Source of the DNA: Salminus brasiliensis
Taxonomy: Eukaryota > Chordata > Actinopteri > Characiformes > Bryconidae
DNA length: 64,000 nt
Assembly (NCBI RefSeq): GCF_030463535.1
Contig: NC_132888.1
Location: 23,959,269 to 24,023,268, forward strand
Reading direction: 5' to 3'
The notes under the pieces were generated by a model that had not been told where the DNA came from, made no database searches, and was given only the letters and a program-made list of their open reading frames with translations. This document shows, in pieces, positions 1 through 64,000 of the stretch (its first letter is position 1; every line of letters begins with the position of its first letter). Both the position numbers and the translations under genes were made by a program.

Positions 1-2
1 GG

Positions 3-85
3 TCTGTTCTGATTGGCTACCCAATAGAGTGTTGGGTCCCAAAAGCAAAGTTAAAAAAATAAAAAAAAATAAATACATTTTAAAA

Positions 86-145
<60 letters not shown>

Positions 146-761
146 TATATAATATAATATAATATATATTTTTTATCATATGGACCCAACCCAGTGTTTA
201 CCATCTTACAACAGACACTGCAGGCATTGAAGGTATTCTCTGGCCGAGTCCCACAGAGTGCATTTTATAGTTCAAATTCAGACACCATGTTCATTCTTTT
301 CTTTCCTAAGAGTTTGATATTGTTTGATATTTGGTATTATCAAATTTCACAAATTTGAAATGCTGAAGGATTTTGCAGACATTTGTTACCTGCCTTACGT
401 TGTTCTTCATACACTGTTACAGTGCTGTAGGTTGCGAGTGACCTTCTCAGCTCAGCTGAGCCCATCCAGGTCAACAGGTTCAAGCTAGAGGAGCGAGGCG
501 AGATGTAATACACACAGGACAGCGCAGGAGAGCAGAAGATGAAACTGGCTTAGAGCACATGATGCTATTAGTCGTCTAAATAACGTCTAAGCAATCGCTC
601 TGCTAGAACTTTAGGCTCGGTGCTGAGTCACGGACACATCAAAGGTCTGGAGATTTTGGGCAGAATCCAACTTCATCAGACATTTTTTTTTGTTATAGCT
701 GACACACAAAGCCAATATGTCTTTAACCCTGACTGATTCACATAGCCTGCCTCTATAATTG
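3..761. repeat. Distal copy of the duplicated dhrs11 3'-flanking segment
   Basis: This stretch matches 4919-5636 almost base for base at an offset of about 4.9 kb in direct orientation, except that the (AT)n run is much longer here. It begins inside the shared block at the window edge and ends abruptly near 761, after which the sequence jumps to material matching the start of dhrs11 exon 5. It therefore marks the downstream end of the partial tandem duplication. No gene is recognised in it. Confidence 0.85.
90..141. repeat. (TA)n microsatellite
   Basis: About 26 uninterrupted TA dinucleotides inside the distal duplicated flank. The equivalent site in the other copy, near 5009-5020, has only a handful of units, so the tract expanded or contracted after the duplication. 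Confidence 0.9.
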
Positions 762-939
762 CCTCTATATTAACTAAATTGGAGTACACTGCCAAAGAAA
801 GAAAAGCTAAACATCAGGATTTTTAATCTACACTTATTACTGATGACCTACAGATAGCCAAGCTTCCACACTGGCATGTACAGCAAGTGTTTACAACTAC
901 TTATCTAGATATTCCACACTAATAGTCAGTGCTGGAAGT

Positions 940-1440
940 ATGGGGGGGTACACCCTTATTTGCCCATTAAACAAAATTTTAACTTGGCCACTTCAAGACC
1001 TTAATTTTGTTTCTTTTGAGCCATTCAGAGGTGGGCTTGCTTGTGGGATTGGGCCATTATCCTGCTGCATAACCCAACTGTTCCCCTTGGGTTCCATTAC
1101 TTATGACAAGTCCTCCAGGTCCTGCAGAAGCAAAGCAGACCCTGATCTTTACACCACCACCACCACCACCACCAGTGTGACTGTTGGTATGATGTTCTTA
1201 TGATACTGTTTTTTTAGCTTTACACCAGATGTAACAAGACTTCCAAATGTTCCACTTTTGACTCAGTCTATAGAATATTACCCTAAATGTCTTGTTCTTT
1301 TGGCAAATATGTCAGAATATGAGGCTAAGATGAGCCTAAGCTGGTTTGTGCCTTGAGAATTTTTGGTAGGTTGGCCACTCCTGGAACGGTTCACCACTAC
1401 CATTCTTTAAACAGGTTTGGCAGTAATCATGCCTGGGTGT
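940..1440. mobile_element. Fragment of a dispersed DNA-transposon-like repeat in the duplicated block
   Basis: This block has no counterpart in the functional dhrs11 introns, although the sequence on either side does, so it arrived after the duplication. Phrases such as 'actgttggtatgatgttctt' and 'ccagatgtaacaagacttcc' are of a kind often seen in interspersed fish repeats. No intact reading frame or clear termini were seen. Class assignment is tentative. Confidence 0.4.
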
Positions 1441-2880
1441 GGATAGTGAAATTGAATCCGGTCGTCAACTGAATTTGGTTAACTGGTCGATTTATCGATT
1501 ATCTGAAACTCTTTTAATGTGACAAAAAGGCAAAAATAGAAAGTACTTTTCATACTTTGAGTACTACAAATACTTTTTACATAATCACAGCACCACTGAA
1601 GTGTTACACATTACTGTACAAGGGAAACAGCTCTAAATATACCTGAGGGCTTGACCTTACTGTTGCACGTATATGGCTCTTGGCGTCCCGTAGTTCCTGT
1701 CGCAGGCCTTCTGTGAGAGCGGTCACGGCATACTTGGTGGAGCTGTAGAAGTGCACGTCGGCAAAGTGCACCACCCGGTGTCCACTCATGCTAAAGCACA
1801 ATGACAATCTTCAAGCTCTGGGGAGATGAGACTACTGATGTAGAACTGTAAGCAGCATGTGACCACATTTCCATACCTGTTGATGTTGATGATGTGGCCA
1901 TCGTCAACATTTCTCTCTTTCATGGACTGATACGCTTCACGAGTGCAGACTGACAGCGCGACTACGATTTTTTCCTCTTATACTGAGATGTATGCATGTT
2001 TGCCATATTTCTAGCCATACTTCAACTTTTTGTATTAATAAAAGCAAAAGATCAGCGATACTGACTCTTATGAACTATTGGAATTATAAACACTGCAAGA
2101 AAATCAGAGGATTGCCAGTTTACTCGATTGAAATATCGAATTCCTTAGAGGGTATAGAGGGTATATAGAGGGTATAATGTGTAGAGCTGGGTATTGAAAT
2201 TCAATAATTATAGAATATTATATAATAGTATACGTTGTTTTAGCACTGTAACAAGAACACTGTAATTACTTTTTGTAAATAATTAAGGAGATGAAGAGAT
2301 TGTAGCCCGGGTTAGCATTTAGCCTAGCACCCGCTCCCTTTCACAGGTTTAGCTTTCTTTGCGTCATACAGTGCTTTTCCTTCTGATGTGTGGCTAGTTC
2401 CAGTTTAATTTCAAAGGATCCAGACGTTGGAGACGAGAGATGGTCATGTGATGTGCTGCTCTCCAGTGTTATAAGCAGTAAAAACATCATATTCTCTCAA
2501 AGTGACCACGGACAGTACAGCAGCTTTCACTATAGTGGGCTGGGTGAATGGGAATTGGCCTGCTCGGTTTTTTTCTTTTCAATGAGGAGACAAACAGTGT
2601 TTGAGGTTTACGGTACCCCGGTCTTATCAGCGTTGATGGGCCAGTAAGACTGCTTGTTCCAAAATCTAGACTGGCTGGCTGTCTGAAATACATTCCACAT
2701 CTCCTGCTGTTAACATCAGCAATTCTTGATCAGTCTGTAATCTGCTGCAGTCAGTAAATATGCCTGCACCTCCACTCATGTGCTGCTAGATCTTGATAAG
2801 TACTTTAGTGTGGCTATATGGAAACTTCATTGTGTAAAAAAAAAATATATAATAATAATAATATAATATAATATATATAT

Positions 2881-3024
2881 ATAAGAATGCCATCACTGTG
2901 AAGCATGGTGATGGATGTTCCTCTCAGTGGCCTTGGAAATCTCATCAGGACACATGACATCATGGATTTTAGACCCAAAGCCCCACTGAACCTCAACGGA
3001 ATCTATGAACTGAACTAAGGAGGT
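2881..3024. repeat. Transposase-derived fragment, copy in the duplicated block
   Basis: About 140 bp match 9962-10113 almost perfectly. The wording 'actgtgaagcatggtgatgg' resembles the TVKHGGG region of Tc1-type transposases, so the fragment was probably in dhrs11 intron 1 before the duplication. It has no open frame of useful length. Confidence 0.5.
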
Positions 3025-3789
3025 GAATCAGAGAACCAGAGGCTGAATAAGCCCCTCCACCAAAACAAGCCTAGAATTGGTCCTGGGTGTGGACTTATGT
3101 ATTTGGGACAAATAAAAAACCAGCGGGAAATAATTCACAAGTGAATCAACTGCCAACATGGCCAGGTAAGTCCAACCTAGCAACTTCAGCCTAATTGATA
3201 AAATCATCAGTCATTACAGGACCTAGAAGAAACCTTCGCTGTCGAATAAACATTAACTGTGAAAGAGCTACCTGTAGGTCCAGTAATGGCATTTTAGGAT
3301 TGTTGGAGACGTCTTTACACGTCTTGTGGTCTGCTCTTGGGCTTAACTCACTAGAATGGCCTGACCTGGCCATGTTGGCTGTTGTTTCATACGTAAATTA
3401 ATTTGCAGAGAGTGGAGAGGCTGATTTCTAATTGTGAGATCTTTTAAAAAACCCTTCCCAGACTCCTCTGCATCTAACTTTCTCCTCACAAGAAAATTAC
3501 ATCTGTTTTCATAACCTTTCCCAAATAATTTTTAAAAGGCATTTCTTCGGTTGTATGTGTTTAGTTACACCACCTCCATCTCCCAATATTGTCCAAATGA
3601 CAATGACATGTCTATATGAATAAATGTGATTAAAAAGGCAAATGTTTTCATGGGGTGTCCTAACATTTTCACAGGAAAACCAAACGTCTCTCTCCTTCTT
3701 GATTCTGAAGGTCACAAGATCCCTATATGGGCAGAAATAGGCTCTTTGCCAAACAATCTTTGACAGAAGTTATGAAGCTGGTTACTTAA

Positions 3790-4215
3790 TAACTACAGTT
3801 GTCCAAATGTATGTGGACACTAAGTTGCACCCATTGCTGACACAGATGTGCAAATGCACACACAGAGCTTGTCTAGTCCCTGTAGAGACATACTACCAGT
3901 ATATTAGGACTCTCTGGAGCAGATAAACATGAAGATATTGGCACCATGCCTAATGCCAGACATGAGCTAGAGGGGTATACAGAAAAGCTGTCTTCTTTGG
4001 AATGATGGATGGTGCTCCATACAATACTTGTGGGATAAGCTGGCGTGGTCATCACTCAACATCCCGACCTCACTAACGCTTACGGATGCATGCAACCAAA
4101 TCCTCACAGCAATGCTCCAATGCCTAATAGTAAGGCTTCTTTGGACAGTAGAGACCGTTACCCCAACAAATTCAGGATACACATCAGGATATACATATTG
4201 TATGTGGACATATCG
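3790..4215 (+). mobile_element. Family B dispersed element (GTCCACAAACATTTGG type)
   Basis: Non-autonomous repeat beginning with a 'tgtccaaatgtatgtggaca' end. It then shows the family's ordered landmarks: 'gacacagatgtgcaaatgca', 'cttgtctagtccctgtagag', 'gatggtgctcca' and 'cctcacagcaatgctccaa'. Further copies in this window lie near 19012-19488, 20330-20530, 30094-30400, 32490-33005 and 60280-60480, in both orientations. Confidence 0.7.
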
Positions 4216-4918
4216 TAGATCTCGCACCTCTATAAGAGAAACAGGTCAGTGGTCAGGGACACCGCTCTCTCTCTCTCTCTCTCTCACCTCTATCTTGTCC
4301 ACGCTTCTGGTGCAGCCCACCACCTTCATGCCATGCTGAACCAGCGCCTTCACCAGAGCCACCCTGCCCTTCCAGCGCTCCATGATAACCGTGTGAAAAA
4401 ACTGTGAGAAGACAGTCCCAAATTAAATAAATTACATAAACTTGTGAATAAACAAATGATCTGCACAAAGGCAAATGAACAACCAGCAAACCACCGTGTG
4501 AATCCACTGACCAAAACTGCAGGAGGTCAAATTTCGAGCTCTTCTGTGACAAAACATCTATGGCTTCAGAAGGCCCCCCACAGTACATATTTCCTTCCAC
4601 ACAAACTAGTTTGATCACATGACCACGGAAGTAGGGGGCAGTATCATCTAACTGTGACAATACGATTGCCCAATACCACGTTCTAGCTCTTTAATTGGAT
4701 TTCAAGAAATTACATTTAAAATATAGTGATTAACTCATTTTCAGCCTCTTTCGCCCCAAATTCAATCACCAATCTGTGACTGGAATCATTACCTGATGAG
4801 ACAAAACAGTCATTAAGGCATGGCATGGCCGCCATCAGATTCCTGAGGAGGCAGCGACTGCAAAAGACCTGCAGCAAGCTTTGGTGGCAGCAGGCACTGA
4901 GGTTTCAGTTTCCGTTTT

Positions 4919-5636
4919 TCTGTTCTGATTGGCTACCCAATAGAGTGTTGGGTCCCAAAAGCAAAGTTAAAAAAATAAAAAAAAATAAATACATTTTAAA
5001 AATGTATATATATATATTAAATATATAATATAATATAATATATATTTTTTTTATCATATGGACCCAACCCAGTGTTTACCATCTTACAACAGACACTGCA
5101 GGCATTGAAGGTATTCTCTGGCCGAGTCCCACAGAGTGCATTTTTATAGTTCAAATTCAGACACCATGTTCATTCTTTTCTTTCCTAAGAGTTTGATATT
5201 GTTTGATATTTGGTATTATCAAATTTCACAAATTTGAAATGCTGAAGGATTTTGCAGACATTTGTTACCTGCCTTACGTTGTTCTTCATACACTGTTACA
5301 GTGCTGTAGGTTGCGAGTGACCTTCTCAGCTCAGCTGAGCCCATCCAGGTCAACAGGTTCAAGCTAGAGGAGCGAGGCGAGATGTAATACACACAGGACA
5401 GCGCAGGAGAGCAGAAGATGAAACTGGCTTAGAGCACATGATGCTATTAATCGTCTGGATAACGTCTGAGCAATTGCTCTGCTAGAACTTTAGGCTCGGT
5501 GCTGAGTCACGGACACATCAAAGGTCTGGAGATTTTGGACAGAATCCAGAATCCAATTGTATTTTTGTTATAGCTGACACATAAAGCCAATATGTCTTTA
5601 ACCTGGATTGATTCACACAGCCTGCCTCTATAATTG
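4919..5636. repeat. Proximal copy of the duplicated dhrs11 3'-flanking segment
   Basis: Original 3' flank of dhrs11, about 1.1 kb beyond its stop codon, and the partner of 3-761. The two copies differ by scattered substitutions, a short insertion and the length of the (TA)n tract. Past 5636 the proximal copy continues into unique sequence with a minus-strand AATAAA near 5800-5805, a possible dhrs11 polyadenylation signal. Confidence 0.85.
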
Positions 5637-6768
5637 AGCCTTGGTCACTTTTAAGTCCTGTTTTATGTGGTATTCCTCTACTTTTACTGCATCAACCCCT
5701 TGGAAGACTGTGTTGGGGGAACCGGAAGCTGCCTTACATTTTTGTTTGCCAATCATGTCAACATAAAATGACTGCAATGGCTTCAATGAACATAAGTGCT
5801 TTATTTCAAAAGAAAATATGAATAAAATCATTCATTCATTTTAGACTGAAGGTGCATTTTTAAAAAAAATATTATTATTATTATTATTATATATTTCTGA
5901 CAGTTTTCTAGACATAAATCTCAGAATAAAAGTGAAGCTGTATACTTTTTAATGTACCTTTCAACAGTTTGAAATGACTTACATTACATTACCAAAGTGC
6001 ACAACTTATAATGTACTAGGCATATTCAAAAATTATAACTAGTCACCAAAAAGTGTTTTGGGTGTGTTATTAAAAACTTGGATTGTAACTTACTATTTAC
6101 TGAACTTGTAATAAGTTGCCTGTCCCCAGACTGCAAATCTATGTTGTGGGGTTTAGTGTGTATGTGTAGTTATTATGTTTATAAAAGTGCACTTTTTCCT
6201 ATAGTACACATTTTTACTAATCATAGATTAGACTGACTCTACAAAATGAGCAGTAATTAAATTACAGCATACAAAAAAAACCTAAACAGCATTAATTAGC
6301 ATAACACCGATTGCTGATGCCACCTTGTAAAGAGGTAAACCCCAAGATTTGATTACCACTTTTCAAATAATCTGAATGTTCAATTATTTTAACTTCATTC
6401 TTGATGATTTACAGCATTATCTCTAGAGCTCGTCACTCTGAACATTTAAAATGTCCTAATAATGATTTAAAAGCACTGAAATTCCTGTGCACTGACTGTA
6501 TACGCTGATCAAGCATTGAAATCAAGCATTTACATTTACATTTAGGCATTAAGCAGACGCTTCTCCAGAGCGACTTACAAAAGTGCTTTGCTATTTACTC
6601 AAGAAAAACCTCAACTAGTTTGAATAGGCGGTTTTCATATTAAAGAAATAAACCTCATGTCAAGCTTTCAAACAGAAGTGTACTTCAATAGTTTCAAGGC
6701 CAGAGCTTTAGTCCTCGTCGTCCTGCAGTTTAAACATCTTACATGACGAATACTTTCGGATCCGTCTA
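5637..6768. other. dhrs11 3' flank and probable 3'UTR
   Basis: AT-rich sequence downstream of the dhrs11 stop codon. It contains (TAT)n near 5868-5890 and a dispersed repeat at 6531-6583 (motif 'cagacgcttctccagagcga'), a very common interspersed motif in fish genomes. No further coding exon is recognised. Confidence 0.5.
6531..6583 (+). repeat. Dispersed repeat with AGCAGACGCT...CCAGAGCGACTTAC core
   Basis: Short (CATTTA)n leader followed by the core shared with 26731-26790 and, on the opposite strand, 23055-23085. This core recurs throughout teleost genomes as the end of non-autonomous elements. Confidence 0.7.
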
Positions 6769-9700
6769 TTAAGACACTTGTTCCACAGCCCTCATCTGTA
6801 TATCCCCAATCTACAGAAAGAGAGAAAGAAAGATCAATCAGCTTTGGCCAGAACTGAGAAGGCAATGACCTTATTTCGTAATCCTCATTATAACATAGAG
6901 CAGAAAACTAGGTGAAGAGTCTTCACAAGATAGTTTTGGACTAAATCCAGCTCCATAAACATGCTTGCCTGTATGTGTGGAGGAGCACTCAGGGCATACA
7001 CCACGGCACTGGCTACATCCTCTGCTTGAAGACACTAAAAGACAAACAGCAGAATGTATACTACTGACACTTGATTATATAAACATGATCATAAATTAAA
7101 AAAATTTAGAGGATATAGCATTTTAACAGAAGGTATATAATCGTCACTGTCCTGCAAAAACCTTGTAGCGTCATTTCTGATATTTTTTACTTGTTGGCAT
7201 AATGTGAATCTGGCAGTTGTTCTTTACACAGTATCCAAATAGAATAGATGTGGTCAATAGAAATGCTCCAAAATGACCTGGAAAAATCTTTACACACTGA
7301 ACTACTCAGTATATATGTATAAATGTAAAGATTGTAGACATATAATGTTTTTGTGACAGTGATTATATACACACATATTCCCTTTTCTTTTACCTTTATA
7401 CTTTGGTACGCTGCAGCAGCTCTCCCTGGGTTGTCACTATGCAGCCGGTAAGCAAATTCTGTCTCCACTAGACCAGGAGAAATACACTGCCAAAGAAAGA
7501 AGCGCTAAACATCAGGACTTTTAAACTACACTTATTACTGATGACCTACAGATAGCCTTTTACAGCAAGTCTGTATTAGCACTAGCACTATACAGTGCAC
7601 TCTAAGGGATCTCCATCTAAACCCCCTCTAGTTTAAACTTTACACAAATAAACAACACACTGCGACTGTATGTACTGTTTTGTTTGAAACTAAGGGCCCT
7701 ATTTTAGTGACCTTTGCTATCGCACCAACGGGAAACGTGCAATAAACCAATCGGCGCGTCACTTGCCATTCCCTTTAAGAGCCAGGTGTGGTCTGACTTC
7801 GGCAGATTGCTATTCAAAGGTGCAAAGCTGGGGTGTATGTGTGTTGGGTTGCACGCGCCTGTGTTGACAACTCACTGCCAAGATAGCAATGAACGTCTGA
7901 CTGAATGTTGATGCACCGTTGCTATAGACTGTTGGTGGGATGCAGGATAGCAATGAGCATCGTGTCGCGTCTTGCGCTGGGTGTAAGATAGAACCCTCAG
8001 TTCTATCTAATCAGTCTGTTTCTACAGTAGATGAGAACTGTCGATGTTGGCTTGCTCACTGGGGGTCTTTTAATGTCTTTAAATGTTAGATTTTTGTGTA
8101 AAGCTGCTTAGTTGTAAAATTTGTAGCTATACAAATAAATTTGACTCGACTTGACTTCGAACTAACAAGTCTGCAGTTTGAGGGCTTGACCTTACTGTTG
8201 CACGTATATGGCTCTTGGCGTCCCGTAGTTCCTGTCGCAGGCCTTCTGTGAGAGCGGTCACAGCATACTTGGTGGAACTGTAGAAGTGCACGTCGGCAAA
8301 GTGCACCACCCGGTGTCCACTCATGCTAAAGCACAATGACAATCTTCAAGCTCTGGGGAGATGAGACTACTGATGTAGAACTGTAAGCAGCATGTGACCA
8401 CATTTCCATACCTGTTGATGTTGATGATGTGGCCATCGTCAACATTTCTCTCTTTCATGGACTGATACGCTTCACGAGTGCAGACTGACAGCGCGACTAC
8501 GTTCACCTGGAAAACGAAGACCAGTTTTAACTCTGAACACCAGTAAATACAGAGATTTAGGCAAACAAAAATGTATCATAATTCAACTTATGAACAGTAT
8601 ATTAGTTATAATAACAACAACAACTGAGATTATAAACACTGCAGGCAAATATACAGTTTACCAGTTTTTAATGACGGGAATGTCTGATTTTCTTAGAGGG
8701 TTGAGCGAGTATGGCTGGGAATCAAAATTCAGTACTTCATTACCTTAGCACTTTCATTCCTAAAGGTGCCATACAATGTATTTATTTAGTATTTTAAACT
8801 GTTCTTTAATTTATAAATATAATTTTATAATATTATTTTCTTTATTTGTGGGCTCATTAAATTACAACTCAGCTCTAACTGACTGTCTTGTAGCATGTGA
8901 CCATGTAGCATAGCATAGATGTTTTAACATAACCAGATAGACCAGATAGTCTTTCTGTCCTCTCGGTGCACGGTCTGATTGTAGCTAGCTTAGCTTAGCT
9001 GCCCCGAGTTTGAGTATCACAGCTTTCCTTAAAGAAATTCTTTCGCTAGTGGTCCTGGGGTTTGTAAATGGGGGGTGTAAATAAAATCAGCTTGGAACTG
9101 GCCCATTTTACAGCCCTGTTTTGGGCAGGCCGGATTTTCTTATCAATGAGGAGACAAACAGTGTTTGAGATTCATGGTACGCTGCTTCCACGTACCAAAC
9201 TCTTATTAGTGACCCATGCCAAGGACAATACTGTGGCTATGTGAAAAAGTACCCTGGAATGGAATGGTCTTATCAGTGTCAGTAAGACTGCCTGTTCGGT
9301 CTGCAATCTGCTCCAGTCAAAAAAATATATACCTGCACCTCCACTCAGGTCAGGTTTAAGCCACACAAAAAAAGAAGTTACTGAACAGTAACTTTCAGGA
9401 AACTGTATCAAAGGCAAGACAGTAGTACTTAGTGTGGCTGTGTGGAAACTTCACTGTATGGAAAAAAAAAAAAACTGTTCATAAACAATACAAAAAAAGA
9501 AAACACTTCCAGTGACAAAATAACAGAAACAACACTGTGGTACTACTTATAAACAACACTACTTACGTCAATCATGGTTCTCCAGCTACTGGTTTTGCCG
9601 CTCAACAAAGGCTCTGGTAGGGCTAAACCAGCATTGTTGATGCACACATCAATGCCCTTGTGTGAGGATTTGATTGTGGAGAACATGGTTAAAATCTCCT

Positions 9701-12700
9701 CCTCGACAGACAGGTCACATTTGTACGGAATCAGAGTGCCGCTGAATCCGGACCGAGCACATTCTGCTGCCAGTTTCTGGAAAAGGGCAGAAAACTCAAG
9801 ATAAAAGCCTCTGAAGAGTTTGTGGCTATAATAAATGCAATTATATCACTTCGATTGACTGACTTTTATTGACTGAAGCACCTGGAGATCATTAAATATC
9901 ACTGGAACTTACACTAACATCAGATCTATTGGTGGATGATTTGGTGGACTTGGTGTCAAATATAAAAGAATGCCATCACTGTGAAGCATGGTGATGGATG
10001 TTCCTTTCAGTGGCCTTGGAAATCTCATCAGGACACATGACATCATGGATTTTAGACCCAAAGCCCCACTGAACCTCAACGGAATCTATGAACTGAACTA
10101 AGGAGGTGAATCAAAGGACCAAGCACTCTGAAGGACCTGGAGAAGTTTACCATTGCTGAATATCAGCATTAGAGAAGATTCAATGCTCTTACCCTGTCAA
10201 AGGGAGGGTTAAAAAAATCGGGCCGAACTCATGCTGGAGTGCAATAGGTGATACTATGCGAGCTCAAGCTGACAGACATTTCTCCACAATTTTTTTCGCT
10301 CATCTCTATCAAATAGCTCAAAAGAAAAAGTACAAACAGCTAGAAACACAGCAGAATATTAAACATATTAAATATGTGAACAATATCCATCCACATGTCC
10401 TCTCCTTCTGGATCCTGAAGGTCACAAGATCCCTTTTATAGTCGGAAACAGACTGCCTTTCTGCCAATCTTTGGCCTCAATTAGGTAGTGCAACACCATG
10501 CAGCAGGTGAGAGGCAGCTGGTTATTTAGTAACTACACTTACGTTTGTACAGCCAGTATCGTATGAATGCAGTGCTATCCAGCAGTTGTGCAATAAGCCA
10601 GGGTCATTTCAAGGTAACACTTTATGGCAATCAATGCAATATAAAAAAAATAAACCCTCTGCATGAGACCAGAGTCCTTTACAGTGGTGCTAATTGCCAT
10701 CTTTACTGACACACTACTATCCACCACATTACTACTTCCATTGCTTGTATGTATTTTATATTCATTTTTACATATATTTTTATATATTTATGTATATTTT
10801 ATTTATTTAAGTACTGCTGTCTGGGTAAAACTGGGTCCTTGGGTACCACAATTTCGTTCCACCCCATGTACCACATGTGATGCGAATGACAATAAAGTCT
10901 CCTTGAATCCTTGAATCCTTGAGTAGCATCTTTACATTCCCATTGATACAGGAGGTGTAGTATCCAATTTATCTCCAACATCCAATAATTTAACCGATGC
11001 TGATACTGATTTATAAAAGCAGACTAAGGGCCTTATTTTAGCGATCTTTAGGCGAGTCGTCAAGCTTGATTTAGGGTGTGTCGGTGTGTCTTTGCTATCG
11101 TAACGATGGGAAAAGTTTGCCTTGGGCGGCTTGAAACGAGCAAAAGTCATGTATCAAGTCTCTTAATGAATCATGGGTGTGTTTTGGGCGTAATGTGCAG
11201 TAATAAACCAATCAGCGCATCACTTGCCATTCCCTTTAAGAGCCAGGTGTGGTCTGACTTTGGCAGATTTCTATTTCAATGTACACGCGCTGGGCACGTG
11301 CCTGTGATGACAACTCAGCAACGAAAGTCTGACTGTTGACGTCTCCCTAGTTTGTTTTCAGTCAGTGGAGCTCCTGACTGTTTTCCCTTGCCAAGATAGT
11401 AATACACCAAAAATTGGCCTGAACACCCCTCATCACGCCTCATCACGCCCATTGGCGTAGATATATTCACAAGCAGCGTTGTTGTTTAAACGACGCAGGA
11501 GGAAGGCGTGAAAATACGGGGTGTAAGATAGCAATTTTTGTAGAGGGTCACTATCCTCCAAAACGTATGATCTGAGCCTCGGTAAGCTGGAACACAGCCT
11601 GTGCTATGGCGTTTAGCCTGCAAGCTAACTTGTCTAAGCTGAGCTAGCTGGCTATAAGTCCAAACACAGCAGGACTGGTCTCGTCTGGCCCGGCTCGGCT
11701 TCACTCTCACGTCAACACTTGAGTCTGTAGCTCAGCGGTTAGTCAACAGCAGCTACACTGAGCTGTCTGGTGCTAGCTCAGTAGCTAGCTCAGCAAATGC
11801 TAGCTTAGCGAGTTAGCTACAGATCAGAAACCATGGAGAAATAATAAAAAAAAAAAATTATATATCTTTAGCTTTATGTCCTTTTAACAGCAGGCGCTCG
11901 GTCCGGTCGGCCATCCAGCTCCCCTCTCCTGATGCAGATCACTTCAACGTTTGCAGATGTTGTCAGACGGACAGTTTAACATTCATTGAATGATTGATTG
12001 ATTTTTAGTGCAGTGTTCACTTAGTTTTTCACCCTGTCAGCAAACTGAACTCTGTATTTGATCAGGGCGAGACTGTGTGGAAGCTACGTAAACACAGGCC
12101 CATCTGCGCTAAGACTTCAGGTACAGGTAATATTTTGAGACAATCTGATGGTATGGAAAAAAGGTTGATACGACCCAACCCTACTTCCAAATGCAGTAAA
12201 ATTAAAAAACTAATTATAAACATCCTTCCAGAGTTGATATAAATATGCCAATATTCAACCTAATTAAGAAAGGACAAGTACAAGCCAACGAAATGCAGCA
12301 GCTTCTGAACAGAGGCTGAATTTATAAAGCTTTCTTAAGGACAGGACAAAACAAAACAACAATATTAGAGTTTAGTAGAATGTTTTAACCCCTGAAAAGG
12401 CCTAGAGACCCCCGAATGTGCAGCTTTACAAACTACTTTCACCAGAAAAGAGCCCCCCAATTTGTACAGAGGTCTCTGTAGTTACTGAATAGGACTTAGG
12501 ACCGTACTGTGTAATAAGCCTTTAGTGTTAAGAGGTTAAATGTAACTCTTCAAAAAACAAACAAACAAAAAATAGTTAGAAAGTTCTTAAAAGAAAGTCT
12601 TCATTTGTTTGTTTGTTTGTTTTTGTCTGTGCTCATACTGAATATGGTTTTCCTTATAGCCTTTTACGCTGCATTTTACAGCTAAGCATAAATGACACGG

Positions 12701-14695
12701 GATATGTTTTATTCAATTATTCCGTTAAATTAGAGGAAAATGGAGGTAAAAACAGAATCAAACTACGTTATTTTGGACAGAAGGCCATGGTTTTCCTTAC
12801 GTAGAAACTAACATCAACAACAACAACATCCTTTACTTTATTCTATTTAAATTAGACATTAATTCTAGTAACTATTAAGCTACACTTTAAATGTTGACCT
12901 TCTTTTAGACGCCGAGTGGGAGGCTGTGGTTCTTATATATAATTAAGAGATATAAAAAATATAGAGTTAAGACATAAATAATTTTGAAGAATAACAAGTT
13001 ACTAAAAATAAAAAGTAACATGTAATTTTGAAGAATTCCTACTGCTCTTAGGGTTAAGATAATAATAATAACAATAAAAAAAAAACATTTAAGACAAATT
13101 TCTCTTACGAAGAAATGCGTAATAAAAGAACTGTGATGTGACGTTGGAAAGCCACAGTTTTCCTTTAGGCACATTCTCCACTTTTAATTTAAATAAGTTA
13201 GATTAATTACTTAGAATAATTCGAGTAATTCAACGATTTAAGCTGATTTTACATGCTGACCGTGAATACGCTGTTATTCTTAAATATTTGATTAACGTTA
13301 TTATGAGAATTCCTTATGTAGAAACCAACAAGATCATTTAAGATCATTCTCCACTTTTATTCTTATTAAATTAGACATACATTCTCGTAATTCTAGTAAC
13401 TATTAAAGCTGATTTTAGATGCTGACCTGAGTGTGAGGCTGTAATTCCTAAGTATCTGATTATCTTTACATGCATTTTATTAAGAATTCCAATTGTTCTT
13501 AGAGTAAAGATACAAATAAGATTTTTGAAGAATAATAATTTACTAAAAATAAAAAAGGCACATTAAAAAAATAAAAAGCATTTTTTAAAAGAAATGATTA
13601 ATATGAGAAAAATGCATGTAAAGTTAGTCAAATATTTATACAAATACAGCCGCACACTCAACATCAGGTCGGCTCAGCGTCTAAAATCGGCTTAAATAGT
13701 TGAATTAATAGATTTAACATCTAATTCACTCAAATTAAAAGTGGAGAATGTGCTTAAAGTGTTGGTTTCTAGATAAGAAAATAAAACATGGCTTTCCAAC
13801 ATCACGCCACAGCCCTCATATTAACCGTTTCTTTCAGAACTGTGGCGTGACGTTGGAAAGCCATGGTTTTTTTTTTTTTTTTCGTATGTAGAAACCAACA
13901 AAACTTTAAGATTATCCCGCACTTGATTCCTATTAAATTAGACGTTAATTCTAGTAATTCAACCACTGAAGATGATTTTAGTCGTCTTGAAGTGTGAGGC
14001 TATTGTTCTTAAATATTTGATCAACTTAATTATATATTACAAATTATATAAGATAAAAATAACAATTTTGATTACAGCCATTCACTAAAAATAAGGCAGA
14101 TTTCTTACATAAAAAGAAATTTAGTGAAGTTGCAAATTGAACAGAAAGAAGTAGAGAGGTAAGAAAGTGCAGGTGGTGGAAGTGTGGACTGGGCTGAAGT
14201 CTAGACCAGGCAGGTAAAGGATTAATGAAGAGTTGATGGTGTTCATATTCATACAGATATCAATCTGAGATTATTGCACCCAGCTGCTTTGTTTACACAA
14301 ACAAACAAACAAACAAACAAACTGACAACAGATCTGACAGAGCAGACAGGCCAGTAAAGGATTAGCCAGTGCCAAGTGTCCCACTGTAGGGCAGCACTGC
14401 ACTACAGACAGTAGTATCTAGTACTACAGCAAGTTATCTAGAACTTCATCAGAAGTGCTGATGTTTACTCTATTTATCACCATAGTTATGCACTCCTGCT
14501 AGATCTCGCACCTCTATAAGAGAAACAGGTCAGTGGTCAGGGACACCGCTCTCTCTCTCTCACCTCTATCTTGTCCACGCTCCTGGCGCAGCCCACCACC
14601 TTCATGCCATGCTGAACCAGCGCCTTCGCTATAGCAGCTCCGATCCCCACCGAGGCTCCAGACACCAGAGCCACCCTGCCCTTCCAGCGCTCCAT
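6769..14695 (-). CDS. dhrs11: Dehydrogenase/reductase SDR family member 11 (dhrs11), 7 exons
   Basis: NAD(P)-dependent classical short-chain dehydrogenase; the family member DHRS11 reduces 3- and 17-ketosteroids and other carbonyl compounds in the cytosol. Exons: 14564-14695, 9567-9776, 8412-8506, 8196-8325, 7394-7486, 6969-7034, 6769-6810. Together they give 768 nt and 255 aa (human about 260), with all phases consistent. Exon 1 carries the cofactor turn GASVGIG after MERWKGR. Exon 2 ends the NNAG block and the LLSGKTSSW region. Exon 3 encodes VNVVALSVCTREAYQS. Exon 4 has the YSSTK catalytic pair. Exon 5 carries CISPGLVETEF. The protein ends MRAVEQVS. Intron 6 uses a GC donor (CAG/GCAAGC). 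Start chosen at the MERW methionine, as in orthologues. A young broken copy lies immediately downstream. Confidence 0.96.
7694..7997 (+). mobile_element. Family A non-autonomous DNA element, copy 1
   Basis: Bounded by 'gggccctattttag' on the left and 'ggtgtaagatagaaccct' on the right; the right end is close to the inverted complement of the left. The interior has 'aataaaccaatcggcgcgtc' and 'gccattccctttaagagcca'. It lies in dhrs11 intron 4. Three more copies occur near 11028-11532, 30771-31190 (reversed) and 35836-36364. There is no coding capacity. Confidence 0.75.
8019..8157. repeat. Terminal fragment of a GTCAAGTC-ended element
   Basis: The stretch ending 'ttgtagctatacaaataaat' plus 'ttgactcgacttgact' is the reverse complement of the start of the element at 27845-28110 ('aagtcaagtc' then 'aaatttatttgtatagcgct'). 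It is a truncated copy in dhrs11 intron 4. Confidence 0.55.
9962..10113. repeat. Transposase-derived fragment in dhrs11 intron 1
   Basis: Partner of 2881-3024. It contains a Tc1-like 'gtgaagcatggtgatgg' stretch without an open frame. Its presence in both copies shows that it predates the local duplication. Confidence 0.5.
11028..11532 (+). mobile_element. Family A non-autonomous DNA element, copy 2
   Basis: Starts 'gggccttattttagcgatct' and ends 'ggggtgtaagatag'. It shares 'taataaaccaatcagcgcat' and 'ttccctttaagagccaggtg' with the other family A copies. It lies in dhrs11 intron 1. Near 11455 it also carries 'ggcgtagatatattcacaag', a block shared with 30770-31060 and 36270. Confidence 0.75.
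12640..14110. repeat. Cluster of direct and inverted repeat modules in dhrs11 intron 1
   Basis: A module containing 'gacgttggaaagcca', then 'gtagaaaccaac', 'attctccac', 'attaaattagac' and 'tctagtaa' recurs in direct order around 12783-12903, 13140-13270, 13315-13440 and 13840-14010. It recurs inverted at about 13640-13812. The inverted and last direct copies form a hairpin with a 26-bp core (13787-13812 against 13840-13865, one mismatch) around a 27-nt loop. The sequence is AT-rich with no coding potential. It may be a foldback element or an old tandem array. Confidence 0.7.
14287..14320. repeat. (ACAA)n tract
   Basis: Short run of ACAA/CAAA units in dhrs11 intron 1. A similar run in complementary sense lies at 12604-12624. 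Confidence 0.7.
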
Positions 14696-14900
14696 GATGA
14701 CCGTGTGAAAGCCCCTCGAACCGCACCAAAGACTGAGAAGAAGCCAACCAGGCTGGAGCAGAGCACCCGCTGACCGTCGGCCACTTCCAAGCTAGCTAAT
14801 CACGTGGCTCCTATAGTGCGCGTCCATGGCGGTGTAAGCGCGCCCTCAGTCCTTGTTCCCTTAGTCTGCCCTCAGGTCCCTTTCAGAAGCTGCTACTAAC
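14696..14900 (-). promoter_or_regulatory. Putative dhrs11 promoter and 5' leader
   Basis: Sequence immediately upstream of the dhrs11 start. It is locally richer in GC than its surroundings, has a CACGTG E-box at 14801-14806, and shows no convincing TATA box. The E-box is a possible bHLH-ZIP binding site. Assignment is by position; no transcript start can be fixed from sequence. Confidence 0.45.
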
Positions 14901-16561
14901 GACTGTGGGGCTCGTAATTACGACGGGATTTTTAGTTTACTTGTTTACTTTGTTTTTCTCCGAAACAGAGCACAGAGAGGTCAGAGTTAGGCGATGTTTA
15001 TGGCACATGAAGGCTGTGTCCCAAACGTACCTACTGCCTACTCAGGCAGGATTCTGAGGCAGGAAGACACCCAGTCATGTCTGAACGGAAGGTTAGCTGT
15101 CTCGCCTTTTATTTTACTTTATTTTTTATTTTTTTGTTGTGGCTAATGGCCACAAAGCTAAGCACAGCTTAAATGGGTCGCTTCAGCATTGAAAAACTAA
15201 ATTTCTGATACTAAAAAAAAGAAAAGAAAAGTTTTTAGTTATATTTTTATATATTTTTTAATATATTTTAGATACAAAAAATAAGATACATTAACAACAA
15301 AAAACTACCACTGGGCATCTCAGCATGTTGTATTATTCAATAAATTTCATTTATTTTAAAACTAAGTGTTCTAAATTTTTCATGTTCACATGTCAACCCT
15401 GTTATGAACATATGGCTGTGTGAAGGGCTTAACCTGCAATGCATTAATGGCAAAAAACCCCACAAAAAATCAATAACAATAATCACTTTTTGTATGACTT
15501 AATTTTTCTGTCATTTCAGATTGTCCTCAAATGCTGAAATGATCCATATCCATCAGTGAGCCGCTGATACCTTGGCGGCGACCGGACGTGTTTTGGTTGC
15601 AGAGACCTTCTTCACTACACCGCCCTCTGAGACAGAGAGGACAGCACATGCTAGTGATACAATAGATAAGTATTCGGTGGCAGAAAATCCTGTTAAGAAT
15701 CATGAAACGTTAAAATCACTCTTTTTTAATCACTCAAAGGTGCTACAAATGGGTCATTGAGCGATGCCATAGAGAAAACACTTGATTCCATGAAGAACCG
15801 TCTTTGTAACAGAGATGTGACTTTAAAGTTGCATCAAGAGAAGGTTTTTTGGGTCTTCTAAAGTTCCTCTATGGCATCATTCAAAGAACCAGTTGTAGCA
15901 TTTGTTCAAAATTCTCAGATACATGAACCACAAACCCATTTCCCCAAAAGTGAGATCTGGACGTCCGAGAGGGGCTAGATGAGGAATGCCTGGGAGCACC
16001 CTTATTGTGAAAGCTTTACAGAAGGGGGCCTCTCTCTCTCTCTATTTCTGTCCCCTCTGAACATGTTACAGTAATGTTAGGACACAATACTGCTTTCTGG
16101 GGTAAAACTGTACTTTAAACATATTTTGGTTTTCTTTCTTGTTTTTAAATATTATGTGCTACGAATTTTTGTTGTTACCACCTACTACTAGAAGAGCCAA
16201 GATAATAGTGACTGATCAACAGGCGTTTTAATAATTGTGTTTAAAAACGGTGTCTAGTAGGGCTGCACGATATTGGGGGAAAAAAACTAATATTGCACTA
16301 TATTTATTATTTTCTGTGATATTTATTGGTATATAAAAAAAAACAGTAGTCACCAGACATCACAAGAAGTCAATGATGCAACATGTCTTAAAATTAATAA
16401 TGCACTTTTTGTATCCAGGATTTACTTGTATCCAGTAAAATGAATGAAGTTGGGCAGATCCAATCTGCCTCTATTAGATCTGTCATGGGAAATGAGAACA
16501 GTTCGGATTTATCTTTTAAATCAAGCAGCAAAAAAGGTTGGAGCATGACGTGTTTGATATA
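14901..16561. other. Intergenic region between dhrs11 and ca4
   Basis: No gene recognised. It holds T-rich tracts near 15115-15135, a stretch with the recurrent AGAACC/GGTTCTT motifs (15735-15900), and a fragment starting 'gggctgcacgatattggggg' at 16260 typical of a common fish interspersed element. ORFs here are short and show no family features. Confidence 0.5.
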
Positions 16562-16641
16562 CACTGTACTGGCAAAAGTATTCACTCACTTATCTGAATC
16601 ATTGAATTCAGGTGTTCCAATCAATTCCATGGCCACAGGTG

Positions 16642-17476
16642 TGAGCAGGCAGCATGTACCATCAGCCACCAGCAGGGGGCCCGGCCAGCAAAGTATGAAA
16701 GCTGGTGGGGTTGGAGCAAAGAACTCCAAGCCCCAGAATCCCCAGCGGTAATCAACGCTGACCAGACCCACCTGTGTGGCACGGTATAAATACACCCAGG
16801 CAAACACAGTTCCCTGTCGCACCTTTGTAGAGGGGCGAACGGTAACAGTGGGTTTAAGTTGTGAACAGTGAAGAGAAGCTGAAGTTAAAAGAGAAAAGTT
16901 CAAGTTGTGAACAGCGAAGAGAAGCTAAAGAGAAAAGTTCAAGTTGTGAACAGCACAGAGAAGCTGAAGTTAAAAGAGAAAAGTTCAAGTTGTGAACAGC
17001 GAAGAGAAGCTAAAGAGAAAAGTTCAAGTTGTGAACAGCACAGAGAAGCTGAAGTTAAAAGAGAAAAGTTCAAGTTGTGAACAGCGAAGAGAAGCTGAAG
17101 TTAAAAGAGAAAAGTTCAAGTTGTGAACAGCGAAGAGAAGCTGAAGTTAAAAGAGAAAAGTTCAAGTTGTGAACAGGGAAGAAAAGCTGAAGTTGAAAGA
17201 GAAAAGCATTTATTTATTTATTGTTGTCTTTAGTTTGAGTGAACATCACTCCTGGTTTTCCTTTTGTTTGTTTTCCTGCCGTGTTCTATATTGCTTATGA
17301 TCAGTGTTTATACTGCCACCTCTCACAGCTGTGGTGGTGAAGTGGAACTACACTGAGCTCCCATTAGAAGGTTAGGAGTTCAAGCACACACCATAAGAGG
17401 GCTAGTTTCATTTAATCATAATAAAACAAAGTTTAACTGCACTTGAGTCCAAACCCCACACCACACCGTAACAGAA
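16642..17476 (+). mobile_element. LTR-like insertion nested in the Tc1 element
   Basis: 835 bp flanked by a 5-bp direct repeat AGGTG (16637-16641 and 17477-17481); removing one copy restores continuous Tc1 sequence. The insert starts TG, has a TATA-like 'ggtataaataca' near 16785 and an AATAAA near 17421, the usual order for a retrotransposon LTR. Its 3' end reads '...taacagaa' rather than a clean CA, so 'solo LTR' is an inference. No gag or pol remnant is present. Confidence 0.6.
16857..17207. repeat. Minisatellite with units of about 37-46 bp
   Basis: Tandem units built on 'aagttcaagttgtgaacag' followed by 'gaagagaagctgaagttaaa' or a shortened form lacking the last part. Around eight units alternate between long and short versions. 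The array lies inside the LTR-like insertion, so it expanded within a mobile element. Confidence 0.85.
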
Positions 17477-18115
17477 AGGTGTATAAAACCAAGCACCTAG
17501 GCCTGCAGTCATGAAAGAATGTGTCGCTCTCAGGAACTCTGTGAATTCCAGCATGGTACCGTGAAAGGATGCCACCTGTGCAACAAGTGCAGTTGTGAAA
17601 TCTCCTCGCTACTAAATATTCCACAGTCATCTGTCAGTGGTATTATAACACAGTGGAAGCCATTGGGACATGAAGGACATGGTTTAAGGTGCCAGAAGAA
17701 TAAAAGACAAAAACAGCCCCACACATTAATTTCTGTCCCATATTTTAATGTCTTTCACCAGCTGACCAACCCCACAACACTGCAGTTGGGTTATAACATA
17801 GGGTGTTGGATGCTGGGAGGAGTAGAAAGTACAAGCATTACATGCTAATTCTGCCTTAAGCTATTCGGCACAACAAAGGTGAAAAAGGTCAAACAAAAAG
17901 CCACGAAAACTGGAAATATATCACTACAAAAAATGCACAAAATATTAAAGGAAAACCTGAAAATACACCACTAATATAATATTACTAATAATACACCATT
18001 TACAACACATGAAATAGGTGACATTTGTCATAACATACAGTAAGAGAATGTAAAAATGCTCTGACTTTAACACAGAAGTCATATTAAGATGATCACAGAT
18101 AGTATGTAACTTATT

Positions 18116-19355
18116 TCATGCCTTTAGGGTCATAAAAGTTGTCAGAACTGCGCTGACAACCAGCATGGTGTTAACAAACACAACATTACATCTAGAATAA
18201 AAGACTTCTCGACCATTCAGAGGCTGCACTGGCCGAAACGTTCCCACCATGGGAGCACCATCTTCAAACTGGAGAGCTGAGAATGCGGACAGCTGTAAAA
18301 TACAGGGCAAAACGTCAGCTGAATGTGTTGTAGAATGAGGCCACAATATGTCCTTAAAGACGTCCTATCTCAGGCTTGTCGATCTCATTCACTGCTCATG
18401 TTGTTTTGCAAGTTTTCATGTTGTGACTGGCTGTCCAGACTATCAAAAATCAATCTGCATACAGCATAGATATGCCAACAATTTTGGATTTGGGCTGGCG
18501 GTCTGAACATAGTCTTAGTGTCCAGGTCATTTTGGAATTGATTTTTAAATGATACCACCAATGTTTTTTAAAGTGACCAGAATGTAAACCACAGACTATC
18601 GTTCTGTTACTTTTATTGTTATAAAGTGATTGGTTAATGATATCTCTTTTTTCATGAACCGAAAATGCTAAAATATCATTTGTCCAGCAGATGGCCACAT
18701 TGCGGGATATTAAAAGCACAGACAATCCAGACTAGAAATCCTTTCTCCGACTTTATTTCAGAAAATTTGGTTCAGGTATGAAAGCTTTGACAAAGCTTTT
18801 AGCCCCCAAGGTCTGAAAAACCTTTTTTAAAACTTGGACCTGGCTCATTTAATTCCGGTCTAATCTCACAATATTGTCTCTGTATTTTATTAGTATGAAT
18901 GAAAACAGACCCTTATGTGATGTTTAAATTCTATTATTTACATTATAATGTCTGTTACATTTTTTTCCCCAGAGTGGAATATACAATATATACATACAAT
19001 ATGTGGGTAAAACTATTGGGACACTTGCTCATTCGTTGTTTCTTCAGAAATCAAAAGTATTAGGAAAGAGTGTATCCTGCTTTTGTTGGAGTGACTGTCT
19101 CTACTGAGATTTTGGAGCATTGCTGTGAGGATTTGATTGCATTCAGTGACAAGAGTGCACCTCATCCCCAACTCCCCTAACTCTCCATCCCAAATGTACT
19201 GGATGGAGCACCATCCATAATTTCAGAGAAAACAGTTCTTCCACTGCTCCATAGCTCTATGCTGTGGGGGTTTTATATCCCTCCAGCCCACGCCTAGCAT
19301 TAGGCATGGCGTCCTATTCTATTGGCAGCACATCTGAACTACAAGACTAGACATG

Positions 19356-19417
<62 letters not shown>

Positions 19418-20558
19418 ACATCTATGGGATGGGTGCAACTTAAAGCAACTGAAAGCATTCATTAGAAGGGGTGTCCACAAACATGTGGATATCCCATAAC
19501 CTACTTGTTCCTTGCTGAGCAGGATGGCATCTTCGAAAACTGTCCAAATGACTGACTCTGTGCAGCCGGGGGTTGTGAGGGAGCCCTTGTAGCGGAAGTA
19601 GCTGGTCAGCATACTGTGGGAAGGGATAAGCAAGTCCAAAGACAAGGACTGAAGTGTCGTACTGTTGCCTGTAAAGGAACAAAGTCAGCTAAAGTGCTCA
19701 GCTTCTGTTGCTCAGTACATGAACAGTAACAGAATGGTTTGTGATGAAAACGCAGTTCAAGCAATAAGCTTTGACCTTTAGTCCTCTTCTGGTGAGCCAT
19801 AAAACATAATAAAGAAAGGTGCTTCTCAGACACAAACGGAAAAAAGAACATGACAATGGATGGAGCAATAAATATGTGAAATTTACCAGGGTGTGCGATA
19901 TTTGCCAGTGCGTTTATGATGGATTCATATTTTTTGTTTGAGCTTCCTGTTTCCTGTGAAATGAGAAAGTACAGTTAATCCATTGCCACTATAAAGCACA
20001 TTTAGTAGCTACATTAGTCTTTTTTCAGTATGTCAAGCATATCAGCATATATATATTTTTTTTTGTTTTTTTTTTGCTTTTATTATAAAAAAGGTGACCT
20101 GGAACAAAAATCCAAGAACCGCCACACCAGATGGGTCTGTAAGAGCTTCTTCTACAGATCTGTACATTTCCTTTATGTGAACAATATGCATCTAGGAAGA
20201 GAAGATTTTCATGAATCAGTACAAATTATAAAGCACACACGCATATATATATATTATTAAATACTACTACTACTAATAATTGTGGTTTCATGTAAACAAT
20301 TAAGCAACAGAACTGCCTTAGAAGATTTGATCCTGCTTTTGTTGGAGTAACTGTCTGATTTCTATTAAATTTCCAGGAGCATTGCTGTGAAGATTTGATT
20401 GCATTCAGTGACTAAAGCATTACTGAGGTCAGAATGTTAGACGCCTCACGACCCCACCTCATCATCCCCAACTTTCCAACTCATTCTAAATGTATTGGAT
20501 GGAGCATCATCCATCATACTAGACACAATTCTTCATATATAAATCATATTAAAAAATC

Positions 20559-20589
<31 letters not shown>

Positions 20590-21983
20590 TCATAAATTGA
20601 TAACACTTTAAACAGCCTCAAACAGTCTGTGGCCTGCCACCAGTCCCAAAGTGTTAAAAAACTTTAAGGGCGTTAGATTGGGTAAAGGTGAATATAAAGG
20701 ATAATAGTATACATAAATATAAATAGTGACAATGTAGATGATACACTATATTACTTTACTACAGTTTGAGCAAGTTTACTTATGTTTGTAAAAACTTAAA
20801 AATAAACTAAATGGAAAATATTAGCAAATTTTTAAGCAAGTTTTACTGTGAAATATTAACTTCAGATGTTCTACTTTACTTTACCTAAGATAAAGTGGTA
20901 AAATAGTACAATGTTAGACTTAAACTGAAACTTTTTAATTTGTAAATAGTGTTTTTGAGACCAAGGCTATTATCTCAATACTAATTGTTTGTGATTTTTC
21001 TCAGCAAAAACAATAACAATAATGTGGATATTAAAATGTTTACAGTATTTGGAAGAACATTAACTAAACTGCCACATAAACAAACTGATTAGTGACATAA
21101 CTACATTTATTTGCTACTCGTTTTTTGTTTGTTTGTTTTTTATTTATTTATTTATTTATTTATTTATTTGTATTTTTTTATTTTATTTTTTTTTGCATTT
21201 ATTTTTAACATCAACATGCCTAGCCCTCAAACCTTGAAAGCAGCCTGGTTGCTAACTTTGTAAACTTCACCAACACCAGTCCTAGGTTTAACAGCTTACT
21301 TCTAACACAGCTACAACATCTCAGCATTAGCCAGTGGCTAGCATTCCTCCAATATCTATACCTCCATGGGGTACTGCTCTCCATCAATGGTGTGCTCTGA
21401 TCCAGGGCTGCCATTCTTGCCCCAGTGGAAATGGATTTCCATTGCTTTGTAATTTGACTCCAACTCTCCTCCGTTAATCTGTGCAGCGCCCGATAAATTG
21501 ACCTTGGCTGAAGATGAAAAAAAATAAGCGTGAAGTAGGCAAATCTTTCCACAGATGGTAACTGTGAGCTCGTATTGATCACAGTGTCCTCTGTAATCGT
21601 GCCAGCCCAAGACTGGCATGTGTCGAAAGCTCTTTGAAATGTATTTCATTTCATATCTTTTGATTTTGTGTGAGATTACCTGTGTGACCATTGTTTGTGA
21701 TGACGCTATGAAAGGTTTCTTGGTAACTATAAAATTCAAGTGCTGTGAGGGACTTCTTAAAAGTAATCTTCTTTGTTACAAGATTTATAGGTGACTGGCT
21801 TGTTCCTCCACAGGTTGGCGCTATGTCTGCCCATTCGTTTGGTCCTACGGAAACAAAATGCAATGTCATTTCATAAAAAACAAACAAAAAAAAAACATTT
21901 TTGTGTATTTTAAGCTTAAATGAATGATTGTAATTCACCTTTGCACTTGTGGTCACAGGAGACCTGGGACTCGTAGCACCACT
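18116..21983 (-). CDS. ca4: GPI-anchored carbonic anhydrase, CA4 type (first exon not found)
   Basis: Extracellular membrane-anchored alpha-carbonic anhydrase (CO2 hydration, acid-base and ion transport at epithelia). Seven consecutive exons join in phase: 21939-21983, 21680-21844, 21362-21507, 20099-20191, 19887-19953, 19505-19668, 18116-18292, about 285 residues. The mature N-terminus EWCYESQVSC is typical of CA4. Then come CGGTSQSPIN, zinc ligands in HFHWG and MHIVH, and the active-site threonine in SLTTPGC. The last exon ends in a hydrophobic stretch (VVFVNTMLVVSAVLTTF) with no charged tail, a GPI-attachment signal. The signal-peptide exon should lie upstream of 21983 but was not recognised. 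The donor after exon 20099-20191 is a weak GTCACC. CA15 is the alternative family; the WCY...C N-terminus favours CA4. Confidence 0.9.
19012..19488 (-). mobile_element. Family B dispersed element in the last ca4 intron
   Basis: Reverse-oriented copy with the landmarks 'gagcattgctgtgaggattt', 'ggatggagcaccatccat' and the terminal 'gtgtccacaaacatgtgg'. It carries a (TG)n run at 19357-19416. Its right end stops roughly 13-15 bp from the splice donor that follows ca4 exon 19505-19668, so it sits against the exon on the intron side. Confidence 0.7.
19357..19416. repeat. (TG)n microsatellite
   Basis: About 30 uninterrupted TG units (CA on the coding strand) within a ca4 intron, inside the family B element. 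Confidence 0.95.
20330..20530 (-). mobile_element. Family B element fragment
   Basis: Partial copy with 'ggagcattgctgtgaagatt', 'gcattcagtgactaaagcat' and 'ggatggagcatcatccatca', in the ca4 intron between exons 20099-20191 and 21362-21507. The termini are missing. Confidence 0.6.
20560..20590. repeat. (AT)n microsatellite
   Basis: Short AT dinucleotide run within the same ca4 intron. A (TTTA)n run follows at about 21138-21168 in the intron. Confidence 0.8.
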
Positions 21984-22116
21984 CTGAAAGAGGAATTAAT
22001 GTTTATGACCACAAAGACAAAGAAATCCGTTTTTATTACCGCTATTAAACTCCAGTATGAACATGAATATCATGGCAATATTATGCTTCAACTTTTAGTT
22101 ATTTATGTGTTCAGAT

Positions 22117-22147
<31 letters not shown>

Positions 22148-22189
22148 TTTGGGGGGGGGGGTCACCTGAACTCAACAAAGCTCAATATT

Positions 22190-22690
22190 TTATATACAGG
22201 GTCCATTTCATTTGGTTAAATTTCCCTTAGCCAGTTGCACCTTGATCAGATGCTTTTGGTAGCCATCCACAAACGTCTGGCAGAATTCTGATTCGATATT
22301 TGAATGCTCTTTCTAACAGAATTGGTTCAGTTTAGTTACATGGGTTGGTTTCCTGGGACTGACCTGAAACCCAGAAAGCTTTGGGAAAGCATAATGTCAG
22401 GCTTCTTCATCCATTCCACAACCACCTTTCATGTGTTTTTGGGGTCACTGTCCTGTTAGGTAGTCCTCCTTTTTCATTACTCCTTCCACTTTGTGAGATG
22501 GACCAGTTCTAAAGCAGCACCAGAACTGTTTGCTACCTTCCTTATGCTAAACATCTTTGTCTTATATGATCATAAAACATTCCACCATAAGGTTTTTTCT
22601 TGGTCCATGTGATCAGTTGCACACTGGAGGCAAGCTTGCTGTTGTAGTTGAGCACCTGGAGACATTCCTAAATTGAGTAAATCTACACAC
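22190..22690. mobile_element. Dispersed-repeat fragment of unassigned DNA element
   Basis: Non-coding stretch with phrases such as 'cataaaacattccaccataa' and 'tggtccatgtgatcag', of a type seen in interspersed fish DNA elements. No open frame or terminal repeat was found. It adjoins the LINE tail at 22700. Confidence 0.35.
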
Positions 22691-22699
22691 TATTTCTGT

Positions 22700-23085
22700 T
22701 TCTACTATTTCTAAATTCAGCCATGTAGCTCCTTGGCTGCGTTCTCTTCACTGGCTTCCTGTAGCTGCCTGTATCAGATTCATTTGCTGGCCTACAAAGC
22801 CAAGAATGGACCAGCCCCTCCGTACTTGATGGCAATGGTCAAAACCCGATCAGTACCAAGTACACTTCCAAGACTTTCCAGCTTCAAGTACAGCTCAGGC
22901 TCGACCCGCCATTTTTTTTTAATCCAAGGAAGACAAGCATCCAGCCTTTTTTCTGTCCTGGCACCAAAGTGGTGGAATAAACTTCCCCTGGGTGTCCAAA
23001 CTGCGGAGTTGCTCGCTGTCTTTAAACGTCTACTTATCACCCAGCTCTTTGGAGATCTGGATAAGAGCGTCTGCTAAATGCCCTA
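22700..23085 (+). mobile_element. 3' tail of a LINE (RTE/L2-type reverse transcriptase C-terminus)
   Basis: Open frame at 22733-23077 reads LLAYKAKNGPAPPYL, then FSVLAPKWWNKLPLGVQTAE and FKRLLITQLF. This is the conserved C-terminal region that follows the reverse transcriptase in many fish non-LTR retrotransposons (…LLAYKALNG-APxYL…LWNxLPL…FKxxLKTHLF). Only about 110 codons are present, as expected of a 5'-truncated insertion. It ends in the dispersed 'gataagagcgtctgctaaatg' motif. It is a fragment, not a host gene. Confidence 0.8.
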
Positions 23086-23499
23086 ATGTAATAATCACTA
23101 ACTAGAGACCTTGGCCTTGAGTTAAAACACATTTAGAATCTGCTGCACTGCATTAATAATTTAAGTGGATATGTATATTTTTGATTCTGCACGTATAATT
23201 CAACCCTGTGTTGATTACAGCTCATTCTTCCCCAGAACGGTTCATTCTTCAAAGATCAGTTCATTTCAGCTCTATATTGGCAGGTGATTTATGTCCACAA
23301 TAAGGATTATTTATTTCATTCATTGACCTTCTGTAAGTCTGTGGGCTTCTGCTAACCTGCAGTTTAACCTTAAACAAGCAAATGTTTGTGACCTGCTTGT
23401 GACCAGTCATTTCTAGGCTTCCTGCTTTTACAATGTAATGAATAAAGGCCTCTAGTCTACGGCAAACTAAACTACACTGTTGAATTGAAGCCTTCTTGA

Positions 23500-23780
23500 C
23501 TATACTCTAATACAAAAAGGAGGGTTCTTCAATTGCTCGTCTGTAAAGGCTGTGGTTCTGTAAAGAATTGTGCCAACTCAATGAGCCATCTGAATGTTTA
23601 ACTGGTCCATTGTCTGGTAAACTGCGCTTCTTATAGATGTAGATCTATAAAGAATCACATATTTAATGGTTCTATATAGCATATATTATTCTGTAATATT
23701 TCCAGTATTGGAGTTATAGAACCCAATTTTCAGTACTATATACAGTAGAACCTTTTTGCTAAGAATGTAGACTTTGGATC
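23500..23780. repeat. AGAACC-rich dispersed repeat
   Basis: Multiple short GGTTCT/AGAACC motifs spaced through AT-rich sequence ('agggttcttcaattg', 'atggttctatatagc', 'agtagaacctttttgc'). The same composition occurs near 15740-15900, 29590-29720, 42540-42630, 44500-44600 and 60140-60290. Confidence 0.5.
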
Positions 23781-26235
23781 CAGCTTGGTCAAATCTTTAA
23801 TCAGTTTAAAAAGTAGGATCTTAGTGGAGCAGTTTGATACCACCGTTTCAGAGAGCTCACAGTGTGCCAGTATTCATACCACACACCACTGTATGTGTGT
23901 TCAATTGCAACATATAGTATGTGCAACTTTCGGCTCAGGGTAGAAGATGACGTTCCAGTTTAGGCTTTGCTAAGAACATATTGTTGTTCAAGCAAGTAAT
24001 CGACTTTTTAAATAATGTAGACGTGTAGACTAACAGCACTGAAGGCCATATCTGACAAGCAGCATCACTGCAGCCCCAGACCAATCTAACACCTTTATGA
24101 GCTTTTGGGGCCACTTTATAGCAACAAAGTTCGCGAGTCATGTGCACTTTGACAGAAATGTTGCCTTTGTCACTTGACAAACTTAACTTAATGGGTTGGA
24201 TTTCACAAAAGCTACATTTCTAGCTTTTCTGCATTTCTAGTTTTAGCTATTTTAGACAAATTCAGGTTAATGTAACACCCTTGTTACTAACACTACCTGG
24301 CTGATCATCCACTGATCATCTTTAGTTCAACATGTTCTACATAAAGCAGGAATTCTGCATGATCAAAAGACACCATGGACGCAGTAACTGGTCACTGAAG
24401 TAAGATCACTCAATCTAAAACTAAGATCATTACAAGAAGATTCAATAATCAATCAAATCAATAAAAAATTCGACAATGGTAACATCACATACTTGCCCCG
24501 ACTGTTACCCTCAACAAAGAAGCCAGAAGAAGGGCTGAATAAAAAGCATACATCCTTCTTGTTATGTTGTGACCAGAGAACTCAAGCCAGGTCATTGGTA
24601 CCTCAACTGTGATGTGTAGCAGAGTAGCCTTTTTATGCTAAGGCATTCTGCGTTATCTTGCAACACACATCAATAACTCCTCCTTTCAGTTGGGCTCTCC
24701 AGATAAGCCCTTAAGGTTTGATTGCATAAGGATGAACTCTGAATATACAGGGCATCATAAAAAAGTGCCAGGTATCCGGACAATATATTTGGCTTAAACG
24801 AGGCATGTTTATTTGAGCTGGCTGAGGAAGAAACTACTGAAGCTGTAAAACAGTGTACTGAAATCAGAGCTGAAGTTTACACTGACTCATATTTCATATG
24901 TTTTGATTACTGGGCTAGTGCTTCGATCAAAAGCATGCAGTGTCCGTGGGGGGGGGGGGGGGGGCATTAAATCACAATAATTCCAAAAATAGTTCACATA
25001 TAAAACACCAGTACCAATATATCACCCTTTTCCCCTTGAGTTCCCACTCATCCATCATTGTAAGTGCCAATGAACAGATAGCAGTACATCAATTGATCTG
25101 GGAATGTTTTCATACCTTAGATCCATTCCTGCAACTTACTTGCAATGAGCTAATATTTCATTATGTTAATAATTCCTTACTTAATAAAGTAAACAGACAT
25201 TGGTCTGTAATATGTAATACATCTCCTTAGCTGTGTCACAAGGAGTGTTCAGGCCTTGGAGATTGTTTGGAGTTGTTTATGTTTTTCTTTAGGCGACTGA
25301 TATGTTCTGCTGCAGGCCGTTATCAGGATTTAAGGGTTAGGGTTAGCGGTACGAAGTATGGGACAACAAGCCATCTGAGTGATGTACTCATGGACTGTCT
25401 CCAGTATGGCCTACATACTCCTCACACTCTGTGATGTGTAAAGCTGTATACGGGCCAGAAGACCCTTTTTTCCATCCACTCATTTCTTCTCATGCACATT
25501 TTTCAGGGATTTTAGGATTCTTGACATATGGAGACTGACTGTTCCTGAAGAAGGACGCAGTAACATAATAAGATAAGAACTTGAGCTCAGCTGGTGGAGC
25601 CACCAGATTTGAGCATTTCATGGTCATCTGAGCTCAACAACAAGATGTCATTTAGACACTGCTGACGTAGCCATTTTGATATATGCCACCCAATGGTTTT
25701 CTCATGTACATGCTTACGAGTGTATCGACTAAACATGAGGCATTACATTCATCATTTCTACAGTGATAAAAGAACCAAAACTATTCATTGGATCATATCT
25801 AATCTTATTGTATCTTTATGATGCTATATATCATGTACGCATGCACTGCTGGGTGTGTGTGTATGCGATAAGGGGCTGCAGAAAAAAGTGGGGAAAGGTT
25901 CAAATAAAAGCCCACTCCACTCAGTTTACAGCCTTGGTCCCCTTATTACAGGTTCTCCTGCATTGATCTTTCCTTGTCTTGTACTAGATGTGTCGAGAGA
26001 CCCGCAACAGGTGAGTGTTGCACAGTGTAATGCCCTTATTGACAGAGGGCAGAAAAGAATGCAGGTGTTGTGCTGAATTCCACAACCCCCTTAAAATTTG
26101 ACTCCCCTTTCTGTGCAACATTTTATGCTCATGATACCTGTTGTCCCACTATTCCACCACCATACCAGCATGAGCAAGTTTAGACTAACATTAACATTTC
26201 TGCCATGAATTTGAAAATTGAATTCTAAGAAGTAA
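23781..26235. other. Gene-poor interval
   Basis: No coding exon or RNA gene recognised on either strand. It holds the G17 tract and otherwise unremarkable AT-rich sequence. The missing ca4 signal-peptide exon could lie here or nearer 22 kb but cannot be picked out by eye. Confidence 0.45.
24948..24964 (+). repeat. G17 homopolymer
   Basis: Seventeen consecutive guanines: potential G-quadruplex and a likely sequencing or assembly trouble spot. A shorter G10 run lies near 22151-22160. Confidence 0.9.
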
Positions 26236-26680
26236 TAAACCAAACAAGTCTTCAGAAAAAAGAGTCAACCCAAAAAAGTCTGAAGAATCAACCCAAACAA
26301 GCCTTCAGAATCAAGAGTCAACCCAAAAAAGTCTGAAGAATCAACCCAAACAAGTCTGAAGAATCAACCCAAACAAGTCTGAAGAATCAACCCAAACCAG
26401 TCTTCAGAATCAAGAGTCAACCCAAACCAGTCTTCAGAATCAAGAGTCAACCCAAACCAGTCTTCAGAATCAAGAGTCAACCCAAACAAGCCTTCAGAAT
26501 GAAGAGTCAACCCAAATAAGCCTTCAGAATCAAGTCAACCCAAACAAGTCTGCAGAATCAACCCAAACAAGCCTTCAGAATCAAGAGTCAACCCAAACAA
26601 GTCTGCAGAATCAACCCAAACAAGCCTTCAGAATCAAGAGTCAACCCAAACAAGTCTGCAGAATCAACCCAAACAGTACA
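26236..26680 (+). repeat. Minisatellite array, first part
   Basis: Tandem units alternating 'caacccaaacaagtctgcag' with a longer form carrying 'aatcaagag' before the next 'tcaaccc', i.e. short units near 21 bp and long units near 30 bp. The array resumes at 26950-27131 after an interruption. The frame happens to stay open in places (QPKQAFRIKS repeats) but shows no start context or conserved domain, so I do not call a gene. Confidence 0.9.
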
Positions 26681-26949
26681 GTAATGCCTGGGTGACCTGA
26701 GCCCACTGCAGTTTGAGCCCATACCAACAATTTGCATTTACAACATTTAGCTGACGCTCTTATCCAGAGCGACTTACAAGGTTACTCGTATTACAGAGGT
26801 CCGCCAGTGTAGTGTTAAGAGTCTTGCCCAAGGACTCTTATTGATATGGCACAGCATAGTCACTCAGACCAGGAACCAGTCTTCCACAGTCTCCCACATG
26901 GTGTGGTAGCTCACTGGCCCGTAGGGGTGTTATTTGTTGCGCCAAACCA
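26681..26949 (+). mobile_element. Dispersed element inserted within the minisatellite
   Basis: Non-repetitive 270-bp block splitting the minisatellite. It contains the common fish motif 'gctgacgctcttatccagag' at about 26749 followed by 'gtcttgcccaaggactctta' and 'caggaaccagtcttccacag'. Array units resume on its far side, which indicates insertion into a pre-existing array. Confidence 0.65.
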
Positions 26950-27131
26950 ACCACAAATAAGTCTTTAGAATGAAGTATAAACCCAAACAAGCCTTCAGAA
27001 TCAAGAGTCAGCCCAAACAAGCCTTCAGAATCAAGAGTCAACCCAAACAAGCTTTCAGAATCAGCAGTCAACCCAAACAAGCTTTCAGAATCAGGAGTCA
27101 ACCCAAACAAGAATCAACCCAAATAGGTCTT
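26950..27131 (+). repeat. Minisatellite array, second part
   Basis: Five or so units of the same 30-bp type ('agtcaacccaaacaag' plus 'tttcagaatca'), continuing the array at 26236-26680. Confidence 0.85.
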
Positions 27132-27210
27132 CAGTTTGTTAACCCTGTTATGTTGCAGGTTGCAAACATACGTGCATTACTAACGAGTGTATTGTGCCTA
27201 GAGCTCGAAC

Positions 27211-27669
27211 ATGTATAATAATGGGATCACAGGTTGCGCCCATTCTGCTGTGCAACAGGAAGTTAGATTCTGGCAAGGACAACACTGGTTCCGCATTCCT
27301 CACCTCGTACAGAAAAACATGTCCTTTAGTGGCGTCTCAAAGTGCGAACTACACTTCCTGATTCTAGGGGGAGCCCAGGAGCACAAAAAGCCAATTATCT
27401 ATAGTATTTATTTCGTTTTAACAGTCATTCATTTGGACTGGGAGTTTTCAAATAAGCTGTATCCAAAACTGGAGATAGCTGACTTGATGCCTTGCTGTCC
27501 ACGTTCTCTCACAAGTCAGTGCTTTATAAGGCAGTGCAGTTATGAAGGTCTCTGTAACCAAATCAACAAAGACAACAATACATCTGGACGTTGCCAAGGT
27601 ATCTACATCTCACTGCTAGATATGAGCATTTGGCTGTGTTGTCACTATCCGTTTCGCCCAATGACGTAG
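27211..27669 (+). other. 152-codon open frame of unknown nature
   Basis: Uninterrupted frame starting MYNNGITGCAHSAVQQEV. I recognise no domain and see no signal peptide, splice-site support or repeat. Several cysteines are scattered in it. It sits just after the minisatellite and before a mobile element, so it may be part of an old element or chance. It is not called as a gene. Confidence 0.2.
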
Positions 27670-27844
27670 CTAGACAGCTAACCTTCGATTCAGACATGAC
27701 CCTTCCTGCCTCAGAATCCTGTCTTACAATTTCTTACATTTCAGACACTCTCTCAGTTTCAAGTTTTTTCTCTTAGTCTTGCTGTAGAAATTACTCAACC
27801 AAGGTATTACAATGCAACACACTCATTAGAGTTGCATTAGGCTC

Positions 27845-28110
27845 GAAGTCAAGTCAAGCCAAGTCAAGTCAAGTCAAATTTATTTGTATAGCGCTTTTTA
27901 CAACTGTTGTCGTCACAAAGCAGCTTTACATAATTAGTACTTAATAAAGGACAGAGACAGAGAAGAAAGAAGGAATAACATAAAGGGTCAAAGACCCCCG
28001 TGAGCAAGCCAACGGCGACAGTGGCAAGGAAAAACTCCCTCAGAGCTGGAGGAAGAAACCTTGGGAGGAACCAAGACTCACAAGGGGGACCCATCCTCCT
28101 CTGGCCAGAC
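27845..28110 (+). mobile_element. Dispersed element with (GTCAA)n start and 'tttgtatagcgctttttaca' core
   Basis: Begins with repeated 'caagtcaagt' then 'aaatttatttgtatagcgct', 'gtcacaaagcagctttacat', 'aaactccctcagagctggag' and 'accttgggaggaaccaagac'. This landmark order is very common in fish genomes. The body is non-coding. A truncated copy lies at 8019-8157. Confidence 0.7.
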
Positions 28111-30093
28111 TATTTTAAACATTAATGATAAAGTCACTGTGATAACCAACTGCTGCTGTGTTGGTGTGATATTTACCACACCTTTGACATTCACATTGTT
28201 TTTGGACCATCTAAAATTATTAAATTAAAACATTAAAGGGCAGACCTGATCTGTTTTTTTTTTGTTTTTTTTTTTTTTTTTTTGTAATTTACTGACAATA
28301 GAACAATATATTGTATTTTAATATGAGGAAACAGTGGAAAAGGACACACAAAACAAAGGCAGTGGTTCAATGGTTCATTCAAAGTGTTTGAGTATGAGTT
28401 GAATAAAACCAGTTCAATTGAAAAAGTCATTTTTTAATGATCAAGTATTTTTAAGAACTCTTAAAAATAAAGAAAAAATAGAAAAAATCATGTAAAAAAA
28501 TGGTAACCCAAAAAATGAGTTTACATGTTAATAGGCACATTTTAAATAGACATATTTTGAAACACTCACTTTTTCAGTGCTTGTAAATGTACATTTGAGT
28601 ATCTGGAGACCCTACCAACCTTCAACCTGTGCAATAAAACCACCCTATCCAGTTTTGTGTGGACTGCTAGGGCGTAAAAATTCAACAAACTGTTCAGATT
28701 TCAGAATTAGAATCAATTCATGAGAATCACAGTAGAAGTATATCTCCCTTGGTCCGCCCACAATTTAAGAAGTACGTAGGGTAAAGCACCGGCCCCAGTA
28801 GCATTATGTCAAAGTTTAGAGCCAAGCACAGGTCAGCACAAACAGCTGCATCACCCCCTAGCCTCAGAACAGAGCAGGACACAGAAGCTGAGTGGGTAAA
28901 GTTTGGTTTTGATGACCACGTCCAGATACAGTCGGTAAAAAAATTCAACATAGCAAACCTATCCTGCTCTGCCTTAAGATGTGGGTGTCTTTGTTTTCAC
29001 CAGCTTCTCATTTGAACTATCCGTACCGTCTCGGATGGTGTGGCAGTTTCATCTTGAAGGTGTGTAGAGCTGCTATGTGCTGCTGGTGGCCTTCAACATA
29101 CGCATTGTGTAGCACTACTGTAGGCTTTCCCGTCCCATTCATACTTCTTTAGTGTTCAAATCAAAAGCCAACCCAAGACTGGGCTTAGCCTCTGAGTTGA
29201 GGCCCTGCTTCACACAATTGAATCAGTTGCTACTTTGTCTAATTGGAAAAGAGGATAAAAGAATTAACCTTAATCTTCCACTTGTCTGGATTATACCCAC
29301 CTTTTCCTGTTGATTGCTGCTGTCAAGTACACTGTCTATTTATTTATAGAAATAATCCTATATGGCACATAAATAGGAGTATGATAAAAGCCCAACCCTG
29401 TTTAGTGCCTCAATAAAAATGAGCGTGCTGGACAGTTATTGTGTCTGTGATAAAGAGCCGATTGTAGGACCATTCACACTGTAGGCCTTTTTTCCCCCTG
29501 AGCACATTATGTCTTTGTTTGATGAGGGGGAAATGTGGTCTGCACTAAAATAGAGGTGTAAATAACGTTGTCAGAAGGTTGGAGAACATGCAACAATGGT
29601 TCTTCAAAGTAAATCGTTGATATGTATGTCTATAAAGAACCATATAAAGTTTAACATGCAGTAAAATTCTCTACCAATTTATGGTATTTCCTAGAACCAT
29701 ACATCAAATCCGAGAGCTTTATTTTGAAGAGGGTAGAGAAGCAACCTAGATGCAATGTATCCAGATCTGCAGCCTGCTTTCATCAGACGAGCAGTGCAAG
29801 CAGTGGCATTGTCTTATTTCAGCTTTGAGGTGGCACACTGCTCATACTACCTAACCATACTTCCTCACATGAGGAATTCACATGCATGCTGCACCCAGTA
29901 CAGCGGGCTGGAGCTCAAGGCAACAAATCACCCATAAGAGGAACTCAAGCAGAGCAATAAAGGTAGCTTAAGATATTTTCGCCCCAGCTTTCTACATTAT
30001 AATGCAGCATCTTCAAAGTGCTGTCCCTGGCCTCTTTAGTAACTTCATTAACATCAGCTCTAACAACAGGCCCAGCATTACAGGATTGTCTTA
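28111..30093. other. Gene-poor interval with poly-T and AGAACC motifs
   Basis: Contains a poly-T tract at 28253-28283, a stretch of A/T-rich sequence to 28560, and AGAACC-type motifs at 29590-29720. No exon, RNA gene or intact mobile element recognised. Confidence 0.45.
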
Positions 30094-30400
30094 CATACAT
30101 TATATGCCCAGATGTTTCTGGACACCCCTTCTAACGAATGCATTCAGCTACTTTAAGATGCACCCACTGCTGACACAGATGTGCAGATGCACACTCACAG
30201 CTTGTCTAGTCCGTTGTAGGGGAACGTACTCTGGAGCGCATGTATAATCGTGAACCTATTGGCACCATGACAAATGCCAGGCATGGGCTAGAGGCGTATA
30301 AAGCCCCCAGAGCATTGAGCTGTGAAGCAGTGGAGATACTGTGTTCTCTGGAATGATAGATGGTGCTCCATCCAGTATTTTTGCGATGAGGTGATCATCC
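30094..30400 (+). mobile_element. Family B dispersed element
   Basis: Forward copy: 'cagatgtttctggacacccc', 'gacacagatgtgcagatgca', 'cttgtctagtccgttgtagg', 'gggctagaggcgtataaagc' and 'gatggtgctccatccagtat', in the family order. The 3' part is truncated near 30400. Confidence 0.7.
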
Positions 30401-30770
30401 AACGCTCATTTCCCTATAAACTATTTTTTTTATATTATATATTTATTTATTATTTGTTTAGTAGTATTTAAGATCCGAAAGCACTGCATGATCTTAGAAC
30501 TACATGAGCCTTTTCCCGTCAGAGTTTTCCCTGCCTGGCTTTTTTTCAAATGAGGCCCAGGAACAGTAAAAATAATCGCAAGGTCTAATTAGCAATAATC
30601 TATCCACACATGCTCGGTGGAGCCTTCACTCAACTGCACTTTATGTACTTTAACAAATGGAATGCCTTTTAGAGTAAAATTCAACCAGACATTTTCATGA
30701 ACGACCAGACAACAGAGCAACAGAGCTCATAACCAGTTCTGGACACCTGGCAAATGTAATTAGACATTAC

Positions 30771-31190
30771 AGGCCCTGTCTTACACCCTGCGTGAGGCGC
30801 ATCGCAATGCTCATTGTTATCTTACACCCCACCGACAGTCTATTTTCATGCCTTCCACCTGGTTTAAATAGCAGAGGTGTTTGTGAATATATCTACACTG
30901 ATGGGCGTGGTGGTCTCAAAATGAGGGGTGTTCAGGTCGATTTCTGCCGTATTACTATCACAAGAGCTCCACAGACTGAAAACAACCTAGGCAGACGTCA
31001 ACAGTCAGACGTTTGTTGCTATCTTGGCAGTGAGTTGTCAACACAGGCGCGTGCAGCCCAACATACAACATACGTACACACGCAGCGGTTTTTCGAGCAG
31101 CAAAGGAATTTTGAGGAATTTTTGTCCCATAGAGAATGAATGGGCAGAATGTTGGCAACATGCCACATGTGATGTCACAATGGGCCCTTA
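30771..31190 (-). mobile_element. Family A non-autonomous element, copy 3 (reversed)
   Basis: Starts 'aggccctgtcttacaccctg' (inverted family A right end), contains 'gctatcttggcagtgagttgtc' in reverse sense relative to copies 1 and 4, and closes near 'gggccctt' at 31182. Internal order is rearranged relative to copy 1. Confidence 0.65.
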
Positions 31191-31274
31191 ACTCACACAC
31201 ACATACAAACTCACGCACGGAGCCCCATGTCTCCCATGCTCACAGCCTAATGCTCAGCAGCAGCAGTACACACA

Positions 31275-31480
31275 TGTCAATTCTTTAAGGTGGAACTGAG
31301 CTTAAGGTGGAATTGTGCTTAAGTAGCAATGAATTTTAAGGTGGAACTTCTTTTAAGGTAGTACTAAGTTTACTTTGACACTGGAATTCAGGTCGAACTG
31401 CATTTACGTTAGCACTGAATTTAAGGTGGAACTTCACTTACCATGGTGCTAAAATTAAGGTGGCACAGAATTTAAGTTAA
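31275..31480 (+). repeat. Degenerate short tandem repeat (TTAAGGTGGAACT)
   Basis: About nine imperfect units around 'tttaaggtggaac', separated by variable 'tgagc/tgaat/tgcat' spacers. It is strongly decayed and has no open frame. Confidence 0.7.
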
Positions 31481-31762
31481 ATAAACACACACCACACACA
31501 CTCACTAATTGTTAAAAATGGTTTGTATGTCCAGATAATTTGTTGTTTTTATTCTGTTAAATGTTTTTAACAATGACATCCACCATCAGCAACACCAGTG
31601 TAAATGGCAAGCAGCACCATCGGCCAGCTACACCAGAGAAACCACCACAGAAACTAGCAACAACCAGCAGCTGGTGGGAACCATCTAAGCTGCAAAACTA
31701 TTCTGCGTTTTCTTTCAGAAAATGCATTTTTCTAATTATTTCTCCTTTTCTAAACACATAAT

Positions 31763-31777
31763 CCTCCCTCTCTCTCC

Positions 31778-31828
<51 letters not shown>
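31763..31828. repeat. (TC)n microsatellite
   Basis: Polypyrimidine CT run with a few interruptions at its 5' side. Confidence 0.9.
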
Positions 31829-31831
<3 letters not shown>

Positions 31832-32489
31832 GCACACTTCCTTTTCTGCTTGTGAGCTTTGACTTTGAGGTTTGGGTTGTCTAGACAACCAGGCATTCGC
31901 AGGCTAAGGCATTGTATACTGTGGTGAGAGCTATCTCCTAAAACTGAGCAAAAGCTGAGATAAGCATCTCTGACTTCTGACCCCTTAGCACTGTGGAATG
32001 GAGGACATCATGCATGGCAGTCCATGCTCTGCGCATTCAGCACTATTATAAACCAAAGCAAAGGTATAAATTGACTGTGATCCATTATAAGCATAGTTTA
32101 GGATAGTGTCCCCTGAGGAGCTTAGCAACAATGAATGAAAGTGAATATGTACCATTTAGCATTAATTGGCTTATTAAGACTTATTGAGACTTATTGAGAC
32201 TTATTGCCCTGTAACCAGGGGTGCTAGATGGGGTTGAAAGGTTAGGAGGATTTTAAGGGCCTGTGACTGACATGGGCCCTAAAAAAGTTGTTTATTGAGT
32301 ATTTTGGCAGAATTGTTAGGGTTGTGGGCCCCTATGCTTTTCATAGGGCCCAAAATCCCTGGCAGCACTCCCATCCATAACTGCTATCAATTATCCGGTA
32401 ACATTCATCATCCAATGTTTCTTCTGGAATCAAGGGTATTAACAGGGACTTTGCACCCCACCTGCCATCCCTTAACCCCCTTTGTTGCA

Positions 32490-33005
32490 GTCACAGCTTC
32501 GGCAAAGATGTTGAAACATTGCTGTGAGATTGTGATTGCATTGGAGAGCATTAAAGACTTAATCACAAACCTTACTCCAACCGATCCTAAAGTTCATGAA
32601 GTACATGAAGCTCCATCACTCCAGAGAATTCAGTTCCACTGCTCCACAGCCCAGTGCTGGGGGGCTTTATACCTCTCTAGTACAGGCTTAGCCTTGGTCA
32701 TGGCAACCTTAGTCTTACGTGAGGCTATCACAGAGCTTCTCATTCTATTGGCGATGCTTTCTTATGAAGATTGTTCCAACTGAGCAATGGATGCACCTTA
32801 GAGAGGGTATATGGATCATTTTGGACATTTGGTCTCTACTGTCCAGAGACTATGGCTTTCTACTAGATTCTGGAGCATTGCTTTGAGGTTTTTAATTGAG
32901 CGTTAGTAAGCTCAGGAAGCCAGGTCAGGACCTCATCATCCCCAACTCCCCATTGGATGTGTTGGATGATTAACAGGGGTGTCCACAAACATTTGGACCA
33001 CCGTA
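32490..33005 (-). mobile_element. Family B elements, two partial copies in tandem
   Basis: First copy about 32500-32770 ('cattgctgtgagattgtgat', 'ccactgctccacagcccagt', 'gctttatacctctctag'). Second about 32865-33003 ('ctggagcattgctttgaggt', 'cctcatcatccccaactccc', 'gtgtccacaaacatttggac'). The 162-codon open frame across 32295-32783 overlaps this repeat and is not a gene. Confidence 0.65.
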
Positions 33006-33299
33006 CAAGTCCTAATGGAGCCTAACAGATCATTCTCTTCTCCTTGCAGAAGTTCTAGTGCACTTCTATTTCTGAATTCCTATGAAATGATGTGTGAACC
33101 TGCTCTAACAAACATCCGGTGTGCACCTCACCACAGCTTCAGAAAGCGACAGAGACCGCCATCTGCATGTCCGTGTTCATGAGATTCATAACGTGCGGTA
33201 CTATGTGGAGGTTCTAACCCCACAAATCTTTTACTCACGTGTAATGACCTTAAAAGGTAGTACTTCTCTCCATGTAAGCCAGCAGAAGTGCATTTATGC

Positions 33300-33430
33300 T
33301 ACATCAAGGCGGCGGCTGCTGGGCCTCTTCCTGTGGTTTGGAGCATGTGGCTGAGAGAGTGTTAAAAGGAGGCCACATTTCGCTCTGTCTTCTGTTGTTT
33401 CCGGGAACAGAGACCTGCATGCAGTGGTAA
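33300..33430 (+). promoter_or_regulatory. Possible promoter/first-exon-like island
   Basis: Locally GC-richer segment ('caaggcggcggctgctgggc') followed by a weak TATA-like 'gttaaaagga' and, about 70 bp on, a good splice donor 'cagtg/gtaaga' at 33426. This is the arrangement of a non-coding first exon, but no downstream plus-strand coding exon could be linked to it. Confidence 0.2.
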
Positions 33431-33802
33431 GACCTCTTTCTCTATCATTACAAAAATGTACAAAGATGGAAAATTTCTTTCGCTTTTTACTGGTCGTTAT
33501 ACATGATGTATATATTTCATGCTGTGATGTAGTACCATGAGCACCTGCTTAAATGAACATTAACTACTCTGATTCTGTAGAGTTATAGGACATCTATAGG
33601 CTTCTTTGTTGCTTCGTTTAGCACATACAAGTGTCATTTTCTTCATGTATTCAGAATAAAAATCAATGACAAATGATATTTGATAAAATACCTACTTTAA
33701 AAATAGACAAGTACATATTATTAACACTGTATTTACAATTTTTTTTCAATTTACAAATATTTATTGTGAATATTTAGAGGTGTTACAGTCTACATGGAAA
33801 TA

Positions 33803-34020
33803 TCGTCACTGTCGCGCAAAAACCTTGACTGACAACTTTACAGGAGAAGGAAAAGGTTTGGTTCCAGTTCATTTTAAAGAAAATTGCCATTTCTATTGGT
33901 CCATTAATCATGAAACTTTGGCACAATGTACAAAAACAAAACAACGGTCAGCTTCAGAATATTAAAAAAATGAGAAAAAGACAAAAATCGAGCTGCAAGG
34001 TTTTTGCGTGAGGGAGACAA
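33803..34020. mobile_element. Family C short inverted-repeat element
   Basis: Ends are inverted complements: 'cgcgcaaaaaccttg' near 33813-33826 and 'caaggtttttgcgtg' at 33996-34010. The interior has 'gccatttctattggtcca'. The same left end appears near 7151-7170 ('ctgcaaaaaccttgtag') and the interior recurs near 50370-50390 ('gcatttctattggtct'). About 215 bp, non-coding. Confidence 0.6.
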
Positions 34021-34269
34021 TGTGTTCGCTTCTGGGGTTTCCTGCTCTTTTGACATTTTGACATCATTGCAAACCTTTCTTACCTACAGTTTTTTATTCT
34101 ACACATAGAAATGAAAGCCTTAAAAATGCTCAACTCACCTGCTATTCAGTCAGAAATGTATAAAACAGCGAAATGTAGACCAAATGTTAATCAATTTTGA
34201 CTGCAACGACACAAGGAAGGAAGTGTGCAGAGCGGCGGCTGAACCGCTGGCAGAAGACGCGCGAACGTC

Positions 34270-34360
34270 AAGAATACAGTGCTTTCATCCATAAAGTAAA
34301 AAGCACTACTAAATGTTCTATACAGTGTAGTGTTTCCTACTTTATGGACGAGTGGACTGT
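34270..34360. repeat. Imperfect inverted repeat (stem-loop)
   Basis: Left arm 'catccataaagta' and right arm 'tactttatggacgag' enclose a second nested pair 'agcactac' / 'gtagtgt'. The whole could fold as a hairpin of roughly 80 nt. Probably the centre of another small non-autonomous element. Confidence 0.45.
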
Positions 34361-35835
34361 TGGCGGCAGTTGAAAACCAGGAGGAGCTGCATCAATACTT
34401 TCTGATGGTGTCCTAGGGTGGTGTATCTAATATGGGACTGAATGAAATAAAAATGCTGATGAGTTTACCAATTCACGCTTGTGTTTTTCAATGGCTTCCC
34501 TAAAATTGAGTTGTATGTTTCACTGTGTAGATATGGGAAATCATCATTGTTTATCAGTCTGTGCGTTCACACTTAGTAAAAATATCTGGTGGACAGTACA
34601 GGCACTTCTTTGCTGTACTCAAGTACAGTGATGTGTAGACACCCATTAAAACCTTTATCTTTTAGGGAATATGAGGAAATATAGTCTTGTGATTAGAATC
34701 AGGTGCAGCACTGGCACAAGCTACAGAAATTTACAACATCATTAGGGTAGATTTTGGAGGAGTCTGTCTTAGTTGTACTCACACTAGGTGATCTGTACCA
34801 TGTCTGAGTAATCCTAGTGTCATTTCAAGGGCTGTTCTATTACTTTACTAGCTAAAAGTTAATAAATGTATATGAACTCTTTGAGGACTAAATGATCGAG
34901 GGAACATCAAGTGTCAAATTTGTTAGGACAGCTTACCCCAGAAATCATGTAGGACATAGCATTCACTTTGCTGGGCTTTAGGCCGCAAATGCTGCAAATC
35001 TGACTGCTCATACGACTTCACCAGTGTATCCTGCTAGCTTGCTAATTAGCCAACTAAAGGATACTCATCTAATAACAACACAAATGAAGACAATACGCCA
35101 AAGCTTTAATGCAGTTTTCAGCAGTTTTGATACACATTATGATCAAACTTATCTAAAAACCTTTTACAGTTCCAAGCTGGAAGCATGGCTAACTGATTAG
35201 CACACTGAGGCTAACATAGCCAAGATTTAGGGTGCGCCAGTTGAAACTTCTCCTGCTTGATGTCCTCCTCTGCCCTTCTACTGTGAGTGCCAACTTGTGT
35301 AACGATGCACTTACGCGAGTGGAGGGTGGTAAGGGCATGTTAAAAACAGTATTGAAACAAGTCCCAGTGTGTCACACAAGGCAGGACCGTCTCCAACAGC
35401 CTTAAACCGATCAGTGACGTCATGGTGGCTGATTGGTTTAAGGATACAATCAGGGTCCTGCGAAGTCATTTGGTGTATGTTAAGTGAACTGTGTATTCAG
35501 ACTGATTCTGGAGGAATACACCCTTTAAACACCTTTCTTTTGCAATTATGACTCTGATCATTCGTAAGACGATATCGTCCATAGTGCATGATTACATACA
35601 GGTCACATCTAAATGAACAGTTAAGACTTGTCAAGGGTTTTTGTATACTTCACTAGTGTACTTTTTTTTGCTGCATGTAGAATTAATGAATTAATATGCA
35701 TTTAAACGTCTTATGAAAAACACACCAGAGTAAAGCATGTGGCTGCCTGTTTACTTATTAGAGCCATAATAAGTGCATTATTAACAATCTGAGGAGAATG
35801 ACTATGAAACACCTTCTGAGGAAGATAACACTCCG
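34361..35835. other. Gene-poor interval
   Basis: Between the 34.3 kb stem-loop and the family A copy at 35836. No exon, RNA gene or repeat structure that I can name. Confidence 0.45.
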
Positions 35836-36364
35836 GGTCCTATTTTAGCGATCTTAGGGGATCCGTCAACCATGCAGCTTGATTCAGCTCATAACGACGG
35901 GAAATGTACGCCTTGCGGCTCGAAATGCGCAAAAAGGTATGTACTAAGTCTCTTAATGAATCATGGATGTGTTTTGGGCGTAACGTGCAATAAACCAATC
36001 AGCGTGTCACTTGCCATTTCTTTTAAGAGCCAGGTATGGTCTGACTTTGGTGGATTGTTGTTTTAATGGCGCAAAGCGGGGGAGTGTACGAGTGTTGGGC
36101 TGCACGTGCCTATGTTGACAATTCACTGCCAAGATGGCAACGAACGTCTGACTGTTAAGGTCTGCCTAGGTTGTTTTCAGTAAGTGGAGCACCTGTGTTT
36201 TCCGTTGCCAAGACAGCAACACGCCAGAAATCGACCTGAACACCCCTCATTTCGAGACCACCACACCCATCGGCGTAGATATATTCACAAGCACTGTTGC
36301 TATTTAAACGACGCAGGAGGAAGGTGTGAAAAACAGGCTGTTGGCGGGGTGTAAGATAGGGCCC
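35836..36364 (+). mobile_element. Family A non-autonomous element, copy 4 (most complete)
   Basis: Starts 'gggtcctattttagcgatct' and ends 'ggggtgtaagatagggccct', giving a terminal inverted repeat of about 16 bp with mismatches. The interior matches copies 1-3. It lies 300 bp downstream of the tspoap1-like stop codon. Confidence 0.75.
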
Positions 36365-36665
36365 TGTATAAAAACAGCTTACAGTTGCTAAAGACTTGCA
36401 TGTATACTTTAAGGCTGTCACACTAGCTGCTTCAAAGTGTTCCTGTAGCACACAGAGGTGGAACTAAGGGCTGTTTATGGTATTGTAAAGCCAGAGTATT
36501 GAGTAACGTACATAGCTGTAGAAAAGGCACTAAACACCCATTAAAATTCCATTGCAAAAATTGGGATGAACGACAGTGGGCAAGAATGATAGCCATCTGG
36601 TTGATAACTTTTGTCACTTGATCCCAGGTCACATCTTCGTAGCAGTAAATGATGTCTCATTATCC

Positions 36666-38055
36666 TTAGTCCCAAGGCAGCGCTTGAAGGAAATTTGATG
36701 GCACAAGCCCACGATAACCATGTAGATCTCCCTGGAACAATGCAAGAATTTTAATACCTTTAATATCTTGGTTCATCTTTGAATTTGCAACAAGGGAAAA
36801 GCTGGTAGCTGGAAAGGAAGGCTGTGATACTTACATAATAAAAACCGTCACTGTCCACGTCTCCAAACACGTAGATGATATCTCCTGCTCGGAAAGGAAG
36901 CTCGTCCTGCAAAACAAATCATCATTTTGATTTGTCCCAAGAATTTGTCCCAATGAACACCCAATGATCCTAACAGGACACACTACATCTGTGCACAGTC
37001 ACCTCAATGTCCATGTTGGGGGAGCTTTCCCAGGGGTCATAATCGAAAATGGCCACCATCCTGTGGACTGCCTCATCATCAGGCATGCTGGATGACTCGC
37101 TAGGCGCTGATAATAAGACACAACACAATTCAGTGGAAATGGCCATCATGTGAAACTTCGAGCCAATCCTTGCTTGGTGACAAGCTGGCAAGCTATGTAT
37201 ATATAAAGCCTGAGTAAGAAGTGTAAGAAATAGAAAAATACCTATAGAGTGTCCTGGGGACTCCTCAGGGAGAAAGCCTTGTTTGAATAGTTGAAGTTTG
37301 AGCTCTCCATCTTCTACAGGGATCTCAGACACCATATTACTTGGTACGAACCCCAAGCGACCAGCCAGTTCCCCTTGGTAGAAGCCATCAGCATCTTTAT
37401 CGCCGAAAACCTGATGAAAACATTTGCGTATTAGTCGTTGGTTTCCAATTCGCTACCAGATAATGGGACGGTCTCTCTGGGAATACCAGGTGTTGTAAGC
37501 TTTTCTAATCCTGCAAACAATTAAAGCTTACATTTCCATGTTATTTACATCTTTTGCACAAATTTGTAGTTGAAACTCTTTTCTGTTGTAAATGTTAATC
37601 TTTGCTTGACATTTTACCATTACTGCAATATTGCAATATTCAACAGCCAGTAAATGTCTAGCTAATACCTGTACTGAAACAAGGCTGTGTGCCCAACCGG
37701 AATGTACTGTGAACTTGTTGTCTTATCGTTTGCTAGATTATATTAAAAGCACCAGCCAGGCCAATAACAACAAATAATTCTTTAGCAGTCTGTACAATGT
37801 CAAGATAACGTTTACCTTAATTATCTGTCCCGGTTCAAAAGACAGCTCCTCCTGCATTGTCTCAGGGTTAGGAGACATCACAGCGGGATTGTACGAGAAA
37901 AGAGCCACAAAAACACGTACACTTGGGTCATACATCTCCCTCTCTTGCTCCCACCTTTCCACATCTTCTGGCGTAGCCACCCTCAAACCATCTGGATACA
38001 GATAAACATCCACTCCGATCATTTCAGTCCAACTCCTTTTTGGCAGCGGTTCAGA
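36666..38055 (-). CDS. RIM-binding protein-like C-terminus with two SH3 domains (tspoap1-like), 5' end not found
   Basis: Family role: scaffolds that bind RIMs and calcium channels through SH3 domains at presynaptic active zones. Exons 37816-38055, 37242-37410, 37003-37106, 36835-36906, 36666-36731 join in phase with good splice sites and end at TAA. SH3-II: FVALFSYNPAVMSPNPE, EELSFEPGQIIK / VFGDKDADGFYQGE, GFVPSNMVSEI. SH3-III: VHRMVAIFDYDPWESSPN, DELPFRAGDIIYVFGD, DGFYY / GDLHGYRGLVPSNFLQ. The tail after VPSNFL is only six residues, much shorter than in the human family members I recall. No fibronectin or first-SH3 exon is visible between 38.06 kb and ywhag. The product may be a 5'-truncated remnant or a short gene starting at the ATG at 38022, which would give 205 aa. 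TSPOAP1 fits better than RIMBP2 by sequence and by human chromosome 17 synteny with ca4 and dhrs11. Confidence 0.8.
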
Positions 38056-38884
38056 CTGCAGACAGGTGCCGTCCGATCACTATAGTTTTTCCCTTTTTGG
38101 GCCTCAAGAGAGGTTACCAAGATAATCTGGACAAAAAATCACCACTGTCAAGTCACAGCTAAGAAACCATTGAGTTTTAAAAGAAATGACCAGCAACAAT
38201 GTGAAGAGCAGGAGGGAATGACACAGCTGAGCAGGAAGGAAAGACCTGGTACAAGCTTTAGGAGACAGAAATAATCTGACGTTGGACTTCGTTAATCCTG
38301 CTCTGCGTATTCCTGCTGATTATCTGAGCTGTCTCTGGACTGGGCCAAGTAGGGCTAGTTATTAACCTGCTTATGTTAGGGATGGCGACTCTATTCAAAC
38401 CTCATGCTGCCCAGACACCCTTGTGGAGTGATTTAGGCATAATTTGACCTCTCAAGAGAAGCAGAAAGCCTGTGAACGAAAAGAGAATGGCCTGCAGTGT
38501 GACTATGGTCTATGCCAAACAGCTAAACTGTGGATGCATAGTATTTCACAAGCAGCAGTAATTCCTGTAAAGCCATTTAAGGTAGCAGAACTCAGATTAA
38601 CTAAGGCAGTAAGTTGTATTCAATAAATAATTGTGTAGCATTGATGCAGAAGTAGAGGCAGAATCTCCTTATTGTAAGGCTGGGCCTCAATGAAGTCAAT
38701 ATATGAATCAAGAGGGTGCAACTGATTCACAGAATAGTGACTCACTGTGCTTGCTTGCATGCACACAGACAGCAAACGCCACTAATTAAGTGGTTTTCTG
38801 TGATTGTGAAGGTGTTTAGATGGCAAATCTACTGTAGCTGTATCACGGCAATGTTTGCAGTCCAAACTAATAAAGCTTTATAAG
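38056..38884. other. Region upstream of the double-SH3 gene
   Basis: Either intron or promoter of the tspoap1-like gene. In the frame of the first exon there is a stop (TGA) shortly upstream of the inferred acceptor at 38056-38057. No TATA box or further exon is evident. Confidence 0.35.
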
Positions 38885-39032
38885 GGGTCCTGGGTGGTCC
38901 AGTGGACTAAGGTGCTGTGACTGTGACTCGAGGATCACCAGTTTGAATCCTGGTCATGCCCTGGGGCCCCGAGAGAGCACAATTGGCCTTGCTTTCTTCA
39001 GGGTGGGTATATGGTGCTCTCTCCCCACATTG

Positions 39033-39035
<3 letters not shown>
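38885..39035 (+). mobile_element. tRNA-derived SINE
   Basis: Pol III box A-like 'tggtccagtgg' (38894-38904) and box B-like 'agtttgaatcc' (38940-38950), about 45 bp apart as in tRNA genes, then a non-tRNA body. It ends directly in the (AT)n tract at 39036. It does not fold into a proper tRNA because the acceptor stem is lacking. Confidence 0.7.

Positions 39036-39107
<72 letters not shown>
39036..39107. repeat. (TA)n microsatellite
   Basis: About 36 TA units forming the 3' tail of the SINE at 38885. Confidence 0.95.
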
Positions 39108-39110
<3 letters not shown>

Positions 39111-39369
39111 CTTTAAAATAATAAGAACTTAAAAGTGACTACTTAAATATTTGGTGGCAACTGATTGCCCTGAATGTATGAATGTGAGTAAATGGATGAA
39201 AACACTACATGAATCCTACTACAAAACACAGGCTTATCCAGTCAGTCAGTTAGAGGGTTAGCTCTTAGCCCAGCACCCGATCCTGTCACTGTAATGTCTC
39301 CCTCAGCTGGCCTTAGTGGAAAGCTCATGCACAAGTCATTTTCATCCAGTGTGGATGGCATAGGCTAAG

Positions 39370-39640
39370 CTCCGCCCTTCACCTGAGGCTCATCTCCAGC
39401 ACACAGGTGCTGTTCATGAGTGGACTGGTTAGGACTCCTCTTAAGCACCTCAGTTTGGAGTGTTTTTCGTGAAGTCATTGTGTGACGTGGTTCTGTGACC
39501 TGGAATATGGATTTGCCTGTGTTGAACCTGCCTGCCTGTTTTCTGACCTCTGCCTGTCCTGACAATGAGTAGTGCTGTAGCCCTAATAAAGTCCCTCTGC
39601 TCATGCAGCTTGCCTCAACCCTCATGTTACAATTTGTCAG
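39370..39640 (+). mobile_element. LTR-like fragment
   Basis: Runs through 'cctgcctgccttttctgacc'-like sequence to an AATAAA at 39584 followed within 50 bp by 'ctcatgttaca', an arrangement common at the 3' end of fish LTRs. The left boundary and any target duplication are not visible. Confidence 0.35.
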
Positions 39641-41424
39641 AGTTGGCTTTCTTTGAGAGAACAGATGTGGGTTGCTATCTGGAAGCTATTCGATTAGCAT
39701 TAGCTTTAAGCACTGGTACCCACTCAGGTTTTGCTTTGCTGTGTTGTTTGTGAGTTACCTTTTTGCGGACAGTGACACAGAAAAAGCCAAGGTCGTATGG
39801 TCCAGTATGCATAGCAGCCCATATTTCAATACCTAGAGTATAGAGTATAGAAGTCTAGAGGTGATGTGCTGCTCTCCAAGTGTTACAAGTATCAATAACA
39901 CCACATTTTATTAAAGTGGCTGTTGCAATTGAACGTAACACAGCTTTAATTGTCAAAAGGCGTTTGCTAGTGTGAATTTTTGGTGGCGTACATGAGTCAA
40001 GACATTGTTTGAGGTTCACCGTAAGTCTCTTCCATGTACCAATCTTCACTATTCACTACGCAACTATGGCCAATTTTCCATTCTAGGACACCTTTAAGGC
40101 GTGTTGGAATTTTGGGATCCATGGGTATCAGGCTGATATCAAGACAAAATGGTGGGTGAGGTCAAAGAAGGATAAATGATGAAAGAAAGATTCTGTAGGT
40201 CAAAGCAGCACACACTTACACTGTCTGATGCGATGTTAGCTGTGTATTTCTACCTCTGGGGTTGACGAGTAGCGTTTTTTTAAAAAAAGAAATGTGAAGA
40301 ATTGTAATCCTAAAGTGGCTTTGTTGCACAATTTAGTTCTGAGATGTAATATTGAGGGCGTTACCCCTGATATCGAGGTGCTCTATCAGGTTAAAGTGCA
40401 GCCAACACTTCATTATGTACTTTAATATAAGGTGTAACAGGTGACTCAACAATAAAGGAAAATCATCAGAATACTTTATCAACACTGTATAATTGGAACA
40501 GATTACATAAGATTATTCATGGTATAAAAGTCTCGACACTATCGTTATTAGAAGTCAATAATTCATGATAAGGCAGGGTTATGAACGAACATCATGATGC
40601 TGCCTTTGTATTTCAGTATATGGCTGGAAGTATATTTCCTCTGTCCTTAACCCCTGACCCTGGCTGAAGCAGACTGCTTGCGACACCATGACGAATCATC
40701 CGTCAAGTTCATTTGTAGTAGCCATCTTGGAAAGGTCACTGAAGAACACAACATGCGTGTTACATGTATAGTTACATATATACATTATATAATGCATCTA
40801 TTCCATATATAATTAATTGTTCTCTGATGTCTACATAGAAGATGCCCAGATGTGGTTTTACCCCACTCTTCACAACTCTCCAATAGAAATAGAATAGAAA
40901 ACAAGCTCTCATCTTTTTCTGATTGGGCTCATGAATAATTCAACGAGCTCTGCTCTGATTGGCTGGTTTACAGTGAGGCACCATGATGACAAAATCAACA
41001 TGCCTCGCCCATCCTTAACACAGTCATAGTTTTGTTTTTAGCATTTTGTCTTACAGGATAGTCCTGCTATCCATGCCTTACCTGGAATGTTAGGGCTAGG
41101 GTTAGCGTTTAGCCACCATTAAATCATCAATTTAATCTTGACAAAATGTTAGTGGTCTTTGGCGTAGGCCTCGTCGTCAGCTCAGGTCTTGCACGATCGG
41201 GACTCTACCGAATTTAGAGACTGAGGCGGAGCCTCGTTGGGACCAAACTGGTGGTGGTGAGGAGGGTGACGTCATTTCTGAAAGCAGCAAAAAAAAAGCA
41301 TTGTGGTGATTGGGTGAAGAACAGTGACTCTGCATTATAGTCTCCTGGTAGAACTTTAATTTTCCAATATCTAGTTCGGCAGACGTACCAATGGTGTGAA
41401 TATTAATGAGTGAAGATTATGTAA
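39641..41424. other. Gene-poor interval
   Basis: No gene recognised. It contains scattered blocks reminiscent of the dhrs11 duplicated introns (e.g. 39855-39900, 'gtgatgtgctgctctccaag', resembling 2446-2465), implying a shared interspersed repeat. Confidence 0.4.
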
Positions 41425-41650
41425 GCATGACCAGCAAGACTATGTTGGTCGACCTGCATGACCAGCAAGTCTATGCTGGTCAACCAGCATAGTCAAGTTA
41501 GGTCATACTGGTTGTCTAGGTTGATCAGGTTGATCATATTTGTAGACCAGCTAAACCATCAAACTCAAACAAAACTTTATGCTGGCCAAGAGCTACGCTG
41601 GTCAACTAGCTCGGTCTGGCCAGGCTGTGGTTTTTCAGCAGGGATGTCAC
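41425..41650. repeat. Palindromic ACCAGC/GCTGGT repeat cluster
   Basis: Alternating 'gaccagcaag', 'tatgctggtcaaccagcata' and 'ctggtcaactagct' motifs in both orientations, ending 'tttttcagcaggga'. This GCTGGT-rich element is widespread in teleosts. It can form many small hairpins. Confidence 0.75.
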
Positions 41651-42479
41651 TTCCACATAGTGAACTCCTCTTATTCACCTATGCCAAGGTAAATACAGTG
41701 TTCCATTCCATGGCACGTTGAAATTGTCATTTCACTCTATCCCACACCTTGAGATTCAGCTTCTCATTTCAAATTGAGAGTAGGACATAAACAGTCAGAC
41801 AACTTGGCCTTTTTTTGGTCTTGTCAAGTAGTTTTATGGCGGCTACTTTTACCTCTACGTCAGGGCCTGCGAATAGTTTTAGACCAGTGTTCAGCCAGAA
41901 GCATGACGATCATGGCAATCAGAACATAGTGGTGTCAGTTCTTATCAGCAGAACATAAGACAAGCCAATCATTAACAGTGACTGATACAAGTAATAAGGC
42001 TGTAAACCTTATTGTAGCCTACACCACAATACAATAAGGCTTTGATTTGTAAGGCAATCGCTGCCTATTTGGCAGTGCTGTGCATTACAATTTGTCTCTA
42101 TAGTACATAATTAATATCATATATACATTTAACAAATCAATTTGACATTCAGTTCACATGAAACTACACCAAAATCAGGCCAATAAACACTTATATATAT
42201 ATGTGCACCAAGATGATTGCTGTCATCTTTCAGCTTTAAATGCAAAGCAGTGGAGGAAAAACATCTGTCTTCATTTTATGAATTCATTTTTACCCTTTCA
42301 TTTCACAGTATGGATCTAAATGTTCAGTGATTAGATATATGCAGAATGCCTGTGAATGTCTATGCATTTTTACACTACTATAATAGTAGATGGGTTATAA
42401 TGGTACTATGCCCAGCTATAAAGCCAGACTGATAAGGTTAAAATAAATGTCTTTATCAGGAATGGACCTGCTTTTGTAT

Positions 42480-42640
42480 GTTTATGCACTATTAAAAACA
42501 AAGCGATGCAATAGAAGAAACATTTTTTCGCTTCTTTGTCCCTGAAGAACCATTTCTGTTATAGAAATGTGTAAAGCACCATTAATCTACATCAAGCAAG
42601 GGTTCTTTTTAGCGTTTAAAAGGTTACTCATGGTACTTTG
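42480..42640 (-). mobile_element. Dispersed element, reverse partner of 44500-44645
   Basis: Contains 'caaagcgatgcaatag', 'tttgtccctgaagaaccatt' and 'taatctacatcaagcaaggg'. These occur in inverted order and sense at 44515-44640. The two are opposite-strand copies about 2 kb apart. Confidence 0.6.
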
Positions 42641-43884
42641 TGAATTGTGTTGCACTGATACCATAGCGGTATCAGAGCCGATACTGGCATCGTCAATAGA
42701 ACATTTTTGTTTGCATACTTTATTATGAAACCACACGTTTAAACAGCCAGTAAAATCCAGTCATAGACAGTTATTACCATTAAACACACATTTAATGAAC
42801 TTTCCATTACAGCTCTCTCTCTCTCTCCATGTGCTGTTTTTGTTTTTGGAGTTTCAGCAGCTGGTTTAAAAACTAACACACACTGAAGTTCAGTACTTTT
42901 TACACAGAGACGTGGACCTGAATGTGAAATCACTGCAGAAGCTCTTTCTGTTTCTAAACTGGTGTTTTATCACTGCTCTGAAATGGGAATTTTACACACT
43001 GATTAAAAAGCTGTTTGCTGAAGCTTAGCCAGATTCTGCTTCCCTGCCTGCACGTGTTTCTGCATTGTGGACATTTAGATTTTTTCAAATGTGCAGCTCC
43101 TCAACCAGTAAACGCTGATCTTTCAAGCTTATTAGATCTTTATTTAGGATCAGATATGAAAAAGTACAGCCTATAAAAAGTGGAAAGCAAATGACAGTGT
43201 ATTGTTTTTACACTAACTAAAACATTTCAAAGACAAAATGTGTAAATGGTGATTATACACGCACTTGATAGAGCAATATAGTCTCATCCTATCAGTAGGC
43301 CAACAAAACAATGATGATAATCATTCAGATCGTTCTGGAAGCCATTGCATGAGGTGGCAGTGCAACAGTGGCCTGACAACACCAGCCACTGAGTCTCTAG
43401 TTCCTACACGGTGCTCCAAATCAATAAAACTAAGCCTAAGGATTATGATATCAGTATTGATATGATGTTAAGCTTTGATATCCCTGGCTTGTCACTGTAA
43501 GGGACCAAGATAAAAGTAGAGGGATATTCCCTCTGTAAATTGCTTTGGGTTAGGATTAGGGTTGCACATTTTTCAGGTAATGCTAAAGTGCATCCTTGGT
43601 TGTTCCGTTCACACCAGTACCTCTAATGAATGTTTCAGAGGGGGCGGCTGAGGATGAGTCAACATTACACAGAGAGATTTCCTAGTACTAAACGTTCCTT
43701 AAATTAAAGATTTCATCTTGTGAAAGGAACAGCACAAAAAAAGTCATAGACTTAAGTAAATTCATTGAGAATCCCTCAAGTGCTCAGGTGCACCTCTAAA
43801 GGTCTGGAGCTCTGCAGTTATTGAGTCGGCAGAGTGTTGAAGACTTCTGCACTATGCTCTGAGCTCAGCTCAGCCCTGACCCCG

Positions 43885-44095
43885 CTATGTAGCTTTACAT
43901 GGTCTGACTTTTGTGGTTTTCGAGTTGTTGTGCTTCCTAAACTCTTCCACTTCCATGTCCACAGCTAATGGTGGAAGATCTAGGAGGGAGGGAATTTCAC
44001 CAGCTGACTTCTTGTTGCTACGGAAGCTCACCCTGGCTGAATTCAATGACCAAGAAGTGTGTCCCAATACTTTTGTCCACGTAGTGTATATCATT
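43885..44095 (+). mobile_element. End fragment of a DNA transposon
   Basis: Terminates 'tgtcccaatacttttgtcca' then 'cgtagtgtata', the typical right end of a widespread fish Tc1-related element next to TA. Upstream open frames on both strands are short and without motifs. Confidence 0.55.
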
Positions 44096-44282
44096 TGAAA
44101 GAGTCTGCAAGAGGCAACACACTTAATGCCTATTGTGAATCATTTTTAAAGGTTTTCACATTTTTCAGTCAGCCATAACATTAAAACCCCTGACCTAAAG
44201 TGAATAACCTTCATTGTCTTGTTACAATGGCAGCTGTCAAGGTGTGGGAATATTAGGCAGCAAGTGAGGTGCTATCTTGTGA

Positions 44283-44485
44283 GCAAGGCCTGATAGGGTC
44301 AGTGGTGATTCAGTGGTTAGAGCACCAGTCTATTGATGACAGGGTTGTGGGTTTGATACCCGGGCTCGTCAGGTTGCCGAAGTTGGGGCCTCTGAGCAAG
44401 GCCTTTCACCCCCTCTGCTTCCTGGGCGCTGGAGCAATGGCTGCCCACCGCTGTGGGTGTTGGTGCAACACAATTTACAGCAACC
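44283..44485 (+). mobile_element. tRNA-derived SINE
   Basis: Box A-like 'tgattcagtgg' (44306-44316) and box B 'ggtttgatacc' (44350-44360), then a body with 'ctgagcaaggcctttcaccc' and 'ctggagcaatggctgcccac'. The same family as 54440-54575. There is no acceptor-stem pairing, so it is not a functional tRNA gene. Confidence 0.8.
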
Positions 44486-44499
44486 ATCTAATACCAAGA

Positions 44500-44645
44500 A
44501 CCATGAATAACCTTTTAAAGGCTAAAAAGAACCCTCACTTGATGTAGATTAGTGCTTCTTTACACATCTCTATAACAGAAATGGTTCTTCAGGGACAGGG
44601 AAGTGAAAAAAATGGTTTTATTGCATTGCTTTGTTTGTATACTCA
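44500..44645 (+). mobile_element. Dispersed element, forward partner of 42480-42640
   Basis: Shares 'aaccctcacttgatgtagat', 'tataacagaaatggttcttc' and 'ttgcattgctttg' with the inverted copy at 42480. It directly follows a SINE. Confidence 0.6.
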
Positions 44646-46399
44646 CTGCCATTGTGTGTGTTTGATCACTGGTGTGTATGTGTGAGTTTTCACTGCACAG
44701 ATGGGTTAAAGGTGGAGGCCAAATTCCAACTCAATGTCCAACACTAATGCTGGATACGGTTGTCTTGTCTTTAATAGGGAGTGTCAGGTGGATGGGACAT
44801 CCTATTTCTGAAGTTGTCCTGGCATTTAACATCCCATACTTCATAGATGGCATCACATCAGTGGACAGCACAGTGGGTGGTATATACCTGGCTAGGTATA
44901 GCACACTGGCGACCATGGCAGAAACCACATACACATTTAATGCAGGTGGTCCCACAGTCAGTGAGCCCCAGGTCAGGTCAGTGCAGTGCTCTGCTTCCAT
45001 GGGACATGGCAAAAGTCATGGGACGCGATACTAGTCAGGGGTGTAACGGTACACAGAAATCACTTTGGTTCTGATTGAGTCCAGTACAAAAAAAAACCCA
45101 GTCGTGCTGCAGTTTGTCCGCCAAGTGTTGTATGGTCCCTGAACACACACTCCTAGGTCCTATTTTTATGTAGGGCCACTTAAACTGTATTTAAACATTA
45201 AAACTTAATCCCGGCCTCCTGAAGAACCAGCTCCTTTGTGTCGCTTGTACTCACTATACGGTAGGGCTATATTGGTAGGGACTTGTCTCTACCAATATTT
45301 AGGGACTATTAAATTGTATAACTCTATACGCAATAATTCTGATAATTATTAATAACTAGTAATTCCGCCAGTGTCAAGTCAACAAGTTCCCGCCTCCATA
45401 ACCCACATCCCTATCAGGATTGGCTTTGCTGTTTCTTGCTAATGTGTGAGAGGCTGTGGTTGTAAGAAGTGCCAAAGCTCTATGAACTTGTAGGCCGTAC
45501 TGATTCAGTAAGAGACAGTGAACAATAAGGCTATTGGACAGAACTGGTGGCAACCCTAAACATTAGTGTGTGTGTGTGTGTGGGGGGGGGGGGGGGTGTT
45601 TGATGGCAGCAAAAAAAGGAAAGCTGGATTTTAGGAGCTACTTTGCATCCAGTCATCAGTGTGTTTGAAATGAGAGCTTTGAATAGATACACGTTGCCTT
45701 ACTGTTGAAATGGCATGAAGTAATCAATGTGTTTTTATCAGATGTGTGTTGGCTACCATATCTATAAATAAAGGCTCTGGATGACATAAACGTGTGGCTA
45801 GAAGTCTATGATAAATGTGAAAGGCCTCAGCTTCCACGTGCCCTATGTGGTCCTCTGGCGTTGATCCCCAGAAGCTGAGGTGGCTGCCCACACTTCTTCA
45901 CTTTCACAACTACATCTCAGTCATAAATAACATTAGTTTCATAAGGCCTAAAATAGAACCCAGTGGGACTCCGCAAGACATGCCCAACCAAATGGTCCCT
46001 TGATTATCTAGGATTCAAGGGGTTTACATTGGGAATTCATGTGAAAAGGGAGGCGACCGGTACGCCACCGTGAAGCATGGTTTCAAATAGGGTGGGTCAA
46101 CATTGTGGGCCACCAGCTAAACAAAAGAACAATGACAATCTCTCAGGAAGATTCAAGAAATTTATGAAAATGTAAAGTGCAACATTGACCGACGGGTCTT
46201 CGGCGAACGCTGGTGCCCCTCTGAAGGTCGGAGAAGGTTGTTCCATGGGTTTCATCCATCCCTCCACAGAAGCAAATGGCCTTGTCTGACTTGACATCGC
46301 TCGAAAGCTGAAGATGAGGCCCTTCCAAAGTCCAGCAGCACATCTGATCCACCATTCGTGGGGGCCTCTGGGTACCCATATAAGGAGTGTTACATCATG
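44646..46399. other. Interval upstream of ywhag
   Basis: No gene recognised. It includes a (TG)n(G)n run at about 45567-45597. A set of overlapping ORFs at 44672-45074 and 46097-46379 shows no recognised domain. Confidence 0.4.
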
Positions 46400-52507
<6,108 letters not shown>

Positions 52508-53530
52508 AGAGGTAGATATCTCTCTGACGAAGAAAGCGATTTAAAAAATATTCAATGGCTGGTGGACTTTGGCAGCAGCTTTTGCCATGGTTTCCTCTGC
52601 AGCAGCAGTTCTTTATTTTTCCACGAGTTAAAAGAAAAAATATCAAGGGTGGTTAAAAATGGGGGGGCTGAAGTCTTAGTTTGAATATATACAGAAATAT
52701 ATATAGCTGAATGGGCCTCCGTCTTCTTGGTTATCTTTGACATTTGCCAAAACCACTGAAAATGTCAGTCAATCAGCCAGAAGGGGTCGTTGTTGGTTTG
52801 GAATGGCAGCCTCACACTGGCATATGGACTGATGTAGTTCAAAGGGATGCTGCTTATTTATGTTTTCGGGGTAGTAGAAAAGCATTTGAAAAAGAGGGTA
52901 AGCTGAAAAAAAAACAAAAAAAAAAACACTTGAATGCGATGTCTGCAAAATAGTCTTAACTGGTTCCAGTATTAGTCTCAAACTTACAACACGGACCAGT
53001 GGCATGGAGATCTAATGGCTTACTCCAATTCTAACATGCACAGATGCATAAAACAGAAACCATCCTGGTCGTGAAATCGTCACACTAGTACGTTGCTGGA
53101 ACCATAGACTATTTTGAAGGTCAGATGAGATGAGAAGCAGAGACTTATCTGTTAAAAAAAATATTTAAAAAAATAAAATAAAATAAAAAGACAATAAGGA
53201 AAAATATTGCAGCTTCAAAGTTTGTGGTTTACTTCTGTGTTTAATTTATTTTTGCACTTGCCAACTATACTGTTTTGTCAGTGTAAGATAATTACGATGA
53301 TACTATCAATGATTCAATATTGTGCATGCTGGTGATGTATTTATACAATAGCTTGACTTTATTAACTTATACCTTGGATGTTATGTATTCCTATGATTGA
53401 GAAGTAAACATGCTTCATATTGATTACTTATAATTTATCATTTTGGGTTTTCTGTTTGTTTGTTTGTTTGTTTTGATTTGCTATACCAAAATTGTGATTG
53501 TTAACAATAAATTGATCTGTTATGGGCGTT
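52508..53530 (+). other. ywhag 3'UTR with polyadenylation signal
   Basis: About 1 kb of AT-rich sequence following the stop codon. It holds A-rich runs at 52905-52925 and 53153-53195, a TTTG tract at 53455-53472 and an AATAAA at 53506-53511, the best candidate for the main poly(A) signal. The UTR extent is inferred from position and this signal. Confidence 0.55.
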
Positions 53531-53799
53531 GCTGTTGTGACATGAAATATGTTTTTCTTTAGCTAGATTGAAATTTGAAAAACACTACCGATCACTTAAC
53601 TGTGCACGTGTTTTTCTTCGTAAACTATAATCATGACATTGTTTAACAATGTTTCCGCTCTCTCAACAATATATGAGTGCTTTTTCTTGTCATGTTATGC
53701 ACAATGAAACATGTATGGTTTGATCTACCGTGAAGTATCAGAATCAGTGTTTCTGTGACACACTCAGAACATGGACCATAAAATTGTATTTGGCAGTAT

Positions 53800-53900
53800 T
53801 ATTATTATTATTATTATTATTTATTTTATTTTTTTCTTTTTCATTCATATATTTGTTTTTGTTTCCTTTTCTTTCTTTTTCTTTTTTTTTTAACTTTTAG
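53800..53900. repeat. (ATT)n and polypyrimidine tract
   Basis: ATT trinucleotide run at 53799-53822 followed by T-rich TTTTC sequence to 53892. Confidence 0.8.
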
Positions 53901-54049
53901 CTGTCTCCTGGGTGACAAATATCTTGAATGTGAATAATTATGTAGCAGTTGCACAAGAGCCAAAATAATGACAAACATGAAAAAAAAAATCCACAAATAA
54001 ATAAAGAAAAAAATTGAAGCGGTCATAGATGCATCGACTCTATGTTGGC

Positions 54050-54170
54050 CATGTTTAACGTTGTATACCCACTTAACGAGGGATTTCGCCACGGAATCAA
54101 CATTGAAATAACGTCCCGGAACGTCATTTCAACATTGCATTAACATGACATTGTTTGCTGGGTATTGCTT
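54050..54170. repeat. Dispersed repeat with GAAATAACGTC / TGCTGGGTA motif
   Basis: Contains 'aacattgaaataacgtcccg', 'aacgtcatttcaacattgca' and 'tgtttgctgggta'. These are near-palindromic ATTGAAAT-type phrases found in many fish interspersed repeats. Confidence 0.5.
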
Positions 54171-54439
54171 TGGTATATTAAGATCCAAGTAATTACTACG
54201 ACAGCTCTAGTAAGTGTGAGAATGGTCCAAACAAAATACAGTCTTAGTGCTCTTTTCTGTGTAGACTAAGAAGGCGTTTTAGCTTTATGACATGAAGCGC
54301 TAAAAGAGTAGCCATCACTACGTGGCTGAAAATCCAAAATCCACCTTATACAGTCCATCTGCACCTCCATTTATTTACGTATTTATTTTAAAGTACTAAA
54401 AACAGACACAATAGTTAAGATAAAAATAGCAGTGAGCCT

Positions 54440-54575
54440 CAGGTCAGCGCTGGCTCAGTGGTTACGCTCTGGGCTATTGATGATAAGGTTGTGGGTTCGA
54501 TACCCTGGGCCACTGTTGAGCAAGACCTCTTTACTTCCTGGGTGCCGGAGCACGAGCGTCTATGAATTTCTACTT
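54440..54575 (+). mobile_element. tRNA-derived SINE
   Basis: Box A 'tggctcagtgg' (54451-54461) and box B 'ggttcgatacc' (54494-54504), followed by 'gttgagcaagacctctttac' and 'ctgggtgccggagcac'. Same family as 44283-44485. Confidence 0.8.
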
Positions 54576-55439
54576 GTGTGAAAACATTTTTAATAGATTT
54601 GATAAAACACTGTAAATTCAATGTTAAGTTTCAAAGAACCGTAAGGAGGCAGGCCCTCGTCATTTCAATAGGTTACTCAATAGGTTTCAATAGGTCACCC
54701 AATCCCCAATCCTCATAATGAACAGCACCCCAGCATATCTAGAACCACTGAAACAGACGATCCAGGAACAGGAAGCTTCTACAGTTTTAATACAAGGTTC
54801 CTTCAGTCCTGTGGGGCAGGCCTGTCTTCAGCACAGTTTGGTGACGTCCCTGCTCAGACACACCTTTTAAACATGGTGAAGGTGTGGTGTGCTGAACTCT
54901 GGTCCTCCAGGCCTCCAACAACTGAACCCCCTGCAGCAGCCTATTGACGGCCATATCCTAAGCAGTCTACCGTTGATTTTTTTGGCTGAGTATACAAATA
55001 GCATAGATTAACGTAGGCGAAGCAGCCCATTTTTCATCCAAGGGTCGATGACGCTGTATGAACTCTGTGTGAATGAAGGTGTGTGTAGGGTTGATTTCCA
55101 GGGTTGGTACTAAAGGTGGTACTACAGCGTAGACAGAGTCGATTTTCAGGATCAGGGACAGTCTAGTAGGGTGTCGGAGTAGTCGCCTCGTATGAATCCG
55201 ACTGTACAAAGACACAGCGGTGTGTCTAACCTTCATCACTGCCTTAATGATTCATGGTTGTGACTGGCAGTGTTGTCAGGGTTGTGTGATGGTCTCCTAT
55301 GCGTCCATAGGAATGATTTAGCTGCCTGATATTGCACTAAACATGGCCATTCGAAAGCAGAGGCTCTCCTTAATCTGTTTTTAATACAATTTCTTTGAAA
55401 TGATTCGGTACACCCACTCGTTCCCTGATGAAACTTTGC

Positions 55440-55760
55440 TGGTGAGGCTGGCGGATCCTCGCCGCGTTTAGCCGCTGCAGGCTCGTACAGCAGCAGCCCA
55501 CACCCAGCCGAGCGAGAGATGAATCGCTCAGGCCGAACTGCTCTGCGATGCCAGCCAATAGGAGGCGGCCTGAGCGTCCGCGTCAGCCAATCAGAAGGCT
55601 GTTGCTAGGGCTAAGGGAGGTACAGCCACCTTATTAGCGCCATTCCCATTGGCACCGTTCAGACATCCGGAGCAACCTGCAAGAAGACGAAGCTCCAGCA
55701 TCAGAGAAAGCATTAGGATTCAGGGGCGACCGCTCGCCTCCCCTCCTCCACCACTCGGGG
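55440..55760. promoter_or_regulatory. CpG-rich island with two CCAAT boxes
   Basis: The segment is far richer in GC and CpG than its surroundings ('cctcgccgcgtttagccgct', 'gagcgtccgcgtcagccaat'). It carries CCAAT boxes at about 55555 and 55588, about 33 bp apart, as in NF-Y-driven promoters. No coding exon is recognised downstream on either strand before hspb1 (minus) or after ywhag (plus). It could serve an unidentified non-coding transcript or be a distal control region. Confidence 0.4.
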
Positions 55761-57211
55761 GTGGCACGACTCTGTCATAGAGACAAAAAGGCCACCGTGT
55801 GTGACAAGCAGGTCTCACCATGCTAAGGTCACTGCAGATCACATCATATTGGACCTGGCTGAATGGGATAATGGGCATTATACTGGCAGCTAGGACGCTG
55901 ATTGCCTGTTTTAACATAAAAAAGGGGTTAATGATTATTTGCAAAGCAGTGTAATTGCAAAGCCCTTATTTTGTGCCGACACTCACCGTCCTAATTATTC
56001 CCGAAACATAATTAACCCACAATTAACAAAGAGCACTGTCCCATGCTCAATTTGGACTATATCGGAATACACCTTATTCCAACAGGATGGGAGAATGGAC
56101 TGCATTTAGATATGTATGTACAGACGTAACTTAAAAGGCTTGCTCTGGCTAAGTGAGGAAGAACAAAGCAGCCTACTGGGTGCATGTGACTCCCGTGACC
56201 CATTTTAGAAATCTAACTGGGGGGAAATCTTGGGCAAAAATACTGATTGAGTAAGTAAAAGGCACGTGCAATACTGCAGTCAGCCCAATCGAGCTCTTTC
56301 AGAGCAGATACAACTATTTGGAGGGGATTTATTTGAATTTAGCAGCACGGAAAATGCTAAATCTTGAGACATGTCTATCTGCATTTCATTAATTGCATTT
56401 ACATACTACTGGCTGATTAAAGCATGGATCAAATCATACACATCATGGCATGCTAGGTGATAGGCCCATTGAAGGCCCTGCCACAGCCTCTCAATGTGTA
56501 AGGTGGTTCGAGTAAGGTGGGTTGCTCTTTGGCAATCCTAATGATTGTTTTGCTGCACGACCCAATTGGCCTCGAGCTTCAGATCGCAGACTGATGGCTG
56601 GGCATTCTCATAGAGCAGAATTCATAGTTGGCTTGGGGGTCTTCAATGGGGGTGTTTTTTGTTTTTTTTTGCTGTTGTGAGACAAGCCTTTATGGTTCCC
56701 TTGGTTAGCAGTGTTTCCTCTTCCATGCTTTTTGAGAACCTATAGCTTCATTTGTATAACTGAAAAGATTCTGCTTAAAGCAGCATTATGCAATAACTGG
56801 TATTTCTTGCTTCTGAGCTCCCCCTATAGTCAGGACGTGTAATTCAAACTTTGAACCACCCCTAAAAAACACACTTTACACAAGTACACATAGTTCCAAG
56901 TCCAGCCTAGCAATGATAGAGACACCTTTCTCCCTTTTACAAGTCAGTAGAGCATCACAATGATCTTGAAGCTGTTGTTTTAAGATAGAAAATGCTACAT
57001 GGTGTTGCTTTAAGTGATGTTTCGGCTGCAGTTAAGTCTGAGTTTGCCCTGTTTAAGTAAACCCTCACATTTATAGGCTTTTAGTACATAAGCATTGTTC
57101 ATTTGAAACCATATATTAAATAATAAATGAACACTGACCACTGTTGTTGTGATAGAAAGCCACCATCACACTGTCTGGTTACAAGCTTCTTGGAGAGGCT
57201 AATTCTTGATT
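55761..57211. other. Interval between the CpG island and the hspb1 remnant
   Basis: No exon, RNA gene or named mobile element recognised; ordinary AT-rich sequence with a T-run near 56657. Confidence 0.45.
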
Positions 57212-57689
57212 TTATTTATTGGCTTTAGACACAGGGGTAGACTCTTCTGCACCCTGGAGGGCAGGCTTAGGCAGGGGAGCTTCGATGTTCAGCACGCCAT
57301 CAGGAGAAAGGGAGGAGGTGACCTTCTCAGTGTCCACTCCAGGTGGGAGACTGTGTAAAGAGAGGAGCTGATGTCGGTTCTTATCTCATCAGTGAGAGCA
57401 TGGCTGATAGAAACAGCTTCGCATTTGATTTTAAACTCAAGCATATTCCCTGGTGAAACTTCTGCATATGTATCCGTGCTCGTCTCTGCGCTCCTCGTGT
57501 TTTCCTGCGGTAAAAAAAAAAGCTATAGCTCACCGGCATTTATTCATGCTCCATCTGAGTGATAATCCTAAAATGACAATTGCATTAAAGATTGAATGCA
57601 GACAAGCAAGTCATGCATACAATGTTTAAGCAGCCCATGACTTAATATTGGGAAATGTACCAGGCCCCAACTCATCCTCCTCAGCCCCC

Positions 57690-57850
57690 TATATACCCTC
57701 CACTCTCACTTCACCTTTGTGTCAAAAAACATTGTACTCACCACCACTCCGTCTCCTCCCATCTTCTTTACTGCTCACCTCAGCCATGGGGTACTCGGCT
57801 TCATGCACCCACCACCATGCCACCCTAAACTTCAGCCCAAAAGTCTTCTG
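57690..57850. repeat. Duplicated block A in hspb1 intron 1
   Basis: About 155 bp ('ctctcacttcacctttgtgt' to 'cttcagcccaaaagtcttct') repeated at 57994-58145 with a few substitutions, in direct orientation about 300 bp away. The flanking 'aaaacatcagggccttt' / 'ttttctgggggcctctgcac' phrase also occurs at 57900-57990 and again at 59130-59220. Confidence 0.8.
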
Positions 57851-57993
57851 AGTTTAACATAGCTGCCCTACATTAAAACCATGTCTGTCTTGATATCTAA
57901 AAAAACATCAGGGCCTTTGAGGGACTAGGTAAACGCCTCGATGGACAATGGTCCAGACCATTTTCTGGGGGCCTCTGCACATAGTATTATGCG

Positions 57994-58145
57994 TACTCTC
58001 ACTTCACCTTTGTGTCAAAAAATATCGTACCTACCACCACTCCGTCTCCTCCCATCTTCTTTACTGCTCACCTCAGCCATGGGGTACTCAGCTTCATGCA
58101 CCCACCGCCATTCCACCCTGAACTTCAGCCCAAAAGCCTTCTAAG
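57994..58145. repeat. Duplicated block B in hspb1 intron 1
   Basis: Second copy of the block at 57690-57850. Both carry a similar short open frame by chance, with no conserved domain. Confidence 0.8.
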
Positions 58146-58393
58146 TTCCCTCCCTATTCCAGCTCTACGAGCATGGTCCATATTAACAAATTCTACATTT
58201 ACTGTCCTTTAATATATGTAAATGAGCTGCCCTATATTTCATTTCCTTCAAACAGCAGTTGGGCCGAAACACTCCTTATTGGTTCAATGAGAATGGATGG
58301 GATGCATTTTCCAGGACGGGCTCATCAAGTTCAAATAGATTATCTTCTCAGATGTGGGCTGGGGTGAGAATAACCCAGTCTAATTATCTGGAT

Positions 58394-58396
<3 letters not shown>

Positions 58397-58464
<68 letters not shown>
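58397..58464. repeat. (AT)n microsatellite
   Basis: About 34 AT units in hspb1 intron 1, some 40 bp downstream of exon 1. Confidence 0.95.
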
Positions 58465-58467
<3 letters not shown>

Positions 58468-58869
58468 TGATAGCACCAATAACATATTAGAACCTTACAG
58501 CTTTCAACCATCGCTGATTTTCACCATTCCATCCTTGGTCTTGACCGTCAATTCCTCAGGGTTGAACTGGTTGACATCCACGCTGACCTTCCACTTGTCT
58601 CGGCTTTGATTTATGTCAGACATGCCTCCGCTGAGCTGGCGGGCCAGCATGCATGCAGACAGGCTTTGTGGGAAAAGGCTGAAGAGTCCAGAGTCCATCA
58701 TGGAGCCTGGTGGTCGCAGGTACCCAGGCCAGTGGCTGCTCGACCAGGAATGGAGCTCATCTGGTCAGACTGGCATGCCAAAAGCCTGGTCAAAGATCCA
58801 GCTGCCATGATGCCAGTAACGTAAGGGATCCCAGGGAACCCTATTGAATTGCAGGCTTTTGAATCAGCT

Positions 58870-61160
58870 GCAGATGATTAAAACATGGTTAAAGAGGATT
58901 TGGTAGAAGTCTGTCTTATTAAACCTCAGAAATGTAGTTTGGGTTGCTTTTGATTGTTGAAGTGAATGGGGTCACAGTGTCCAGATTCAACCAGCTCTCT
59001 GTGGCCTTCAGAAAGAAGTCTCCAACAATCCTAAAATGTCATCACGTGAGCTACAGGTAGGTCTTGTGTCTCTCAGAAAGCGATTTCATGGGAGGTGTGC
59101 AAGGAGGAAACCTTGCTGTCTTGCTATCTAAAAAACATCAGGGCCTTAGGTCCTAGGTATTCTCCTGCAAACAATGGTCCAGCCCATTTTCTGGGGGCCT
59201 CTGCACATACTGCAATACTTCACTGTTTTATGGTTGTTTGGTTACTTGGCAAGGAGTCACCAAAGCTCGTGTTGTCCCCTGAATGACTGCATGGGTTGGA
59301 AGAGGACACTTGAGTCATGTGTGCACAGAACATTCATGAATGTAAGCTGAGTCACAGTCTGGATATATTTTTACCCATGCCAAATGTTTGGTACATTAGG
59401 GGGAGACGTTGCACCTGAGGGAACATGTAGGAGGTGACATAGCCAAGAAGACTACAGCACATAATGGCCACACGTTTAGATATTGGTGTGTTATAACTAT
59501 TAGCATGTGAGGTTGCATTGGTTCTTACTTTATACAATAATATAAGACAGATTTTGGGTCAGTTATGAAGATAAATCGGGACTGGTCAAATGTATGAAAT
59601 TCAAGGACTTGCAAAATCTCCAAAATGTCATCATTACAGCAGAAGGGGGAAAAATACAAGAGAAGTCAATACAAAAAGATTAGATTAAGTCATTTCTGAG
59701 CATTTCTATTATTTCATTCATCCTAATTCTGTGACTTTTCAATGACAAATTCAATGTTTTCAACTGAATTTGAACTGAGAAATTCTCTATTTTAAAATCT
59801 AAACAGAAATGATTATAATGAAGGTGCAGAGCAGACTGTGTTGCCTGAATAGCATGTAGTGATTTAGAAGGCTGTGCCTCAAGTAGAGAAGTTGAGTAAG
59901 TAGTGGAGTAAGTAAGTTAGCTATGACCAACCAATGCCTCTGCTACAAAGTATTTATATGTGCAAAAGCTGTGCAGCTGATCCAGTGCTTCTTCTGAAAT
60001 CAGCGGTAATAGGGTCTCAATAGCGGGACCTTTTGGTCTACTCTTCTGAGAAGGCTTTACCTTAGATGTCTATGATGAATAATACACTACAAGCTTAAAA
60101 GTAAAGGTACTACACATGATTAATTGAGCAATGATGCCGTACAAGAACCACTTTTGGTTCTATTAAGAACCATGTTTGAAATAAAGATGTGGGTAGAACC
60201 TTGGTGAAGAACCTGAAGAATCTCTGTTACAAGCATGGAGCTTTATTGAACCTGGCATCGTTCAAAGAACCACTTCTACCACTTTATTGAACATAGCTGT
60301 GAGGATTTAATTGCATTCAGTCACAAGTTTATTAGTGGAGTAAGACATTTAAGTCTAGATCACAGAGGTTTGGTTTATCCCAAAGATATTGGATGAAGCT
60401 CTAGTTCCACAGCTCCACAGTGCGGTGGGTGTGTTTTGGGGATGGTTATATCCCTATAGCTTATGTTTAGCATTGTTTTCTCTTGGTAAGCTTTCTGTTT
60501 CATTTTGCTTTGACATTGACACAGAATTCAGGTTTAATTTTACTGATTAATTCAGGCTTAAATCTGTGTACCAATTACAGCAAACAGCACATTCCTAAAA
60601 TGCAAAAGTTACCGGAAACTCACTCTGGATAGACCTGTAGGCAGGACTTACTTGCATTTAAGGGTTAAATGCCTGTCAGCAGTGGATGCAGTGTCTCCCA
60701 CTTTTTAGTCTAGGCCTAGGCTTAAACTAGGTCTGGGTGACTAGCCCATAGTATACCAGGAGTACATGAACTGCAACCAAAAGACTGAGTAATGAGTCAC
60801 TGGAACAGAGAATGTTAATGAACCCTGTAACACAGACAATTCAGTAAAAACAGTGTGGCCCTTTAGTCTGTGGTTTTCCACAACAGTCACACATAATGGG
60901 CTTTAATGAAGGGTTAGGTAGTTTGGAGTGAATTCCAAAAGATACCAAACAATATTCCGTCACCTTGTTGCATGGCAACTGTTGCCACAGTAACCTCAGC
61001 TCTCCCACTCTGCGCTGAAGAGCGGGCATCTCTGTCACAGCTCAAAACGCCAAGCAAATGCAAAACACACAAATGAACATTACATGCGTTTGTGATGTGT
61101 GGCTGACTATAGCACATCTGGGAATGACAAATTTAGCTTCTTCGTTTCATGAAAAGGCTT
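58870..61160. other. Intergenic region between hspb1 and the Tc1 elements
   Basis: No gene recognised. It contains a third copy of the 'aaaacatcagggcctt' phrase (59130-59220), AGAACC-type motifs at 60140-60290 and a reverse family B fragment at about 60280-60480 ('tagctgtgaggatttaattg', 'ccacagctccacagtgcggt'). Confidence 0.45.
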
Positions 61161-61164
61161 TGGT

Positions 61165-61258
61165 TCAACACTATTATTATTCTTATTGTTATTATTATTA
61201 TGATGATTATTGTTGTTGTTGTTTTTGCTGCAGCTGCTGCTGTTCTAGTTGTAGTTAG
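61165..61258. repeat. (TTA)n/(TTG)n/(GCT)n trinucleotide tract
   Basis: Compound run: TTA units, then GTTGTTGTTG, then 'gctgcagctgctgctg'. Its open frames are simple Y/D/C or I/V/A runs without meaning. Confidence 0.85.
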
Positions 61259-61673
61259 ACCATTAGACCACCAAACTCTTATACCAGTTGATGCCATTGA
61301 TACAGAGCCCCTAAAGTATCAATGTACAAAAATAATATTTAGAGATAAATAACGTTCCTTCAAATATTTATGAATGATAAATTGATTCCTTTCATGTAAC
61401 AATTGGTTATCTCTGTAGTCATGTAATATGTTCCCTCAATTTGACAAATAATTCCCTCCATTTCATCTACTGTTTTAGGTAAACTGAGAGAATGAGTCAT
61501 TAAAATAACATTTTGAGTAATAAAATATTTTTATTTGATATTATATTTCTTTGATACTCTGTCCTTTTACATTATGTGAAGTTTCCATGATAATTAAATT
61601 GCATTGTGCAAAAATGGAACACAGTTTCGTCCAAAATTACTAAATCATGGGTTCTTAAGTATATATATATATA

Positions 61674-61871
61674 CAGTGGGGAGAACAAGTATTTGATACA
61701 CTGCTGATTTTTCAGGTTTTCCCACTTGCAAAGCATGTAGAAGACTGTAATTTTTATCATAGGTACTCTTCAACTGTGAGTGATGGAATCTAAAACAAAA
61801 ATCCAGAAAAATACATTGTATGATTTTTAAATAATTAATTTCCATTTTATTGTGGGAAATAAGTATTTGAT
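61674..61871 (+). repeat. Left terminal inverted repeat of the Tc1 element
   Basis: Starts 'cagtggggagaacaagtatt' and ends 'gggaaataagtatttgat'. It is complementary to 63082-63279 with no mismatch seen. Direct repeat motif 'aagtatttgat' at about 61688 and 61861. Confidence 0.93.
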
Positions 61872-62041
61872 CATCTATCAACCAGTAAGAATTTTGGCTC
61901 TCACAGACATGTTACTTCTTCTTTACGAAGCCCTCCTGTTCTCCACTCATTACCTGTATTAACTGCACCTGTTTGAACTCGTTACCTGTATAAAAGACAC
62001 CTGTCCACACACTCAATCAGTCAGACTCCAGCATCTCCACA

Positions 62042-63064
62042 ATGCCCAAGACCAGAGAGCTTTGTAAGGACATCAGGGATAAAATTGTAGACCTGCACAA
62101 GGCTGGGATGGGCTACAGGACAATAGGCAAGCAGCTTGGTGAGAAGGCAACAACTGTTGGTGCAATTATTAGAAAATGGAAGAAATGCAAAATAACGGAT
62201 AATCTCCCTCGGTCTGGGGCGCCATGCAAGATCTCACCTCGTGGAGCATCAATGATCTTGAGGAAGGTGAGGAATGAGCCCAGAATTACATGGCAGGACC
62301 TGGTCAATGACCTGAATAGAGCTGGGACCACAGTCTCAAAGAAAACAATCAGTAACACTCTACGCCGTCAAGGATTAAAATCCTGCAGTGCACGCAAGGT
62401 GCCCTTCCTCAAGCCAACGCATGTCAAAGCCCGTCTGAAGTTTGCAAATGACCATCTGAATGATCCAGAGGAGGAATGGGAGAAGGTCATGTGGTCTGAT
62501 GAGACAAAAATAGAACTTTTTGGTTTAAACTCCACTCGTCATGTTTGGAGGAAGAAGAATGATGAGTACAACCCCAAGAACACCATCCCAACCGTGAAGC
62601 ATGGCGGTGGAAACATCATTCTTTGGGGATGCTTTTCTGCAAAGGGGACAGGACGACTGCACCGTATTGTGGGAAGGATGGATGGGGCCATGTATCGTGA
62701 GATTTTGGCCAACAACCTCCTTCCCTCAGTAAGAGCACTGAAGATGGGTCGTGGCTGGGTCTTCCAGCATGATAACGACCCAAAACACACAGCCAGGGCA
62801 ACTAAAGAGTGGCTCCGTAGGAAACATCTTAAGGTCCTGGAGTGGCCTAGCCAGTCTCCAGACCTGAATCCAATAGAAAATCTTTGGAGGGAGCTTAAAG
62901 TCCGTGTGGCCCAGCGACAGCCACGAAACCTGAAGGCTCTGGAGGAGATCTGTATGGAGGAGTGGGCCAAAATCCCTGCTGCAGTGTGTGCAAACCTTGT
63001 CAAGAACTACAGGAAACGTCTCATCTCTGTAATTGCAAACAAAGGTTTCTGTACCAAATATTAA
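62042..63064 (+). CDS. Tc1-like DD34E transposase, intact
   Basis: Cut-and-paste transposase of the IS630/Tc1/mariner superfamily; it binds the terminal repeats and inserts at TA. 340 aa, the normal full length, with no stop or frameshift. Residues 1-110 form a paired-like double helix-turn-helix DNA-binding region ([20 protein letters not shown], then [21 protein letters not shown]) with a GRPR-like variant RSGAPCK between the halves. The catalytic triad is visible as D in [13 protein letters not shown] in [12 protein letters not shown] and E in [15 protein letters not shown], spaced as DD34E. The C-terminus ends [13 protein letters not shown]. The start is the first ATG after the left repeat and leader. 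It is the only intact mobile-element gene in the window. Confidence 0.96.
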
Positions 63065-63081
63065 GTTTCTTTTTCTGGTGT

Positions 63082-63279
63082 ATCAAATACTTATTTCCCA
63101 CAATAAAATGGAAATTAATTATTTAAAAATCATACAATGTATTTTTCTGGATTTTTGTTTTAGATTCCATCACTCACAGTTGAAGAGTACCTATGATAAA
63201 AATTACAGTCTTCTACATGCTTTGCAAGTGGGAAAACCTGAAAAATCAGCAGTGTATCAAATACTTGTTCTCCCCACTG
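63082..63279 (-). repeat. Right terminal inverted repeat of the Tc1 element
   Basis: Exact inverted match of 61674-61871, ending 'gttctccccactg' before TA. It begins 18 bp after the transposase stop codon. Confidence 0.93.
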
Positions 63280-63291
63280 TATATACATATA

Positions 63292-64000
63292 CAGTCATGC
63301 CCGAAAGTATTCATACCCCTGGAAAAATTTGACTTAAATTTACTTTTATTTAACCAGAAGTTATATTTTTGCCTTGAAACGACACAGGCATCTCCCAGGA
63401 GATAACACGATGATGTACAAGAGGCATCATTGTGGGAAAAAGTATTTCTCAGCTTTTATACACATTTGAACAAAAAGTGGCATGTCCAAAATTATTCATA
63501 CCCTTTGAAAACTGTCACAGTATATGGGAAAATCCAAAGTTCTATACCATTCCAAATAGTCCAAGCTGTTTTAAAGCATCCTAATTACCCTGATTCATTG
63601 GGAACAGCTGTTTTAATCAACTCAACAGGAGAAAAACAGCAGCTCTCTGCAGTTGGTTTGTGGACAGTCATGGCTAAGACAAAGGAGCTCACTAAGGACC
63701 TGCGGCTGTGCATTGTGGCCGCTCACAAGTCAGGAAAGGGCTATAAAGCCATATCAAAATGTTTTCAAGTTCCAGTGGCTACAGTGCAAAGTATTATTAA
63801 AAAATACAAGAAGTTCCGCACTGTGGAAAATCTCAGATGATGTGGTCGGAAGCCAAAAGTGACACCTGTGCTGGCCAGGAGAATAGTGAGAGAGGTGAAA
63901 AAAAATCCAAGGATCACCACCAAGGCCATCCTGGTGAATCTGGACTCTGCTGGTGGCGACATCTCAAGGCAGACAGTTCAACGGACACTGCACACTGCTG
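63292..64000 (+). mobile_element. Second Tc1-like transposon, 5' part, running off the window
   Basis: Left end 'cagtcatgcccgaaagtatt' after TA (63290-63291), unrelated to the repeats of the element 12 bp to its left, so it is a different Tc1 family. An inner repeat-like 'aaattattcatacccttt' is near 63490-63508. Its right half lies beyond 64000. Confidence 0.85.
63670..64000 (+). pseudogene. Tc1 transposase N-terminus with premature stop
   Basis: From the ATG at 63670: MAKTKELTKDLRLCIVAAHK, then YKAISKCFQVPVATVQSIIK and KKFRTVENLR, followed by a TGA at 63838-63840. The frame then continues CGRKPKVTPVLARRIVREVK and PRITTKAILVNL, as expected of a Tc1 transposase in which the codon for a residue of the linker became a stop. 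The protein is therefore inactive unless the stop is a sequencing error. The catalytic domain is outside the window. Confidence 0.85.

Follow-up and report, generated by a model that had tools for sequence, protein, structure and literature searches.

A structurally complete Tc1-like transposon in Salminus brasiliensis belongs to a young family burst of about 320 copies

We describe a Tc1-like transposon in a 64,000-nucleotide stretch of the Salminus brasiliensis genome (C11:23959269-24023268, hereafter the window), and conclude with a probability of roughly 0.93 that it is an autonomous cut-and-paste element of the IR/DR DD34E/Tc1 type and a member of a young burst that produced about 320 copies. 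The family is a young, star-like burst, and its present mobility is possible.

Results

The element is complete, spans 1606 bp at positions 61674-63279 of the window (plus strand) and has CAGT tips; these limits follow from its ends, open reading frame and flanks, and the 40 genome matches scored below cover 1605 or 1606 of its bases. The left (61674-61871, plus strand, tip CAGT) and right (63082-63279, minus strand) terminal inverted repeats are each 198 bp long and complementary at 198 of 198 positions, the first mismatch falling at base 199 of the end. Each end contains an outer and an inner direct repeat at a spacing of 174 bp. On the left, the outer repeat (61677-61697, plus strand), a probable transposase site by analogy with Sleeping Beauty (SB), is 81% like the copy 174 bp inwards (61851-61871, plus strand; both of repeat family D5), and on the right the inner (63078-63102) and outer (63252-63276) repeats, both on the minus strand, belong to repeat family D4. 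Long terminal inverted repeats (198 bp) carrying direct repeats (174 bp apart) are the ends of a DD34E/Tc1 element, and a perfect 198-bp inverted repeat enclosing a Pfam-supported transposase is not a product of chance. A reading made from the sequence alone had called a transposon at 61674-63279 with perfect 198-bp ends and an intact 340-codon DD34E transposase, and we confirm that call. Two motifs of putative function accompany the gene: a TATA-box-like TATAAAA (61989-61995, plus strand) 53 bp upstream of the start codon, and an AATAAA inside the right end (63102-63107, plus strand) that may act as a poly(A) signal. CpG retention gave no sign of youth: the ends are devoid of CpG, and the element as a whole (observed/expected 0.322) is equalled or exceeded in 404 of 624 stretches of the same size in the window.

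The transposase (340 aa; 62042-63064, plus strand) is encoded by a frame free of inner stops. Pfam returned HTH_SB (2.5e-23), HTH_Tnp_Tc3_2 (1.9e-27) and DDE_3 (2.7e-14), that is, paired helix-turn-helix (HTH) domains followed by a DDE domain. The catalytic triad is D153, D244 and E279, with 34 residues between the second D and the E as in DD34E enzymes, and all three residues are present in 35 of 35 representative copies. The two HTH DNA-binding subdomains (about residues 1-120; 62042-62401, plus strand) also match the solved SB fragments 2m8e and 5unk. Codon 84 (62291-62293, plus strand) encodes R in 32 of the 35 representative copies and W in the remaining three, the focal one counted; this R84W change lies in the second HTH region of the DNA-binding domain and arose by a base change at a CpG site. 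The interdomain linker reads KVPFLK (62396-62413, plus strand), and its PFL core is found in the focal copy and in 35/35 representative copies. The accessible part of PMC9777934 reports a PLL core for the SB and ZB groups as highly conserved and not strictly required; here it is replaced by PFL, and since the family did spread, a PFL linker was presumably no bar in the source copy. A simple pattern search for a GRPR-like motif returned only RSGAP at residue 57.

We searched the assembly (1,066,335,885 bases, 1.07 Gb, in 103 contigs) for further copies. A coding 35-mer of the transposon had 280 exact matches and 327 with up to 3 mismatches assembly-wide, against 0 for a reversed control pattern, and a 42-mer from the ends had 643 matches when as many as 3 mismatches were allowed (0 for the control), or about two per coding copy; such k-mer counts are reported as whole, and for large families they can be lower bounds, some stretches of sequence being given as N. 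The genome thus holds about 320 family copies. Because the end count is about twice the coding count, solo ends are few and miniature derivatives do not make up a large set. Only 47 of the 327 coding matches fell in the class with 1-3 mismatches, where about 74% would be expected at 5% divergence and about 51% at 10%, so there is little sign of older family copies up to about 10% divergence. The 35-mer count mostly misses copies diverged beyond about 15%, and such relatives exist: one of 77% identity, in the flank of copy L041, belongs to a different subfamily. Within the window we found no other close copy, only weak relics; weak tblastn matches to the transposase mark degraded Tc1 relics at 982-1053, 3275-3388 (E = 0.015 only) and 22211-22455.

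A first look at the genome had given 4784 candidates, probably for the most part more diverged relatives or noise, the best 40 of which were scored, the focal copy among them. These best 40 of 4784 align over 1606 (35 copies) or 1605 bases (5 copies), and in the aligned part, which is free of gaps, 0-5 bases separate them from the focal copy. By their flanks they represent 36 independent insertions, from which the representative set (n = 35, L018 and L027 taken together) was drawn; segmental duplicates among them comprise two copies on C2 and four on C14. The C14 copies (L009, L010, L021 and L047, at 21.7-24.2 Mb) are a single insertion seen four times, with near-identical flanks across about 2.4 Mb, and this is a segmental duplication that postdates the insertion. 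The flank of the fourfold insertion looks LINE-like by eye. A strictly intact frame is present in 33 of the best 40 matches; four of the other seven have lost the stop codon and three carry premature stops. As these 40 copies were picked by similarity, we take no family ages from them.

The target site is TA. The focal TAs lie at 61672-61673, within a (TA)n tract, and at 63280-63281, adjoining the right end. The sequence-only reading had pointed to TA on both sides, and this is indeed seen; in a (TA)n tract such flanks are uninformative by themselves, and the point is settled by the other copies, 31 of the 35 representative insertions and 19 of 20 copies of a systematic sample being flanked by TA on both sides, with a run of at least 4 TA at only 13 of those 35. 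Just 12 bp to the right of the focal element begins a Tc1-like element from a different family (63292-64000, plus strand), older and dead, which extends 907 bp past the window end. It has an in-frame TGA at 63838-63840, K instead of E as the third catalytic residue, and ends that differ at 8 of about 214 positions. Copy L048 is listed together with this neighbouring dead element (63292-64000).

Elsewhere in the window we noted a mir-142 precursor (34277-34360; Rfam RF01896, 90.7 bits) and, near it, an SH3-domain exon (36973-37452, minus strand) that is RIM-binding-protein-like by eye, an arrangement we take to be that of TSPOAP1 in human. A 14-3-3 coding exon (51764-52507; Pfam 1.2e-98) is by eye presumably of the gamma type, ywhag. 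Carbonic anhydrase exons occupy 19322-21775 on the minus strand (Pfam) and look CA4-like by eye.

To date the family we used a systematic sample of 20 copies, taken as the first 20 when every third of 70 places was chosen among about 100 matches listed of the 280; all lie on C1-C4, and an exact match to the 35-mer was the sole criterion of choice, a slight bias to young copies. Substitutions from the majority sequence numbered 2-10 per copy (mean 5.15, variance 4.13 in 1606 bp), L063 carrying one more than these statistics count. With the selected 35-mer sites excluded, mean divergence from the majority is 0.33%, or about 0.80 Myr at 4.13e-9 per site per year, a zebrafish value given in the available portion of PMC7913693 that may not fit S. 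brasiliensis. Copy L041 matches the majority sequence exactly. Two bases set the focal copy apart from that sequence, one upstream of the open reading frame and one causing R84W, and these 2 substitutions in 1606 bp would correspond to 0.30 Myr (95% limits 0.04-1.1 Myr). The sequence-only reading had proposed a recent insertion, a view that would suffer if the genome held only old, diverged copies. Our search for copies instead found hundreds of near-identical ones, about 320, with 0.33% mean divergence (n = 20), and this supports a recent insertion.

All 20 systematic copies reach both ends, 19 aligning in one piece and L063 in two pieces separated, upstream of the open reading frame, by a gap of about 107 bp; the frame of L063 is open and its left end present. 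Eleven of the 20 have a strictly intact frame and nine do not; L063 is not counted among the 11, nor is L077, which has lost one codon. Indels were found by script in 9/20, L063 being a tenth. We saw no selection for function among either the systematic copies or the 35 most similar insertions. The 75 codon substitutions of the former comprise 51 non-synonymous, 20 synonymous and 4 nonsense changes, and the 42 of the latter 34, 5 and 3. Under neutrality, 72%, 24% and 4% would be expected.

We asked whether the burst is over. In the reading we hold to be probable, transposition was over some hundred thousand years ago and the copies are young, silent leftovers. The substitution counts are not wider than a Poisson spread, and frames are decaying, 9/20 systematic copies being not strictly intact. 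If the family had instead continued to transpose evenly up to now, then its ages would be uniform and the spread of counts too wide for what was observed (simulated P = 0.0007), whereas a single pulse fits (P = 0.30). The variance test asks whether the copies radiate star-like from a single source; distance from the majority gives no date for an individual insertion, since non-majority parents pass on their own changes. Against a finished burst it counts that the sample comprises 20 of about 320 copies, and that secondary lineages imply transposition continuing after the first copies. In the 55-copy set (the 40 and the 20 less five duplicates, one of them L072, which coincides with L019 of the 40), T1389G occurs in 7 and A1102T in 5, and five pairs of copies at different sites have 2-3 variants in common while differing by 2, 2, 2, 3 and 5 (L030/L037, L030/L073, L032/L066, L028/L044 and L022/L065). 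These pairs point to secondary sources, and late activity would therefore remain compatible with pulse-like counts.

That the family still transposes in S. brasiliensis, in which case the focal insertion may be segregating, is in our estimate the less probable outcome. Besides the variant-sharing pairs, the following speaks for it: there are about 320 copies, 11/20 of the sample have an intact frame, and L041 equals the majority sequence. In addition L046 and L064, about 5 kb apart on C1, share T776A, which is absent from the other copies among the 55, as a local hop would give. We also looked for an allelic empty site of the copy on unplaced contig C99 and found none: its left flank occurs only in C99, besides 65-67% matches on C1, and the joined C99 pieces are N over 30,000 of 82,598 bases.

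The identity of the two ends proved a poorer clock. In 2 of the 55 copies the same change appears mirrored in both ends, namely C169A with G1438T in L015 and T180G with A1427C in L027, and T180G is also present in L022 and L065, which lack the mirror change. Separate mutations are unlikely to have produced such mirrored changes, for which copying between the ends of one element is the simple cause. Zero differences between ends were also found in 4 of 19 sampled copies. Perfect ends could accordingly be read as homogenisation between arms, by gene conversion or gap repair, rather than as youth. We regard this as quite unlikely for the focal copy, since mirrored changes are confined to 2/55 copies and the divergence between copies gives youth independently. 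The mirrored changes do mean that the perfect focal ends add little to dating, the argument being carried by between-copy divergence. The interpretation in the sequence-only reading was thus borne out in part: recency stood, the present mobility it suggested is possible and agrees less well with the counts than a finished pulse does, and the perfect ends offered as evidence for recency turned out weaker than thought (4/19 copies with no end differences, mirrored changes in 2/55).

An artefact, whether contamination by some vector-like Tc1 or a repeat that was collapsed or wrongly assembled, has a negligible chance of explaining the element, and we found nothing in its favour. The 40 best matches stand for 36 independent insertions that differ in their flanks and nearly all carry private changes, and the window lies inside a 40.8-Mb contig.

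Plasmid and phage records contained no match to the element, and the end pattern had 0 matches in viral and prokaryote-genome collections; for a vertebrate element, the absence of look-alikes there is expected. Two viral and 16 prokaryote-genome stretches matched a short protein pattern, and none encodes a relative.

Discussion

The kind of element is already known, and the family is a young, well preserved, ordinary member of it. SB, the reference for comparison, is a DD34E/Tc1 element reconstructed from salmonid fossils, and its ends are likewise of the IR/DR type. The two have in common a transposase of about 340 aa, a TA target and the DD34E triad. They differ in that the focal element is a natural copy with a PFL linker, whereas the linker of SB100X is KKPLL. 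Against SB100X we counted 137 identities in 227 positions over residues 114-340 (60%, catalytic) and 47 in 107 in the aligned DNA-binding parts (44%). As far as the accessible text of PMC9777934 goes, SB-like elements have about 68% DDE identity to SB and the SB and ZB groups are 58-61% identical; our 60% is below the former and inside the latter range, with the reservation that domain limits may differ, and our 44% falls between the 34-38% and 54-55% published there for DNA-binding identities to SB. A 3' terminal inverted repeat overlapping the open reading frame is given as an SB feature in the same portion of PMC9777934, unlike the focal element, where the 3' repeat starts (63082) after the stop codon (63064). 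The element is not SB and probably not SB-like, and it appears to lean to the ZB/Passport side, a placement that comes from distances to SB and not from a tree.

Several described elements are similar. By its description in part of PMC7913693, zebrafish ZB (Tc1-8B_DR) is alike in its 1597 bp, 201-bp ends, 341 aa and young native copies, its terminal inverted repeats being given as 100% identical; membership of the focal element in the ZB or 'ZB-like' branch would follow only from distances to SB. Sections of PMC9777934 describe terminal inverted repeats of 180-300 bp in most SB/ZB elements, an AT-repeat preference in the four groups, more than 100 intact ZB-like copies in 26 species, and related elements tabulated for hundreds of ray-finned fish species. 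The salmonid elements DTSsa, SSTN1 and SALT1 are alike in CAGT tips, TA, an ITR of about 200 bp and a length of about 1600 bp, and long-ended Tc1 elements of salmonids are described as having spread in bursts from a master copy (both from PMC2198921, in part). Each of the six Group 1 primers (DTSsa1-related) given in the accessible part of PMC3516227 mismatches our element at 3-6 of 20-23 bases, so that the element is probably outside the DTSsa1-related group. Passport (PPTN, flatfish) is, by its description in the part of PMC4683633 available, a native fish Tc1 counted as naturally active; the available part of PMC7913693 places it instead among reconstructed elements. Partial texts further describe horizontal spread of such elements among fish and lampreys (PMC3516227), transcription of salmonid Tc1 elements (PMC1192797) and related elements in a fish parasite (PMC12441823). 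The end motifs of our element were not found in the literature searched, which does not show the family to be unnamed.

By analogy with SB, the transposase would bind the four direct repeats through its two HTH domains, and the ends would be paired, cut and reinserted at TA, often within AT repeats, copy number growing through gap repair or replication. At the zebrafish-derived rate the burst would fall within roughly the past million years; a single source sequence would have given rise to most of it and sub-sources would have followed, and the focal copy would be one structurally complete product of it. Weighing against this account are counts that suit a finished pulse better than steady activity, R84W in the focal transposase, a CpG content that is not raised, the lack of visible selection among copies, and the indels in the systematic sample. 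A bolder scenario, which we consider unlikely as a whole, has the element arriving in the lineage no more than about a million years ago, probably by horizontal transfer, and giving about 320 copies in a single pulse with neither older copies nor a miniature swarm, its PFL-linked transposase still moving and its ends kept identical by arm-to-arm conversion.

Identical ends are commonly read as a recent insertion. For a single copy they can mislead, and copy-to-copy divergence is the better clock. Should the family still be active, it would add one more to the natural vertebrate Tc1 elements usable for gene transfer, and would offer a chance to follow a burst and its silencing within one species.
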